DNA from: a virus | Strand: one strand, 5' to 3' | Length of the DNA: 54,137 nucleotides | Virus record (IMG/VR): IMGVR_UViG_3300022074_000055 | Span: 1 to 54,137 of that record | Part shown: positions 1-54,137 of the stretch, piece by piece | Layout: every line of letters begins with the position of its first letter | Numbering within the stretch: position 1 is the stretch's first letter | The notes under the pieces: model-generated | Told to the model about the DNA's origin: nothing | Seen by the model: only the letters and a program-made list of their open reading frames with translations | Databases searched by the model: none | Program-made: the position numbers and the translations under genes

Positions 1-40
1 AGCAGAACTAGCTCAATTACGAATTGATCAAGGGGGCTAA
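1..40 (+). CDS. 3' end of the 52308-54050 ejection-protein gene (wrap-around copy)
   Basis: These bases encode the last residues (ending ELAQLRIDQGG, then TAA at 38-40) of the protein that is complete at 52308-54050. They are present only because the circular genome was opened inside this junction and should not be counted as a separate gene. Confidence 0.9.
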   Translation, partial: AELAQLRIDQGG

Positions 41-127
41 TATGAACGCTCGTGAAGAGTTAACAATAAGAAGAGCTATAAAATCTGGTTCTCTTAGCCC
101 TAAACAAGAGCTTTCTGCTAGAAGAGC
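1..127. repeat. Terminal direct repeat (circular overlap), left copy
   Basis: Bases 1-127 are identical to 54011-54137. The repeat covers the end of the 52308-54050 gene and the start of the 42-2936 gene, so both genes run on without a break when the ends are joined. An exact 127-base overlap matches the largest k-mer commonly used by short-read assemblers. It therefore more likely marks a circular assembly graph (circularly permuted or circular DNA) than a true terminal repeat of the virion. The unique length is 54,010 bp. Confidence 0.95.
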
Positions 128-2936
128 CATAAAAAACAACCCTGATGATGTATCTGATATTATAAGTCAGTTACAGCCAAGAACCGCTGGGAGAGTTGAG
201 CTTAGTGAATTACAACTTGGGTCTTCTGAAGAAAAAGGATTTGATACCCGAACAGGTGTTCGTGATGCTGGTTTAAGAGCATCTTTGTCGGCTGCAGAAA
301 CAAATCCAGAGCAAGAAGCAATCTTACAAAAGTTCGGGTTACAGTCCGAAGATTACTTGAGAGATAGCAGAGGTAGACTAGCAGTTACTCCTGAAGGTGG
401 TAAAAAGCTTGGACTAGAATTATCTGAAAATACCTTAATAGATGAAGAAGGTTTCTCCCGTTATGATTTGGCGGATATAGCTGGTATTGCTCCTGAAGTA
501 ATAGGCGGTATTGGCGGTGCTATTGCTGGTCAGATACTTATTCCTATTCCTGTTTTAGGAGCCGCTATTGGGGCTGGTTTGGGTGCTGGAGGCGGTTCTG
601 CTGTAGAAGAAGGTATCGAGGCATTGGCGGGAGTTTCTAAGCAAACTGCTGGTGAAATAGCAAAAGATGTAGCAACAGAAGCAACAATAGGTTTCCTGGC
701 TGATGCAACTTTAGGAACTTTCGGTTTAGGTTATCGGGCTCTTAGAGGTGGACAAGCAGGAAAGTCATTAACTCCTGAAGAATTAGAAGCGGCTGGCAAA
801 TCAATTGAGATGGGCATTAAACCCACACTTACCGCAATTAGGGCGCCTTCTATTGTTGGTCGTCAGCAAGCAATTATTGAAAAAATATTTGGCACATCTT
901 CTAGGCTTAAAAAGAACAATGACGTTATGCAATCTAAAATTGCTCAATTTAGGGATGCGGCAGGAGCCGCTACTGACGAAGAAGCTGGTACAGTTCTTTT
1001 GCAATCTTTAGGAAAAGAAAGCACTAGGCTAAATAAGTTAAATAGAGAAGCGCAGACTGCATTAGTAAAACAATTAGATGATTTAGCGCAGGACTTAGGC
1101 GCGGCAGCTAAAAAGAATGCTAACCTAGAGCCTGAATTATTAGATTACTTTGGTAATGCTATAAAATCTTTTGATGATAGAATGAGTGCGGTATTTTCAC
1201 CCATTGATGATGCTTTGGAAAGTACCGTTGGTTCTGCTCAAATAATACCAACTGACAGTATCAGATCAATAGCTATTAAAGCATCTGACACTTATAGACC
1301 AAATTTAGCTGGTAGAACTCCAAGCACTAGAGCGTTACAGAGTGCAATAGATATTTCTAAAACAATAGGATCAAAAACATCATTTAAGTCTCTCTATCAA
1401 ACCAGAAAAGCTTTAAATGACACTCTTGCTACAGCTACAGGAAGAGGTGAGAGAGATGTAATAAGGCAGATGATTGATGAGTCAGATAAGTTATTAAGAA
1501 GCGGAAACATTGAAAGTTATGCTTTAGCATCTGGAAATCAAATATCAGAAGAAGGGCTAAATACTTTAAGGCAGGCATCTAAATCATTGGACAATGCAAG
1601 AGGTGATTATAAATCTGGAGCAGACGCATTTGATAGAATTGAAGATGCTGGTATAATAAAAGATCTTAGAAGAAAAGTCGAAACTGGAGACAGAATAGGT
1701 TCTCAAGATATTAAACTAGATAGAATAGTAAAAAATGACAATCCAAGCACTTTAACAAGCGCGATAGAAGCTGTTTCGGAAAGTAGCGGAACTGCTGCTA
1801 ATGACTTCAGAGAATTAGTTGCGGGACAATGGCTAAGAGACGCTTTGGATAAATCTGGGATAAGTGAGATAAATAACTATAAGCCAGATACATTTAGAGG
1901 TGCTGCTTTTGCAAAGTCTATAAAAGATTTAGGCAGAACAGCAGATGTTTTATTTGGAGATACAGCACCGCAAATAAAAGCTTTAGCTAATTCGATTGAT
2001 AAAGCTTCTTTATCTAACATGAGCAAAGAAACAGTTGATAATATTATTAACGCTGGTTTAAGGCCCGTAGATACATTAAAGCAAATAGAAACCACTCAAA
2101 ATCAATTACAAAACTTTACAAAAAGCAAAGTTCTACGAGACTTAGCTAGAGGGGATATGAATCCTGTTGAAGCATCTGAACTTATATCTAATAAAAGAAC
2201 AAGCGCTTCGGACATAAAAAAAATTATGAATGCGTTTGATAGTGCAGGAGATGAAGCCGCTAAACAAACGGTTAGAGGCAACTTCATGCAAAATCTTATT
2301 GCTGACTTTGGTGATAGCTTAACAACAGACGCGAAAGCTTTAAAAGGATTTGCAAATAGACTTATAGAAGCTGATGAAGGCGGCAAACTAAAAGCTTTGT
2401 TCGGGGAAGAAATGGGCAAAGATATGGCAGAGTTTGCTAAAATACTTTCTTTCAACTCAAGAACAGCGGCTGGTGGTGATTTGGTTGCAGCTAATATAGC
2501 TGCTAGTCCTTTGCAAAACTTAGGAGCTTTAGTGAAATTTAGCGTATTAGCTAAGTTCTTGGCTTCTGCTCCTTATTATGAAACAGTATTAAAACAGTAC
2601 AAAAAACAAGCTTCTGGAGAAAGCGCACAAGAAAAGGCGAACATTTTAGGAAGAATATTAGCAAGTTCTTTCTCTCAAGTTCCAGCGCAACTCGCTCAAT
2701 CTGGATTTCAAGAAGGTGAAAGACAAATAAGATACGCAATAGAAAATTCTCAAATTGGACAAGAGTTATCAAATCTATCGCAGCAGATACAACCCCCGAA
2801 CATAAGTTCGGGTTTGGCCCAGGTTTCTCCCGTACCAGCAGCGGCACCTCCTGGGGGATTAAGACAAAGAGCTAAAACAGACCCCGGAGTAGCACAGGCA
2901 TTAGGTATCCAAGGATCAACAGCGGGATTATTGTAA
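42..2936 (+). CDS. Large internal virion / DNA ejection protein
   Basis: A protein of 964 residues from ATG 42, preceded by AAGGGGG; the frame is open to TTG 24, but that start lies inside the previous gene. It has a charged helical N-terminus, a glycine-zipper hydrophobic stretch at about residues 145-195 (GGIGGAIAGQ, then AAIGAGLGAGGG) that could insert in membrane, and then long helical, coiled-coil-like sequence with a Pro-rich tail. Position after three other virion-internal proteins and before the lysozyme matches the large ejection protein of podoviruses (the role of P22 gp16 or T7 gp16). No transglycosylase motif was recognised. The role is inferred from composition and order. Confidence 0.7.
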   Translation: MNAREELTIRRAIKSGSLSPKQELSARRAIKNNPDDVSDIISQLQPRTAGRVELSELQLGSSEEKGFDTRTGVRDAGLRASLSAAETNPEQEAILQKFGLQSEDYLRDSRGRLAVTPEGGKKLGLELSENTLIDEEGFSRYDLADIAGIAPEVIGGIGGAIAGQILIPIPVLGAAIGAGLGAGGGSAVEEGIEALAGVSKQTAGEIAKDVATEATIGFLADATLGTFGLGYRALRGGQAGKSLTPEELEAAGKSIEMGIKPTLTAIRAPSIVGRQQAIIEKIFGTSSRLKKNNDVMQSKIAQFRDAAGAATDEEAGTVLLQSLGKESTRLNKLNREAQTALVKQLDDLAQDLGAAAKKNANLEPELLDYFGNAIKSFDDRMSAVFSPIDDALESTVGSAQIIPTDSIRSIAIKASDTYRPNLAGRTPSTRALQSAIDISKTIGSKTSFKSLYQTRKALNDTLATATGRGERDVIRQMIDESDKLLRSGNIESYALASGNQISEEGLNTLRQASKSLDNARGDYKSGADAFDRIEDAGIIKDLRRKVETGDRIGSQDIKLDRIVKNDNPSTLTSAIEAVSESSGTAANDFRELVAGQWLRDALDKSGISEINNYKPDTFRGAAFAKSIKDLGRTADVLFGDTAPQIKALANSIDKASLSNMSKETVDNIINAGLRPVDTLKQIETTQNQLQNFTKSKVLRDLARGDMNPVEASELISNKRTSASDIKKIMNAFDSAGDEAAKQTVRGNFMQNLIADFGDSLTTDAKALKGFANRLIEADEGGKLKALFGEEMGKDMAEFAKILSFNSRTAAGGDLVAANIAASPLQNLGALVKFSVLAKFLASAPYYETVLKQYKKQASGESAQEKANILGRILASSFSQVPAQLAQSGFQEGERQIRYAIENSQIGQELSNLSQQIQPPNISSGLAQVSPVPAAAPPGGLRQRAKTDPGVAQALGIQGSTAGLL

Positions 2937-3379
2937 TGAACATAGACAAGTTAAGAGAAGAATTAGCTTCTGATGAAGGCTGTAAGTACGAGGTATATCT
3001 GGATCATTTAGGATTACCCACGTTTGGAATAGGGCATTTAATTACTAAAGATGACCCAGAGTACGGTAAGGATGTTGGCTCAGTAGTCGAGCAGAGCCGT
3101 GTTCAATCTGCGTTTAACCTAGACATTACAGTTACGCTCGAAGACTGCCAGAGACTCTACAAAGACTTTAATGACCTACCCGAAGAAGTGCAGTTAATCA
3201 TAGCTAACATGATGTTTAACCTCGGATATCCGCGTTTATCTAAGTTCAAGGGTATGAAGGCTAACGTAGATGCAAGAGATTGGTCAGGGGCAGCCAATGA
3301 AATGGTAGATTCAAAGTGGTACACACAAGTGCCAAATAGAGCCCGTAGATTAGTAGATCGAATGCGTTCTTGCGATTAA
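2936..3379 (+). CDS. Phage lysozyme, GH24 (T4 lysozyme type)
   Basis: A 147-residue endolysin that should cleave the beta-1,4 bond between N-acetylmuramic acid and N-acetylglucosamine. The GH24 catalytic pattern is visible: Glu14 (SDEGC), Asp23 (YLDHLG) and Thr29 (PTFGIGH), with the E-8-D-5-T spacing of T4 lysozyme. A conserved NMMFNLG segment and a C-terminal WYTQVPNRARR segment also fit the family. No signal peptide is seen, so it would need a holin. The start ATG overlaps the stop of the ejection protein by one base, implying coupled translation. It could also be virion-associated because of its neighbour. Confidence 0.9.
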   Translation: MNIDKLREELASDEGCKYEVYLDHLGLPTFGIGHLITKDDPEYGKDVGSVVEQSRVQSAFNLDITVTLEDCQRLYKDFNDLPEEVQLIIANMMFNLGYPRLSKFKGMKANVDARDWSGAANEMVDSKWYTQVPNRARRLVDRMRSCD

Positions 3380-3546
3380 GATACTAAACCAAGGCCACCT
3401 TTGCTCTTTTTGTCACCATACTTTTCAATGTGATATTCATCAATAAGCTTTGCTAATTGCTGCCGAATGTTTCGATGTTCGTCTTCTGAAATTTGCTTTA
3501 TCTTATGATAAGTGTTTATATCTATACCCACAGATTTAAATTGCAT
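3376..3546 (-). CDS. Ribbon-helix-helix (Arc/CopG-like) small regulator
   Basis: This is the only convincing minus-strand gene. It has 56 residues from the ATG at 3546, preceded on its strand by GAGGT. An N-terminal strand (MQFKSVGIDI) is followed by two predicted helices (NTYHKIKQISEDEHRN, then RQQLAKLIDEY), the layout of a dimeric ribbon-helix-helix DNA-binding protein, and then a Lys/Gly-rich tail. It converges on the lysozyme gene with overlapping stop codons and diverges from the DUF1064 nuclease gene. A longer frame upstream has a less plausible, hydrophobic N-terminus. It is a candidate reader of the palindromic operators in this genome; target unknown. Confidence 0.65.
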   Translation of the reverse strand: MQFKSVGIDINTYHKIKQISEDEHRNIRQQLAKLIDEYHIEKYGDKKSKGGLGLVS

Positions 3547-3575
3547 AACATACCTCATGGTTAAAAGGACATATA

Positions 3576-3935
3576 ATGCCATATAATAACATACCTTATG
3601 GAAGACGCAACAAATTCCGCGCAAAGAAGACAGAGTTTATGGGCATGATGTTTGACTCAAAATGGGAAGCGGAGAGATATGCACAGCTATATAAGCTTTC
3701 TCAAGCTGGAGAAATACAAGAATTAGAACGGCAAATAAGATTTAATATTGTCGTTAATGATCAAAAAATATGTGCATATGTAGCAGACTTCACATATTAT
3801 GAGCGCGATGAAAATAGCGAAAAAAAGTTCGTAGTTGAAGACGCAAAAGGCGTAGAAACCCCAGAGTTTAAGCTAAAAAAGAAACTAATGTTAGCAGCAA
3901 ATAACATAGATATACGAATCTCTAAAAAAAAATAG
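3576..3935 (+). CDS. DUF1064 family PD-(D/E)XK nuclease-like protein
   Basis: 119 residues with the DUF1064 signature: a basic KFRAKKTEF opening, DSKWEAERY, a YVADFTYYE strand and VVEDAKG, followed by FKLKKKL. The Asp of VADF and the Glu/Lys of EDAKG would be the PD-(D/E)XK active site. Family members are small phage nucleases thought to act in recombination or as Holliday-junction resolvases. The start has AAAAGGAC upstream. It lies just before the promoter of the replication operon. The family is clear, the substrate is inference. Confidence 0.8.
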   Translation: MPYNNIPYGRRNKFRAKKTEFMGMMFDSKWEAERYAQLYKLSQAGEIQELERQIRFNIVVNDQKICAYVADFTYYERDENSEKKFVVEDAKGVETPEFKLKKKLMLAANNIDIRISKKK

Positions 3936-3964
3936 TTGACAGTGTGAAATACATTTCCTATTCT
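3936..3964 (+). promoter_or_regulatory. Sigma70-type promoter with GAAA-N4-TTTC operator (P1)
   Basis: TTGACA (3936-3941), a 17-base spacer and TATTCT (3959-3964) form a good promoter for the 3995 operon. The spacer holds the palindrome GAAATACATTTC (3946-3957). The same GAAA-N4-TTTC palindrome lies in or beside the spacer of three other promoters here, so one regulator could cover all of them. AGGAGG precedes the ATG at 3995. Confidence 0.75.
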
Positions 3965-3994
3965 GGTGAAACCAATTACCAATAGGAGGTTCAA

Positions 3995-4441
3995 ATGAAC
4001 TTAGTGCAAACTGAGTCTCTTTTGTCTTCTGCAACAACAGCCGAACTACAAATGCTTCTTATTGAAGCCAAGGATGAATTGCAGAAAACTCAAGAGAGAA
4101 TAAAGGCAATCAATAACCAAATCACAACTAGATACCAAGATGCAGCTAAAGAAAAGCTTAATCAACAAGGTAAAGATTTTGGTTCTACAACTTTATATGA
4201 GGGCAATCTTAAAATCCAATTTGACTTTAAAAAGAAAGTTGAATGGGATCAGGATAAACTTGTCACCATATTAAACACATTAGACACAGAAACAGCCAAG
4301 CATTACGCGAATGCTAAATATACAATACCAGAAGCAAAATATACTAATGCTCCGCCAGAAATAAAAGGTGTGCTTAGTGAGGCTCGTACTGTTTCTTTAC
4401 AAGGTGTATCAGCAAATATTGAGGAGAATAATAATGCTTAA
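3995..4441 (+). CDS. Replication-module protein of unknown function
   Basis: 148 residues, first gene after promoter P1, with a strong AGGAGG site. Residues about 15-55 look like a coiled coil (LQMLLIEAKDELQKTQERI). The rest is mixed, with KIQFDFKKKVEWDQ and a Tyr/Ala-rich stretch. It overlaps the Sak4-like gene by 8 bases, so the two are probably translated together. In phage replication modules such small helical proteins often sit beside Sak4, which suggests an accessory role in recombination. I do not recognise a domain. Confidence 0.7.
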   Translation: MNLVQTESLLSSATTAELQMLLIEAKDELQKTQERIKAINNQITTRYQDAAKEKLNQQGKDFGSTTLYEGNLKIQFDFKKKVEWDQDKLVTILNTLDTETAKHYANAKYTIPEAKYTNAPPEIKGVLSEARTVSLQGVSANIEENNNA

Positions 4442-5303
4442 AATTATTAGTGCTGAAGACCGTTTAAAAGAAAAGCGCGGTCATAAAATTGTTGTGTGTG
4501 GCAAATCTGGCGTGGGTAAAACTACCCTCGTCAGAACGCTAGATACACAGAAAACTCTGTTCATGGACTTGGAGGCGGGAGATGCCGCGATTGAGGGTGT
4601 AGCGGTAGATGTAATTCGCCCAAGAACATGGACAGAGTGTCGTGATTTCGCATGTCTATTAGGTGGTCCTAATCCATCTTTGTCTGATGATATGTGTTAC
4701 TCACAGGCACACTATGATTTAGTTTGCCAAACATACGGAGATCCTTCTACCTTTCTTTCAAAATACGATACTATATTTGTTGATAGCATAACAGTAGCTG
4801 GTCGATTATGTTGGCTATATTGTCAAAATTCATCTGACAATAAGTCAGACAGAACAGGCAAAATAGATATTCGTAATGCTTATGGTATGCAAGGAAGAGA
4901 GATGATGGGTTGGTTAACTCACTTGCAACACATTCGAGATAAGAATGTAATCTTTGTTGGTATACTTGATACTAAAGTTGATGACTACGGTAGAGAGACA
5001 TTTGAGTTACAAATAGAAGGCTCTAAAACTGGCAGAGAACTCCCAGGAATTGTTGACGAAGTTATTACGATGGCAGTTATGAACACTGATGAAGGTGCGC
5101 CATATCGAGCATTTGTATGTCAAACACTTAACCCTTGGAACTATCCTGCCAAAGATAGGAGTGGTTTACTTGAACTGGTTGAAGAACCTAATCTTGGTAA
5201 ACTTCTTGAAAAAATGAGTGGTGTTGTGCAAGATAAACCACTCGAATTCGTTAATCCAAATCAAATGACACAAACACAAGCAGAAGGAGTTACAAATGCT
5301 TAA
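4434..5303 (+). CDS. Sak4-like RecA-fold ATPase / single-strand annealing protein
   Basis: 289 residues from ATG 4434 (GAGGAGA upstream); an in-frame extension to 4368 lacks a ribosome site. Walker A is CGKSGVGKTTL near residues 21-31, a LFMDLEAGD strand follows, and a Walker B-like DTIFVDS lies near residue 115. This arrangement is that of the AAA_24/Sak4 group of phage recombinases, which promote annealing together with an ssDNA-binding protein. The next gene, DUF669-like, is the usual partner. It likely supports recombination-dependent replication. The family call is firm; biochemical role is by analogy. Confidence 0.8.
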   Translation: MLKIISAEDRLKEKRGHKIVVCGKSGVGKTTLVRTLDTQKTLFMDLEAGDAAIEGVAVDVIRPRTWTECRDFACLLGGPNPSLSDDMCYSQAHYDLVCQTYGDPSTFLSKYDTIFVDSITVAGRLCWLYCQNSSDNKSDRTGKIDIRNAYGMQGREMMGWLTHLQHIRDKNVIFVGILDTKVDDYGRETFELQIEGSKTGRELPGIVDEVITMAVMNTDEGAPYRAFVCQTLNPWNYPAKDRSGLLELVEEPNLGKLLEKMSGVVQDKPLEFVNPNQMTQTQAEGVTNA

Positions 5304-5943
5304 TTTAAATGAAGTCGTTTTAGAAGAGTCAAACACATCCAATGATTTACAGCCTATTCCAGATGGTACAGTTGTAAGGGCTATTATTAACTTTACTGGT
5401 GGCGATGAAGTCATCCAAGAGTTTAGTCAGTTGTCTATGTTTAAAAAATCACAAACAACTAGCGCAATTTATTGCCCCATAGAGTTTACTGTTATGGGTG
5501 GTGAGTTTGATAAAAGGCGAGTGTGGCACAACTTGTTCGTTCATGGTGATAAGATGGGCAACAATGGTATCCCAGTTGCTCGTGAAATCGGCATGAGAAC
5601 GCTTAGAAACATGGTTGATAGTGCGTATAACCTTAACCCTAATGATCAGTCAGCAGAGGCTGTGGGTAAGCGTAATATCATGGCTATAGAAGCATTGCAG
5701 GGGCAAGAGATTTGTTTTGTTGTTGCAGTCGAAAAAGGAACTAATGGTTATAAAGATAAGAACAAAGTAAAAATTGTTCTGACTCCAAAAGATAATAACT
5801 TTATTGGTTCTAACAATGGAACAGTGCCTGTTAATGGCACTGTCAATATGAATGCATTACCACAAAATGTGGCAAATGCAATGCAAGCACAAATGCCAGC
5901 CCAACCACAAAACTCTGGTGTTACACCACAGTGGGCTAAGTAA
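5296..5943 (+). CDS. DUF669-like protein, probable ssDNA-binding partner of Sak4
   Basis: 215 residues, overlapping the Sak4-like gene by 8 bases. The N-terminal half is beta-rich (GTVVRAIINF, SAIYCPIEFTVM, RRVWHNLFVHG) and the C-terminal tail is low-complexity, rich in Asn, Gln and Pro, as in single-strand binding proteins. DUF669 proteins regularly neighbour Sak4 in phages and are taken as SSB-like. No standard OB-fold SSB gene is visible elsewhere, which strengthens the assignment. A classical acidic SSB tip is absent here but present on the 7846-8091 product. Confidence 0.65.
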   Translation: MLNLNEVVLEESNTSNDLQPIPDGTVVRAIINFTGGDEVIQEFSQLSMFKKSQTTSAIYCPIEFTVMGGEFDKRRVWHNLFVHGDKMGNNGIPVAREIGMRTLRNMVDSAYNLNPNDQSAEAVGKRNIMAIEALQGQEICFVVAVEKGTNGYKDKNKVKIVLTPKDNNFIGSNNGTVPVNGTVNMNALPQNVANAMQAQMPAQPQNSGVTPQWAK

Positions 5944-5960
5944 TATGGATTCTATTTCTA

Positions 5961-6036
5961 GCGGTGCCTATTGGTATTGGTAGAACTCGCTTGGGGAGTG
6001 CGAGTGCCGCAAAACTCCCCAACACACACAAGGGAG
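5961..6036 (+). ncRNA. Structured 5' leader with a possible pseudoknot and CA-repeat
   Basis: GCGGTGC (5961-5967) can pair with GTGCCGC (6004-6010) with two G-U pairs. Inside it, TCGC (5987-5990) pairs with GCGA (6000-6003). The 9-base loop TTGGGGAGT (5991-5999) is fully complementary to ACTCCCCAA (6014-6022), which would make a pseudoknot or an alternative hairpin. This 3' strand runs into CACACACA and then the ribosome site AAGGGAG of the 6043 gene. The geometry would let folding control translation. It matches no riboswitch class that I recall. Confidence 0.5.
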
Positions 6037-6042
6037 AAAAAA

Positions 6043-6252
6043 ATGAGTAATGGAAATTTTGATGATTATTATAAACAGCTTGAAGGTTTTAAGATTCATA
6101 AATATTTAGGCATGGATGATAATGACACAGGTGGAGATGGGTTCGCTCAATTTCATTTAAAAAAACCAAACTATAAAGATATTATGATTGAAGTATCACG
6201 CGACCCAGAGGGTAATGGCGGTGGCTTTTTGTTTATATCGGACGTAAAATAA
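6043..6252 (+). CDS. Small acidic protein of unknown function
   Basis: 69 residues from ATG 6043, with AAGGGAG upstream and the structured leader before it. It contains a GGDGFAQFHL strand and ends EVSRDPEGNGGGFLFIS, a pattern I associate with small phage proteins of unknown role. The stop is directly followed by the methyltransferase ATG, so it is the first gene of that operon. Confidence 0.6.
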   Translation: MSNGNFDDYYKQLEGFKIHKYLGMDDNDTGGDGFAQFHLKKPNYKDIMIEVSRDPEGNGGGFLFISDVK

Positions 6253-7272
6253 ATGTTAAGGCATGTTGATTTATGTTCTGGCATTGGTGGATTTAGCCTT
6301 GGCTTTGAATGGGCAGGATTATCTAAACCAGTTTTATTTTGCGATATAGAACCTTGGTCGCGTAAGATTTTAAATAAGCACTGGCCTGATGTGCCAATTG
6401 CAGAAGACGTAAAGGAGTTAGCCAATGACCCAGCAAGACTTGTTCCAGAATGTGACATATTATCCTGTGGATATCCCTGTCAGCCATTCTCAGTCGCAGG
6501 ATCTCAAAAAGGAGAAGCGGACCCTAGACACATCTGGCCTTACATCTTTAAAATTATTGCACAAAGACGACCCACTTGGGTCGTTTGCGAAAATGTTTAT
6601 GGTCACATCAGATTGGGGCTCGACAAAGTGCTTACTGACTTGGAAACCGAAGGCTACACCACAAGGACGTTTATTGTTCCAGCTTGCAGCATCAACGCGC
6701 CCCATAAAAGAGATAGACTCTGGATTTTGGGCTACACCAAACACAATGGATCATCTCCCACAGAGGTCAAAGCAGTCTCTGATAAGACAGGCGAACACGA
6801 CTCGCAAGGGCAGAACCAAACCAGCGAATTTAAGGGAACAAGTAGACCCAGAAGTAGTAAAGATGTGGCCTACACCCAGAGCAAGCGACATAGAGGGGGG
6901 AATCCCACAGGGGATAGAACTCAAGAACGGATCCTTCAGTCGGAAGAATCAGAAGGGCGAGAGATGGGGAGTGAAGCTGAAGGACGCAGTGAGTCATTCA
7001 GAGAAGATGTGGCCTACTCCGACAACCAGAGATCACAAAGGCGGATATCAGGGTGGGAGAGTGCGGAATGGGAAGATCAGCAACGATACACTGGACGTAG
7101 CAGTCCAATACACGGACAATCAATCAAAGACTGGTGGTCAGTTGAGCCCAATTTTTGTCGAGTGGCTCATGGGGTACCCAATAGGGTGGACAGAATTAAA
7201 GGATTAGGCAACGCAATTGTGCCGCAAATCGCAATGCAAATTGGATTAACAATAAAAAAAATGGGAGTTTAA
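6253..7272 (+). CDS. C5 cytosine DNA methyltransferase (Dcm-like)
   Basis: 339 residues that should transfer methyl from S-adenosylmethionine to carbon 5 of cytosine. Motif I DLCSGIGGFSLGF is at residues 6-18 and motif IV GYPCQPFSVAG, with the catalytic Cys, near 73-83. ENV of motif VI lies near 114, HKRDRLWILG (motif VIII) near 152, and RVDRIKGLGNAIVPQ (motifs IX-X) near 313. The segment between motifs VIII and IX is short, polar and repetitive, a target-recognition region of low complexity. No restriction partner is seen, so host-restriction evasion is likely. From residue 58 onward the gene also encodes another protein in a second frame (6425-7207). Confidence 0.9.
   Translation: MLRHVDLCSGIGGFSLGFEWAGLSKPVLFCDIEPWSRKILNKHWPDVPIAEDVKELANDPARLVPECDILSCGYPCQPFSVAGSQKGEADPRHIWPYIFKIIAQRRPTWVVCENVYGHIRLGLDKVLTDLETEGYTTRTFIVPACSINAPHKRDRLWILGYTKHNGSSPTEVKAVSDKTGEHDSQGQNQTSEFKGTSRPRSSKDVAYTQSKRHRGGNPTGDRTQERILQSEESEGREMGSEAEGRSESFREDVAYSDNQRSQRRISGWESAEWEDQQRYTGRSSPIHGQSIKDWWSVEPNFCRVAHGVPNRVDRIKGLGNAIVPQIAMQIGLTIKKMGV
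6425..7207 (+). CDS. Nested overprinted gene inside the methyltransferase gene
   Basis: 260 codons in the +2 frame relative to the methyltransferase, wholly inside it. AAGGAG (6412-6417) lies 7 bases before the ATG, an ideal ribosome site. The product looks like a protein rather than frame noise. It has the segments LLTWKPKATPQGRLLFQL, FWATPNTMD, KMWPTPRASD and KMWPTPTTRDHKGG, and it ends GGQLSPIFVEWLMGYPIGWT. I recall these WPTP...D repeats and the VEWLMG(F/Y)PIGWT ending from phage proteins found near DNA methylases. Function unknown. It could instead be a fossil of a frame-shifted methyltransferase copy, but the long open frame with a good start argues for expression. Confidence 0.65.
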   Translation: MTQQDLFQNVTYYPVDIPVSHSQSQDLKKEKRTLDTSGLTSLKLLHKDDPLGSFAKMFMVTSDWGSTKCLLTWKPKATPQGRLLFQLAASTRPIKEIDSGFWATPNTMDHLPQRSKQSLIRQANTTRKGRTKPANLREQVDPEVVKMWPTPRASDIEGGIPQGIELKNGSFSRKNQKGERWGVKLKDAVSHSEKMWPTPTTRDHKGGYQGGRVRNGKISNDTLDVAVQYTDNQSKTGGQLSPIFVEWLMGYPIGWTELKD

Positions 7273-7273
7273 T

Positions 7274-7360
7274 ATGGATTTTTTAAATACCGTTAATTTA
7301 GTTGGTGTAGGTTATTTAATTTTTTTATTTTTATTTATTTTATATGTATGGAGGAGTTAA
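7274..7360 (+). CDS. 28-residue single-pass membrane peptide
   Basis: A short gene starting two bases after the methyltransferase stop. Residues about 9-25 are one continuous hydrophobic helix (GVGYLIFLFLFILYVW). The stop TAA overlaps the ATG of the next gene, implying coupled translation. Its ribosome site, GGGAG at 7263-7267, is inside the end of the methyltransferase gene. Function unknown; short one-helix peptides of this kind can be membrane-active. Confidence 0.5.
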   Translation: MDFLNTVNLVGVGYLIFLFLFILYVWRS

Positions 7361-7551
7361 TGCCAATTTATAATCAGTATAGAGATTGGGGAGATGCAAA
7401 AAACAAAGCTAGAATAAAAAGTTCTAATGATGCTTTGCATGACTTAGCTGATGATAATTCATTCGTTGACGTAAAGATAAAAGAAGACAACACAACTGGA
7501 ACGATTAGAAGAGAAAATCACTTAAACAGTGTTTTGTCCAATAATCTATAG
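7360..7551 (+). CDS. Small hydrophilic protein of unknown function
   Basis: 63 residues. I choose ATG 7360 because GGAGGAG (7350-7356) sits just before it and the start overlaps the stop of the membrane peptide. The in-frame ATG at 7348 would be inside that ribosome site. The protein (MPIYNQYRDWGDAKNKARIK...) is charged and has no recognised domain. Confidence 0.6.
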   Translation: MPIYNQYRDWGDAKNKARIKSSNDALHDLADDNSFVDVKIKEDNTTGTIRRENHLNSVLSNNL

Positions 7552-7576
7552 TTGATAAAAATAGGTTTTAATTAAA

Positions 7577-7885
7577 ATGGGCAGTTGTGAAGTTAAAGTA
7601 AAATTAGAATTTACAGACGAAACAGAAGAAATACTTGGAGGGCAAGTTTTTATAAAAAACCCATTTGATACTGATGATGTGTTTGATGAAATTATGAAAC
7701 TTATTGATCATTTTAAAAGACTTCATTTAGACATTTGGGAATTTAATAAAGACTTTGAGTCCATATCTGCTCACATCACAATTGGCGAAGATCAAACAAT
7801 GGTAATGGAATTGTATAAAAGAAATGGCTTTGAAGAGGAAGATTTATGCAGAGTGATAATACCAGACAATCAGACAATGCATTAA
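7577..7885 (+). CDS. Protein of unknown function
   Basis: 102 residues, acidic, mixed alpha/beta composition (CEVKVKLEFTD, AHITIGED). The ribosome site is weak. It overlaps the next gene by 40 bases. No domain recognised. Confidence 0.55.
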   Translation: MGSCEVKVKLEFTDETEEILGGQVFIKNPFDTDDVFDEIMKLIDHFKRLHLDIWEFNKDFESISAHITIGEDQTMVMELYKRNGFEEEDLCRVIIPDNQTMH

Positions 7886-8091
7886 AAGAAGTGGCAAAAA
7901 TTTTTGAAACAATAGGTTGGGAAAAAAGACTGTGCGATTTAAGCAAAGAACAGGTTCTTGGAACAATAGCTAAAATACAGTCAATGAAGGGCTTAGAAGA
8001 TGAGTATACAGAACAAGGAGTATTGGAGTTACAACAAGAAGTCGAAGACAAGCTTCGTGACTTCTCCGATGACGACTACATACCATTTTGA
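7846..8091 (+). CDS. Small helical protein with SSB-like acidic C-terminal tip
   Basis: 81 residues with GAGGAA before the start. The body is helical (VAKIFETIGWEKR, SKEQVLGTIAKIQSM, VLELQQEVEDKL). It ends DFSDDDYIPF, very close to the DFDDDIPF tip by which bacterial SSB recruits its partner enzymes. There is no OB-fold, so this is not SSB itself. The tip may let the phage protein dock on host SSB-interacting proteins, or simply be shared by chance. It overlaps the nuclease gene by 23 bases. Confidence 0.6.
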   Translation: MQSDNTRQSDNALKEVAKIFETIGWEKRLCDLSKEQVLGTIAKIQSMKGLEDEYTEQGVLELQQEVEDKLRDFSDDDYIPF

Positions 8092-8788
8092 TCTGATTAA
8101 ACAAATAGCCGAACATATTGATCAGGGAATTGTTCAGGAAAATAACAAGAGAACTCCCAGAACATATATAGGAGGCTCCTCTCTTGGAAATGATTGCGCT
8201 CGTCAAGTCCAATACCGCTATATGCAAACTAAAAAAGATGAGGACTTTCAAGCCAGAACTCTTAGAATATTTGAATTCGGGCATCATATCGAGGATATGA
8301 TTGCTGGTTATTTAAAGAACGCTGGATTTGATTTAAGAACACATAGCACCAAAGGCGAACAATTTGGTTTCTCGGTAGCTGATGACCAGATTAAAGGTCA
8401 TATAGACGGTGTTATATGTGGAGGCCCTGTCAAGATGGACTATCCCTTCTTATGGGAATGTAAATCAGCTAACAGCAAAAAGTTTGGGGAATTTGTCCGT
8501 AAAGGCGTTACACAGGCTAACCCAACTTATGCAGCGCAATTAGCGCTTTATCAAACATACATGGATTTAATGGACTACCCAGCGCTATTTACCGTTATGA
8601 ATAAAGATACTTCAGAACTTTATTATGAGTTTGTTCCGTTCAACGCAGAACTAGCGCAAAAAATAAGCGACAGAGGAGTAGAAATAATAAAAGCCACAAG
8701 AGCAAATGAAATGCTACCTCGCATTGCAAATGAGCCAGATTATTTTACTTGCAAATTTTGTGACTATCGTAATACTTGTTGGACATAG
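8069..8788 (+). CDS. Cas4/RecB-like PD-(D/E)XK exonuclease with Fe-S cysteines
   Basis: 239 residues from ATG 8069, which fits the usual family N-terminus; an in-frame ATG at 8000 has AAGGG upstream but adds atypical sequence. Cys43 (SSLGNDCARQ) and C-terminal Cys228, Cys231 and Cys237 (CKFCDYRNTC) form the 1+3 cysteine set of Cas4/AddB iron-sulfur nucleases. GHIDGVI gives the active-site Asp, WECKSAN the Glu and Lys, and AAQLALYQTYM the QxxxY motif. It should resect DNA ends to feed the Sak4 annealing system. No CRISPR array or other cas gene is present. Confidence 0.8.
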   Translation: MTTTYHFDLIKQIAEHIDQGIVQENNKRTPRTYIGGSSLGNDCARQVQYRYMQTKKDEDFQARTLRIFEFGHHIEDMIAGYLKNAGFDLRTHSTKGEQFGFSVADDQIKGHIDGVICGGPVKMDYPFLWECKSANSKKFGEFVRKGVTQANPTYAAQLALYQTYMDLMDYPALFTVMNKDTSELYYEFVPFNAELAQKISDRGVEIIKATRANEMLPRIANEPDYFTCKFCDYRNTCWT

Positions 8789-8789
8789 A

Positions 8790-8822
8790 AAAAAGACGGC
8801 ACAGGAGAGTGCCGCCTTTTTT
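8790..8822 (+). terminator. Rho-independent terminator
   Basis: AAAAAAGACGGCAC and GTGCCGCCTTTTTT form a long stem (one A-C mismatch) around AGGAGA, with a T run at the 3' end and an A run at the 5' end, so it could act on both strands. It follows the nuclease gene and precedes the primase-helicase leader. The CA-repeat ACACACACA begins right after the T run. Confidence 0.85.
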
Positions 8823-8855
8823 ACACACACAACGCATTTAGAAAGGACAAGATAA

Positions 8856-8900
8856 ATGCATATAAGGACAAATGAAGAAAACCTTACAGGTACAATATAA
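8856..8900 (+). CDS. 14-residue leader peptide coupled to the primase-helicase gene
   Basis: AAAGGAC precedes ATG 8856, which opens MHIRTNEENLTGTI and stops at TAA 8898-8900, overlapping the ATG of the next gene. The large gene has only a weak site of its own (ACAGG), so translation of this peptide probably delivers ribosomes to it. The sequence has no run of rare or repeated codons pointing to classical attenuation. Confidence 0.45.
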   Translation: MHIRTNEENLTGTI

Positions 8901-11068
8901 TGCGTATTGCACCCTTTGACAACACTAAATCTAGTGATCCGCGTTATTTAGTGGAACATATTAGCGACAGTGTTCCATCTCATGTTCAGGTACAAACGCT
9001 AAAAGATACTTTTCCAAATGGAATCATTCGGGGCAATGTTTTTTACATTGGCTCAATGTATGGTGAACGTGGCGAATCTATGAAAATAGACATTAATCCT
9101 AGTAGCCAAAACTTCATGCGCGGTCAGGACTTCAACGGAGGCACTGGTGTCGGGGGTATTGTAAAGATACTTATGGAAGCACGAGGCATGAAGCTGCATG
9201 AAATAAAAGATATGTTCGGGTCTTACCTGGAAACAGCGCCAGTAAGAACGCGAACAAATTCATCCAGCACTACTCCTCCTTGGTTACAAAACCCAGTAAA
9301 CCAGCAGCCACAAGAAAATGTTCGGATTAAAACCACCATTGATATCAATACTGCTTATACGCAGGAATGGAATTATATTAGCAAAGATGGCGAAATAATA
9401 TGTTCAGTTAGGCGTTATGATATTGAGGGTAAGAAAGAATTTAGACCATTCCTACCAAACAATACCTATTCCAAAGCACCTGAAGTTAGGCCACTTTACA
9501 ATATCCCGAACATATTAAATGCCAAGCAAGTCATATGGGTAGAAGGCGAGAAGTGTGCTGAAGCTTTAATTCAATCGGGGTATGTAGCAACTTGCACATT
9601 GGGAGGGGCTGGTGCATTAACTAGAAACAACTCCCATAAGTATGATTTCACGCCACTCAGGGGAAAAGAAGTTATTTTATGGCCTGATAATGACGAAGCT
9701 GGTAAGCGCTTGGCTGAAATTGTTCGGGATATGTGTGTGGATGTTCAGGCTTCCTCAGTAACAATGCTTAAGCCACCATTTGATAAACCAGAAAAATGGG
9801 ACTCAGCAGACGCAATAGCCGAACAATTTGATATAAAGGCGTTCATTGATAAAAATTCCCAGTTCAAAACCAGAAGTATTAATCTTCTCGATGATAGCTT
9901 ACTTATTGATCGTTTCAGTGGGAAAGCGCCTGTTCAAGATTTCTTAATAGATAGTACGTTCCCATTGGGCATACCGATTATATTCTCTGCGGCTGGAGAT
10001 GCTGGTAAAGGCATGATGACCTTAGACCTTGGTATGAAAGTATCTTCTGGTTTCCCCATGCAAAATGCATTTGGCGGTATCGTTAAAGAGCATGGTGACG
10101 TTGTTATATTTACCGCAGAAGATGATGAGTCAGAAGTTCACAGACGTATCGAGAGAATGGATCCGTTTGAAAATAGAAGAACATTCAAGCATAAGCTTCA
10201 TATTGTGCCATTGCCTAATGTAGGCGGTACATTCCCCATACTTAGCGAAATAAATGGCGAGTACATTGTCTCAGAAGAATTTAATCGTATCCATGACCAG
10301 ATGTTACAAATGGAAAACTTAAAATTAGTTGTGTTTGACCCACTTGCGTCTTTTGTTCACGCTGATGTGAATTCTGACCCTGCGGCAGGGGCTGCCTTTA
10401 CTGGTCTTATGGCTAGGGTCGCAACAGAAACAGGGGCAAGTATTATAGTATGTCACCATATGACTAAATCGGGCGATAAGCCTGTGTCATCACCAGAGCA
10501 AGCCCGTAATCTTATTCGGGGTACTTCTGCATTGGTTGATGGTGTGCGCTCGGCATTTGCCCTATGGCAAGTCGAGGAAGGAGAGGCTAAAAAAAGATGT
10601 TCTGCTCTCGGCATAGGTTACGTCAGAAACATATGTTTTGATGGTGCTATAGTGAAGTCCAACGGACCAGCAGAAAGAAAAATACGAAAATTTGTTCGGG
10701 ATTTAGACAGCGGTTTGCTGGTAGATAATACACAAGCACTAGAGGCGGTAGAAACATCTAATGAGCGAGATGTTAAGCTAAACGCTCTATATAACTGGAT
10801 TGAGTTATGTGAGCGTAATGGTCGGGCTTTATGTCAAAAGACAGGAGCTGATTCAATCATAGAACGATTGGATGATGCAAACGCACCAACTACATTACAA
10901 AACATCTCTCAGGCAACAATAGATAGATATGTTCGGGAATTAATACAGACAAGGCGTATTGCGAAGTATTCATTCACGGCAACAGGAGGTAGTAAATGGC
11001 TTGGAACCACACAAGGCGTAATGTCTAATGGCGAATATCAAGCGGTTACTGCAAGAGACAATGCATAA
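8900..11068 (+). CDS. TOPRIM primase-like / RepA-type helicase fusion
   Basis: 722 residues. The N-terminal part has a MGRG-like FMRGQDFNGGTG segment. A TOPRIM domain follows, with WVEGEKCAEAL near 213 and WPDNDEAGKR near 262. From about 355 there is a RecA-fold ATPase of the RepA/AAA_25 kind: SAAGDAGKGMM as Walker A, LVVFDPLASF near 475 as Walker B, and IIVCHHMTK near 517. A C-terminal winged helix (SQATIDRYVRELIQT) is near 665. It should unwind and prime the replicating genome. As no phage DNA polymerase is present, it would act with host polymerase III. Five TGTTCGGG or CCCGAACA octamers lie within this gene. Confidence 0.8.
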   Translation: MRIAPFDNTKSSDPRYLVEHISDSVPSHVQVQTLKDTFPNGIIRGNVFYIGSMYGERGESMKIDINPSSQNFMRGQDFNGGTGVGGIVKILMEARGMKLHEIKDMFGSYLETAPVRTRTNSSSTTPPWLQNPVNQQPQENVRIKTTIDINTAYTQEWNYISKDGEIICSVRRYDIEGKKEFRPFLPNNTYSKAPEVRPLYNIPNILNAKQVIWVEGEKCAEALIQSGYVATCTLGGAGALTRNNSHKYDFTPLRGKEVILWPDNDEAGKRLAEIVRDMCVDVQASSVTMLKPPFDKPEKWDSADAIAEQFDIKAFIDKNSQFKTRSINLLDDSLLIDRFSGKAPVQDFLIDSTFPLGIPIIFSAAGDAGKGMMTLDLGMKVSSGFPMQNAFGGIVKEHGDVVIFTAEDDESEVHRRIERMDPFENRRTFKHKLHIVPLPNVGGTFPILSEINGEYIVSEEFNRIHDQMLQMENLKLVVFDPLASFVHADVNSDPAAGAAFTGLMARVATETGASIIVCHHMTKSGDKPVSSPEQARNLIRGTSALVDGVRSAFALWQVEEGEAKKRCSALGIGYVRNICFDGAIVKSNGPAERKIRKFVRDLDSGLLVDNTQALEAVETSNERDVKLNALYNWIELCERNGRALCQKTGADSIIERLDDANAPTTLQNISQATIDRYVRELIQTRRIAKYSFTATGGSKWLGTTQGVMSNGEYQAVTARDNA

Positions 11069-11114
11069 TAAAAATTTTTTTTATCCCAATGCGTCAACTT
11101 TTTATAAAGCTAGG

Positions 11115-11143
11115 TTATAGTTAGTTATACCTTGAGGTATAAT
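11115..11143 (+). promoter_or_regulatory. Promoter whose -10 is covered by an 18-base palindrome
   Basis: TTATACCT-TG-AGGTATAA (11125-11142) is a perfect inverted repeat with 8-base arms. Its right arm contains most of the -10 box TATAAT (11138-11143). The -35 at the right spacing is weak (TTATAG, 11115-11120). A protein binding the palindrome would block the promoter of the 11177 gene. The palindrome differs from the GAAA-N4-TTTC operators, so a second regulator is implied. Confidence 0.55.
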
Positions 11144-11176
11144 ACAATTGAAATATAACATTGAAAGGGCAAAGAA

Positions 11177-11623
11177 ATGTTAAAAGTATTAGTAAGAGAA
11201 ACAGAATATCAATTTGATGATGACTCAACAGGAGATTCGCCTGATGATAATAGTATCATATCAAATTTTACGAGAAGAAAAATAAATCAAAACATTAGTA
11301 GATGGAGACTTGATCCTGAAAGAAATCCAGAAAATGAATGTTGGGTTTCTTACAGAAAAGTTATTAAAGATAACAGATTTCATAAAAATGATTTAATGGT
11401 GTTGGCTCAATTTCTTCAAGAAATGTATTTAAAAGCTTTAGCAAATCGTGATGAGGCCATAAAAGAAATACGATCTTGGTCACATTATGATGATGATTGT
11501 GAAGGTATGTTTATTCATCCTAAAAAAAGCGAAAAACTTTTATTAGAAGTAAACAAAGAACAGCATAATGATATGATGCACGACTTAGAAGCTTTAGGTA
11601 TGGCTTATGCTACAATTAGGTAA
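11177..11623 (+). CDS. Protein of unknown function
   Basis: 148 residues, preceded by GAAAGGGCAAAG. Acidic N-terminus (FDDDSTGDSPDD) followed by mixed helical sequence with WRLDPERNPENECW and a KNDLMVLAQFLQEMYLKAL helix. The stop overlaps the next start. No domain recognised; in operon with the DUF6378-like gene. Confidence 0.6.
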   Translation: MLKVLVRETEYQFDDDSTGDSPDDNSIISNFTRRKINQNISRWRLDPERNPENECWVSYRKVIKDNRFHKNDLMVLAQFLQEMYLKALANRDEAIKEIRSWSHYDDDCEGMFIHPKKSEKLLLEVNKEQHNDMMHDLEALGMAYATIR

Positions 11624-12051
11624 TGATGCTTAACATTATCGCTAAATACGCTCACGAAAGAGATGATATACCAGATGGCTATACAAGAAGACTCTTGTAT
11701 GGTCATCATGGTGCTAAAGGATATGTAGTTGATTATAAGGAGGTCGTAATGGACGAAAAAGACTATGAGGGCAAGCCTAGATATTATTTTTTAGATAAAG
11801 CAGAGGAATATATCGGAGGGCCTAGAAATAAACAATATGGTGATGCTAGGGAAAACTTCTATAGAATATCTCAGATACTCAACGCTATACTCGAAGACAA
11901 ACTAAAGTCTAAGCTAACAGAAGAAGATGTTGCTCAAATATCTATCGGGATTAAGTTAGCGCGGTTAAGACACACACCAGACCATGAAGACTCATGGATT
12001 GATATAGCTGGTTATGCGGCTCTTGGAGGAGAAGTCTCTTGCGAAGAATAA
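11623..12051 (+). CDS. DUF6378-like protein
   Basis: 142 residues. The C-terminal two thirds carry the DUF6378 pattern: KAEEYIGGPRNKQYGDARE, then DVAQISIGIKLARLRHTPDH and DSWIDIAGYAALGGE. The fold is probably an all-helical nucleotide-handling fold like MazG, but no activity is established. Two starts are possible: ATG 11623 overlapping the previous stop, or ATG 11749, which has the stronger site AAGGAGG and begins just before the domain. The 42 extra codons are open and protein-like, so both forms may be made. Confidence 0.7.
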   Translation: MMLNIIAKYAHERDDIPDGYTRRLLYGHHGAKGYVVDYKEVVMDEKDYEGKPRYYFLDKAEEYIGGPRNKQYGDARENFYRISQILNAILEDKLKSKLTEEDVAQISIGIKLARLRHTPDHEDSWIDIAGYAALGGEVSCEE

Positions 12052-12227
12052 AGCACGGGACAGAAGATTTAAGAGAATTTAAAACCGAACAATTTAGTAT
12101 GTTTGAAAAACCGCAGCAGGAACCGCTGCACAAAGAGAAGAAATGTTCGGATTGTACCAGCTTAAAAGCTTGGTTCTCGATAGACTTTGGAAAAACATGG
12201 CAATGTAAAGGGCATAAAAAATGGTAA
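12039..12227 (+). CDS. Small putative zinc-binding protein, TTG start
   Basis: 62 residues. The TTG at 12039 is chosen because GGAGGAG lies 7 bases before it, inside the end of the previous gene. The C-terminal half has KCSDCTSL and WQCKGHKKW, a possible C-x2-C...C-x-G-H metal site. Function unknown. Confidence 0.6.
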   Translation: MRRIKHGTEDLREFKTEQFSMFEKPQQEPLHKEKKCSDCTSLKAWFSIDFGKTWQCKGHKKW

Positions 12228-12595
12228 CTAAAGAAACAGAAAAAATAGATACAGTTGAATTATATTTATTAGAAAGAAGAAAAATAAAATTAAATAAGAA
12301 AAATTTGAAAAATAAACGAGATTATGAAAAAAAAAGACAAAGAGCAGAAAGACGCAATCATCACTTGAATTTATATAAGATAGCAAAGGGATGTCATAAT
12401 TGCGGGTATAAAGAACATCCAATAGCTCTTTATTTCTTCCATACATATAATGACAGAAATGTTGGAATATCGTCTGCTTTGTTTAATTGTACGATAAAAA
12501 AACTATTCAAAGAAATACGCAAGACAAAGCTTACTTGCGCTAATTGCACATCTATCTTTACAGCACAAAGACGTAAGGAGTATTACAATGTTTGA
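12221..12595 (+). CDS. HNH endonuclease-like protein, possibly degenerate
   Basis: 124 residues, very Lys-rich in the N-terminal half (coil of RRKIKLNKKNLKNKR type). The C-terminal part has CHNCGYKEHPIALYFFH and KLTCANC, the two zinc CxxC knuckles of a phage HNH family. In the family as I remember it the central motif is FDHI and the last knuckle is followed by His (CANCH). Here they read FFHTY and CANCTS, so catalytic residues may be missing. It overlaps both neighbours by a few bases, as a resident gene rather than a homing insertion. Confidence 0.6.
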   Translation: MVTKETEKIDTVELYLLERRKIKLNKKNLKNKRDYEKKRQRAERRNHHLNLYKIAKGCHNCGYKEHPIALYFFHTYNDRNVGISSALFNCTIKKLFKEIRKTKLTCANCTSIFTAQRRKEYYNV

Positions 12596-13010
12596 AGCAG
12601 CAATTACATGCCTTGCTCTTAATGTGTACTTTGAAGCCCGTAATCAACCCATGATAGGGCAAATAGCAGTAGCACAAGTGGTTATGCACAGAGTGTACGA
12701 TGAACGCTACCCTAATGACGTTTGTGAGGTCGTAGAACAGGGGCAAAGATACTCCTGGGATAAAAGTAAACTTGTTCGGGATAAATGCCAGTTTTCATGG
12801 TTCTGTGACGGGAAATCAGATAAACCTACAGACATGTATGCATGGCAAAAAGCCAGAATGATAGCCTCTGGAGTATATCGAGGTGCGCTATATGATGTGG
12901 TAGATCGGGCTACTCATTATCATTCAGTTGACGTATTACCAAGCTGGTCAGAGAGCAAACAGTATATAGTTCGGATCAATGATCATGTGTTCTATAGATG
13001 GGAAAAATAA
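12588..13010 (+). CDS. Cell wall hydrolase, SleB / Hydrolase_2 family
   Basis: 140 residues. Glu16 in LALNVYFEARNQP is the expected catalytic Glu of the SleB fold. FSWFCDG, AWQKARMIASGV and the DRATHYH segment also match the family. It should cleave peptidoglycan, probably as a lytic transglycosylase. There is no signal peptide. With the GH24 lysozyme at 2936 it gives the phage two muralytic enzymes: one beside the ejection genes, and this one in the early/middle region. A TGTTCGGG octamer lies in codons for LVRD. Confidence 0.8.
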   Translation: MFEAAITCLALNVYFEARNQPMIGQIAVAQVVMHRVYDERYPNDVCEVVEQGQRYSWDKSKLVRDKCQFSWFCDGKSDKPTDMYAWQKARMIASGVYRGALYDVVDRATHYHSVDVLPSWSESKQYIVRINDHVFYRWEK

Positions 13011-13020
13011 GGAAATTTAT

Positions 13021-13122
13021 ATGTTTATTAACTTTATAAAAAAGGTCTTTCGCTTTTTTACAAAAGGCTCAAATAGAAAAGATTTAAGTGTAAAAGTATC
13101 GGGTGTTAGTAACAAAAAATAG
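13021..13122 (+). CDS. 33-residue basic peptide
   Basis: AAGGAAAT precedes ATG 13021. The peptide MFINFIKKVFRFFTKGS... is amphipathic and basic, so it could bind membrane or nucleic acid. It is short, and the call rests on position directly after the cell wall hydrolase and the ribosome site. Confidence 0.4.
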   Translation: MFINFIKKVFRFFTKGSNRKDLSVKVSGVSNKK

Positions 13123-13304
13123 GTATCAGTGTCAATGAGGGTGTGATACCAGTGTCAGTGATACCTCAATAAAATCAATAGGTTAAGGTAAAAGGAATCA
13201 GTTAAAGTAAAATGAATGACACCAACGCTAAGTCATTGAAAACAAACAAGGTATCATTGGTGTCACTGGTGTCATATATATATATATGTGGGGGTAGTGA
13301 TACC
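13122..13304 (+). repeat. GGTRTCA iteron cluster: candidate origin or packaging site
   Basis: Eight copies of GGTRTCA or its complement lie at 13122, 13144, 13159, 13217, 13250, 13259, 13268 and 13298. Two AGTGTCA variants are at 13128 and 13151. Three direct copies at 9-base steps (13250-13274) run into a TA tract (13274-13287) and then a GGGGTA-GTGA-TACCCC hairpin (13291-13306). Iterons beside an AT-rich stretch are typical of replication origins. The position just before the small terminase gene also fits a pac site, and a transcription operator is a third option. Confidence 0.6.
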
Positions 13305-13341
13305 CCACACATATATTAAGTAAAAAGAGGAGCAAAATAAA

Positions 13342-13878
13342 ATGCCAAAAGCAGGGCAAAGTTTAACTAAGGAGCAGAGTCTTGCACATATGAAAAGACT
13401 CACTCCACAACATCAAAAGTTTCTAGATAACTATATGTATCGGGATATGACACAAACCGCATCAGCAAGAGAAGCGGGGTACGCTAACCCGTCTGTCGCT
13501 GCTGTTAGGCTTCTGCGGAACGCTGTCGTCCAAGAGCGATTGGAAGAAATGAGGCTGGAGGCTAAAGCTAAGTTCGGGGTAACAGTTGATAAGTCTGTTC
13601 GGGACTTACTGAAGCTTAGAGATGAAGCTTGGCAGTTAGGTAAGTTCGGGGAAGCAATACGCGCTGAAGAGCTACGTTTGAAGGCCACAGGGCTACTTAT
13701 AAATAAAAGCCACATAACACACGAAGATGTATCGGGCTTAACTAAGGAGCAAATGCTTGAAAAGCTTGATGAATTCAGGCGTTTGGCAGATAGCAGAATG
13801 AAAAACATCACGCCCGTTGAAGGAGAGGCACAAGAGATAGTGCCTGATACAGAAATACCCACTATATCTAGTGATTAA
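13342..13878 (+). CDS. terS: Terminase small subunit
   Basis: 178 residues with AGAGGAGC upstream. The N-terminal part has LTPQHQKFLDNYMYR, TASAREAGYANPSVAAVRLL and NAVVQERLEEM, the helix-turn-helix of Terminase_2 small subunits. The rest is helical for oligomerisation, and the C-terminal tail is charged. It should recognise viral DNA and load it onto the large subunit. Unusually, the large subunit gene lies 6.7 kb downstream, beyond an accessory island. Two AGTTCGGGG and one TGTTCGGG octamer lie in this gene. Confidence 0.8.
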   Translation: MPKAGQSLTKEQSLAHMKRLTPQHQKFLDNYMYRDMTQTASAREAGYANPSVAAVRLLRNAVVQERLEEMRLEAKAKFGVTVDKSVRDLLKLRDEAWQLGKFGEAIRAEELRLKATGLLINKSHITHEDVSGLTKEQMLEKLDEFRRLADSRMKNITPVEGEAQEIVPDTEIPTISSD

Positions 13879-14303
13879 CCTTGTTCTCCCAGAGAGACGC
13901 TCTGGATATGTTCGGAGGTCGCCCTAGAGCCGCATCGAGGCATAGATCGGAATATGTTCGGGTTATGGTCATCGTGGTTCGGGTTCGCCCTGGGCGGAGC
14001 CGCTGGTAAACCCGAAGAAATGTTCGGGTTCGGGGCGCCCTCCGCCTGGGCTGCTGCTGAATCATCGGGGTCTTACCTGGATGCAACTTCGGGATCTGAA
14101 CAAATGTTCGGGATTATCCGCTGCCTGCCAGGTAAAACACAATATCTTGTGCTGCAGATCTGCTGACCCCCCTGGCTGCCGTGCTGCAGCAACTACTTCT
14201 TGGGAGTTAACCAGAACAATTGTTCGTCGAGCCCTGGGCCTGGGTGCTGCTCTCCCTAGTCCCGCAGCCAAGAAACTTTTTTTTATTCTTTTGTTTTTTT
14301 TAT
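13879..14303 (+). promoter_or_regulatory. GC-rich, repeat-bearing intergenic region before P2
   Basis: This stretch has no credible gene and is much richer in G+C than its surroundings. A hairpin CCAGAG-AGACG-CTCTGG follows the terS stop. TGTTCGGG occurs at 13955, 14021 and 14105, with further TTCGGG copies between. Several GCAGC/GCTGC elements can pair. The palindrome GAACAATTGTTC is at 14214-14225, about 79 bases before the -35 of P2. A T-rich tract (14275-14303) leads into the promoter. Short open frames on both strands here have no ribosome sites and arise from the GC content. Confidence 0.6.
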
Positions 14304-14353
14304 TTGACATACGAAATAGACTTCACTATATATTATATATGAAACACATTTCA
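14304..14353 (+). promoter_or_regulatory. Promoter P2 with two GAAA-N4-TTTC-type operators
   Basis: TTGACA (14304-14309), 17 bases, then TATATA (14327-14332). The spacer has GAAATAGACTTC (14313-14324, one mismatch to GAAA-N4-TTTC). A perfect 14-base copy TGAAACACATTTCA (14340-14353) lies at the start of the transcript and runs into CACACA and the AGGAG site of the 14371 gene. The second site could be a DNA operator or an RNA hairpin. Confidence 0.75.
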
Positions 14354-14370
14354 CACACAGGAGAAAAGAA

Positions 14371-14700
14371 ATGAATTATATAGAAAAACTTATTGAAGAA
14401 TTAAATGAATGTGATCAAAGCATTCTATGGGATGACTCTTCAGATAAGCATGATCTTACCCCATCTATTACGTTCAACGCTGGAGACACAGAAGATGGTC
14501 ACAATTTAGTTCAACTGTTTGCTTTTGAAACAAAAGAACAAGCAGAATTAGAGCAGTTAGATGTCTATGGAATTGATTTTGCTAAAGATGGGGATTTTAC
14601 TTATTCCAAATGGCACGGCAACAGTCGTCACGAAGCAATTCAAAGGGCATTAGTTATTGCACAAGATTTGCAAAAATTCGTTGAGGGAGAAAAGAAATGA
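14371..14700 (+). CDS. Accessory protein of unknown function
   Basis: 109 residues, first gene of the P2 operon, with AGGAGAAAAG upstream. Acidic, with helices at both ends and a central SITFNAGDTEDGHNLVQLFA strand region. It overlaps the next start by 4 bases. No recognised domain. Confidence 0.65.
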   Translation: MNYIEKLIEELNECDQSILWDDSSDKHDLTPSITFNAGDTEDGHNLVQLFAFETKEQAELEQLDVYGIDFAKDGDFTYSKWHGNSRHEAIQRALVIAQDLQKFVEGEKK

Positions 14701-14990
14701 GTAAATTTAATTCGTATGTAGATTTAACAGATAAAGGCGTTCTTTATTTGTGCAAATGGAACGATTCAATTGTAGAAATACATAATGAAGAAACCTTAAA
14801 AGACACATATTCAAACACTAATCTATTTACTGATCCAGATGGTATTTTCCATAATTTTGATTTGTTAAACCAAGTTAGTGTTGAAAATGATTTGACGCTT
14901 AAAAATTATTTGGAGTTATCCCAAAGTAATGAAAACTATTTAAGTAAAGAATTTGTTTGTGACAATATGCAAATTACAAGAATTTCTTGA
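14697..14990 (+). CDS. Accessory protein of unknown function
   Basis: 97 residues, ATG overlapping the previous stop, GAGGGAG upstream. Acidic, Asn-rich, with an N-terminal strand-rich part (GVLYLCKWNDSIVEIHN). No recognised domain. Confidence 0.6.
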   Translation: MSKFNSYVDLTDKGVLYLCKWNDSIVEIHNEETLKDTYSNTNLFTDPDGIFHNFDLLNQVSVENDLTLKNYLELSQSNENYLSKEFVCDNMQITRIS

Positions 14991-15002
14991 AGGGAAATAA
15001 AA

Positions 15003-15374
15003 ATGATTAAGAACCAAAAAACCAAAAGACTAATAGCAGATCTACAATATGTGGATCTGTTTGACTCAAACAATGTTTACAGGCGTTACTTCAGGCTTTG
15101 GCTTGATGGCTCGTATCTAGGAGAAGAACACTACAGGCGCAACATTGAACAAGCAAAGCGCTTGTGGAACAAACCTCGTAGGTCTATCCGTGCCTTTGTG
15201 TTGAATGAATGGCGCAAGTATAATGAGACTGATTTGAGCGAATACTCACAGCATCAAATCGCCAGAGCTTTCAAGGAAGTTCTGGGCGATAGATTGGAAG
15301 AGTTCAACGATACGCTTATTGAGGACTTCCGCGATCAGTTCCGTGAGTTCGTAGAAGAACGGGAAGTAGCGTGA
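15003..15374 (+). CDS. Helical accessory protein of unknown function
   Basis: 123 residues with AAGGGA upstream. It is largely helical and rich in Arg, Tyr and Glu (YRRYFRLWLDG, AKRLWNKPRRSIRAF, EEFNDTLIEDF). It ends inside the GTG start of the cyclotransferase gene, so the two are coupled. No domain recognised. Confidence 0.6.
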   Translation: MIKNQKTKRLIADLQYVDLFDSNNVYRRYFRLWLDGSYLGEEHYRRNIEQAKRLWNKPRRSIRAFVLNEWRKYNETDLSEYSQHQIARAFKEVLGDRLEEFNDTLIEDFRDQFREFVEEREVA

Positions 15375-15811
15375 GTAAATTATATTTTGCTTATGGCTCA
15401 AACCTTAACTTGGGGCAAATGCAACATCGTTGCCCCAATGCCCGACCCGTCGGGAAGGTTGCCTTTTTTGGCTATGAATTGACCTTTCGGGGAGTCGCTG
15501 ACATTATCAAAACAGGTCGTCCAGATAGTCGTATCGATGGGGGTCTTTGGGAAATTACACCAGAGTGTGAGAAGGCTCTTGATATATATGAGGGAGTCGC
15601 ACATCGGCTTTACAGTAAAATATATATTGCGGGAGTTATGACCTATCAGATGAACGGAGGGGATATTTCCCCGCCACCAAGAGGTTACTTTAATACAATC
15701 CGCGAGGGATACTATGATTTCGATATCGATGTAGTCTCGCTTTATGATTCTGCTGGTTGGGCGCACTATAACGAAATAGAGGAGAATAATTATGGATATA
15801 GCTATTTATAA
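15371..15811 (+). CDS. Gamma-glutamylcyclotransferase (GGCT/AIG2)-like protein
   Basis: 146 residues from GTG 15371, overlapping the previous stop, with GGGAAG upstream. YFAYGSNLN at residues 5-13 is the substrate-binding loop of the family, and Glu74 in LDIYEGV is the expected catalytic acid. The family releases 5-oxoproline from gamma-glutamyl amines or peptides. In phages and bacteria such genes are known to sit near amidoligases, as here (16979-18166), which suggests making and removing an amide or isopeptide bond. The substrate is unknown. Confidence 0.8.
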   Translation: MSKLYFAYGSNLNLGQMQHRCPNARPVGKVAFFGYELTFRGVADIIKTGRPDSRIDGGLWEITPECEKALDIYEGVAHRLYSKIYIAGVMTYQMNGGDISPPPRGYFNTIREGYYDFDIDVVSLYDSAGWAHYNEIEENNYGYSYL

Positions 15812-16004
15812 GATGAATTTTGAAGAGTTCAGGGATCTTTTAGCTCAAGCAAACCTAGAGGCTATCGGTGATAGCGCTGGTCCTGTAATGAAATGTTCGG
15901 GTACCAGAGACGCTGCTTGGGTCGGAAGATGGAAAGCTGAATCAAGTAATCGGTTTCGAGTAAGTTATTTCGGAGCAATGACGGATCCAGCCAGGATAAT
16001 GTAA
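15792..16004 (+). CDS. Accessory protein of unknown function
   Basis: 70 residues with GAGGAGAA before the ATG, overlapping the cyclotransferase gene by 20 bases. It has a helical start (FEEFRDLLAQANLEAIG) and a strand-rich end (RFRVSYFGAM). A TGTTCGGG octamer lies at 15894. Last gene of the P2 operon, followed by a terminator. Confidence 0.55.
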   Translation: MDIAIYKMNFEEFRDLLAQANLEAIGDSAGPVMKCSGTRDAAWVGRWKAESSNRFRVSYFGAMTDPARIM

Positions 16005-16028
16005 AATGTTCGGGTTTTCTGTGGAAAA

Positions 16029-16055
16029 GGTGCGGCTTCGGCTGCACTTTTTTTT
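16029..16055 (+). terminator. Rho-independent terminator of the P2 operon
   Basis: GTGCGGC-TTCG-GCTGCAC with one G-U pair and a very stable TTCG tetraloop (16030-16047), followed by eight T. It closes the transcript carrying the cyclotransferase gene. Confidence 0.9.
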
Positions 16056-16085
16056 GTCTCGTGCCCTGGAGGGACAGCAGCATAA

Positions 16086-16195
16086 CCCGAACAATTGTTC
16101 GTCCTGGTCAGCGGCAGGAGGCCAGGGCGCAGCAAAATTTTTTTTCAGGAAATGTGTTTTTTTATTTGACTCTATGAAATAAGTTTCGTATAGTA
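16086..16195 (+). promoter_or_regulatory. Promoter P3 module
   Basis: CCCGAACA (16086) overlaps the palindrome GAACAATTGTTC (16089-16100), 66 bases before TTGACT (16166-16171). After a 17-base spacer comes TATAGT (16189-16194). The spacer carries GAAATAAGTTTC (16176-16187), the operator seen at P1, P2 and P4. A T tract precedes the -35. The order of elements is the same as at P2 and P4. Confidence 0.75.
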
Positions 16196-16197
16196 TA

Positions 16198-16300
16198 TAG
16201 GTAAGTTGTTGGTCTTGCAGAAAGATATAAAACGGCTTGCACGGGAGGCGGTGTCGGAACTACCTAGATGTGGATGAAACCACCGCCTCTCACACACACA
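16198..16300 (+). ncRNA. Structured 5' leader with stable hairpin and CA-repeat
   Basis: The roughly 120-base leader after P3 contains GAGGCGGTG (16245-16253) perfectly complementary to CACCGCCTC (16281-16289), a 9-pair stem with a 27-base loop. The stem is followed at once by CACACACACA (16291-16300) and then the AGGAGG site of the 16322 gene. The intergenic stretch 16005-16321 holds no other gene. The hairpin may protect the mRNA or control translation. Confidence 0.55.
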
Positions 16301-16321
16301 GTTAAATTCAGGAGGGAAGTA

Positions 16322-16498
16322 ATGGAACAAGATTTAAGAGAACAGTTGGCTGTGGTATGGAGGGCGTTGCACAGCTACAGGCATGACCTCATACCTGAAG
16401 GCATAGACAAAGGTTATGATGAAGAGTGGGATGAGATATGTGGATCGATGGCATCAATAACCGAGGAGCTTGGGCTCGATTCAGTAGCTGTTGACTAA
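16322..16498 (+). CDS. Small helical protein, MEQDL family member 1
   Basis: 58 residues from ATG 16322, chosen for CAGGAGGG just before it over an in-frame ATG at 16268 inside the hairpin loop. Helical and acidic (EQLAVVWRALHSYRHDL). It shares its first five residues, MEQDL, with the next protein. Function unknown. Confidence 0.6.
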   Translation: MEQDLREQLAVVWRALHSYRHDLIPEGIDKGYDEEWDEICGSMASITEELGLDSVAVD

Positions 16499-16526
16499 TT
16501 CGGGTAAACGAACAAGGAGCAAAGTG

Positions 16527-16712
16527 ATGGAACAGGATTTAAACAATACTACACTACTTGAGTCTTTAGAGGATTTAGTAGACCAGCTAGGTAGGGATAA
16601 GATTACGGAAGAAGAAGCGACCACCGTGTTAGAATCTATAGTAAAATACCAAAAGTTTTGGGGTGAAGTGTGTCGGAATGGTAAACCTATGGTCGAATGT
16701 GAATGTTGTTAA
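16527..16712 (+). CDS. Small helical protein, MEQDL family member 2
   Basis: 61 residues from ATG 16527 (AAGGAGC upstream); the in-frame TTG at 16491 has no ribosome site. Helical and acidic, ending ECECC, a possible metal site. It shares the MEQDL start with the preceding protein, which may reflect duplication. Function unknown. Confidence 0.6.
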   Translation: MEQDLNNTTLLESLEDLVDQLGRDKITEEEATTVLESIVKYQKFWGEVCRNGKPMVECECC

Positions 16713-16732
16713 AAATTGTTCGGGTAATGAAC

Positions 16733-16759
16733 GGGCTGCTTACGGGCAGCCCTTTTTTT
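16733..16759 (+). terminator. Rho-independent terminator of the P3 operon
   Basis: GGGCTGC (16733-16739) pairs with GCAGCCC (16746-16752) around TTACGG, followed by seven T. A TGTTCGGG octamer (16717-16724) lies just before it, as one lies just before the P2 operon terminator. Confidence 0.9.
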
Positions 16760-16802
16760 ATGTCGGGATTCGGGCATCGGGCTTTCCTGCTGCTGCTTAA
16801 AA

Positions 16803-16960
16803 CCCGAACAATTGTTCTGCATTCCTGCTGCCTGTACCCCTGGATCACGCAGCGTGATTGTTGTTGTTTTTTGCTATTTTTGGCTAAAACCAGAACATTT
16901 TTCTTGTATATGAAATGCGTTTCATGGTAATTTAGGGGTGTCGATAGACACACACACACA
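16803..16960 (+). promoter_or_regulatory. Promoter P4 module for the amidoligase gene
   Basis: CCCGAACA (16803) overlaps the palindrome GAACAATTGTTC (16806-16817). About 87 bases on is a weak promoter, TTGTAT (16904-16909) and TAATTT (16928-16933), whose spacer holds the perfect palindrome TGAAATGCGTTTCA (16911-16924). The transcript would begin with hairpin GTGTC-GATA-GACAC and then a CA-repeat before AAAGGAAA and ATG 16979. The elements match P2 and P3 in order. Confidence 0.65.
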
Positions 16961-16978
16961 ACAAAAAGGAAATTTAAA

Positions 16979-18166
16979 ATGACTTACTTTAATGAAAACG
17001 ACTATTTGGTTTTTGGTTTAGAATGCGAGGTTAAGGGCTTATCTGTTAACCGCGCCAGACAAGCTTTACGCGATGCTAATATTAATTGGGTTCATGTAAC
17101 CGATGATGGCACGTCTGGCGTTGATGCTGAAATTGTTTTTCCACCATTGCCAGATAGCAATTTAGCATGGCGTAAAGTAGAAGAGGTTTATCAATGCTTA
17201 GAGAATGCAGGGGCAGGGATTAACGTATCATGCGGACATCATATTCATATCAGTACCAAAAAAATTGACTGTGACCGCCATAATAAAAACCAGTTTTTAG
17301 CTAAAAGCATTAGACTGTCAGAAACTAGCAATTATCCAAACATCCAAATAGCGAATGAATGTTTCAACCGTGATGAAATGGCGCCTGAGTTAATGATTGA
17401 TGTGACTAGACGCATTGTGAAGCATAATAGCGTTTATAACTCTATGGTTTCAGAAAGTAGAAGAAATAATCATTTCTGTGAGAATTCTAGAACAACATTA
17501 GAAAACATTGATTTGTGTAACACCATACAAGATTTAGAGAATGCATTTTGTTCTGGTTCAAATAGATCTCGCAAATTTATGGCTATCAATTTTACTAGAT
17601 GGTCTAGAGGTACTGTAAGAATAAGCGATCCAGAAACGGTGCGAGATGCTACGACTGTTGAATTCAGAAAGCATCAAGGCACTTTAGATATGAAAAAGAT
17701 TAGAGCGTGGGTACGTTTTCATCTCAATCTATTTTATACAAGCGATAGCACCAGATTAGATTATAGCAATACAACTTCAACATCTACTGATACGCCAATA
17801 CAGCCATTCAGAAATCATTCAAGAGTGGGCTTAATCTGGACAATGTGTCGTTCCGATAATGGCTCAACCGTTCAAGAGTTAATGAGCGCAACTGGTACTA
17901 GCGCAATAAATGTGAGAGCGCGTATATCTGAAATGAGAGCGCGATTTGGTGATGATGTTGTTGTTACACATTCTCAACAAACAAACGGTGCAAGCTATGG
18001 TGATGGTGACACTCACACAAGATATCAGATAAGAGAGACAGTTCAAACAAGTGCATCATCTATCAGATTATTACCAGAAAACAGAATAGGATTAGACAGT
18101 TTATTTTCTGGATTAGATGATAATCTATTTGAATTTCTGCAAGAAAGAATAGATGCGCTTTCATAG
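16979..18166 (+). CDS. Amidoligase with C-terminal winged-helix-like domain
   Basis: 395 residues. FGLECEV (12-18), VDAEIVFPP (about 48-56), CGHHIHIS (85-92) and VEFRKHQGTLD (near 228) are the spaced motifs of the glutamate-cysteine-ligase-like amidoligase family, which uses ATP to join a carboxyl to an amine. From about residue 280 the sequence changes to GLIWTMCRS, TVQELMSATG and NVRARISEMRARFG, resembling a winged helix that could bind DNA or a partner. It stands alone between P4 and a terminator. With the cyclotransferase at 15371 it may modify a protein or small molecule; the substrate is unknown. Confidence 0.75.
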   Translation: MTYFNENDYLVFGLECEVKGLSVNRARQALRDANINWVHVTDDGTSGVDAEIVFPPLPDSNLAWRKVEEVYQCLENAGAGINVSCGHHIHISTKKIDCDRHNKNQFLAKSIRLSETSNYPNIQIANECFNRDEMAPELMIDVTRRIVKHNSVYNSMVSESRRNNHFCENSRTTLENIDLCNTIQDLENAFCSGSNRSRKFMAINFTRWSRGTVRISDPETVRDATTVEFRKHQGTLDMKKIRAWVRFHLNLFYTSDSTRLDYSNTTSTSTDTPIQPFRNHSRVGLIWTMCRSDNGSTVQELMSATGTSAINVRARISEMRARFGDDVVVTHSQQTNGASYGDGDTHTRYQIRETVQTSASSIRLLPENRIGLDSLFSGLDDNLFEFLQERIDALS

Positions 18167-18185
18167 CGTATCTTACATTCACGAG

Positions 18186-18214
18186 ATAGGCGGGTTATCC
18201 CCGCCTATTTTTTT
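18186..18214 (+). terminator. Rho-independent terminator of the amidoligase gene
   Basis: ATAGGCGGG and CCCGCCTAT pair around TTATC, followed by a T run. Confidence 0.9.
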
Positions 18215-18263
18215 GTCTAAGGTACCCTATGTCACATTGTGAAAAACCAATATGGATCGGGGC

Positions 18264-18293
18264 GGGGTAGTATACCACCCCTAAACATAGGGG
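18264..18293. promoter_or_regulatory. Two overlapping, mutually exclusive inverted repeats
   Basis: GGGGTAGTATACCACCCC (18264-18281, one mismatch) and CCCCTAAACATAGGGG (18278-18293, perfect arms, AACA loop) share the bases CCCC at 18278-18281, so only one can form. They lie upstream of the promoter of the XRE regulator operon. They may be operator sites, or part of an RNA switch or small RNA. No -35/-10 pair for such an RNA was found. Confidence 0.4.
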
Positions 18294-18345
18294 CTTGACG
18301 GGAGCGACGGTTGCGCCCTGTTTCCCACAAACAATACAACAACTA

Positions 18346-18374
18346 TTGACAGACTACGCAACATGCTTCATATT
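18346..18374 (+). promoter_or_regulatory. Sigma70-type promoter of the XRE regulator operon
   Basis: TTGACA (18346-18351), 17-base spacer, CATATT (18369-18374). Unlike P1-P4 it has no GAAA-N4-TTTC in the spacer. It would drive the 18405 gene and the XRE gene, and possibly the structural genes beyond. Confidence 0.7.
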
Positions 18375-18404
18375 ACATTTAGTCTAATCAACATGGAGGG
18401 TATT

Positions 18405-18647
18405 ATGGCGACATACAAGTTAACGATGGGCGAGGACTATATGTTTTCGGCTCGTGATGAGGGTGAATTCAGAGATAGGTTGCGTGAATACAATCCATTT
18501 CTAACGAGGGGCGATGAATTAAGGGATTTTTCGCGTACTATGTGCAACTGGAGTGGCAAGGGTATTGTTTTCAGTGATTTTGAGGGTTTTATAACGACTG
18601 CTGAGAGTGCTGGTTGCATGGAGGTATGTAGTGGGCAAGGTAATTAA
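18405..18647 (+). CDS. Small protein of unknown function
   Basis: 80 residues from ATG 18405, chosen for GGAGGG just upstream; an in-frame ATG at 18363 overlaps the promoter. Mixed composition (MATYKLTMGEDYMFSARDEG), one Trp and three Cys. It overlaps the XRE gene by 17 bases. Confidence 0.6.
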   Translation: MATYKLTMGEDYMFSARDEGEFRDRLREYNPFLTRGDELRDFSRTMCNWSGKGIVFSDFEGFITTAESAGCMEVCSGQGN

Positions 18648-19044
18648 CTACAAAGAGTCGTTAAAATCGAAGTGGGGGCCAGAGGAAATCAAGGCTGCTC
18701 GTGCTAGGGCGAACTTAACTTTGAAGGAATTATCTGATCAGTTAGGTATATCGCTTAGAATGTTGCAATATTACGAGGCTGGGAAGACACCTGTATCGAA
18801 AGCATTAGAAGATTCGATAAGGAGCATTGTGAATTGGGAGCAGGACAATCAGGGTTATCCAGATATAGATTTAGATGCTATAGGTACCCTGACGGGTTTT
18901 GATATTGAGCGTATAAACAGGTTGATACAGGGTATAGGCCGTTATTTGGAGGAGCATGAGTTTGAGCATGACAAGGGTTATTACAAGATTTTGCATCAAT
19001 CTAAGCAAGAATTGTCTCTTCTGTTGTCAAAATTTGATTTATAG
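18631..19044 (+). CDS. XRE-family helix-turn-helix regulator
   Basis: 137 residues from GTG 18631, which has GGAGG 6 bases before it. The frame is open to GTG 18607, which lacks a site. EIKAARARANLTLKELSDQL, then GISLRMLQYYEAGKTPVSKA, is a clear five-helix XRE DNA-binding domain near residues 17-60. A helical C-terminal part (INRLIQGIGRYLEEHE) is likely for dimerisation. It is the best candidate to bind the palindromic operators of the island and the replication promoter, though the RHH protein is a rival. Without an integrase, it more likely times gene expression than maintains lysogeny. Confidence 0.8.
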   Translation: MGKVINYKESLKSKWGPEEIKAARARANLTLKELSDQLGISLRMLQYYEAGKTPVSKALEDSIRSIVNWEQDNQGYPDIDLDAIGTLTGFDIERINRLIQGIGRYLEEHEFEHDKGYYKILHQSKQELSLLLSKFDL

Positions 19045-19081
19045 CATATTATTGATTTCATCTAATTAGATGAGGCAAAAT

Positions 19082-20536
19082 ATGGCACAGAATTACATGA
19101 TGGGGGCTGGAATGGTTCCTCCTACAGCCCCCACACCACCATCTCAGTTAAGTTTTAAGAGCGATCCTAATCAGAGGATGCAATTTAAGAGTTTTATGCA
19201 GGGTTTATCGGCTCCGCAGGCTCCTATGGCACCACCTATGGCACCACCTATGATGCCTATGCCTCAGATTCCTGTTCCGATGCAGAATATTGATGTATTT
19301 TCACAGCCTGTTCAGGGCATGGCTAACGGTGGTCGTGCTTCACGCCCACAAGACAGAGCTAAAAGAGCTGAAGAGGGTAGGGCTCTTGCTAGAAGAATTT
19401 TTTCTAAGCCCAAGCGCGAAAAAGATGATGATGACAGAAGCAGAGGGTTTCCTTCTGCTCGTAGAACTGTACAAATAACGCCTCAACAGGAGGCTGATGC
19501 TAGGGCTGAACTTGTAAAGGCTGCTCAAACTAGGGCTGGTTCTGAAGATCCATCAGATTATGGTCAATTTGTTGCAAGTGCAAGAAATCGTTACAGAAGA
19601 CCTTCTTCTTTGAGTGAACAGGTAGCTGCTTTGAGTAGTGTTCCTGCGGATTTTGGTGCTGAGTTTGGTGATGACAGGAGAAGAAGGGATTCGATTGCTA
19701 CTGGGATTGCATCTACTCAAACACCAGCAGATATTATCAATCAATCTATTCAAGAAGCTTTAGGAGTAGATCCTGTAAAGTCTCAAAACATAGGTTTTTC
19801 AGGCGATCCCATGACAGACGCAAATATTGCTGGTTTCCAAGATTTAGGTTTAGGTAGCGCTTTGAGTGAGCAAATATCTGCTTTACGAGGTCCAGAAGAT
19901 TTTGGAGATGAGTTTGGCACAGACGATTTATTAAACCAGATAAATGTAGTGCAAAACTTGGGTTTAGAGTTTGGCAACCAAGAACAACAAGAACAAATGC
20001 AGGGAATAGGTAATTTAATTGGCAGATCAATACCGCCAACAGGTTTGGATAGATTCAATCCCTTTTCTCAATTAGGTACTAAAATGTCAGGCAACATTTT
20101 AAGCAAGATAAATGAAGGTGGTGAAGCTGTAAGAGATGATTCTGGTATGATTGTTGGTGTTGTTCACGATGGTTTGCTGGGTGGCAGGGTTTATACGGGC
20201 CGACCTGGGTTTAACCCTTTTGCTCCACCTACAAGACCAGAGAGAGATGTCAATCCTTGTCCTCCTGGGTATACATTGGTTAATGGTGCCTGTATGCCGA
20301 TTAGTCAGCCTATAGCGCAAGCTACGCCTGCAACGCCTGCTCCTAATGTAATATCTAACATACCTGTTACTACAGCGGCTCCTAGCCCTGTTGTTCAGTC
20401 TACAGCACCTCCTGTGCAGTTGGGTATGCCATTGGGTCAGCCAAGTCCTATTCAGCCTATGAGTCAGTTTTTAACAAATATCCCTAATTCTTTAAATTTA
20501 GCTGCTAACAACTTTTTGAGTGCATTAAGCTCGTGA
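19082..20536 (+). CDS. Pro/Met-rich virion-associated protein of unknown function
   Basis: 484 residues from ATG 19082 (GAGGCA upstream). Low-complexity N-terminus rich in Pro, Met and Gln (PMAPPMAPPMMPMP), then a basic stretch and an internal duplicate SLSEQVAALSS...DFGAEFGDD / ALSEQISALRG...DFGDEFGTDD. The C-terminal part has CPPGYTLVNGACMP, a two-Cys loop I recall from phage structural proteins, and a Pro/Gln-rich end. It directly precedes the large terminase, so a structural or assembly role is likely. Confidence 0.6.
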   Translation: MAQNYMMGAGMVPPTAPTPPSQLSFKSDPNQRMQFKSFMQGLSAPQAPMAPPMAPPMMPMPQIPVPMQNIDVFSQPVQGMANGGRASRPQDRAKRAEEGRALARRIFSKPKREKDDDDRSRGFPSARRTVQITPQQEADARAELVKAAQTRAGSEDPSDYGQFVASARNRYRRPSSLSEQVAALSSVPADFGAEFGDDRRRRDSIATGIASTQTPADIINQSIQEALGVDPVKSQNIGFSGDPMTDANIAGFQDLGLGSALSEQISALRGPEDFGDEFGTDDLLNQINVVQNLGLEFGNQEQQEQMQGIGNLIGRSIPPTGLDRFNPFSQLGTKMSGNILSKINEGGEAVRDDSGMIVGVVHDGLLGGRVYTGRPGFNPFAPPTRPERDVNPCPPGYTLVNGACMPISQPIAQATPATPAPNVISNIPVTTAAPSPVVQSTAPPVQLGMPLGQPSPIQPMSQFLTNIPNSLNLAANNFLSALSS

Positions 20537-20537
20537 C

Positions 20538-22022
20538 ATGAATGAGTCATTTAATATTGATTTAGATTATCTCACGGAGGAAGAACGTGGGATGCTCTCG
20601 AAGTACATTGAGAGTTATTCTTTAGTCAGTGAGCGAGAAGAGAAGCAAGGCACGTTTTTATCGTTTGTTCGTCATGTTTGGCCTACATTTATAGAGGGCA
20701 AGCATCATAGGATATATGCTGAGAAGTTAGAGAAGGTTGCGAAGGGCGAGATAAAGCGTTTAATAATTAACATGCCGCCTCGACATACAAAGTCTGAGTT
20801 TGCGAGTTTTTTATTTCCTTCTTGGTTAATGGGCAAAACGCCTAACAAGAAAATTATTCAAGCGACACACACGGCTGAGTTGGCTGTTGGTTTTGGTCGT
20901 AAAGTAAAGAATTTGATTGACAGTGATATTTACAGGGATGTTTTTCCTGATGTTAAGTTAGCTGTTGATGCGAAGGCTTCAGGTCGCTGGAGTACGAGTG
21001 AGGGCGGTGAGTATTACGCGGTTGGTGTAGGCGGTGCATTAGCTGGTCGTGGTGCTGATTTATGTATTATTGACGATCCTGTGTCTGAGCAGGATGCGTT
21101 ATCACCTACCGCGTTGGATAATATTTACGAATGGTACACATCTGGTCCAAGACAGAGGCTCCAGCCTGGAGGGTCGATAATTATAGTTATGACGAGGTGG
21201 AGTATACGGGATCTGACCGCGAAGGTACTTCAGAAGCAGGCAGAGGGCGGGGCGGATCAGTGGGACATAGTGGAGTTTCCTGCGATATTCCCCGATACCG
21301 ACAACGTATTGTGGCCCGAATATTGGGCAAAAGAAGAACTTGAGGCTGTTAAGGCTTCTATACCTGTAGGCAAGTGGAATGCACAGTATCTTCAGAATCC
21401 GACTGCTGAAGAGGGTGCGATTGTTAAGCGAGAGTGGTGGAATGTTTGGGATAGTAGTAGCCCACCTATGTGTTCATATATCATACAGTCGTATGATACT
21501 GCGTTTAGCAAGTCTGAGCGCGCTGATTATTCTGCTATTACTACTTGGGGTATATTTGAGCCTGTAGAGGGTGATGGGGAGGCTATTATTCTCCTCGATG
21601 CCCAGCGTGGTCGCTGGGATTTTCCTGAATTAAAAGAAGTTGCCAAAGATTTATATAATGAGTTTGAGCCTGACATGGTGCTTATAGAGCAGAAGGCTAG
21701 TGGTATGCCTTTAACACAGGAGTTAAGGCGCATGGACATACCTGTAACGCCATTTACGCCTAGTCGAGGCGCTGATAAGTTTACTCGCATGAATGCCTGT
21801 GCGCCAGTGTTTGAATCTGGTATGGTATGGAGGCCAGACATGAATTTTGCTGAAGAGGTTGTGGAGGAGTGTGCTGCGTTTCCGAATGGAGAACATGATG
21901 ACTTGGCAGATTCGATGACTCAGGCTATACTACGTTTTAGGCAAGGTGGTTTTATTTCGACTCCCACCGATTATGAAGATGAAGATTTAGTGCGTTATAA
22001 TCGCAGGAAGGAATATTACTGA
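20538..22022 (+). CDS. terL: Terminase large subunit
   Basis: 494 residues. MPPRHTKS near 79 is the Walker A-like motif, LCIIDDPV near 175 Walker B, and IIVMTRW the coupling segment. The RNaseH-like nuclease has SYDTAFS near 318, VLIEQKASG near 382 and HDDLADSM near 452 as acidic sites. It packages and cuts genomic DNA at the portal. Its 3' end overlaps a chain of six small genes with which it is probably translated. Confidence 0.9.
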   Translation: MNESFNIDLDYLTEEERGMLSKYIESYSLVSEREEKQGTFLSFVRHVWPTFIEGKHHRIYAEKLEKVAKGEIKRLIINMPPRHTKSEFASFLFPSWLMGKTPNKKIIQATHTAELAVGFGRKVKNLIDSDIYRDVFPDVKLAVDAKASGRWSTSEGGEYYAVGVGGALAGRGADLCIIDDPVSEQDALSPTALDNIYEWYTSGPRQRLQPGGSIIIVMTRWSIRDLTAKVLQKQAEGGADQWDIVEFPAIFPDTDNVLWPEYWAKEELEAVKASIPVGKWNAQYLQNPTAEEGAIVKREWWNVWDSSSPPMCSYIIQSYDTAFSKSERADYSAITTWGIFEPVEGDGEAIILLDAQRGRWDFPELKEVAKDLYNEFEPDMVLIEQKASGMPLTQELRRMDIPVTPFTPSRGADKFTRMNACAPVFESGMVWRPDMNFAEEVVEECAAFPNGEHDDLADSMTQAILRFRQGGFISTPTDYEDEDLVRYNRRKEYY

Positions 22023-22612
22023 TGGCTGATAAAATAAAATATACACCCGAACAAAGAGCTAGAATTGCTGATTTAGTTGATAGGTTCCCTGATATTTCTA
22101 GAAGTAAATTAATGGAAATGGCAAAGACAAAATATCCCAAAACATTTTCTAGAAAAATGGAAAAGGGCGGTAGTGTAGGTCCAAAACCAAGACCTAAAAA
22201 TGCTCCTAAGAAAGTAAAGCAAGTAGGTCCTAAACCTAGACCTACATCTGGTATGATGAATGAAATGATGGGTCGTATGATTGATGACCCAGGAAAAACT
22301 ATTTCTGATGCAGATGCTGCTGAATTACTTAAAATGGCTATAAAAGCTACTAGTGGAATAGGAAAAACTACTGGAAGAACCATGTCTGATTCTGATGCAG
22401 CAGAGATATCAAGAATGAGTAAAAGAGTTAAAAACTTTGAAGACGGTGGTGAAGTAAACCGTGATTTAGGCGGTTTTATTCTTGATTCGTATTTAGGTGG
22501 TGTTCGCCAGAAGGATTTAAGACCTAAAAAAGTAGGTGGTTATTCACCAACTAGAAAGAACACTGGCGCTGTAATGCCCGGTCGTGGTGGCAAGTTTAAA
22601 GGAACAAAATAA
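22022..22612 (+). CDS. KFKG-tail protein 1
   Basis: 196 residues, start overlapping the terL stop. Basic and Gly/Pro-rich, with a repeat VGPKPRPKNAPKK / VGPKPRPTSG and a duplicated motif ISDADAAELLKMA / MSDSDAAEISRMS. It ends NTGAVMPGRGGKFKGTK, the tail shared by the next five proteins. The codons for FKG (TTTAAAGGA) also form the ribosome site of the next gene. Probably virion or packaging associated; no domain recognised. Confidence 0.6.
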   Translation: MADKIKYTPEQRARIADLVDRFPDISRSKLMEMAKTKYPKTFSRKMEKGGSVGPKPRPKNAPKKVKQVGPKPRPTSGMMNEMMGRMIDDPGKTISDADAAELLKMAIKATSGIGKTTGRTMSDSDAAEISRMSKRVKNFEDGGEVNRDLGGFILDSYLGGVRQKDLRPKKVGGYSPTRKNTGAVMPGRGGKFKGTK

Positions 22613-22863
22613 TGGCTGAAAGATCTGCATATTTAAACTCATTATTAGCACTTGAAGCTCTTTCTAGAGAGATGGAAACTTCTCCAGCAAGAAGACAAAT
22701 GTTCAGGAATTTTTTTATTGATCCTGATGCTGAAATAGCATCTCAAAGGGCTGCTAGAAGAAAGAGCTACTTTGGCGCTAAAGCTAGAGGTATGAAAGAT
22801 GGTGGTGTTGTTCGAGGTGCGGGTGCTGCTACGTCAGGCACTAAGTTTAAAGGAGTATTCTAA
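22612..22863 (+). CDS. KFKG-tail protein 2
   Basis: 83 residues, helical N-terminal half (LNSLLALEALSREME), basic middle, and the tail DGGVVRGAGAATSGTKFKGV plus Phe. Start overlaps the previous stop. TTTAAAGGAG at its end serves as the ribosome site for the following gene. Confidence 0.6.
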   Translation: MAERSAYLNSLLALEALSREMETSPARRQMFRNFFIDPDAEIASQRAARRKSYFGAKARGMKDGGVVRGAGAATSGTKFKGVF

Positions 22864-23189
22864 TGAGCAATGAATTCAATGAGGCTTTATTAGAGCAGTT
22901 ATTTGAAGAAGCATTAGAAATGGGCATGACAGATGATGCTGCCGCTAAGTTTGCTCGTAAGCGTTTTGAGGAAATGCCAGAGCCTGATTACAAGGCTGAA
23001 GGTGGTGTTATTAAGATGAAAAAGGGTGGCAAAGCTTTTCCTGATTTAACTGGTGATGGGAAAGTCACCAAAAAGGATATATTGCGTGGCAGAGGTGTTT
23101 CTGGTTTTAAGTATGGTGGTGTTGCCTCTAATGTTTCTCGTGGCGGTGGCGCTGCTTTGCGTGGCACTAAATTCACAGGAGTAAAGTGA
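22863..23189 (+). CDS. KFKG-tail protein 3 with EF-hand-like loop
   Basis: 108 residues. Acidic helical N-terminus (EALLEQLFEEALEMG), then DLTGDGKVTKKD near 61-72, which has the calcium-ligand spacing of an EF-hand or dockerin loop (D1, T3, D5, T9, D12). Ends GGGAALRGTKFTGVK. Overlaps both neighbours. A calcium-binding virion part is possible in seawater but unproven. Confidence 0.6.
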   Translation: MSNEFNEALLEQLFEEALEMGMTDDAAAKFARKRFEEMPEPDYKAEGGVIKMKKGGKAFPDLTGDGKVTKKDILRGRGVSGFKYGGVASNVSRGGGAALRGTKFTGVK

Positions 23190-23392
23190 TGAGTGGTCCA
23201 TTTAGAAAAAAAGGTCTTAGAGTTTTTGATAAAGGCTACAGGGCGGTTCCTAAAATGTTTCGTGGAACAATCATAGGTGATTTAATGGAAGAGATGATGG
23301 GGGTCAAAAAACCTTTTAAAAAACCTAAAAGAATGAAAAATGGTGGTGCTGTTTTAAAGGGTAGAGGAACCAAATTTAAGGGGACATTTTGA
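23189..23392 (+). CDS. KFKG-tail protein 4
   Basis: 67 residues from ATG 23189, overlapping the previous stop, with AGGAG upstream. Very basic, with IIGDLMEEMMG in the middle. Ends NGGAVLKGRGTKFKGTF. Its end AAGGGG is the ribosome site of the next gene. Confidence 0.6.
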   Translation: MSGPFRKKGLRVFDKGYRAVPKMFRGTIIGDLMEEMMGVKKPFKKPKRMKNGGAVLKGRGTKFKGTF

Positions 23393-23802
23393 TGAACGTT
23401 AAAGAGTTTAATAAAAAATTTAAAAAAGTTACCAAGTCAGATTATGATGATTTGCTTCCAGCATCAAAAAGAATGTTTGATGCTGCTAAAAGATTAGGTT
23501 TAATCGCTGCTGCTCCTAAAAGTGGAGGTATGCTTTCAAAAACTGGTACAGTGACTGTTTTTGACCCAACAACATATGAACGAGTGCCTAGAAAAGAATT
23601 ACAAGTCAATATGTTCATGCCGTCTAGGGAAGAGAAATTTAAACCATATCCAGGTGATAAAAGATATGACCCTGACATAGGGCAAGCTATACCTACAAGA
23701 AGACCTATTTTAATGAGTGAGATAAAAAAAGCGGGTAAAAACTTTAAAAAAGGCGGTGCTGTTATGCCTAATAGGGGCGGTAATTTTAAGGGTACATTCT
23801 AA
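23392..23802 (+). CDS. KFKG-tail protein 5
   Basis: 136 residues from ATG 23392. Basic N-terminus (VKEFNKKFKKVTKSDYDDL), a strand-rich middle (GTVTVFDPTTYERVP, KELQVNMFMPS) and the tail KGGAVMPNRGGNFKGTF. The next start overlaps its stop. Confidence 0.6.
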   Translation: MNVKEFNKKFKKVTKSDYDDLLPASKRMFDAAKRLGLIAAAPKSGGMLSKTGTVTVFDPTTYERVPRKELQVNMFMPSREEKFKPYPGDKRYDPDIGQAIPTRRPILMSEIKKAGKNFKKGGAVMPNRGGNFKGTF

Positions 23803-23978
23803 TGCGATCTGACAAAGAAATCAGAATAATGGCTCAAAGGGACATTACTAATCTTACTAATGCTGAGTTTGATAGGCATCTAGTTATGGAAAGTGAAAAA
23901 GCGATGAAATCCAAGTCTCCTATGGGCAGGGGGTTTGGTGTGGCAACAAGAGGCAGTAAGTTTAAAGGAACATTTTAA
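23802..23978 (+). CDS. KFKG-tail protein 6
   Basis: 58 residues, ATG overlapping the previous stop. Helical (EIRIMAQRDITNLTNAEF), ending GRGFGVATRGSKFKGTF. It is the last of the chain: the next gene is 182 bases on, so here the tail is kept with no downstream ribosome site to supply. That argues for a role of the tail in the protein. Confidence 0.6.
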   Translation: MRSDKEIRIMAQRDITNLTNAEFDRHLVMESEKAMKSKSPMGRGFGVATRGSKFKGTF

Positions 23979-24131
23979 AGACTATTCATCAAATTTGGAA
24001 AATATTGGTTATATTATTTGATGAAGTCTAAGTGGTTGGGTCATTTTGTATCATTGATAAGGTGAATTGCCCTTCGGCTTTATCAGCGCTCAGTAACCCT
24101 CACTTTGAGGCGCAATTCAATTTGACCCAAC
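23979..24131 (+). ncRNA. Structured intergenic RNA: long hairpin plus three-way junction
   Basis: First, TTCATCAAAT (23985-23994) and ATTTGATGAA (24016-24025) are a perfect 10-base inverted repeat. Then GTTGGGTCA (24035-24043) pairs with TGACCCAAC (24123-24131). Enclosed by it are two abutting hairpins: TGATAA (24055-24060)/TTATCA (24080-24085), capped by GCC-CTTC-GGC, and GCGCTCA (24086-24092)/TGAGGCGC (24106-24113). An alternative stem TGAATTGC/GCAATTCA competes. It lies between the terminase cluster and the portal gene, so a leader regulator, terminator-like element or packaging RNA are all possible. Confidence 0.5.
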
Positions 24132-24160
24132 ACCAATTAAGGGATTAAGGGGAACATAAA

Positions 24161-26596
24161 ATGGCAGTAGAAAAAATACTTGGTGCAGGAGGGGATATTC
24201 CTATAGAAGCCATTGAGGAGATAGGAATAAGTGAGGAAGTTATTCCTGTTGACGCTAATATTCTTCAGTTTGAAGATGGTAGTGCTTTAATTGGTGGAGA
24301 AGAGGAAGAGCTATCTGTTCAGCTTCAAGACTTGCCTTATGATGCTAATTTAGCTGATTACATAGATGATGCAGAACTTGCTGTTATTTCCAGTGATTTA
24401 GTTGGTAGTATCGATGATGATTTTTCTTCTAGAAAAGAATGGGAAGATACTTATAAAAGAGGTATTGACCTTCTGGGGATGAAATATGAAGACCGTTCCC
24501 AGCCATTTGAGGGTGCTACAGGGGTTGTTCATCCATTATTGGCAGAAAGTGTAACACAGTTTCAGGCGCAAGCTTACAGGGAGCTTTTACCAGCAGGAGG
24601 GCCTGTTAGAACACAGATTATTGGTGCAGAGAATTCAGAGGTTGTAAAGCAGGCTGAACGCATCAAGAATTACATGAATTATCAAATAACATATGAGATG
24701 GAAGAGTATGATCCTGAATTAGATCAGATGTTGTTTTATCTTCCTATTATTGGCTCTACATTTAAAAAAGTTTATTTTGACCCATTATTACAGCGACCTG
24801 TTTCTAAGTTTGTTCATGCTGAAGATTTAGTTGTTCCATACACAGCAACTGATTTATTTAGCTGTTCTCGTGTTACTCACGTTGTAAAAATGAACAAGAA
24901 TGAGATATTAAAGCTTCAGGTTTCTGGTTTTTACTCAGACGTTAATCTGCCAGGGGGCGGTTATGGTGCAGAGGACTACAGTGAGGTTCAGGAATCTATT
25001 AATGAGGTTGATGGTATACAGCCTTCAGGCTCCAATGAAGATGTTGTTTTGTATGAAGTTCACACAGATTTAGACCTTACTGGCTTTGAAGATTTGGATA
25101 TGGAAGGTGAGCCTACAGGAATTAAACTTCCGTACATTGTTACCTTGATTGAGAAAAGTGGCAAAGTTTTGTCTGTTCGTAGAAACTACGACATAGAAAA
25201 GCCTTTGCAGAAAAAACAGTATTTTGTGCATTACAAATTTCTTCCAGGGTTAGGCTTCTACGGTTTTGGCTTAACTCACATGATTGGAAATTTAGCACAA
25301 GGAGCTACGAGTCTTTTAAGACAGTTGATAGACGCTGGAACTCTATCAAACCTCCCTGCTGGCTTTAAGGCTCGTGGCGCTCGTATTCGTGATGAGAATG
25401 AACCATTAAATCCTGGTGAATTTAGAGACATTGATGTGGCTGGTATGGATATACGTCAGGCTCTTATGGCATTGCCGTTTAAAGAGCCTTCACAGACGCT
25501 GTATTCGCTTCTAGGTACTTTAGTTGACTCTGGACGCAGATTTGCTTCTATGGCTGATATGAAAGTCGCTGAGATGGGTGGAGAGACACCTGTTGGCACG
25601 ACTATGGCTATTATGGAGCGTGGCACTAAAGTTATGAGTGCTATTCACAAGCGTTTGCATTACTCACAGAAGCAAGAGTTTAAGCTTCTTGCTGGTTTGT
25701 TTGCTCGATTCACTCCTCCTTCATATATGTATGAGGTTCCGGGCGCCCCTCCAGAAATAAAAGCTACCGATTTTGATGGTAGGATTGATGTTATACCTGT
25801 ATCAGACCCGAACATATTTTCTATGTCTCAGAGAATTGCATTGGCTCAGACTCAGTTGCAGTTAGTTCAAAGCAATCCAGATTTACATGGGGGTCAACAA
25901 GGTTTGTATCAGGCGTATAGAAAAATGTACGAAGCTTTAGGAGTAACAAATGTCGATTCAATACTTCCTGTCCCGCCTGAACCAGTTCCTGCTAACCCTG
26001 CAAAAGAAAATCAGGAAGCTATGCGAGGAAAGTCTTTACAGGTATTTGCAGATCAGAACCATAAAGCGCACATTGAGGCGCACTTGGCAATTATTGCAAC
26101 GCCAGTGGCGCAAGCTAATGCGGCAATTGTAATGACACTACAAGGTCATATTCAAGAGCATATTGGATTTATGGCAGAGCAAATGGCTCAAGATGAAGTT
26201 ATGGAAGGCATGGATCAAATGCAGGCTCAAATGATAGCCACAAATCCTGATTTACAAGCTCAAGTGGCAAATCAAGTTTCTTCCCGTGCTGCTGAATTAA
26301 TTGGTGAATTAACTGAACAATATGCACAAGCTGTATCTCCTCCACCAGAACAAGACCCTCTTGTGTCCATTAGACAACAAGAGCTTGCTTTACGCGGTGC
26401 TGATATTCAAAGAAAAGCTGAAGAGTTTGAGCGTTCACAAGAGTTTGACAAAGAAAAAGAACGCAATGATAAACTACTTGCTCAACAGCGTTTAGATTTA
26501 CAAGATGAGGCTCTTTCTGATAAAACTAGAGTTGCAGAAGAGCGAATTCAAACGCAGAGGGATATTGCTGCGGCAAACATAAGGAGTAGAGGATGA
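24161..26596 (+). CDS. Portal protein
   Basis: 811 residues with AAGGGGAAC upstream. The N-terminal part has RKEWEDTYKRGIDLLG, FEGATGVVHPLLAESVTQFQA and YRELLPAGGPVR, a pattern I recognise in the large portal proteins of marine podoviruses. The middle is beta-rich, with SKFVHAEDLVVPY. The C-terminal 200 residues are Gln-rich helices with coiled-coil character (IRQQELALRGADIQRKAEEF), as in a portal barrel. It forms the dodecameric ring for DNA entry and exit. Position after terL and before scaffold and capsid agrees. Confidence 0.85.
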   Translation: MAVEKILGAGGDIPIEAIEEIGISEEVIPVDANILQFEDGSALIGGEEEELSVQLQDLPYDANLADYIDDAELAVISSDLVGSIDDDFSSRKEWEDTYKRGIDLLGMKYEDRSQPFEGATGVVHPLLAESVTQFQAQAYRELLPAGGPVRTQIIGAENSEVVKQAERIKNYMNYQITYEMEEYDPELDQMLFYLPIIGSTFKKVYFDPLLQRPVSKFVHAEDLVVPYTATDLFSCSRVTHVVKMNKNEILKLQVSGFYSDVNLPGGGYGAEDYSEVQESINEVDGIQPSGSNEDVVLYEVHTDLDLTGFEDLDMEGEPTGIKLPYIVTLIEKSGKVLSVRRNYDIEKPLQKKQYFVHYKFLPGLGFYGFGLTHMIGNLAQGATSLLRQLIDAGTLSNLPAGFKARGARIRDENEPLNPGEFRDIDVAGMDIRQALMALPFKEPSQTLYSLLGTLVDSGRRFASMADMKVAEMGGETPVGTTMAIMERGTKVMSAIHKRLHYSQKQEFKLLAGLFARFTPPSYMYEVPGAPPEIKATDFDGRIDVIPVSDPNIFSMSQRIALAQTQLQLVQSNPDLHGGQQGLYQAYRKMYEALGVTNVDSILPVPPEPVPANPAKENQEAMRGKSLQVFADQNHKAHIEAHLAIIATPVAQANAAIVMTLQGHIQEHIGFMAEQMAQDEVMEGMDQMQAQMIATNPDLQAQVANQVSSRAAELIGELTEQYAQAVSPPPEQDPLVSIRQQELALRGADIQRKAEEFERSQEFDKEKERNDKLLAQQRLDLQDEALSDKTRVAEERIQTQRDIAAANIRSRG

Positions 26597-26844
26597 GTGC
26601 AAGTTCAATAAATCGACAAGTAGCCGCTGATATGAAGGCCAAAAAGCTGGAGAGAAGAGATGCCATTGAAAAAAGGAACAAGCCAGAAGACAGTAAGCTC
26701 GAACATCAGCAAATTAATGTCGGAGGGTTATCCGCAGAAACAAGCGATAGCGATATCCCTATCGTCATCGAAAAAACCGAAGCCAAGCCAAAAGCCAAAA
26801 AGAAAGCTTCAAGCAAAAAAAAGACAAGTGCAAAAAAAACGTGA
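26593..26844 (+). CDS. Lys-rich small protein overlapping the next gene in another frame
   Basis: 83 residues, ATG overlapping the portal stop, AGGAG upstream. Charged helical N-terminus and a poly-basic tail of [19 protein letters not shown] type. For 185 bases it shares DNA with the 26660 gene in a different frame. Both have ribosome sites and plausible composition. Function unknown; nucleic-acid binding is likely from the tail. Confidence 0.5.
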
Positions 26845-26908
26845 TGGCGGGGTGATAACGAAGTTTTCACGAATATCTAAACCACAAAGATTTGAGGGAA
26901 TCTTTTAG
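26660..26908 (+). CDS. MPLKKG...SQKT small phage protein
   Basis: 82 residues with GGAGAGAAG before ATG 26660. The start [20 protein letters not shown] followed by [13 protein letters not shown] is a small family I recognise from many phages, of unknown function. The C-terminal part is very basic and ends [20 protein letters not shown] plus IF, a distant version of the KFKG tail of 22022-23978. It overlaps the preceding gene in another frame. Confidence 0.65.
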
Positions 26909-26946
26909 TTACTTGAAATGAAGGGCTTTTTACCAAGGGGTTGGTA

Positions 26947-27426
26947 ATGATTGATCCTATTTCAAGCATGGCACTCGCCTCATCCGCTTTCGCGACTTTA
27001 AAAAAAGGGGTGAGCATAGGCCGAGATCTTCATTCGATGGGAAAAAGTTTGTCTACTTGGATGTCTGCGGTATCTGATATTGACCGCGCCCATCACGAGG
27101 CTAAGAATCCTCCTATATTTAAAAAGCTGTTTTCTGGTAAATCTGTAGAGCAAGAAGCGATGGAATTGTTCACTCAAAAAAAACAGCTTGAGAACCAAAG
27201 AGATGAGCTTCGTAAATTAATTAGTTCTATGTGTGGGCCTTCTGCTTGGCAAGAACTGATCAAGATGGAAAGGGATATAAGACAACAAAGAAAAGAAACT
27301 ATCTACAAGCAGCGTGAAGCTCGTAAGCATTTCGTAGAAGCTATAGCAATAATATTTCTAGTTATTGTTGTTGTAGGATTTGCGGTTGGTCTGTTGTGGC
27401 TATATGTGAATAGGAGTTCGTTTTGA
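26947..27426 (+). CDS. Coiled-coil protein with C-terminal membrane anchor
   Basis: 159 residues from ATG 26947 (AAGGGG upstream), preferred over TTG 26941. Ala-rich N-terminus (ISSMALASSAFATLKKG), a long charged coiled coil (FTQKKQLENQRDELRKL, MERDIRQQRKETIYKQRE), and a membrane helix near 135-155 (AIIFLVIVVVGFAVGLLWLY). The product would be tail-anchored in the inner membrane. Next to an EF-hand membrane protein and a holin, it may belong to the lysis module. Confidence 0.6.
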   Translation: MIDPISSMALASSAFATLKKGVSIGRDLHSMGKSLSTWMSAVSDIDRAHHEAKNPPIFKKLFSGKSVEQEAMELFTQKKQLENQRDELRKLISSMCGPSAWQELIKMERDIRQQRKETIYKQREARKHFVEAIAIIFLVIVVVGFAVGLLWLYVNRSSF

Positions 27427-27764
27427 TACAAAAAAAATTAGAAAAAGGTTCAGAATATAATAAATATGATCTAGATGGGGATGGCATTGTGGATGATGAT
27501 GAGTTAGCCGCAGCAGAAAAACTACATGAGATAGAAGCTGCCGAAAAACATGAAGCTGCAGAGCTTCGCAAAATGACAGCGCAAAGACGTATGGCTACTG
27601 CTGTTTTAGTATTTATGGCTCTTTATACATTGCTAATGTTTGCTCCATTTATTCCAGACTCTCGAATAAAATTATTAACAGATTTATCTAACTTGCTTTA
27701 CATAACAGGAGGTACTATTGTAGGAGCATATATGGGTGTATCTGCTTGGATGTCTAAAAAATAA
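27423..27764 (+). CDS. EF-hand plus two-helix membrane protein, possible holin-like
   Basis: 113 residues from TTG 27423 with AGGAG 7 bases upstream. DLDGDGIVDDDE near residues 15-26 is a textbook EF-hand calcium loop (D1, D3, D5, D9, E12). A charged helix rich in Glu, Ala and His follows, then two membrane helices (TAVLVFMALYTLLMFAPF and a second near 88-108). The combination suggests a membrane protein whose state could depend on calcium. Placed directly before the GTA-type holin gene; a lysis role is inference. Confidence 0.65.
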   Translation: MIQKKLEKGSEYNKYDLDGDGIVDDDELAAAEKLHEIEAAEKHEAAELRKMTAQRRMATAVLVFMALYTLLMFAPFIPDSRIKLLTDLSNLLYITGGTIVGAYMGVSAWMSKK

Positions 27765-27958
27765 TGTTTGAGCATTTATTTCTGTTGTTTGTTTTTACAG
27801 GATTAGAGCCTAATAAAAAGTTAGAAAGCCAAGATATGTATTTTAGAAACCTACATGAATGTACATATTTTGCTAGGGAATTGCATAAACAAGGCGAGAC
27901 AATCACTGCATATTGCCTGCCAAAATATGTAAACATTGAAGCTGTAAAGGTATATTGA
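27764..27958 (+). CDS. Small secreted or membrane-associated protein
   Basis: 64 residues, ATG overlapping the previous stop. Hydrophobic N-terminus (MFEHLFLLFVFTG) like a signal or anchor, then ESQDMYFRNLHECTYFAREL and AYCLPKYVNIE with two Cys that could form a disulfide outside the cytoplasm. I recall similar small proteins near phage holins; function unknown. Confidence 0.55.
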   Translation: MFEHLFLLFVFTGLEPNKKLESQDMYFRNLHECTYFARELHKQGETITAYCLPKYVNIEAVKVY

Positions 27959-27959
27959 T

Positions 27960-28355
27960 ATGTTACAAGCATTGATAGGCCCAGTATCAGGGCTTTTAGA
28001 TAAATTTATTGAAGATAAAGATCAGAAGAATGCCCTCGCCCACGAAATCGCCACACTCGCCACAAAACAAGCGCACGAAGCGCAACTCGCACAAGTCGAA
28101 GTTAACAAAGCAGAAGCTCAACACAGGTCAATATTTGTTGCTGGATGGCGCCCCTTTACAGGATGGGTCACTGCGTTCGCGCTTGCGTATCACTTTTGCC
28201 TTATGCCACTTATTCTTTTCGCAACTGCGATTGCTGGTATTGAAATACCTGAACTACCTAGCTTCGACATGGAAACCTTAACAACTATTCTTCTTGGAAT
28301 GTTGGGTCTTGGTAGTATGCGTAGCTTTGAAAAGTTTAAAGGTTTAACAAAATAA
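27960..28355 (+). CDS. Holin, GTA-type 3TM family
   Basis: 131 residues. An amphipathic N-terminal region (PVSGLLDKFIEDKDQK), a charged helix rich in Ala, Glu and Gln, then SIFVAGWRPFTGWVTAFALA, the signature of the GTA_holin_3TM family. Membrane segments run near 57-75, 78-92 and 105-122. It should permeabilise the inner membrane and release the endolysins. Neighbouring small membrane genes support a lysis cassette placed among head genes. Confidence 0.75.
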   Translation: MLQALIGPVSGLLDKFIEDKDQKNALAHEIATLATKQAHEAQLAQVEVNKAEAQHRSIFVAGWRPFTGWVTAFALAYHFCLMPLILFATAIAGIEIPELPSFDMETLTTILLGMLGLGSMRSFEKFKGLTK

Positions 28356-28546
28356 TGGATGCAGTAGCATTAACTGAACATATGCTAAAGAACATACGCG
28401 AGAAGAAGAGTGATTATTCTCAGATGCTTGCTGATGGTGCGGTAGAGGATTATTCAAACTACCGATTTATAGTAGGGCAAATACGCGGCTTGCAATATTG
28501 TGAAGATGAATTAACTGCCGCGATGAAAGGTGTCATAGAGGGATGA
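28355..28546 (+). CDS. Small helical protein of unknown function
   Basis: 63 residues, coupled to both neighbours by overlapping start and stop. Helical (EHMLKNIREKKSDYSQML, YRFIVGQIRGLQYCEDEL). The pattern resembles small phage proteins next to head genes; function unknown. Confidence 0.55.
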   Translation: MDAVALTEHMLKNIREKKSDYSQMLADGAVEDYSNYRFIVGQIRGLQYCEDELTAAMKGVIEG

Positions 28547-29001
28547 CAAAGAAACTATTCGTGCCAGATAGAGTGGCTACGGCAAAGCTTCCTAAATCTA
28601 TTGAAAAAGGATTTGAAGCTGAAGAAGATAAAAACTCCAAAAATCCAGAGGAATTTGACGGTTCTGTTATAGATAGACTGCCTCAACCAGTAGGTTACAG
28701 GCTTCTCGTTATTCCTTATTACATGAAATCCAAGACAAAAGGTGGTGTTTATATACCTGACGCTACTCGTGATCGTGAAAGCTTTGCTACAGTAGCGGCT
28801 TATGTTGTTCGGCTTGGTCCAGACGCATACAAAGACATTGATAAGTTTCCTTCAGGAGCTTGGTGTGGTGAGAAATCATGGGTGCTTATGGGTAGATATG
28901 CTGGCAACAGGTTCAAAGTGGATGGTCTTGAGGTTAGGCTCATAAATGACGATAATATTATCGGAACTATCCTTGACCCCGCAGATATATCTTATGTATA
29001 A
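28543..29001 (+). CDS. GroES-like cochaperonin
   Basis: 152 residues. After a charged N-terminal extension of about 45 residues comes a Cpn10 domain: PQPVGYRLLVIPYYMKSKTK, GGVYIPDATRDRE (mobile-loop region), AAYVVRLGPDAY and WVLMGRYAGNRFKVDG, ending INDDNIIGTILDP. It probably caps host GroEL to fold the capsid protein, as T4 gp31 does for gp23. Its position two genes before the scaffold supports this. Confidence 0.8.
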   Translation: MTKKLFVPDRVATAKLPKSIEKGFEAEEDKNSKNPEEFDGSVIDRLPQPVGYRLLVIPYYMKSKTKGGVYIPDATRDRESFATVAAYVVRLGPDAYKDIDKFPSGAWCGEKSWVLMGRYAGNRFKVDGLEVRLINDDNIIGTILDPADISYV

Positions 29002-29018
29002 ATAATTAGGAGATTTTT

Positions 29019-29930
29019 ATGGAAAATACTGAAAATCAAAATGCAGTAGAAGAAGAAATGACAACTGTTTCTTTAGAAGAGCCAGAAGTTAACACTTCAG
29101 ATACTTCTGAAGAGTTGCAAACCAGAACAAATGTTCAGGATAATTCTGATGAATCTGATGAATCCGATCAAGAGTTAGATAATTATAACAGTTCTGTTCA
29201 GAAAAGAATCAATCAATTAACTGCTAAAAGAAAACAGGCTATTGAAGAAGCGGAGGCAGCTTATCAATATGCCAAACAAAAAGAAGCTGAAAACGAACAA
29301 TTAAGAAAAAAATATGATGAGTTAAATACTGGTTATGTTGGCGAATATGGAACTCGCATTGAATCTCAAACAGCAGAAGCAAAGAGACTTGCAAAAGAAG
29401 CTTTTGACTTAGGTGATACGGATAAATTTTCTGAAGCTCAAGAGTTAATAGCTCGTTTAGCAATTGAAAAAGAGCGTTTAAGAATACAAAAGGCTAGAGT
29501 AGAAGAGCAAGAAGTTTCTGTGGAGCCCAAAGCCCCCGATGCTCAACCTCAGAAAGCTCAACGTCCTCTTGATCCTAAACTTGTTAGTTGGATGAATAAA
29601 AATACTTGGTTTAACCAAGATAGAATTATGACAATGGCGGCTCAAGAAATCCACAGACAACTTGTTGCGGATGAGGGATTTGATCCGACAAGTGATGATT
29701 ATTATAAAGAAATTGATAGGCGTATGAGAGTGGAAATGCCTAATAAGTTTCAGGAGAAACGGAATATAGCCCAATCTGTAGCTCCTGCGTCTAACGGACG
29801 GTCTGTTAAATCTGGGCGGAAAAAAGCGGTAGAACTTACTCCTGGAGAGGTGGCTTTTGCTAATAAAATGAAAATACCGCTTGAGCGTTTTGCTTTAGAA
29901 AAAGCTAAAATTGAACAAAGGAGTGCATAA
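29019..29930 (+). CDS. Capsid scaffold protein
   Basis: 303 residues with AGGAGAT upstream. Acidic N-terminus with runs of Glu, Asp and Ser (DNSDESDESDQELD), a long Lys/Glu coiled coil (KRKQAIEEAEAAYQYAKQKE) and a basic Pro-rich C-terminal part. Composition and position immediately before the capsid genes match scaffolding proteins, which direct procapsid assembly and then leave. No protease gene was recognised. Confidence 0.75.
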   Translation: MENTENQNAVEEEMTTVSLEEPEVNTSDTSEELQTRTNVQDNSDESDESDQELDNYNSSVQKRINQLTAKRKQAIEEAEAAYQYAKQKEAENEQLRKKYDELNTGYVGEYGTRIESQTAEAKRLAKEAFDLGDTDKFSEAQELIARLAIEKERLRIQKARVEEQEVSVEPKAPDAQPQKAQRPLDPKLVSWMNKNTWFNQDRIMTMAAQEIHRQLVADEGFDPTSDDYYKEIDRRMRVEMPNKFQEKRNIAQSVAPASNGRSVKSGRKKAVELTPGEVAFANKMKIPLERFALEKAKIEQRSA

Positions 29931-30391
29931 TGTCTGATCGTACAAATAGGGATTCGCAAACCCGTGAAAAAAAAGCGAGAGTAACTGATTGGGTGCCGCC
30001 TTCTGCGTTAGAGGCTCCTGAAGCCCCTGTTGGATATAAACATCGATGGATACGCGAGTCCGTCATGGAATTTGATGACAGAAACAATATTCATAAAAAA
30101 AGACGTGAAGGATGGGAGCTTGTAAAAGCTGAAGATCACCCAGAATTTGACGCTCCTGTTTTAGATGAAGGTAAAAACGCTGGCGTGATTGGCGTAGGTG
30201 GTCTTGTTTTAGCAAGAATACCTGAAGAAATTGTGGAACAACGTAATTCTCATTATCGTAATGTTACTGCTAATCAAATGGATGCTGTTGATAGGGATTG
30301 GATGCGTGAATCAAATTCAGCTATGCCTAAACTACAGCCTCAGAGAAGCAGTTCAGTCAGTTTTGGATCTAATAATAAATCCAAAAGTTAA
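29930..30391 (+). CDS. Head-region protein of unknown function
   Basis: 153 residues, ATG overlapping the scaffold stop. VTDWVPPSALEAPEAPVGYK, then HRWIRESVMEFDDRNNIHKK and GWELVKAEDHPE form a pattern I recall next to capsid genes of marine podoviruses. Basic N- and C-termini with a Ser-rich tail. A role in head assembly is likely. Confidence 0.6.
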   Translation: MSDRTNRDSQTREKKARVTDWVPPSALEAPEAPVGYKHRWIRESVMEFDDRNNIHKKRREGWELVKAEDHPEFDAPVLDEGKNAGVIGVGGLVLARIPEEIVEQRNSHYRNVTANQMDAVDRDWMRESNSAMPKLQPQRSSSVSFGSNNKSKS

Positions 30392-30414
30392 TTTTTTGTT
30401 TTTAGGAGAACGAA

Positions 30415-31002
30415 ATGTCAAATAAAGATGCGTCTTTTGGTTTAAAGCCATTACGCTCTGGTAGTGGCTCAGACTTCGTAGGAATGCAAAATAAATACCG
30501 TATCGCAAGTAGCGCTACTACTCCGATTTTCCAAGGTGACTTGGTGGCTGCTTTAACAGCAGGAACAATCGGTCGTATAGCCGCTGGTGGTAGTGGTTTT
30601 GTTTTAGGTGTATTCAACGGATGCCGTTACACAGACCCAACAACGAAAAAGGAAACTTTTTCAAATTCATATCCAGGTTCAATTGCAGCTTCTGATATCG
30701 AGTGTTTTGTTATCGATTCACCACATGCTGTTTTTGAAGTTCAAGCCGATGCAGCATTCCCTGTAGCCGACTTGTTTGGAAACTTCGACATTGTAGATCA
30801 AAGCCCAGTAGGAGATACTAATTCTGGTACTGCTCGTCTAGAGCTAGATGTCACAACTGGTGCAACAACTGCTACATTGCCATTGAAAGCAATCGATATT
30901 TCTCAAGATCCTGAGAATAGTGATGTTTCCTCTGCCAATACTAATGTTGTTGTTATGATCAACAATCACCTGTTCAGTGCTGGCACTGCTGGCTTGGCAT
31001 AA
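30415..31002 (+). CDS. Probable capsid decoration or minor head protein
   Basis: 195 residues with AGGAGAACG upstream. Gly/Ala/Ser-rich and beta-rich (PIFQGDLVAALTAGTIGRIA, HAVFEVQADAAF), with little charge, typical of head surface proteins. Directly before the major capsid gene and spaced 12 bases from it. Confidence 0.6.
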   Translation: MSNKDASFGLKPLRSGSGSDFVGMQNKYRIASSATTPIFQGDLVAALTAGTIGRIAAGGSGFVLGVFNGCRYTDPTTKKETFSNSYPGSIAASDIECFVIDSPHAVFEVQADAAFPVADLFGNFDIVDQSPVGDTNSGTARLELDVTTGATTATLPLKAIDISQDPENSDVSSANTNVVVMINNHLFSAGTAGLA

Positions 31003-31014
31003 GGAGACTGATTA

Positions 31015-31923
31015 ATGGCTATTTCAAGAGCGCAACTCGTAAAAGAGTTGGAACCAGGTCTTAATGCCCTTTTTGGTATGGAGTATGATCGTTACGACAA
31101 CGAACATGCGGAAATCTTCGACACTGAATCTTCAGACCGTGCGTTTGAAGAAGAGGTAATGCTCGTTGGTTTTGGAAATGCCCAAACAAAGGCAGAAGGT
31201 GCTGGAGTAAACTTCGACAATGCTTCTGAAGCTTACACTGCAAGGTATACGCATGAGACAGTAACTCTTGCATTTGCTTTGACAGAAGAGGCTATGGAAG
31301 ATAATCTGTATGATCGTCTAGGCGCACGTTACACACGGGCTCTAGCGCGTTCAATGGCTCATACAAAGCAAGTTAAAGCTTCATCTGTTCTTAACAGTGC
31401 TTTTGACGCAAACTTTGCAGGCGGTGATGGTGTGGAGCTTTGTGCTACTAACCACCCACTAGCAGGCGGAGGAACTTTCCGTAATGAGCCTTCAGTTGCG
31501 GCAGACTTAAATGAGACTTCATTAGAAAATGCGTTGATTGATATTTCTACATTTGTTGATGAAAGAAATATGATTATCGCTCTTCGTGGTATGAAGCTTA
31601 TTGTTCCGCCACAACTACAATTTGTAGCTGATCGTTTGCTTGAATCTACACTTCGTACTGGTTCAGCAGATAATGATATTAACGCTATCAAGAATATGGG
31701 TATGCTTCCAGAGGGTTATACAATTAACCACTTCTTGACAGACCCTGATGCGTTTTTCATCAAAACTGATACTCCAAATGGATTCAAACACTTTGAGCGT
31801 ATTCCAATGTCAACAGGCATGGAAGCTGATTTTGATTCAGGTAACATGCGCTTTAAAGCTCGTGAGCGTTACAGCTTTGGATACTCAGATCCTCGTGCAG
31901 TGTTTGGTTCACCAGGCGCATAA
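31015..31923 (+). CDS. Major capsid protein (HK97 fold, predicted)
   Basis: 302 residues with AAGGAGAC upstream. N-terminal ISRAQLVKELEPGLNALFGM, an E-loop-like region (TESSDRAFEEEVMLVGFG), LAFALTEEAMEDNLYDRLG, LIVPPQLQFVADRLL and a C-terminal RFKARERYSFGYSDPRAVFG match the Mu-type/HK97-fold capsid proteins seen in marine phages. It is followed by a strong terminator, as expected for a highly expressed gene. Confidence 0.85.
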   Translation: MAISRAQLVKELEPGLNALFGMEYDRYDNEHAEIFDTESSDRAFEEEVMLVGFGNAQTKAEGAGVNFDNASEAYTARYTHETVTLAFALTEEAMEDNLYDRLGARYTRALARSMAHTKQVKASSVLNSAFDANFAGGDGVELCATNHPLAGGGTFRNEPSVAADLNETSLENALIDISTFVDERNMIIALRGMKLIVPPQLQFVADRLLESTLRTGSADNDINAIKNMGMLPEGYTINHFLTDPDAFFIKTDTPNGFKHFERIPMSTGMEADFDSGNMRFKARERYSFGYSDPRAVFGSPGA

Positions 31924-31944
31924 GGATAAAAACTTTTCTTCTTT

Positions 31945-31973
31945 AAAGGGCGGCTTCACAGTCGCCTTTTTTT
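31945..31973 (+). terminator. Rho-independent terminator after the capsid gene
   Basis: AAAGGGCG and CGCCTTT(T) pair (one bulged G) around GCTTCACAGT, followed by seven T. It separates the capsid gene from the next virion genes, so readthrough or an unseen promoter would be needed for them. Confidence 0.85.
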
Positions 31974-32037
31974 GTTGTATAGTCAGTAAACCCTTGACTG
32001 CAATTTTGCAGACATTAGCCAAGACAAGGAGATTTAA

Positions 32038-32658
32038 ATGGCTACGACAACTTTTAACGGTCCAGTCCGTTCCGAAAACGGATTTCAAATGGTTTCAAAG
32101 AATGCCACAACAGGTACAATAACTGTTACTAGTGGTAACAAAATGGCAAACGAAGCCGTAGGCGGTGCTGGTATTGAAGGAACCGCTGCAGTTTATGTCA
32201 CTCAAGTTAATCGTCTTAAAAGTGATGTTACAACAAATGTTAATATCGTAAAGACCACTATTATGATTGACCTTACTGGTCTTAAAGATGGTGGTACTGC
32301 TGGTGATATTATTGGTAAAGATGGCGCAGGAGTTGCCTATATTGCCAAAGTCACTACAGCAAATCAAGGTGTGGTGTTTGGTGTAACTATGCAGTGTGTG
32401 GAAGCCCCTGCTGGTGGATCAGCAGATATTGACTTATTCTCAGCTACTGAAGGTACTGGAGTCAATGACACAGGAATAGGTGCTTTAACAGAAACCTCTA
32501 TTATTAATGGAGGAACACAAGCAGCAGGAACTCTTACTGCTGGTGGTGATATTGCAGCAGATCAGTTTTTGTATCTTGTAAGTCAAGGCACAGGTGACGC
32601 AACATATACTGCTGGTCGTTTTTTAATTGAAATCACTGGTTACGATGTTGCTACTTAA
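32038..32658 (+). CDS. Structural protein, probable head decoration
   Basis: 206 residues with AGGAGAT upstream. Begins MATTTFNGPVRSENGFQMVS, then is rich in Thr, Gly and Ala with many strands (VVFGVTMQCVEAPAGG). This opening is familiar from structural proteins next to capsid genes in marine phages. It could decorate the head or form spikes. Confidence 0.6.
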   Translation: MATTTFNGPVRSENGFQMVSKNATTGTITVTSGNKMANEAVGGAGIEGTAAVYVTQVNRLKSDVTTNVNIVKTTIMIDLTGLKDGGTAGDIIGKDGAGVAYIAKVTTANQGVVFGVTMQCVEAPAGGSADIDLFSATEGTGVNDTGIGALTETSIINGGTQAAGTLTAGGDIAADQFLYLVSQGTGDATYTAGRFLIEITGYDVAT

Positions 32659-32678
32659 TTGAAAGATAGGAGAGTCTA

Positions 32679-32960
32679 ATGGCTGGTCCAGTAAAATCCT
32701 TTAACTTTGATCAAGGAGCAACACCAGCAATTGTTGGGCCTGCTCGATCTCGTATACGTCAGGTTGTTATGTTTGGCGCGGCTGCTGGTGCATTTACTAT
32801 AAAAGATGGTAGTGCTTCAGGAGATGTTTTGCTTCAGCAAAGTTTTGCTGCGGGGAATCATGTTTTGAATATTCCTGATGATGGCATTATTGCTTTTAGT
32901 GGTTGTTTTGTTGCTGCTTTATCAGGTTCAGGTAATAAACTTACAATTTTCCTATCATAA
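32679..32960 (+). CDS. Small structural protein
   Basis: 93 residues with AGGAGAG upstream. Beta-rich (RQVVMFGAAAGAFTIKDG, VLNIPDDGIIAFSGCFV, KLTIFLS). It resembles the 38884 product in style, a small beta-sandwich decoration or fibre component. Function inferred from composition. Confidence 0.55.
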   Translation: MAGPVKSFNFDQGATPAIVGPARSRIRQVVMFGAAAGAFTIKDGSASGDVLLQQSFAAGNHVLNIPDDGIIAFSGCFVAALSGSGNKLTIFLS

Positions 32961-32969
32961 GGAATTTTT

Positions 32970-33254
32970 ATGGCTCGTAAACAAGACAAACAGCCACCAA
33001 AAACCAAAAAATATTTCCGTTCCACAAAAAGTGGAGCGGGGATGACGAAAGCTGGTGTTGCTAAATACAGGAAAGATAATCCTGGTTCTAAATTAAAAAC
33101 AGCAGTAACAGGAAAAGTTAAAAAAGGTAGTAAAGATGCTAAAAGGCGTAAGTCTTTCTGCGCTCGTTCTGCTGGTCAAATGAAGAAATTTCCTAAAGCC
33201 GCTAAAGACCCGAATAGCCGTTTAAGACAAGCAAGGAAAAGATGGAAATGTTAA
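32970..33254 (+). CDS. DUF6321-like basic protein
   Basis: 94 residues, about one third Lys and Arg. SGAGMTKAGVAKYRKDNPGS, KLKTAVTGKVKKGSKDAKRR and KSFCARSAGQMK match the small DUF6321 family of phages. Ends RKRWKC. Probably binds DNA or is packaged in the virion; no activity is known. Confidence 0.75.
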   Translation: MARKQDKQPPKTKKYFRSTKSGAGMTKAGVAKYRKDNPGSKLKTAVTGKVKKGSKDAKRRKSFCARSAGQMKKFPKAAKDPNSRLRQARKRWKC

Positions 33255-33499
33255 ATGGAATATCTATTGCATTCGTTACTGTCGTATTAACCTCTGTTAT
33301 AGGTTTGCTTGCATGGATCGCAACATCTGTAGTAGATTTAAAAACAGATACGGCTGTTATAGCTGTTAAAGTAAATGAAAATCATAAAATGATAACAACT
33401 CTGTGGGAAGATTATGTAAATAGGAGCGGAAATGGCAATCTCGCGTGGCTCAATGAGGCAACAGATATCGAATCCTCCTCAAAAGAAAAAATTTATTAA
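33242..33499 (+). CDS. Small single-pass membrane protein
   Basis: 85 residues from ATG 33242 inside the end of the previous gene. The N-terminal membrane helix ISIAFVTVVLTSVIGLLAWI is followed by a helical periplasmic or cytoplasmic part (VIAVKVNENHKMITTLWEDY). It is of the size of a spanin-like or holin-accessory protein, but no lipobox is present. Function unknown. Confidence 0.6.
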   Translation: MEMLNGISIAFVTVVLTSVIGLLAWIATSVVDLKTDTAVIAVKVNENHKMITTLWEDYVNRSGNGNLAWLNEATDIESSSKEKIY

Positions 33500-33527
33500 G
33501 AAAAAAAAGAAGAAAAAAAATGGCTAA
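33432..33527 (+). CDS. 31-residue poly-Lys peptide
   Basis: ATG 33432 has AGGAGC upstream, in a frame different from the 33242 gene that it overlaps for 68 bases. The peptide MAISRGSMRQQISNPPQKKK ends in a run of Lys. I recall similar short MAISRGSM peptides in marine phage neck regions, which supports it being real despite its length. It overlaps the next gene by 8 bases. Confidence 0.5.
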   Translation: MAISRGSMRQQISNPPQKKKFIKKKKKKKNG

Positions 33528-33768
33528 AGATGCATGTTATAGAAAAGTAAAGGCTAGATACAAAGTTTTCCCTTCCGCTTATGCATCAGGTGCTATCGCC
33601 AAGTGTAGAAAAGTTGGCGCTTCAAATTGGGGTAATAAGTCTAAAGCTAAGAAAATGAAAGATGGTGGGCCTGCGTTGCCTGCCAAAAGACCTTCTAAAA
33701 ACTCTAATGTAGCTCGTGGCTGTGGTCTTGTGATGGAAGACAGGCGCAAGGTTACAAAGTTTACATGA
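33520..33768 (+). CDS. Small basic Cys-containing protein
   Basis: 82 residues. MAKDACYRKVKARYKVFPSA, YASGAIAKCRKVGASNWGN is a small family common in phages. The end NVARGCGLVMEDRRKVTKF is a second conserved tail that I associate with phage virion proteins. Highly basic. Function unknown. Confidence 0.65.
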   Translation: MAKDACYRKVKARYKVFPSAYASGAIAKCRKVGASNWGNKSKAKKMKDGGPALPAKRPSKNSNVARGCGLVMEDRRKVTKFT

Positions 33769-33775
33769 GCAAAGA

Positions 33776-34060
33776 ATGGCAGTACGAAAAACAAAAAAAG
33801 GTTTGGCTCTTAAAAGATGGTTCAAAGAAGATTGGAAGGACGTATCAACGGGGAAGGCGTGTGGGCGTGGCAAAAGTGAAAAACGGGGTACTCCATATTG
33901 TCGCCCCTCCAAGCGGGTTAGCTCTAAAACACCAAAAACAGCAAGCGAACTTAGTGTATCCGAAAAAAGAAGCAGAATAGCGCAGAAAAAAAAGCTTGGA
34001 CAACCAGCGGGTAAACCAAGAAGAGTGCAGGCTGTTAAAAGGAAAAAAAGGTCTTCTTAA
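33776..34060 (+). CDS. DUF5872-like basic protein
   Basis: 94 residues. MAVRKTKKGLALKRWFKEDW, KACGRGKSEKRGTPYCRPSK and RVSSKTPKTASEL match the small DUF5872-type phage family. Two Cys in the middle. Very basic throughout. The overlapping frame from 33765 is rejected because this one has family motifs. Confidence 0.7.
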   Translation: MAVRKTKKGLALKRWFKEDWKDVSTGKACGRGKSEKRGTPYCRPSKRVSSKTPKTASELSVSEKRSRIAQKKKLGQPAGKPRRVQAVKRKKRSS

Positions 34061-34632
34061 TGTTTCCTGATTTAGAAGAAAAAATTAAATCAGATTTAAG
34101 GAATTGGTCTAAATATGCTTTAGAAATTCCTAACGAACACTATAATAATTTACCTCCTTGCCCATACGCAAAAGCGGCTTGGATGAATGAAAAAATAGCT
34201 TTTGAATTTAACTATATAAACGGTGAAGATTTAATATATTCATGCATAAACAATTGGAAAGATGACAAAGAAGTATTGATATTAATTGACTTCTTCCCAA
34301 TGGATTTAGATGAATTGGATATTTTTTTAGATGATTTAAATCAAGATATAAGTCAAGGAAAGTATAATACAAAAGATATGTATCTCATGGGCTTTCATCC
34401 AGAAGATGAAAGTAATGAGTTATTAGATGAAAGTCTTGATATGGAAGAAGATTCAAGTCCTCCTTATGCTATGATTTTTTTCCAAAGATTAAGTAAGTTG
34501 CAAGAAGCTTCAGATTCCCTTAGAATAAAAGGGTATTATAATGTATGCGAAGATTATTATGATGCTGGGTCTTTATATGAGCGTAGAAAATCTATTTATA
34601 GGAGATTAAAAAATGGTAATGAAAAAAGCTAA
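34060..34632 (+). CDS. Acidic protein of unknown function
   Basis: 190 residues, ATG overlapping the previous stop. Strongly acidic (SNELLDESLDMEEDSS), with LPPCPYAKAAWMNEK, LILIDFFPMDLDELDIFLDD and MYLMGFHPEDE. I recall LPPCPYA-type proteins in marine phages without a known activity. It stands between very basic small proteins, so charge pairing in the virion or with packaged basic proteins is possible. Confidence 0.6.
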   Translation: MFPDLEEKIKSDLRNWSKYALEIPNEHYNNLPPCPYAKAAWMNEKIAFEFNYINGEDLIYSCINNWKDDKEVLILIDFFPMDLDELDIFLDDLNQDISQGKYNTKDMYLMGFHPEDESNELLDESLDMEEDSSPPYAMIFFQRLSKLQEASDSLRIKGYYNVCEDYYDAGSLYERRKSIYRRLKNGNEKS

Positions 34633-34777
34633 GAAAATGATGCGTGGCGGTGTCGCCAAGAAAATGATGCGTGGTGGCAATGTATCACCTAGAAAAGCTA
34701 TGGCTATGGGCATGATGGATGGCGGCAAAGTAAAGAAAGCCAAAAAAATGATGCGTGGTGGTAAAGTTAAAAAATAA
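34613..34777 (+). CDS. 54-residue MMRGG-repeat protein
   Basis: ATG 34613 with AGGAGAT upstream, overlapping the previous gene by 20 bases and the next by one. The sequence is made of Lys-rich repeats, MKKAKKMMRGG, VAKKMMRGGN, VKKAKKMMRGGK, with about 35 percent Lys and Arg and 11 or more Met. It resembles a packaged, DNA-condensing or scaffold-like peptide. Function unknown. Confidence 0.6.
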   Translation: MVMKKAKKMMRGGVAKKMMRGGNVSPRKAMAMGMMDGGKVKKAKKMMRGGKVKK

Positions 34778-35445
34778 TGACTGTATCAGGTTCAACTAAT
34801 TTTGAACTCGATGTATCTGATTACATTGAGGAGGCTTTTGAGCGTTGCGGTTTAGAGGTTCGTACTGGTTATGATTTAAAAACTGCTAAAAGGTCGTTGA
34901 ATCTTTTATTTGCTGATTGGGCTAATAGAGGTCTTAATCAATGGACTATCACTCAAAGAACACAAACTGTAACGCAAGGTGACGCGGATATTACTTTGGG
35001 TGCAGATGTTATTGATGTTTTGTCTATGGTTGTTCGCAGAGACAGCACAGACATTAGCATGGAGCGTGTTAGTAGGGACGAATATTTATCTATACCTAAC
35101 AAATCCACTCAAGCTAGACCCACTCAATTTTTTATAGACAGACAAATAACACCAGTATTAAAAATATGGCCTGCTCCTGAAAATAGCACAGATATTTTAG
35201 TCTATGATGCTTTAACAAGAATTGATGACGCTGATACATTTACAAATACTGTTGAAGTTCCTTTTAGATTTTATCCTTGTCTTGCTGCTGGTCTTGCATA
35301 TTATTTAGCAATTAAAAAGTCTCCAGATAGAATACAACTTTTAAAAGCTATTTATGATGAAGAGTTTGAAAGAGCAATGACAGAAGACAGAGATAGAGCT
35401 TCATTTAATGTATCTCCTAATCTTAGATACTACAGGGTTTCCTAA
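34777..35445 (+). CDS. Head-tail adaptor (P22 gp4-like neck protein)
   Basis: 222 residues. Helical N-terminus (DVSDYIEEAFERCGLEVRTG, RSLNLLFADWANRGLNQW), QTVTQGDADITLGADVIDVL and a C-terminal helical part (AYYLAIKKSPDRIQLLKAIY) match the gp4-type adaptor ring that binds below the portal. It is the first gene of the neck block. Confidence 0.75.
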   Translation: MTVSGSTNFELDVSDYIEEAFERCGLEVRTGYDLKTAKRSLNLLFADWANRGLNQWTITQRTQTVTQGDADITLGADVIDVLSMVVRRDSTDISMERVSRDEYLSIPNKSTQARPTQFFIDRQITPVLKIWPAPENSTDILVYDALTRIDDADTFTNTVEVPFRFYPCLAAGLAYYLAIKKSPDRIQLLKAIYDEEFERAMTEDRDRASFNVSPNLRYYRVS

Positions 35446-36176
35446 TGAGTAACTTTGCATCTGGTAAATATGCTTATGGGATTTCAGATCGCTCTGGTTT
35501 TAGATATCGATTAAAAGATATGAGAAAAGAATGGAACGGTTCTTTGGTTGGATTTGATGAATTTGAACCAAAACATCCACAGCTTGAACCATTGAGATAC
35601 AGAACAGACCCAGAAGCTTTAAAAAATCCTAGACCAGATACAAATGATGACAATATTCCTTTTGTTGTTTTTACTAGCACAGGTAAGGACATTATACCTT
35701 CATCTATTGAAGATTTAACTTCTTTAACATCTAGTGTAGGTAGTGTGACAGTAACAAATACTTCTTCCAGTAGAACGGATGTTTCAACAAGTGCAACAGG
35801 TTTTAGTAGTTCAGTATCAGTAGGTACTTCAACTTCTATTTATCAATTATTTGCTGTAACAGTGGTTGATTCTGGGGGCAACAAATACTTTTTAGATGGT
35901 GTAAATAGAACAGGTTCAGCAATAACTTTGACAGAGGGTTCTACTTATAAATTTGACCAAAGCCACAGTTCTAATTCAAGTCATCCCTTGAGATTTTCTA
36001 CTACTTCTGATGGAAGTCATGGAGGAGGTAGTGAGTACACCACAGGAGTAACAACGTATGGAACACCAGGGAACGCAGGGGCTTACACACAAATAACTGT
36101 TGCGGCTAGTGCGCCAACCTTATATTACTACTGTACAAACCATAGCGGCATGGGCGGTCAGGCGAATACACCATGA
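35445..36176 (+). CDS. Neck-region protein with C-terminal cupredoxin-like copper site
   Basis: 243 residues. The N-terminal part (ISDRSGFRYRLKDMRKEWNG) is found near neck genes of marine phages. After a Ser/Thr-rich linker, residues about 130-243 form a cupredoxin-like domain: LTEGSTYKFDQS, SSHPLRFSTT with His near 182, and YYYCTNHSGMGG with Cys230, His233 and Met236, the type-1 copper ligand set. It may stabilise the virion or bind a receptor. Copper binding is a motif-based prediction. Confidence 0.65.
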   Translation: MSNFASGKYAYGISDRSGFRYRLKDMRKEWNGSLVGFDEFEPKHPQLEPLRYRTDPEALKNPRPDTNDDNIPFVVFTSTGKDIIPSSIEDLTSLTSSVGSVTVTNTSSSRTDVSTSATGFSSSVSVGTSTSIYQLFAVTVVDSGGNKYFLDGVNRTGSAITLTEGSTYKFDQSHSSNSSHPLRFSTTSDGSHGGGSEYTTGVTTYGTPGNAGAYTQITVAASAPTLYYYCTNHSGMGGQANTP

Positions 36177-36817
36177 GTTTTACATTTACAACTTTAAAAC
36201 AAACTATTCAAGATTGGACAGAAAATGACGAAACAACCTTCGTTAACAATCTTAATATTTTTATTAAAAACACAGAAGAACGTATTTTAAAACTTGTTGA
36301 TTTAGATTTTTTTAGAAAGAACGTGTCTGGTTCAACTTCAAGTAGTAATCGTTTTTTAGCTACACCTACTGATTATCTAGCATCTTTTTCATTATCTGTT
36401 ACAAATGGCAGTAATAAAGAGTTTTTACTGCTGAAGGATGTTAATTTTATACAAGAGTTTAATCCCAACTCTTCAACTACTGGAACACCAAGATATTATG
36501 CGCCTTTTGATGTAAGTAATTTTATTTTGGCTCCAACTCCAGATGCAAACTATGCTTCTGAGCTACATTATTATTATCGGCCTCAATCAATTACTGCTAC
36601 TAGCGATGGAACTTCTTGGCTTGGCACAAATGCGCCAGATACGTTGCTTTACGGATGTTTAGTTGAAGCATATACTTTTATGAAAGGTGAGGCTGACTTA
36701 TTACAACTTTATCAAGCCAGGTTTAACGAAGCTATATCTCGTTTAAAGAACTACGGTGAGGGCGTAGAAAACAGTGACGCATACAGGGAGGGTCTTGTTC
36801 GCGTTCAAAAAACATAA
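36173..36817 (+). CDS. Second neck / head-tail adaptor protein
   Basis: 214 residues, start overlapping the previous stop. Helical N-terminus (FTFTTLKQTIQDWTENDE, NNLNIFIKNTEERILKLVD), a beta-rich middle (RFLATPTDYLASFSLSV, YYAPFDVSNFILAPTP) and C-terminal helices (LVEAYTFMKGEADLLQLYQA). The layout fits a tail tube or adaptor ring protein of podoviruses. Confidence 0.7.
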   Translation: MSFTFTTLKQTIQDWTENDETTFVNNLNIFIKNTEERILKLVDLDFFRKNVSGSTSSSNRFLATPTDYLASFSLSVTNGSNKEFLLLKDVNFIQEFNPNSSTTGTPRYYAPFDVSNFILAPTPDANYASELHYYYRPQSITATSDGTSWLGTNAPDTLLYGCLVEAYTFMKGEADLLQLYQARFNEAISRLKNYGEGVENSDAYREGLVRVQKT

Positions 36818-36827
36818 GAGGGGCAAT

Positions 36828-37601
36828 ATGAAAAAATTAAAAGGTAAAAACATAGCGATTGTCGCATTAGGCGGTTCGTTTTCAGAATATGTTTTATCAA
36901 GAATAAACTCTGTAAAATATGATGAAGTATGGGGCATTAATAGTATTGGTGCTATATTTCATGTAGACAAAACATTTATGATGGATCCTGCGAGTAGGTT
37001 TTTAGATGATGTAAAGGCTGGTTTGCAAACAGGTGTTGGCAGAGAATTTTTATTAAAAACACCTAATAAAGGGCCTATTTATTCTTGTGCATTAGATGAA
37101 CGTGTTCCTGAAATTATTGAATATCCTTTAGCAGAAGTTGTTAAAAAAGTAGAAGCTTGTTATTTCAATAATACAGTAGCATATGCTGTTGCTTTTGCTA
37201 TTGCAGCCGAAGTAGGCAAAATTAATTTATTTGGAATAGATTTTTCATACAAAAAAAATATACACCACGCAGAGGCTGGTAGAGCTTGTGTAGAGTTTTG
37301 GTGTGCTATAGCTACAAAAAATGGCATACCTGTTCAAGTCGCAAGATCTTCTTCACTGCTAGACACTAATGTTCCTGACAATGAAAAACTTTATGGATAT
37401 CACAGGTTAGAAAACCCTTTAGTTCAAACTTTTTTTGAAGGAAATTTAATGATAGCAAAGCAAAGTGAGATGACTGCTCCAGAACCAACTGATACCCAAG
37501 AAAAAGACGCTGTATTAATTGGTAGGCACGACATCCCAAATGTTAGTTATGTTAAAGAAAACAAGCCCAAAAGAGGCCGACCTAGAAAGGTTACAAAATG
37601 A
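36828..37601 (+). CDS. MptE/DUF115-like Rossmann protein with C-terminal AT-hook
   Basis: 257 residues from ATG 36828 (GAGGGGC upstream). IAIVALGGSFSEYVLSRINS is a Rossmann-like opening, with DEVWGINSIGAIFHVDKTFM, NNTVAYAVAFAIAAEVGKIN, LFGIDFSYKKN and HHAEAGRACVEFW. It is similar in outline to DUF115 / 6-hydroxymethylpterin pyrophosphokinase-like proteins, often found in phage structural regions. It ends KPKRGRPRKVTK, an AT-hook DNA-binding motif. Modification of a virion or host surface component is possible, but not shown. Confidence 0.6.
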   Translation: MKKLKGKNIAIVALGGSFSEYVLSRINSVKYDEVWGINSIGAIFHVDKTFMMDPASRFLDDVKAGLQTGVGREFLLKTPNKGPIYSCALDERVPEIIEYPLAEVVKKVEACYFNNTVAYAVAFAIAAEVGKINLFGIDFSYKKNIHHAEAGRACVEFWCAIATKNGIPVQVARSSSLLDTNVPDNEKLYGYHRLENPLVQTFFEGNLMIAKQSEMTAPEPTDTQEKDAVLIGRHDIPNVSYVKENKPKRGRPRKVTK

Positions 37602-37888
37602 TTAGTGTAGAGACAGGAGTAACTGTTCAATCTGTAAACGTGATGACCTCAGACGAAGGGGGTCTAAGCACAGAACAGCTTACTGAATTAGCTATGGATA
37701 AAGTAATTAATGTTGCAGATAGCGCACCGCCTGCTATAAGGGATCAGGCAGAAGCTTTTCGCAGTTCTATAGAGAATGTGCTAAGATACTATATAGAATT
37801 GGCAAGACGAGAAGAACGTGCTACAATCGCTTATAGGATGGCGAAAGCTGGACAAAAGGAAATGGCTGATCTTGTTAGGAGAATATAA
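37598..37888 (+). CDS. Small helical virion-region protein
   Basis: 96 residues, ATG overlapping the previous stop. Helical C-terminal half (IENVLRYYIELARREERATI, AYRMAKAGQKEMADLV). I recall such proteins between neck and fibre genes; possibly an assembly helper. Confidence 0.55.
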   Translation: MISVETGVTVQSVNVMTSDEGGLSTEQLTELAMDKVINVADSAPPAIRDQAEAFRSSIENVLRYYIELARREERATIAYRMAKAGQKEMADLVRRI

Positions 37889-38344
37889 ATGGCTATAGCT
37901 CAAGCAATGTGCAGTTCTTTTAAGAAAGAACTTTTAGAAGGTGTGCATAATTTTAAAAACTCTGGTGGAGGCACTTTTAAACTTGCTTTATATGCAGAGG
38001 GAAGTGGTGGTAAAAGTTCTACAACCGCAACATTGGGTGCAACAACAACTGCGTTCACTACAACGGGTGAAGTTGCTTCAAGTGGTACTTACACCACTGG
38101 GGGTGGTTCTTTAACCAGAGTAGACCCATCACTCTCTGGAACTACAGCATTAACTGATTTTGCTAATCTTAGTTTTACAACAGCTACGATTACAGCAATG
38201 GGTGCTTTAATTTATAATTCTAGTGCCTCTAATAAGGCTGTTGCGGTTCTTGATTTTACTAGTAATAAAACATCTACCTCTGGTACGTTTACAATTCAGT
38301 TTCCCACTGCTGACGCATCTAACGCAATCATTCGTATTGCTTAA
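37889..38344 (+). CDS. Fibre-like beta-rich structural protein
   Basis: 151 residues with AGGAGA upstream. SFKKELLEGVHNFKNSGGGT, FKLALYAEGSGG, FANLSFTTATITAMGALIYN and VAVLDFTSNKTSTSGTFTI are typical of small beta-sandwich tail or fibre proteins in marine phages. It begins the fibre block. Confidence 0.65.
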   Translation: MAIAQAMCSSFKKELLEGVHNFKNSGGGTFKLALYAEGSGGKSSTTATLGATTTAFTTTGEVASSGTYTTGGGSLTRVDPSLSGTTALTDFANLSFTTATITAMGALIYNSSASNKAVAVLDFTSNKTSTSGTFTIQFPTADASNAIIRIA

Positions 38345-38355
38345 TAGGTGGTGCT

Positions 38356-38874
38356 ATGGCTCTTGTTTTAGGAGATCGTGTAAAAGAAACCACGACTACG
38401 ACAGGAACAGGAACCTATAGTCTTGGCGGTGCTGAGAATAACTTTCAAGCGTTTTCTGTTATAGGCAACGGAAATACAACTTACTATTGTTGCCAAGACA
38501 GTTCCAACTTTGAAGTTGGAATAGGAACGTACACCGCTTCTGGCACTACATTAGCCCGAACTACTATATTACAGTCTAGTAATTCAGATAATGCTGTAAG
38601 TTGGAGTTCTGGTACAAAAACTATTTTCTGTTGTTACCCAGCCGATAAGGCAGTATTTTTGGACGCTAGTAATAATCTTAATGCGTTGTCCTCTGGTGCT
38701 GTAATTATGACCACATTAAATTCAGACACTCCTTCAACTACGACTTCAAGTGGTGACGCTGATTTTATTTTAATAGACGATGGTGGTACGATGAAAAAGA
38801 TAACACCGTCAAATTTAGGCATTGGAGATGGTGCGTCTAAAGGTTTTGCTACCGCTATGGCGATAGCCTTGTAG
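38356..38874 (+). CDS. Tail fibre / spike-associated protein
   Basis: 172 residues. DRVKETTTTTGTGTYSLGGA, FQAFSVIGNGNTTYYCCQDS, FEVGIGTYTASGTTLARTTI form a beta domain common near phage fibres. The C-terminal Ala-rich helix (SKGFATAMAIAL) resembles a segment that anchors fibre repeats. Confidence 0.65.
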   Translation: MALVLGDRVKETTTTTGTGTYSLGGAENNFQAFSVIGNGNTTYYCCQDSSNFEVGIGTYTASGTTLARTTILQSSNSDNAVSWSSGTKTIFCCYPADKAVFLDASNNLNALSSGAVIMTTLNSDTPSTTTSSGDADFILIDDGGTMKKITPSNLGIGDGASKGFATAMAIAL

Positions 38875-38883
38875 GAGTAAACT

Positions 38884-39210
38884 ATGGCACAAGACTTTGA
38901 AAGAAACATAGCAAGAAACATAGGGACTTCCGCAAGTACCTTGAGAACAGCTAACTCAGATGATGCAGTCGTTGGTATTAATATAGCTAATGTTCACACA
39001 TCTCAAATATTAGTTAATGTCTATGTAACTGCAAGTTCTGCCGATTATTATATTGTTAAAAATGCTCCTATACCAACGGGTTCTTCCCTTCAAGTTTTAG
39101 ACGGAGGGGCTAAGATTGTTTTACAATCGGGAGATGCTTTGAAGATTGTTAGTAACACAGCAAGTAGTTGTGATGCTTGGGTTTCAGTAGTTGACGCAAT
39201 TAGTACATAG
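38884..39210 (+). CDS. Small beta-sandwich structural protein
   Basis: 108 residues. DFERNIARNIGTSASTLRTA, DDAVVGINIANVHTSQILVN, VLDGGAKIVLQSGDALKIVS: the pattern of a small surface protein found in marine phage fibre blocks. Confidence 0.6.
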   Translation: MAQDFERNIARNIGTSASTLRTANSDDAVVGINIANVHTSQILVNVYVTASSADYYIVKNAPIPTGSSLQVLDGGAKIVLQSGDALKIVSNTASSCDAWVSVVDAIST

Positions 39211-39218
39211 GAAAGATC

Positions 39219-39503
39219 ATGACTAACATTATAACATATTCTCAGCGTTACGATTCTGTTGGTGACACAGAAATAACTCAAAACATTGAGATAGTACAAC
39301 TAACTGTAACTACCACCTCTGGTTCTCCTAGATTAACTTTTACAAGTGGGGATGGTGGGTTTACTATCTTAGATATTGATTTTGTGCCAGAAAACGAATT
39401 TCGTATTTATGTTCCTGCTCCGGGACTAAGAGCCAGTAATCTTTGGATATCCAACATGACCAATGTAAAATCATGCACCGTTTTTTATAACAACGTAGAG
39501 TAG
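39219..39503 (+). CDS. Small beta-rich structural protein
   Basis: 94 residues. TQNIEIVQLTVTTTSGSPRL, FTILDIDFVPENEFRIYVPA, SNLWISNMTNVKSCTVFYN; all strands, probably one beta sandwich. Part of the fibre block; function unknown. Confidence 0.5.
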   Translation: MTNIITYSQRYDSVGDTEITQNIEIVQLTVTTTSGSPRLTFTSGDGGFTILDIDFVPENEFRIYVPAPGLRASNLWISNMTNVKSCTVFYNNVE

Positions 39504-39511
39504 GAGCTATA

Positions 39512-39958
39512 ATGCCTTACATCGGTGGTCAACCAACAGCAAACTTTGTGGATATACCAGCCGTAGAGCGATTTAATGGCAATAACTCTACTACGTCTTT
39601 TACACTGTCTAGAACAGTAGGAAACGACCAAGATATTGTTGTTTCTGTTGATGGTGTTATTCAAGATACAAATAAATATAGCGTGAGTGGTACAACACTT
39701 AGCTTTAGCACAGCACCTTCAACGGGTACTGCTAATATCTTTGTAAATTTTCTTGGTCTTAATATTGCCACAGTTACACCTCCAACGGCTAACAAGTCGG
39801 ACTTTCTTGGTGGGGGTATGTTTCGTGTGAATGATAAAACGGTAGGTACTAATGTAACGATAGGTGGTGCAGAAAATGCTAGTGCCACTGGCCCTATTAC
39901 AGTTAACTCTAGTGTCACTCTTCAAGTAGAAGATGGCGGTACGTTGGTGATAATATGA
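39512..39958 (+). CDS. MPYIG-type fibre protein 1
   Basis: 148 residues. Begins MPYIGGQPTANFVDIPAVER and continues with a repeat-like beta domain (SFTLSRTVGNDQDIVVSVDG, VIQDTNKYSVSGTTLSF). The end SATGPITVNSSVTLQVEDGG is a widespread fibre terminus. Paralogue of 42731-43189. Confidence 0.65.
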   Translation: MPYIGGQPTANFVDIPAVERFNGNNSTTSFTLSRTVGNDQDIVVSVDGVIQDTNKYSVSGTTLSFSTAPSTGTANIFVNFLGLNIATVTPPTANKSDFLGGGMFRVNDKTVGTNVTIGGAENASATGPITVNSSVTLQVEDGGTLVII

Positions 39959-40332
39959 GTACAATAAAAGTTACTACATTACAAACATCTGCTGGCGGTG
40001 CTGTTACGCTGACTAAGCAGATTGCAGCAAAGGCTTGGTGTAACTTTAATGGCACTGGCACTGTAGCATTGAGAGATAGCTTCAATGTGGGTTCAATTAC
40101 AGACAACGGCACTGGAAACTATACAATTAACTTTACAAACAATATGGCAGACGCAAATTATTCGTTTTATCAGTTTAATGCAGGTGCGGCTAATTATGGA
40201 AGCTATGGTTTGTACGATTTTATGTTTTCTGCACCTACTACCAGTTCATTTAGAACAACAACAGAAAACAACAGTGGTACAAATGTAGATACTATTCAAG
40301 TAAATGATGCTGTACACGGAGACTTAGCATGA
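39955..40332 (+). CDS. GDLA-tail fibre paralogue 1
   Basis: 125 residues, first of six paralogues. Short N-terminus, then AAKAWCNFNGTGTVALRDSF and VGSITDNGTGNYTINFTNNM, then a variable C-terminal half, ending HGDLA. The last codons GGAGACTTAGCATGA contain the ribosome site and start of the next gene. Its middle is nearly identical in DNA to 44449-44841. Likely a fibre or receptor-binding component. Confidence 0.65.
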   Translation: MSTIKVTTLQTSAGGAVTLTKQIAAKAWCNFNGTGTVALRDSFNVGSITDNGTGNYTINFTNNMADANYSFYQFNAGAANYGSYGLYDFMFSAPTTSSFRTTTENNSGTNVDTIQVNDAVHGDLA

Positions 40333-40748
40333 GTGAAATCTTAGTAGACAATCTCACAGGTAAGACCTCTGCTGGTGACATTACAGTTACAAGCGAGGGT
40401 GGTGCGGCTACGCAATCCTTGCAACAAGGGTTGGCAAAGGCTTGGGTAAATTTTAGTGGTGAAGGAACAATTGCTACTAGAGATAGTCTAAATGTAGGTT
40501 CTTTGACTGATAATGGAACAGGTGATTATACTGTAAATTACACAAACAATATGAATAATGCTAATTATAACTCAGCCTGTACAGGTAGTTGGAATGGTGA
40601 TGTAGCAAGGGGTTCGCTTTTTGGTTTTGGTGCTAATACAGCTAATATGACTACAAGCACTATAAGGACACATTGTTTGCAATCAGGAAATTATGGGGCG
40701 TTTGACGGTACTATATTATGTGTAGATACTAAAGGAGACTTAGCATGA
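40329..40748 (+). CDS. GDLA-tail fibre paralogue 2
   Basis: 139 residues. GLAKAWVNFSGEGTIATRDS and LNVGSLTDNGTGDYTVNYTN, then a distinct C-terminal half (NSACTGSWNGDVARGSLFGF), ending KGDLA over the start of the next gene. Confidence 0.65.
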   Translation: MSEILVDNLTGKTSAGDITVTSEGGAATQSLQQGLAKAWVNFSGEGTIATRDSLNVGSLTDNGTGDYTVNYTNNMNNANYNSACTGSWNGDVARGSLFGFGANTANMTTSTIRTHCLQSGNYGAFDGTILCVDTKGDLA

Positions 40749-41314
40749 GTACATTAAAAGTAGATAATCTCCTGTTGCAGAACAATAATGCAGGCACTGG
40801 CAGAATACTTGAGGTAGTATCTGGTGTGTGTGATGGCAGGAGCATTACTACGATGAGTGGTACGTATTCTTTAGAAAATGTAACGGCTGTTCAATTATTA
40901 AACACTACTTATACTGCTGTAACAGGGTCTTCAATCACATACACTCCCCCTGAAGGAACAAAAACTGTTATTTATGAGTTTTGGTCACAAATAGGCGCAG
41001 AAGATGGTGCAGATTCTATATGCCATAGTATATTATATATTGATGATGTTGAAGTTGTATCTTCTAGACACGCTCCAAGTGCGTATAGAGCTATGAATCA
41101 AACCTTTAAATGGCCAATACAATGTAATGCAAGTGCAGACAATACTGATGTAGGGTCGTTTACTTCGTGGACCTCCTCTAAAACACTTAAAATAATGGCT
41201 CGTTCTTATAGCACCGGTTATGATCAGCGTTATCATAATACTCGATATTGGAATGGATCTGGCAATACAACGCAAGTTACTAGACCTGTCTTAACAATAA
41301 CAGCAATAGGATAA
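40745..41314 (+). CDS. Fibre paralogue, CDG-type 1
   Basis: 189 residues. VCDGRSITTMSGTYSLENVT, VTGSSITYTPPEGTKTVIYE, TSWTSSKTLKIMARSYSTGY; ends RPVLTITAIG. Paralogue of 42172-42726, with conserved strands and diverged loops. A receptor-binding or trimer-forming beta domain is likely. Confidence 0.6.
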   Translation: MSTLKVDNLLLQNNNAGTGRILEVVSGVCDGRSITTMSGTYSLENVTAVQLLNTTYTAVTGSSITYTPPEGTKTVIYEFWSQIGAEDGADSICHSILYIDDVEVVSSRHAPSAYRAMNQTFKWPIQCNASADNTDVGSFTSWTSSKTLKIMARSYSTGYDQRYHNTRYWNGSGNTTQVTRPVLTITAIG

Positions 41315-41317
41315 ATA

Positions 41318-41776
41318 ATGGATACACCACAGTTTCAAGGCACACACTTATTTGACAGATTATGTTGGGCGAAAGAAAACCTAGATGGAGTGCAGTCTGA
41401 GTATCGAGTTGTATATGAGGATAAGCTAGAAGAGTGTGCAAAGATTCTTGTGCCTGACCCTAACTGGATGGCGTGTGCTTTACAGGGTGGTATATTGCCA
41501 CCTGTTTGGGTATATTGGGAGTTAAAGAAGGATGAAGCTCAACCTGATTTTAAAAAACATACTCGTGGGTATTTGTTACATCAGACAGAACCTATTAAGG
41601 CAATGACAGAAGAAGAGGCAATAGAATACTTGATTCAGAAAGATGTGCCAGAGCATGTTTGGAAGAATTGGGATGAAGGTAATCGTCCTAAGATGGTTAT
41701 CTGTAGGAAGAACCAACTTCCTGCAACAAGAGAGTGGAGAAACGCATGGCGTATCTCTGAAGAACTAGCCGCATAA
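41318..41776 (+). CDS. Possible tail fibre assembly protein
   Basis: 152 residues, not beta-repetitive, unlike its neighbours. HLFDRLCWAKENLDGVQSEY, VPDPNWMACALQGGILPPVW, FKKHTRGYLLHQTEPIKAMT and a C-terminal ATREWRNAWRISEEL. Soluble mixed fold among fibre genes; an assembly or chaperone role is inferred from position only. Confidence 0.5.
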   Translation: MDTPQFQGTHLFDRLCWAKENLDGVQSEYRVVYEDKLEECAKILVPDPNWMACALQGGILPPVWVYWELKKDEAQPDFKKHTRGYLLHQTEPIKAMTEEEAIEYLIQKDVPEHVWKNWDEGNRPKMVICRKNQLPATREWRNAWRISEELAA

Positions 41777-41787
41777 AGGAGATTTAG

Positions 41788-42162
41788 ATGGCTGTAACAA
41801 CATACATAGTAGATAAGGACGGCAATCAAGCTAATTCCGCTAGTGTTACCAAGCCGTCTGACCGTAATTTTCGTGATGCTTGGACACTTTCTGGTAACGT
41901 GATATCAGAAGACTTAGATACTGCGAAAACAATTTTTAAAGATAAAATTAGGGAAGTTCGCGCACCTTTGCTTGAAGCAGAAGATGTTGTGTATATGAAA
42001 GCATTAGAGGCAGATGATGCAAGTGCAAAGACTGCATCTGTTACAAAGAAAACAAATCTTCGTAACGCTCCTGCCGCAAGTGCAATAACAAATGCAACAA
42101 CGATTGCTGAACTTAAAGCTGCTTGGGATACAAGTTTACTAGGAGCAAGTCCTTACGCATAG
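41788..42162 (+). CDS. Probable tail fibre assembly (DUF4376-like) protein
   Basis: 124 residues with AGGAGAT upstream. SDRNFRDAWTLSGNVISEDL followed by a helical region with AKTIFKDKIREVRAPLLEAE and a C-terminal TTIAELKAAWDTSLL is the layout of proteins that accompany phage fibres (DUF4376 or similar). Exact family uncertain. Confidence 0.55.
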   Translation: MAVTTYIVDKDGNQANSASVTKPSDRNFRDAWTLSGNVISEDLDTAKTIFKDKIREVRAPLLEAEDVVYMKALEADDASAKTASVTKKTNLRNAPAASAITNATTIAELKAAWDTSLLGASPYA

Positions 42163-42171
42163 GAACAAAGT

Positions 42172-42726
42172 ATGACACTTACACAAGTTAGACCAGCAGG
42201 AATTGCTCCTTCAAGTGGGAGGACTTTGGAGACACTTGCCGCTTTGTGCGATGGTCAAAGTTACACCGTATCAAGTGGTGCATATACCACGACAAATGTT
42301 ACGGCAGTACAAGTTGGCACAACGTCCTATGTAGATATTTCAGGAAGTTCAATAGACTATACCCCGCCAACTGGGGCGACTTGTGTAATATATGAATTTA
42401 CTTACTTACGATCGCATGTTGATGAACATGGCATACTTCATACAAGATTTTATATAAACAGTGATGAAGTTGTTGATGCTAGAGTAACGAGCGCAGGATC
42501 GTATTACGGAGAACAAGTTACTTTTAATTGGGTAATTCCTATAGGTGGTACAGCTAATACAGATACTGGAAGACAAGCTTCTTGGTCTTCTGCCAAAACA
42601 TTGAAGTTACAGTTTAGAGAATATGCAACTGGTAACACGATAAAATTACATCAGACACTTTGGTTTGACGGGGCTACTAGTTCTCAGTTTCATAGACCGC
42701 AGATAAAAATTACAGCTTTAGGATAA
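42172..42726 (+). CDS. Fibre paralogue, CDG-type 2
   Basis: 184 residues. LCDGQSYTVSSGAYTTTNVT, ISGSSIDYTPPTGATCVIYE, ASWSSAKTLKLQFREYATGN; ends RPQIKITALG. Clearly related to 40745-41314, with the same order of motifs. Confidence 0.6.
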   Translation: MTLTQVRPAGIAPSSGRTLETLAALCDGQSYTVSSGAYTTTNVTAVQVGTTSYVDISGSSIDYTPPTGATCVIYEFTYLRSHVDEHGILHTRFYINSDEVVDARVTSAGSYYGEQVTFNWVIPIGGTANTDTGRQASWSSAKTLKLQFREYATGNTIKLHQTLWFDGATSSQFHRPQIKITALG

Positions 42727-42730
42727 ACAT

Positions 42731-43189
42731 ATGCCATATATAGGAAAAAGTCCAACTAACGGTGTAAGAACACGATACCTGTATACAGCTACTGATGCAC
42801 AGACAGCGTTCTCAGGCAGTGACAGCAGTTCTAATGTTCTTGTGTACACAGATGGCATGTTCATGGACGTATACCAAAACGGTGTGTTACTTAAACCAAC
42901 TACTGACTATGCAGCGACAAACGGAACAACTGTCACGCTTACAACAGGCGCACAAGGTAACGATGTACTTGAAATGGTTGTCTATGATGTATTCAGTGTA
43001 CAAGGTAACTACACTAAAACAGAGTCAGATACACGCTATCCGTTTAAAGGTAACAACAGTATTATACGCCTTAATGGTCAGACAATAAGCAATGACCTTA
43101 CAATAGATAGTGATGAGAATGGTATGTCTGCTGGGCCTATCACACAAAGTGCTACAGTCACTGTTAATGGCTACTGGAGTATTGTATGA
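42731..43189 (+). CDS. MPYIG-type fibre protein 2
   Basis: 152 residues. MPYIGKSPTNGVRTRYLYTA, VYTDGMFMDVYQNGVLLKPT (an NGVLLKPTTDY fibre motif), then YTKTESDTRYPFKGNNS and an end SAGPITQSATVTVNGYWSIV. Paralogue in layout of 39512-39958. Confidence 0.65.
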   Translation: MPYIGKSPTNGVRTRYLYTATDAQTAFSGSDSSSNVLVYTDGMFMDVYQNGVLLKPTTDYAATNGTTVTLTTGAQGNDVLEMVVYDVFSVQGNYTKTESDTRYPFKGNNSIIRLNGQTISNDLTIDSDENGMSAGPITQSATVTVNGYWSIV

Positions 43190-43578
43190 CCAGTGTATTA
43201 AATGTAGATACGATTGCAGCAAAAGATGGCACTAGCCCTGTTGCGTTGACTAAGCAACTAGCTCCGAAAGCTGTTTTTGGTATGAATTTAAGTTCTACTA
43301 CTTATGCTGGTGTAACTCAAAATTCGTTACCTAGTAATACTTTAAATATATCAAGTGGTACAGATGCTGGAACTGGAGATGCTCATGGAAACTATACTAC
43401 TAATATGGCAGGGTTAGAAAATGTTTATCCAGATGGTATTATAGCCGCAAACAATACACAGAATGTAGATATAGGTGTCACAACTACTGCTTTGTTAGCT
43501 ACACAACAACATGACGCAGATTCAAGTAGTGACATAAATAGTTATGGTTTTACTTTAGTATTTGGAGACTTGGCGTAA
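43186..43578 (+). CDS. GDLA-tail fibre paralogue 3
   Basis: 130 residues, start overlapping the previous stop. ALTKQLAPKAVFGMNLSSTT keeps the LTKQ-A-KA opening, but the middle has diverged (NTLNISSGTDAGTGDAHGNY). Ends FGDLA, with GGAGACTTGGCGTAATG forming the next ribosome site and start. Confidence 0.6.
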   Translation: MTSVLNVDTIAAKDGTSPVALTKQLAPKAVFGMNLSSTTYAGVTQNSLPSNTLNISSGTDAGTGDAHGNYTTNMAGLENVYPDGIIAANNTQNVDIGVTTTALLATQQHDADSSSDINSYGFTLVFGDLA

Positions 43579-44012
43579 TGGCTAGTGAACTCAAAGTAGA
43601 TAAAATATCAGGTGTCGCTTCTGCTGGAGCAGTGCTTGTGACGGCTGAAGGTGGCACTACAACTACTAGTTTAACACAAGGGTTAGTTAAGGGGTGGGCT
43701 AACTTCAGTATGAGTGGTACTCCTGCTTTTAGAGATAGCATCAACATGGCTAGTATTACAGATAATGGTACAGGAGATGGAACACTTAACTACACTAATT
43801 CTTTTTCCAATGTAAATTATGCTTTTTCTGGGATGTCTTCTTTAGACGATGGAACTAACGATTTTAATATTGGAATTATAGGTCCAGACAGAGATTTTTA
43901 TTCCTTAACAACAAGCACGATACGTTTAAACTTTTCTTATAATTCAGGAGCTTCAAGTAACAAATTTGATAACGGTCTAAACGGCACAATGCTTAGTGGA
44001 GACTTAGCATGA
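43578..44012 (+). CDS. GDLA-tail fibre paralogue 4
   Basis: 144 residues. GLVKGWANFSMSGTPAFRDS and INMASITDNGTGDGTLNYTN, then a variable half, ending SGDLA over the next start. Confidence 0.65.
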   Translation: MASELKVDKISGVASAGAVLVTAEGGTTTTSLTQGLVKGWANFSMSGTPAFRDSINMASITDNGTGDGTLNYTNSFSNVNYAFSGMSSLDDGTNDFNIGIIGPDRDFYSLTTSTIRLNFSYNSGASSNKFDNGLNGTMLSGDLA

Positions 44013-44449
44013 GCAGAGCATCTGATTTAGCTAATCTTATAGCAAGTGGTAGCACTACAATACATGGTGAGGCTGGTGTTACATCTAGTGATTCTACTGG
44101 TAAAACTACTAATTTACAACAGGGGTTGGCGAAGGCTTGGGCTAACTATGAACAAAGTTCAAGTCATACAATAAGAGATAGTTTAAATGTTGGTTCTTTA
44201 GGAGATTTGGGCGCAGGTCAAACGCAAATTAATTTTACTACTAATTTTGCGGCTGCTCAATGGGCTGGGGCATCTAATGTTCAACAAGCAGATACAGTAA
44301 CTCCGGGAAGTTCTTTTTGTGACGTATCACAAATACATCAAACACAACAAACCAATTTTGCAAAAATGTTTTCTAATACAAACTTTAGCAATACATCTGT
44401 TGGAGATGCAACGTACTGTCAGATTATATTGCACGGAGATTTAGCGTAA
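44009..44449 (+). CDS. GDLA-tail fibre paralogue 5
   Basis: 146 residues. GLAKAWANYEQSSSHTIRDS and LNVGSLGDLGAGQTQINFTT, then a Gln/Asn-rich variable half, ending HGDLA. Confidence 0.65.
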   Translation: MSRASDLANLIASGSTTIHGEAGVTSSDSTGKTTNLQQGLAKAWANYEQSSSHTIRDSLNVGSLGDLGAGQTQINFTTNFAAAQWAGASNVQQADTVTPGSSFCDVSQIHQTQQTNFAKMFSNTNFSNTSVGDATYCQIILHGDLA

Positions 44450-44841
44450 TGGCAAGCGAACTTAGAGTAAATACACTAAAGGATGCCAGTGGTAATAACT
44501 CTATTGCTACCTCTACAGTAGCACAAGGTAGTGCAAAGGCTTGGGTAAACTTTAATGGTACAGGTACTGTAGCTATTAGAGATAACCTTAATGTAGGTTC
44601 TATTACAGACAACGGTACTGGAAACTATACAATTAACTTTACAAGCAACATGGCAAATACGAATTTTTCTGTTGGAGGACTGACTGGTGGAAATGGGTCT
44701 AACCCAAATACAACTTCTGGTGCTATTTTATGTCCTCAACAAACAGCATCTACTTTTATAATAAGAACTGGGTCTGCAACTGGTGATACTGATGTAGATA
44801 GAGAATTTACATTTTCTAATGTTCACGGAGACTTAGCATAG
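44449..44841 (+). CDS. GDLA-tail fibre paralogue 6
   Basis: 130 residues. GSAKAWVNFNGTGTVAIRDN and LNVGSITDNGTGNYTINFTS, ending HGDLA although the next gene starts 10 bases later with its own AGGAGG. The stretch encoding NGTGNYTINFT is almost identical in DNA to paralogue 1, some 4.5 kb away, suggesting recent conversion. Confidence 0.65.
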   Translation: MASELRVNTLKDASGNNSIATSTVAQGSAKAWVNFNGTGTVAIRDNLNVGSITDNGTGNYTINFTSNMANTNFSVGGLTGGNGSNPNTTSGAILCPQQTASTFIIRTGSATGDTDVDREFTFSNVHGDLA

Positions 44842-44851
44842 GAGGCTAAAG

Positions 44852-46762
44852 ATGGCGTTGCCTTTTTCAGCGTTTTCGGAACGTCCTTTTGCTGATGCTG
44901 ACCAAGTAACCACTCCTTCCGCAGGAGAGTGGGGTGGCAGTACATGGGGCGATGGTGGTTGGGGCGGTGCAATCGGGGTTGCTGTCTCTGTTACAGGTGT
45001 TGCTGCTAGTTCTGTTCTGGGCAATGAAAGTGCTACAGGTACATCTTCCACCACAACAACAGGAGTACAAGGCGTTGCTAATGCAGGGTCTTTAATTGTT
45101 TCTGGTGCAGCCGTAACTGGCGTATCAGGACTAGCCTCCACAAGTGGATTAGGTGAAGAGTCTGTTGTTGGCACGGCAAATGTATCAGTTACAGGGTTAG
45201 CTGGTACGTCTGCTCTTGGGAATGAAACAGTTACAACAACAGTAAGTGTTTCTGTTAGTGTTGCTGGGGTAAATGCAACAACTGCTTTAGGAAATGAAAC
45301 AGTTACAACAACAGTAAGTGTTTCTGTTAGTGTTACTAGTATAAGTGCGACAGGTTCAGTGGGTAATGAAACTGTCACTGGCACAGCCTCCATTTCACCT
45401 ACAGGCGCCTCTTCTACGGGTTCAGTGGGTAATGAAACTGTAACCGCAAACTCTACTTTGAGCCTTACAGGATTATCTGCCACAGGCTCAGTTGGTAACG
45501 AAACAGTGGCAGCAGGAGCTTCCGTATCTGTTACAGAAGCTGCGGCTGCTACAGGAGCAGTAGGTTCTCTTACTGTATCTCTTGAAACACCCGTATCTGT
45601 TACTGGTGTATCTGCTACAGGAACTGTTGGTTCTGTAACTGCTACTACAATTTTAAACGCTAATGTATTCCCAACAGGTGTGTCAGCTACCTCTGCTTTA
45701 GGTACTGTAACAGTTGAGGCAATACAAAACACATCATTTGTTCCTGTTGGCGTTTCTTCTGCTGTTAATTTGGGTAGTGAAATTGTTACTGGGTCTTCCA
45801 TTCTTACATCTACAGGAACTCAAGGAGTAGCAAACGCAGGAACTCTAATTGTGTCAGGTGCCGCAGTTACAGGAGTATCTGGTCAAGCATCTACCTTAAA
45901 TATAGGAGATGAAACTGTTACTGGTACTGCAAACATATTTCCAACAGGGGTATCTGCTACAGGAAATACAGGTTCAGTAGTTATTGAATCTAAATACTCT
46001 GTAACAGGGGTGTCTTCAACTGGATCAGTTGGAAATGTTGCTCCAATAGGCAATTCAAGTGTAACTGTAACAGGCGTTGAAGCAACATCATCCGTTGGTG
46101 AGGAAACCATTACAGGAGATGCAAATTTATCTGTTACAGGCATTTCTGCAAACACAACTTTAGGAACTGTTAGCGTCACAGGAACTTCAAATCATGTTCC
46201 AACAGGAGTGGAAGCGCAAGGAGAGCTAGGTGATGAAACAGTAGCAATAAGTGTTACTGCTATAACTTCTGGTGTTCCTGCATTAACAGGTGAATTAGGC
46301 AATGAAACAGTAAGCGCAGGGGCTACTGTAGATGTAACGGGAGAAGAAGCAACTTCTGCTTTAGGGAACGAGACAGTTGTTGGTAATTGTATTGTTATTC
46401 CTACAGGTGTTGAAGCCACTGGTACATTAGGTGCTGTAACTATAGAAACCGTTACCTTTGTTTCTGTTACAGGTGTTTCTAGCACTGCTTCAGTTGGTTC
46501 TGTAACCATTGTAGGAACAAGCGTTGTTACACCAATAGGATTGTCAAACACTGCAATTCTTGGTAATGTAGTTGTGTGGGGAAGGATTGTTCCTGATCAG
46601 AATGCAAACTATTCAGAAATTAACCCATCCCAAACACCGTCTTGGAGTGAAGAAAGTCCCTCTCAGTCCCCAAGTTGGTCAGATATAACTGTAAGTCAAA
46701 CACCGTCTTGGAGTGAAGAAGAGCCGTCACAAAACCCTAACTGGACAGAGGAAGCCGCATAA
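44852..46762 (+). CDS. Large tandem-repeat fibre/adhesin-like protein
   Basis: 636 residues. A short start (PFSAFSERPFADADQV), a Trp/Gly patch (GEWGGSTWGDGGWGGA), then about 25 units of roughly 22 residues of the type VTGVSATGSVGNETVTG. A 40-odd residue block (QGVANAGSLIVSGAAVTGVS) occurs twice about 265 residues apart, and a 42-base stretch is repeated exactly at 45223 and 45294. The end has four copies of an SQTPSWSEE-type motif. Probably a beta-solenoid or extended fibre. The absence of stops on the opposite strand reflects the repeats. Confidence 0.7.
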   Translation: MALPFSAFSERPFADADQVTTPSAGEWGGSTWGDGGWGGAIGVAVSVTGVAASSVLGNESATGTSSTTTTGVQGVANAGSLIVSGAAVTGVSGLASTSGLGEESVVGTANVSVTGLAGTSALGNETVTTTVSVSVSVAGVNATTALGNETVTTTVSVSVSVTSISATGSVGNETVTGTASISPTGASSTGSVGNETVTANSTLSLTGLSATGSVGNETVAAGASVSVTEAAAATGAVGSLTVSLETPVSVTGVSATGTVGSVTATTILNANVFPTGVSATSALGTVTVEAIQNTSFVPVGVSSAVNLGSEIVTGSSILTSTGTQGVANAGTLIVSGAAVTGVSGQASTLNIGDETVTGTANIFPTGVSATGNTGSVVIESKYSVTGVSSTGSVGNVAPIGNSSVTVTGVEATSSVGEETITGDANLSVTGISANTTLGTVSVTGTSNHVPTGVEAQGELGDETVAISVTAITSGVPALTGELGNETVSAGATVDVTGEEATSALGNETVVGNCIVIPTGVEATGTLGAVTIETVTFVSVTGVSSTASVGSVTIVGTSVVTPIGLSNTAILGNVVVWGRIVPDQNANYSEINPSQTPSWSEESPSQSPSWSDITVSQTPSWSEEEPSQNPNWTEEAA

Positions 46763-47649
46763 TGGCAAGTTCATATACAACAAACCTTGGCATCGAAAAA
46801 CCAGCAACAGGTGAACAATCTGGTACTTGGGGTGCTACAACAAATACAAACTTTGATATATTAGATCAAGCGATAGATGGCATCATATCTATAACGCTAT
46901 CAAGTGCTGGGTCTTCTGGATCTCCTAACTCCTTACCTATAAGTGATGGAGCAGTATCGAATGGTCGTAACAAGTTTATAGAGTTTACAGATAGTGGAGA
47001 TTTAGGTGCTACCGCATATGTGCAATTAACACCTAATGATGCAGAAAAAACTGTTCATATAAGAAATAGCTTATCAGGCAGTCGATCAATTCTTATCTTT
47101 CAAGGAACCTACAACTCAGGTAGAGACTTTGAGATAACCAACGGTAGTGACGTTTTCTTAAAATTTAGCGGTGGCGGTTCTACAGCAACAGTTACCGATG
47201 TGTATGCTAGTTTGGCTGTGACAAAAATTGATGCCGCGACCTTGGCTATCGGAGGTACAAATGTAACCTCTACTGCTGCTGAATTAAATATTTTGGATGG
47301 TGTTACATCCACAGCTACAGAGTTGAATAAGCTAGATGGTGTAACCGCAACAACAACAGAACTTAATTACGTAGATACAACCGCAGGAACTGTTGCCGCT
47401 TCAAAAGCGGTAGTCGTAGATAGCAACAAAGATACAAGCGGTGCAAGAAATATAACTGCGACAGGTGTTATTGCTTCAACAGCAGATGGTGCTACTGCCC
47501 TACAATTAGGTCCAAGTGGTCACTTTACAGCCGAAGTAGATTCAAGCAATCGTTTAGTGTTTAAATTTAATGGCACAGTAATAATGAGACTTTCTAGTGC
47601 TGGAGCATTAGAAACAGCCGATAACATAACAGCATATCAGAGCTTCTAG
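46762..47649 (+). CDS. Tail fibre protein with ELNILDG repeats
   Basis: 295 residues. Opens ASSYTTNLGIEKPATGEQSG and WGATTNTNFDILDQAIDGI, the usual N-terminus of phage fibre proteins. It carries TAAELNILDGVTSTATELNK-type repeats found in fibre shafts. The C-terminal part (VDSSNRLVFKFNGTVIMRLS) resembles a trimerising tip. Confidence 0.75.
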   Translation: MASSYTTNLGIEKPATGEQSGTWGATTNTNFDILDQAIDGIISITLSSAGSSGSPNSLPISDGAVSNGRNKFIEFTDSGDLGATAYVQLTPNDAEKTVHIRNSLSGSRSILIFQGTYNSGRDFEITNGSDVFLKFSGGGSTATVTDVYASLAVTKIDAATLAIGGTNVTSTAAELNILDGVTSTATELNKLDGVTATTTELNYVDTTAGTVAASKAVVVDSNKDTSGARNITATGVIASTADGATALQLGPSGHFTAEVDSSNRLVFKFNGTVIMRLSSAGALETADNITAYQSF

Positions 47650-47651
47650 TC

Positions 47652-48356
47652 ATGGTTTTACCTACCAGTGGTGCAATATCTTTAGGGCAAATGGCTACAG
47701 AATATAGCGATAGTCAACCTAACTCTATGAATGAATTTTATAGAGGTGGTAGCCTTGTCCCCACTACTGTATCAGGAAGCGCAACACAAGCAGCCCCGTC
47801 TTCTGATGGAACATACTCTGACTTTGGAGGGGTAACTGGGTTAACATTAGTTAGAGCTTTAACAAGCACTACAACGTGGGTTCCATCAAATGGAGGTAAT
47901 GGTGGAATAAATACTGTTTATAGATCAGCAGGCAGTAGTATTACACTAGGTAGTAGTAATTCCAATCGATTGAAGTATGGTGGTAGAGGAAGAGACTCAA
48001 GTGGAACCATTAGTGTTAGTTATTCAGGAGGCTCTACATCTGGTGGTTTTGGCACTGGTGGAACCATTTCTGCAAATATTACCTTAAATGCTACTGGTCC
48101 ATATACTCTAACTCCTAACCAAAATGTTGATATTGGTTATGCTTATAGATCGGTTACTTCTTCTACTGTTTACACTTTTACAAACAACACAGGTTTTGAT
48201 GTAACAATAGAAGGAACTACTATTGCAAATGGAGCGAGTTCTGCAATTTCTCCGTCTGGAGATTATAATATTTCCTTCACAATAAACGCTAATCCCAATG
48301 TTCCTACTAGTGGCACAATAGATTTTGCTGATTTTTACGGAGGCAGAGCAAGTTAA
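47652..48356 (+). CDS. Fibre-block structural protein
   Basis: 234 residues. The opening LPTSGAISLGQMATEYSDSQ with a closing IDFADFYGGRAS is a module found in many phage structural proteins (ISLSQ...DFYG). The middle is a Gly/Ser/Thr-rich beta domain. Overlaps the next start by one base. Confidence 0.65.
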   Translation: MVLPTSGAISLGQMATEYSDSQPNSMNEFYRGGSLVPTTVSGSATQAAPSSDGTYSDFGGVTGLTLVRALTSTTTWVPSNGGNGGINTVYRSAGSSITLGSSNSNRLKYGGRGRDSSGTISVSYSGGSTSGGFGTGGTISANITLNATGPYTLTPNQNVDIGYAYRSVTSSTVYTFTNNTGFDVTIEGTTIANGASSAISPSGDYNISFTINANPNVPTSGTIDFADFYGGRAS

Positions 48357-48874
48357 TGCCTTTAACTAAATTACAGTTTAGACCCGGAATCAACAGAGAA
48401 ACCACTTCATATTCTAATGAAGGGGGTTGGTTCGATGGGGACAAAATCAGATTTAGGTTTGGCTTCCCAGAGAAAATAGGGGGTTGGAATAAATATACCT
48501 CTAGTACATATCTTGGAACACCAAGAACTTTACATGCTTGGGTCACTTTAGCAAGTGACAGATATCTAGCTGTTGGTACAAATGTAAAATATTACATTGA
48601 ATCAGGAGGAGATTTTAATGATATAACCCCTGTTAGGCTTAGTGTAAGACAGCCTTTTGCAGTCACAGGAGTTGAAGGAACTACTTCTGTAAATTCAGTA
48701 GTTATAGGATTATCAACAGAACCAACTGTTTCTGTCACAGGAGTTGAAGGAACTACTTCTTTAGGTGCTGTTTCAGTAAGTGCAATACCATCGCCTGCAC
48801 CATTGTTTGCTACAAGCGCATTGGGTACTGTAACAGTTATAACATCTGATGTAGATGTTCCAGTGGGAGGCTAG
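48356..48874 (+). CDS. Split gp10-like tail protein, N-terminal part with inserted repeats
   Basis: 172 residues. MPLTKLQFRPGINRETTSYS, NEGGWFDGDKIRFRFGFPEK and IGGWNKYTSS form the N-terminus of a large marine phage tail protein, comparable in role to P22 gp10. After YYIESGGDFNDITPVRLS the expected continuation is replaced by VTGVEGTTSVNSVVIG and VTGVEGTTSLGAVSVS, units like those of the 44852 protein, and the frame then ends. The remainder of the protein is the next gene. Confidence 0.65.
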   Translation: MPLTKLQFRPGINRETTSYSNEGGWFDGDKIRFRFGFPEKIGGWNKYTSSTYLGTPRTLHAWVTLASDRYLAVGTNVKYYIESGGDFNDITPVRLSVRQPFAVTGVEGTTSVNSVVIGLSTEPTVSVTGVEGTTSLGAVSVSAIPSPAPLFATSALGTVTVITSDVDVPVGG

Positions 48875-48878
48875 ATAA

Positions 48879-50432
48879 ATGTCCTTAATTACTTTCACCA
48901 CCACTTCTGGAAGTTCTACTGTAACAGTTAATCATTCAAATCATGGGGCGGTAACAGGCAGCTTTGTTATTTTTTCAAATATAACTTTTGGCGCAGGATC
49001 AACTTACGATAGTTTAATAGCTCTCTTAACAGGAGAGTTTGATATGACTGTTATAACTGGAAGCACTTACACAGTTACACTTTCTTCAAACGCTGGGTTT
49101 GATTTAACAGACGCTGGAGCTTGCGATGCAGATTACTTACTTAATAAAGGAAGTGTTTCTCAATTATTAGGAACGGGTTGGGGGGCTGACTCTTGGGGCG
49201 CAGGAGGTTGGGGTCTGGCAGCTAGTGATGCTATTACACTAGATGAAGCTTTACGCATTTGGAAACAAGATAATTTTGGAGAAGACTTAATAATACTTCC
49301 TCAAAACGGTTTATTATATTATTGGGACAAAACCCAAGGCTTTAGCTCTAGAGCTTTCCCCATAACTCAAAGAGATTCTAACGCACCCACTATTAGCAAA
49401 AATGTTTTAGTGTCCGATAGAGACAGACATGTAATAACTTTTGGGACAACCCCTTTCGGGGGCACTGAGCTAGATCCTCTTTTAATTCGTTTTAGTAGTC
49501 AAGAAGACCCTTTTGATTGGACACCTACTGCAACAAACACTGCTGGAGATTTAAGAGTTGGGTCAGGCTCTGAAATTGTTGCCGCTGTTGAAACAAGACG
49601 AGAAATTGTAGTCATAACAGATACAAGTGTACATTCTTTGCAGTTTATTGGCGCACCTTTTACTTTTGGAATTTCTCAAATATCGGGGAATGTTACAATC
49701 AGAAACTCTAACGCAGCTATAGCAAACAATGATACAGTTTTTTGGATGGGTGTGGATAGGTTTTACTTATACGATGGACGTGTTCAACCTATACCTTGCA
49801 CTGTAAAAGATTATGTGTTTGAAGATTTTGATACTACCAACAGTGAAAAAGTAATAGCTGGTTTAAATACCGCTTATGGGGAGGTTGTTTGGTACTACCC
49901 TTCCAAGTCTGGAGGAACGGGGGAAAATGATAAGTATGTAATTTATAATTACGAAGAAAAAGTTTGGTACTATGGCAACTTAGCTAGGTCTGCTTGGTTA
50001 GACAGAGGTATATATGAATATCCTTTTGGAGCCACAAATGATACTGATTCTGTTGCAGCTAGTCAGTTGTATACTCACGAGATTGGTAACAACGCAGACG
50101 ACTTAGCCTTGACCGCGTTCATTGACTCCAGCCCTATAGACATAGCAGATGGAGAACAGTTTGCTTTAATCCGTAGATTTATTCCTGATATTGATTTTTC
50201 AAGCTCTACTACGGGTGCAACAAAAGAAGCTACTTATACGTTAAAAGGACAAAGATATCCTGGAACAGGGTTTACAACAAATGATGCTTTTACCGTTAGT
50301 AGCACCACTGAACAAAAAAACTCTCGTGTTAGAGGTCGCTCTTTTGGTATTAAAGTTCAAAGTAGTGGTTCTGGCGTTGCTTGGAGACTAGGCTCGAATC
50401 GTGTAGATGTTAAAACAGATGGCAGAAGATGA
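48879..50432 (+). CDS. Split gp10-like tail protein, main part
   Basis: 517 residues from ATG 48879, with GGGAGG 8 bases upstream, four bases after the previous stop. Starts ITFTTTSGSSTVTVNHSNHG, then GTGWGADSWGAGGWGLA, ALRIWKQDNFGEDLIILPQN, GLLYYWDKTQGF and a beta-propeller-like body. This is the usual continuation of the MPLTKLQFRPGINRE protein, so the two products probably act as one tail hub or needle part. Confidence 0.7.
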   Translation: MSLITFTTTSGSSTVTVNHSNHGAVTGSFVIFSNITFGAGSTYDSLIALLTGEFDMTVITGSTYTVTLSSNAGFDLTDAGACDADYLLNKGSVSQLLGTGWGADSWGAGGWGLAASDAITLDEALRIWKQDNFGEDLIILPQNGLLYYWDKTQGFSSRAFPITQRDSNAPTISKNVLVSDRDRHVITFGTTPFGGTELDPLLIRFSSQEDPFDWTPTATNTAGDLRVGSGSEIVAAVETRREIVVITDTSVHSLQFIGAPFTFGISQISGNVTIRNSNAAIANNDTVFWMGVDRFYLYDGRVQPIPCTVKDYVFEDFDTTNSEKVIAGLNTAYGEVVWYYPSKSGGTGENDKYVIYNYEEKVWYYGNLARSAWLDRGIYEYPFGATNDTDSVAASQLYTHEIGNNADDLALTAFIDSSPIDIADGEQFALIRRFIPDIDFSSSTTGATKEATYTLKGQRYPGTGFTTNDAFTVSSTTEQKNSRVRGRSFGIKVQSSGSGVAWRLGSNRVDVKTDGRR

Positions 50433-50656
50433 GTAGAGAATTAGTACCACCACAGTTTTCTGTACCGCCCGAAGAGTATGATAGAACGTATTTTGATGAT
50501 ATGGTTCGCAGTTTGTCTCAACTTGTGATACAACTAAATAACCCAGGTGAGTTAAGGGGTACTAAAATAACTCTCACTGACTTACCTATATCTCCTTCTG
50601 GACTTGAAACAGGAGCATTGTATAATGATAACGGAACTATTAAGGTAGTGACATGA
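50429..50656 (+). CDS. Small virion-region protein
   Basis: 75 residues, start overlapping the previous stop. MSRELVPPQFSVPPEEYDRT, YFDDMVRSLSQLVIQLNNPG, ending GALYNDNGTIKVV. A common small protein after the gp10-like gene in marine phages; role unknown. Confidence 0.55.
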   Translation: MSRELVPPQFSVPPEEYDRTYFDDMVRSLSQLVIQLNNPGELRGTKITLTDLPISPSGLETGALYNDNGTIKVVT

Positions 50657-51411
50657 ATTTAGGTGATTTAGTAAAAACAATAGCTCCAGTTGTTGCAGGA
50701 GCGTATTTAGGCCCTGTAGGTGGTGCTGTTGCTTCTGGTTTAGGGGCAGTTGCTACTGGCGGAAAACCAAAAGATGCTCTAAGATATGCATTGCTTTCTG
50801 GTCTTGGTGGAGTAGGGGCGCAAAAGTTTTTTCCTGCAGCAGATCCTGCAACGCAAGCCGTAACAACCGCAGGGTCTTTGATGCGTCAAGGAGCAGACCC
50901 CACAATGGCAAATGTTGCCGCTAAAATGGCAAATCAAACAGCAAGACAAGCTGTAGCGGCCCCAGAAGCAAAAACAATTTCAGGAGAACTTCTTTCTTCA
51001 TTGGGTTTTGCTGGTACAGAAGATGATCCTAATTTATTATTTAAAGTTTTAAACACAGACTTAGGGCAAGGAATTGGTGCTGGATTATTGGCTCAATTGC
51101 TATCTGGTTTAGAGGAAGAAGAAGATACAAGGTCAGAATTTGAAAAAAGACCTTTTGGTGCTGGTGGACCAGGTGGACAACTTGGCGGTATAAATTATAT
51201 GGAAGATGGTGGAGATACATACTTTCCCAGACGCAATGGCGGTATAAGCCCTAGCGAGGGCTCTGGTACGAAAGATGATGTACCAGCTATGCTGATGGCT
51301 GGTGAGTTTGTTATGACCCGTGATGCTGTTGAGGGCGCAGGAGATGGGGATATTAATCAAGGCATCAATCGCATGTATAATATGATGGATAAATTTGAGA
51401 GGATGGCATAA
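50653..51411 (+). CDS. Virion-internal protein with DDVPAMLMAGEF motif
   Basis: 252 residues. Gly/Ala-rich N-terminus with a glycine zipper (APVVAGAYLGPVGGAVASGL, GAVATGG) that may insert in membrane. The C-terminal part has SGTKDDVPAMLMAGEFVMTR and DAVEGAGDGDINQGINRMY, a motif of phage virion-internal or tape-like proteins. Followed by other ejection protein genes. Confidence 0.65.
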   Translation: MNLGDLVKTIAPVVAGAYLGPVGGAVASGLGAVATGGKPKDALRYALLSGLGGVGAQKFFPAADPATQAVTTAGSLMRQGADPTMANVAAKMANQTARQAVAAPEAKTISGELLSSLGFAGTEDDPNLLFKVLNTDLGQGIGAGLLAQLLSGLEEEEDTRSEFEKRPFGAGGPGGQLGGINYMEDGGDTYFPRRNGGISPSEGSGTKDDVPAMLMAGEFVMTRDAVEGAGDGDINQGINRMYNMMDKFERMA

Positions 51412-52304
51412 TGGCAATCACTACTGAAGCCCAGAGACTCGCGCCTTTCTTAGAAGGTCTTGAAAAAAGAATACTGCAAACTGCTTTTGGTACGTTTGAT
51501 GGTTCTACGCAAACAGATCCTGGTTTATTAGACCAGCCACTTCAGCTTCCTGAGTATCAAATAGCAGGGCTTGACCCGTTACAAAATGCTGCTATGCAGC
51601 AAGCGCAAGCGCAGTTTGGTGCTTTTCAACCATACTTACAAGCTGGCGCTGAAGGAACACAATTAGGAATTGGCGCGGCACTTTCGGGATTAGGATTTTT
51701 AAGACCCGATGCTGCACAGCAATTTATGAACCCTTATCAATCCAATGTTATTGACGAAATAAATAGACAAGCGGCAATTGGACAGCAAGGAATAGCTCAG
51801 AAGGCTATTACTTCTGGCGCATTTGGGGGAAGCAGGGAAGGTATTCAAAGAGCAGAGGCAGAAGGACGTAGACTTGCTACTGTTGGAGAAGCTCAAAGAA
51901 AAGGTTATCAAGACGCTGTAGCCGCTGCACAGAGAGCCGCACAGTTATCTGGTGGTTTAGGTCAGGCAATAGGCCAGCAAGCTTCTACATTAGGCGATAT
52001 AGGTAGATTACAGTCTGAATTAGGTAGAGCAGACATACAGTCTCTTACTTCTTTAGGAAGCGCAAGACAGGCTCAGTCACAAGCAGAACTCGATGCACAG
52101 AGACAAAACTTAATGCAACAATATCAAGATCCGTTTACAAGACTACAGCTTGGGAGTCAGTTGTTAAAGGGAACGCCTAGCGGAAGTCTTTCCTCAACAT
52201 TTGAATCGGTGACTCAACCTCAAGCGAATCCATTCTTGCAAGGTCTTGGATTTGCTACTTACGGTCAGTCACAATTTGGTGGCCCTACAGCAGCAGGGGG
52301 ATAA
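51411..52304 (+). CDS. Ejection protein, Gln/Ala-rich helical (gp7-like role)
   Basis: 297 residues. LAPFLEGLEKRILQTAFG, QIAGLDPLQNAAMQQAQAQF and FMNPYQSNVIDEINRQAAIG, with AFGGSREGIQRAEAEGR, form a helical Gln/Ala-rich protein typical of podovirus internal proteins. It likely enters the cell with DNA. Role from composition and order. Confidence 0.65.
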   Translation: MAITTEAQRLAPFLEGLEKRILQTAFGTFDGSTQTDPGLLDQPLQLPEYQIAGLDPLQNAAMQQAQAQFGAFQPYLQAGAEGTQLGIGAALSGLGFLRPDAAQQFMNPYQSNVIDEINRQAAIGQQGIAQKAITSGAFGGSREGIQRAEAEGRRLATVGEAQRKGYQDAVAAAQRAAQLSGGLGQAIGQQASTLGDIGRLQSELGRADIQSLTSLGSARQAQSQAELDAQRQNLMQQYQDPFTRLQLGSQLLKGTPSGSLSSTFESVTQPQANPFLQGLGFATYGQSQFGGPTAAGG

Positions 52305-52307
52305 GTC

Positions 52308-54050
52308 ATGGCAGATATACTTGATATTTTAAAATCTGGGATAGGTGCTGTACCAAAAGCGTTATCATTAGACTTGTCAGACAAATCAGATATAGCGGAT
52401 TTATATGCGGCTCAACCAGATGATAGTAGATTTTACAGAGTATTTAAAAAAGGTGCTGAATCTTTGTTGGGAATGCCCTCAACAATTCTAGATTTAAATG
52501 ATTTAGCTGCTCAAGGAATAAGGCAAGGCACTGATTTTTTATTTGGACAAACTCCTTATACAGAGGAAGCTGGAACAGGATTGGGAAGTTTTATTACTCC
52601 AGATGGGGAAACTCGTTTGACTGACGTAGACAGAAATCCTTTAAGGGGTATTAATTTTGATGACATGGGCATAGGTTTTGAAGATGCACCTGATGACGTT
52701 ACCGAACAATTAAATCAATTATCAGATAGTTTAAAAGAACAATCAGAGTCTACTGCAACGCAAACAGATACATCAAAAAAACAAGACCAAGGAATTGCAC
52801 CTGATGTAGCTCTTGATAATGTTAGCAGAGGTGATGTGCCTGATGCTCCTCAAGAAGAGCAATTAAGCCCTTTAGAAAAAGCTTTTGAAGATGCAATGTC
52901 TGAATATGAAAATATTAATGCAGGAGAAGAAACTCCAAGAAAAACTCTTGCAGAATATAAAAAAGATTTTGCAGATGCTACGGGTGTAGATGTTTCTGGA
53001 AAGGTTGATAAGAGTGCGGCATTGCAAGCATTCGGTCTTGCTTTGATGCAAAATCAAGCTGGTAAAGGTTTTAATGTCAGTAAGTTACTAACAAGTCTTG
53101 GTGAAGCTGGTGAGAAAGCCTCTCCAAAACTTGAAAAAGCCAGAGAAAGAGCAAGAACAGCACAATTAGCTGCTGGTAAATATGGTCTTGAGCAAGTTGC
53201 CGCAGATGATGCTACTGAAATTGCAACTAGAGTAGCTCAGAAAAAAGCTCTTAATGAGCTTAATAATACTAATCTTGATAATAAGTCAAAAGCTATTATA
53301 AAACAGGCTGAATTAGACAATAATATAGCGATAGCTAGATTAGACAACAGAACAAAATTAAGAGAAGCTTGGATAGCTAATCAAGAAGCCCCAGATTTAT
53401 ATACGGATAAAACCGAAAAAATAGATTTGGTCCCTGGGTTAGAAGGTTTTCAAGTAAATGCTTATATAGAAGACCCAAATGTAGACGGCATTGTTCCTGT
53501 TAAACTAACGCCTGCAAGCTATAAATCTGTTGTTGGACAACTAAAAAGAAGAGAATCTTCTTTAAACAAAACAGCACAAGAATTTGAAAAACTACAAGGA
53601 TTAGTAGCCCAAGGTATTACTATACCAGAGCAATTTGCATCTACTATAAAAACCTTTGGTAAAGCCATAGGTTTTGGCGTTGGAGATGCCCCAACATCAA
53701 TAGAACAAGCAAAGTTTATTTTGAAGAAAATACAATCACAAAATGCACCTGAAATATTACAAGAAGCTGGAAAAACAATATCAGACGCAGACAGACAAAG
53801 AGTGAAAGATATAGTTGGTGATATATCTATGTTTAAAATAGATGAGGCAAGCACACAAGAAGTTCTTATGAAAATTAGAGATGTTTATAAAGAGATTGTT
53901 ACTGTTCAAAGACAAAACTTAGATACAGCATACGGAACTCTTGAAGAAATAGGGTATGCTTCTGGTCGTCCAACACAAGATATTGATGAAGAAATGGATG
54001 AAGATGCTGAAGCAGAACTAGCTCAATTACGAATTGATCAAGGGGGCTAA
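52308..54050 (+). CDS. Ejection protein, large helical
   Basis: 580 residues with GGGGGAT upstream. Acidic, helical: LLGMPSTILDLNDLAAQGIR near 55-75, an acidic linker, then KNQAGKGF-type region (GLALMQNQAGKGFNVSKLL), KLEKARERARTAQLAAGKYG and long coiled coils. Ends AELAQLRIDQGG, continuing across the circular junction to the 42-2936 gene. Probably part of the internal trans-envelope channel; no enzyme domain recognised. Confidence 0.65.
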   Translation: MADILDILKSGIGAVPKALSLDLSDKSDIADLYAAQPDDSRFYRVFKKGAESLLGMPSTILDLNDLAAQGIRQGTDFLFGQTPYTEEAGTGLGSFITPDGETRLTDVDRNPLRGINFDDMGIGFEDAPDDVTEQLNQLSDSLKEQSESTATQTDTSKKQDQGIAPDVALDNVSRGDVPDAPQEEQLSPLEKAFEDAMSEYENINAGEETPRKTLAEYKKDFADATGVDVSGKVDKSAALQAFGLALMQNQAGKGFNVSKLLTSLGEAGEKASPKLEKARERARTAQLAAGKYGLEQVAADDATEIATRVAQKKALNELNNTNLDNKSKAIIKQAELDNNIAIARLDNRTKLREAWIANQEAPDLYTDKTEKIDLVPGLEGFQVNAYIEDPNVDGIVPVKLTPASYKSVVGQLKRRESSLNKTAQEFEKLQGLVAQGITIPEQFASTIKTFGKAIGFGVGDAPTSIEQAKFILKKIQSQNAPEILQEAGKTISDADRQRVKDIVGDISMFKIDEASTQEVLMKIRDVYKEIVTVQRQNLDTAYGTLEEIGYASGRPTQDIDEEMDEDAEAELAQLRIDQGG

Positions 54051-54137
54051 TATGAACGCTCGTGAAGAGTTAACAATAAGAAGAGCTATAAAATCTGGTT
54101 CTCTTAGCCCTAAACAAGAGCTTTCTGCTAGAAGAGC
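54011..54137. repeat. Terminal direct repeat, right copy
   Basis: Identical to bases 1-127. See the left copy. Confidence 0.95.
54052..54137 (+). CDS. 5' end of the 42-2936 gene (wrap-around copy)
   Basis: ATG 54052 and the following 86 bases repeat the start of the large ejection protein gene that is complete at 42-2936. Present only because of the circular overlap. Confidence 0.9.
   Translation, partial: MNAREELTIRRAIKSGSLSPKQELSARR

Follow-up and report, generated by a model that had tools for sequence, protein, structure and literature searches.

A phage locus pairing a predicted winged-helix amidoligase with a gamma-glutamyl cyclotransferase, possibly as a make-and-break amide system

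The DNA analysed here (the window, 54,137 nt) is that of a marine bacteriophage, in which an enzyme predicted to link molecules through an amide bond adjoins an enzyme able to undo one such bond. The open reading frames of both enzymes and their motifs, as described in an earlier sequence-only reading, were found in the sequence: YFAYGSNL and E74 in the cyclotransferase (GGCT), and FGLECEV, CGHHIHIS and VEFRKHQGTLD in the amidoligase (Table 1). The dN/dS values (0.07-0.10 for the amidoligase and 0.09-0.19 for the GGCT) indicated purifying selection on both genes. A megablast search with the locus gave no match among annotated phages.

Table 1. Features of the locus, in window coordinates
Feature	Position	Strand	Basis or distribution
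Promoter-like site of the X-GGCT operon (TTGACA, 17 nt, TATATA)	14304..14332	+	Read from sequence
Operator GAAACACATTTC	14341..14352	+	Identical in L003, L004, L005, L006, L008, L011
Two small genes preceding X, same operon	14371..14990	+	Present in 2/75 and 0/75 deep relatives
Gene X, 123 aa, overlaps GGCT start	15003..15374	+	Conserved third member
GGCT-type gamma-glutamyl cyclotransferase (predicted), 146 aa, GTG start	15371..15811	+	phrog_2520, PF06094, E74
70-aa gene overlapping GGCT end	15792..16004	+	10/13 close, 0/75 deep relatives
Promoter-like site of the 16322/16527 operon, spacer operator GAAATAAGTTTC (16176-16187)	16166..16194	+	Motif position
16322/16527 small-gene pair, own operator-bearing promoter	16322..16712	+	Present in 7/75 and 0/75 deep relatives
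Promoter-like region of the amidoligase, operator GAAATGCGTTTC (16912-16923), weak -10	16904..16932	+	Region aligned in six relatives
Amidoligase (predicted), glutamine synthetase fold with C-terminal winged helix, 395 aa	16979..18166	+	PF12224, AlphaFold2, Foldseek
In-frame insertion in amidoligase, 42 nt, TVRISDPETVRDAT	17612..17653	+	Alignment with relatives
DUF3489-type winged-helix domain of amidoligase, about residues 280-355	17816..18043	+	Pfam, structural match
Cro/CI-type HTH protein, downstream of amidoligase	18607..19044	+	HTH_3, E=3.6e-7

The smaller enzyme was predicted to be a GGCT-type gamma-glutamyl cyclotransferase with Glu74 as the catalytic residue. The protein matched phrog_2520 (GGCT) at 6e-19 and PF06094 at 5.7e-5, which is over the cut-off of that family. 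Moreover, the GGCT profile found human GGCT (2PN7) at 7e-17 and YkqA weakly, and matched no GGACT or ChaC entry. Residues Y8, G9, N11 and E74 were invariant across 20 diverse homologues, and E74 aligned with the glutamate in the QEG motif of the human enzyme.

The larger enzyme was predicted to be an amidoligase of the glutamine synthetase (GS) fold. It matched PF12224 (Amidoligase_2; E=2.8e-17, 63.8 bits against a curated cut-off of 22) and the amidoligase family phrog_2443 (2.4e-9). A first AlphaFold run with 11 sequences was poor, and a run with an alignment of 49 sequences was used instead, yielding an AlphaFold2 model with a mean pLDDT of 89. Foldseek searches with this model retrieved from BFVD the amidoligases of Arthrobacter phage Salgado (8.6e-12) and Pseudomonas phage tf (1.7e-7). 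The best matches in the PDB were carboxylate-amine ligases of the YbdK/GCS2 type (YbdK 1r8g, 2e-4) and glutamine synthetase; the window's ligase shares about 10% identity with these and has an additional C-terminal winged helix. Gamma-glutamylmethylamide synthetase was among the weaker GS-fold matches. The motifs therefore lie in an amidoligase fold, as the first reading had supposed. Residues E15, E17, E51, H88, R161, K199, E228, R230 and K240 were invariant across the 49 sequences, and the acidic, histidine and arginine residues are candidates for catalysis.

The C-terminal domain gave a weak DUF3489 match in the window's protein (E=0.008) and exceeded the Pfam cut-off in five relatives (L013, L211, L212, L227 and L233). 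Its structural match was the predicted DNA-binding transcriptional regulator 3cuo, and the tail was retained throughout the lineage, as well as in Defluviicoccus loci that have an adjoining GGCT. In addition, the window's ligase carries a 14-residue insertion, missing from the aligned relatives, directly before the conserved TVEFR strand; it was modelled as a low-confidence loop (213-221) and could impair this copy of the enzyme.

The neighbourhood survey bore out the prediction that the two genes co-occur in relatives. GGCT was present in all 24 ligase loci on related contigs with enough upstream sequence, and among the terL-centred loci with 7 kb or more of upstream sequence, 20 carried both enzymes, 7 the ligase only, 4 neither and none GGCT only; three of the seven ligase-only contigs encoded GGCT elsewhere. 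The distance correlation was 0.87 for ligase and GGCT, 0.71 for ligase and TerL and 0.69 for ligase and TerS, and the first value was still 0.72 with both terminases partialled out, although these values were computed on related sequences, whose pairs are not independent. Because the two enzymes co-diversify, their functional coupling is supported. The pair was also found in unrelated phages (Arthrobacter, Geobacillus, gut Firmicutes and Sinorhizobium) and on contigs of jumbo size. As for bacterial PF12224 ligase loci, 68 of 74 had no GGCT nearby; ligases of this kind are thus common, and the ligase is able to work without GGCT. The Pfam domains counted in the surroundings of distant GGCTs were terminase, DNA ligase, assorted domains and, among the families shown, one cell-wall hydrolase, and this mixture carried no functional signal.

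Gene X, which matched no family in Pfam or PHROGs, is a conserved third member of the locus. It lay upstream of GGCT on the same strand in all 36 loci having X, GGCT and ligase, and an independent search with X found GGCT just downstream in 54 of the 57 X loci for which 1.5 kb or more of downstream sequence was available. Furthermore, X and GGCT invert together relative to the ligase. The invariant pattern of X was RR-FR-LDGSY-G. Of 56 unique X proteins, 49 ended in Ala and none in GGE or GGQ. Five unknown partners had been proposed for the two enzymes from the sequence; the gene at 15003 (X) held up as a conserved neighbour, but those at 14371, 14697, 15792 and 16322/16527 do not accompany the pair except in a few relatives. 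The idea that one small gene regularly follows GGCT was also considered and rejected, as a small zinc-ribbon protein follows GGCT in gut phages and the unrelated 70-aa gene does so in the window.

The motif GAAA-N4-TTTC occurs at four sites in the 54 kb (3946, 14341, 16176 and 16912). Its count alone is unremarkable, since 8 of 100 shuffles reached four, and the case for an operator therefore rests on position and conservation. Sites 3946, 16176 and 16912 lie inside the 17-bp spacer of a -35/-10-like pair, and site 14341 lies just downstream of a promoter with an imperfect operator copy (14313-14324) in its spacer. The operator of the 16322/16527 promoter was conserved in L002, L003, L004, L005 and L008, and the ligase promoter of the relatives had at least one mismatch in its operator (for example, GCAATGCGTTTC). 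An ACACACA leader precedes the ribosome site in all three operons. Shared control of the two enzymes, as originally suggested, was retained for the window, where both promoters have the same operator and leader, but it does not hold generally: X-GGCT is often inverted relative to the ligase, so that transcription of the two enzymes diverges in direction in many relatives, and GGCT was on the strand opposite to the ligase in 16 of 24 relatives checked. The shared operators belong to promoters of this clade only. The HTH protein at 18607, present in 33 of 75 deep relatives with both enzymes, is a candidate repressor acting on them.

The pairing of amidoligase and cyclotransferase in phages is not new, having been published as a "peptidoglycan modification cassette" (PMC5498523, PMC6256558, PMC11945000). 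The cassette of phiEco32, RIO-1, LUZ24 and phiM6 comprises amidoligases, a class-II glutamine amidotransferase, an ATP-grasp enzyme and GGCT, and it resembles the window in having GGCT and a PF12224 amidoligase in one region and in a ligase fold common to tf and CW02. The present locus departs from it in three respects: the DUF3489 winged helix on the ligase, which the phiM6 ligase lacks; the missing class-II amidotransferase; and the conserved gene X, also lacking in phiM6. Moreover, the window's locus lies between TerS and TerL, unlike the cassette. The amidotransferase (PF13522) was absent from the window and ten relatives, with all 14 controls matched, and about 30 window proteins scanned against Pfam included no ATP-grasp enzyme; the profile of the second COOH-NH2 ligase (PF14395) gave no match in a search in which the positive controls were also unmatched. 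Amidoligase and GGCT adjoin, as in the window, in Heliusvirales gut phages (a short distance before the terminase genes), Arthrobacter cluster AL phages, Geobacillus phage GR1 and Tn6164; unlike the window, those of them that were tested have no gene X.

In the butirosin pathway, the ligase BtrJ attaches a gamma-glutamyl group and the GGCT-fold enzyme BtrG removes it as 5-oxoproline, a cycle of protection and deprotection. BtrJ is an ATP-grasp enzyme rather than a GS-fold one, and butirosin belongs to a small-molecule pathway, but the window's pair may be compared with such protect-deprotect pairs. We see about an even chance that the two enzymes are the complementary halves of a make-and-break (gamma-glutamyl) amide system used early in infection. 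The amidoligase, judged by its fold and family, would activate a carboxylate with ATP, the gamma-carboxyl of glutamate being the likeliest candidate, and couple it to an amine on the target. The GGCT, judged by its family and Glu74, would break the gamma-glutamyl bond and release the glutamyl group in cyclised form, as 5-oxoproline, both enzymes presumably acting on the same bond. The winged-helix tail probably steers the ligase to a particular macromolecule (DNA, RNA or peptide), and for this reason an intracellular macromolecular or peptide target is favoured over bulk metabolism. The earlier sequence-only reading had proposed that the product may be a tag on a virion, DNA-bound or host protein.

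Gene X might serve as the dedicated acceptor, carrier or adaptor for the ligase's amide, with GGCT as the release enzyme, though we consider this rather improbable. The comparison at hand is PafA/Dop pupylation, in which GS-fold ligases act on a protein carboxylate; these enzymes were weak Foldseek matches with marginal structural similarity to the window's ligase. X as a Pup homologue was rejected on its mostly Ala C-terminus, never GGE or GGQ.

The leading competitor, unlikely in our judgement, is that the two enzymes alter the peptides of peptidoglycan, for instance as a barrier to superinfection, in line with the proposal for phiEco32, RIO-1 and LUZ24. It has the advantage of having been put forward in print for phages that carry both enzymes, and the fold of the window's ligase matches the tf and CW02 amidoligases of cassette phages. 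A SleB-type cell-wall hydrolase is encoded 2.4 kb upstream in the window (12588-13010), and another lies directly upstream of GGCT in an unrelated contig (L049). However, the wall hydrolase is kept in only 2 of 75 deep relatives, the amidotransferase of the cassette is missing here, and no evident use for a winged-helix tail suggests itself at the wall. For one Heliusvirales phage carrying the pair, the assigned host family is Anaeroplasmataceae, which is considered deficient in peptidoglycan, but that host is a prediction, and the argument is weakened further by the 40-60% of genomes of this family that retain wall genes.

That the pair supplies host nitrogen or gamma-glutamyl/glutathione metabolism is less probable again. 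Phage-ZRK32 encodes an amidotransferase, an amidoligase, a glutathione synthase and GGCT, stimulated bacterial growth with nitrate or ammonium and was proposed to have a nitrogen role, but the growth effect is not traced to these genes in the available part of that report (PMC10945688). The gamma-glutamylmethylamide synthetase match agrees with such a role, whereas this lineage lacks the amidotransferase and a winged-helix tail is unexpected on a bulk metabolic enzyme. Least probable of all is that the two genes act separately and are co-inherited in one early, terminase-proximal block: all 75 deep loci came from searches seeded with this lineage, 71 of them contain the small terminase and many bacterial PF12224 genes lack GGCT, but the pair recurs in phages with other neighbours and gene order, the ligase correlates better with GGCT than with either terminase although TerS sits between them in some loci, and GGCT never occurs without the ligase in the terL-centred loci.

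In conclusion, amidoligase-GGCT pairs span very different phages, and their substrate has so far been a matter of guesses at the cell wall or nitrogen metabolism. In this lineage, the predicted make-and-break system is pared down to two enzymes, the ligase and the cyclotransferase, which one small protein joins in many members; the amidotransferase has been lost and a domain of the nucleic-acid-binding type has been added to the ligase. If the acceptor reading of gene X were true, the phage would encode a system for reversible protein conjugation in which a winged helix guides a GS-fold ligase. The small gene set makes the question of the substrate testable with three genes and puts the standard cell-wall reading in question.

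The amidoligase (PF12224) and the gamma-glutamyl cyclotransferase (GGCT) were both found where the sequence-only reading had placed them in this 54,137-bp virus record, with significant family matches and low dN/dS, in a locus between the small (TerS) and large (TerL) terminase genes. The nearest TerL proteins (58-61% identity) belonged to the marine phages 023Pt_psg01 and Pelagibacter HTVC027P and HTVC023P, and to DSL-LC04; neither enzyme had a match in HTVC027P, 023Pt_psg01 or DSL-LC04, each searched whole. The likeness of the helicase/primase to counterparts in Wolbachia phage WO and rhizobial phages hints at an alphaproteobacterial host.

Features of the window discussed in the text
Feature	Position	Strand	Remark
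Promoter-like site (TTGACA-17-TATTCT)	3936-3964		holds fourth operator copy; before 3995, then AAA_24 ATPase gene
Replication helicase/primase	8900-11068
Small terminase gene	13342-13878
Gene X	15003-15374	+	123 aa; overlaps GGCT start
GGCT	15371-15811	+	146 aa
Ligase	16979-18166	+	395 aa
Ligase insertion	17612-17653		42 nt, in frame, adjoining conserved TVEFR strand; missing in aligned relatives
Large terminase gene	20538-22022
Cpn10/GroES-like gene	28543-29001		in structural region

An AlphaFold model of the ligase was mediocre from 11 sequences and reached a mean pLDDT of 89 from 49. In the PDB, Foldseek matched this model to YbdK (2e-4), glutamine synthetase and gamma-glutamylmethylamide synthetase. 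Of the viral models, 43 matched at E<=0.001, the best being a named phage amidoligase, so that the proposed motifs lie within a predicted amidoligase fold. The catalytic domain (approximately residues 9-255) is followed by a second domain of DUF3489 type, weakly matched here (E=0.008) and above cut-off in relatives; in the PDB search this domain matched a predicted DNA-binding regulator, 3cuo. The ligase of phiM6, which carries the known cassette, differs in having no DUF3489 match, and none was found in the ligase of contig L029. The same fusion occurs in bacterial loci L211, L212, L227 and L233, and GGCT directly follows it in those of Defluviicoccus (L212, L233). In L088, L096, L099 and L102 the ligase is seemingly split over two overlapping frames, with approximately 300-400 extra bases in the match. 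In jumbo-size phage contigs L039 (524 kb) and L042 (352 kb), the amidoligase lies inside reading frames of approximately 800 aa, tens of kb from GGCT.

A profile built from 20 GGCT homologues matched human GGCT (7e-17) and, weakly, YkqA, but none of the other kinds of cyclotransferase. Neither the loop nor Glu74 varies across the homologues, and Glu74 corresponds in the alignment to the glutamate of human QEG. Immediately 5' of GGCT in an unrelated phage contig (L049, 6905-7941) lies a SleB-type cell-wall hydrolase, and a similar gene lies shortly upstream in L050 and L051. In gut Firmicutes phages (L286, L287, L288, L289, L293, L294), a conserved zinc-ribbon gene (~65 aa) starts at or overlaps the GGCT end.

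The expectation that the two genes co-occur in relatives was borne out. The 80 ligase loci from viral contigs included 24 newly retrieved ones whose upstream sequence reached 4.6 kb or more, and every one of these 24 contained GGCT (ligase's strand in 8, the other in 16). When loci were centred on the terminase, those with 7 kb or more of upstream sequence held both genes in 20 cases, ligase only in 7, neither in 4 and GGCT only in none; GGCT lay further off in 3 of the 7, and some of the remainder were short fragments. PF12224 was also present in 17/30 GGCT contigs, a count including the window's lineage. The genes are adjacent in annotated phages of Arthrobacter, Geobacillus, Terrisporobacter and gut Firmicutes; in contrast, just 6/74 bacterial ligase loci had GGCT nearby. 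Across 26 phages, ligase and GGCT distances correlated at 0.87 (with TerL, 0.71 and 0.76; with TerS, 0.69 and 0.81, respectively) and at 0.72 after TerL and TerS were removed, values that describe rather than prove coupling because the sequences are related.

Five unknown genes had been proposed as partners; gene X proved widely conserved with the pair, and the others did not. In each of the 36 loci that hold X together with both enzymes, X precedes GGCT on its strand and frequently overlaps it, also when the X-GGCT unit runs opposite to the ligase. A separate search for X gave 57 loci whose downstream flank reached 1.5 kb or more, and GGCT lay in that flank in 54 of them, with some bias left because the profile was built from copies near GGCT or ligase; GGCT was missing from the entire contigs of the 3 exceptions, which may be fragments. 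Neither Pfam nor PHROG has a family for X, which carries an invariant RR-FR-LDGSY-G motif. Its C-terminus is Ala in 49/56 unique sequences, compared with a background of 17% among the proteins of these contigs; the ends, mostly -AA or -VA, resemble ClpXP-type degron tails. X is not universal, since 52/88 loci with both enzymes had no detectable copy, and none was found in phiM6 or in the Arthrobacter, Geobacillus and gut phages.

The genome has four copies of the operator GAAA-N4-TTTC, upstream of 3995, the X-GGCT operon, 16322 and the ligase; three lie in the spacer of a promoter-like site and the other next to one. Two sites are exactly kept in close relatives. The proposed shared control is likely here, but as a clade-specific trait. 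The copy ahead of 3995 suggests a single regulon. The HTH protein encoded at 18607 may be the repressor that acts at these operators. Repeats related to AACCCGAACAATTGTTC flank terminator/promoter spacers in 13900-16900 (e.g. 14009, 14209, 16084, 16801); allowing up to 3 mismatches, the window has 15 matches against 0.13 expected, 9 of them intergenic in that region. Some relatives (L018) have an analogous CGCACAATTGTGCG palindrome.

The locus is a reduced variant of phage amidoligase-GGCT systems. These have been named the peptidoglycan modification cassette (PMC5498523, PMC6256558, PMC11945000), and another group has tied them to nitrogen metabolism (PMC10945688). A profile search with valid controls found no class-II amidotransferase in this locus, which therefore departs from the full cassette in one defining feature. 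Cell-wall modification by the predicted ligase and GGCT comes second among the readings and is rather unlikely. The best reading, to which we give about an even chance, is a predicted gamma-glutamyl make-and-break cycle that would act on an intracellular target.
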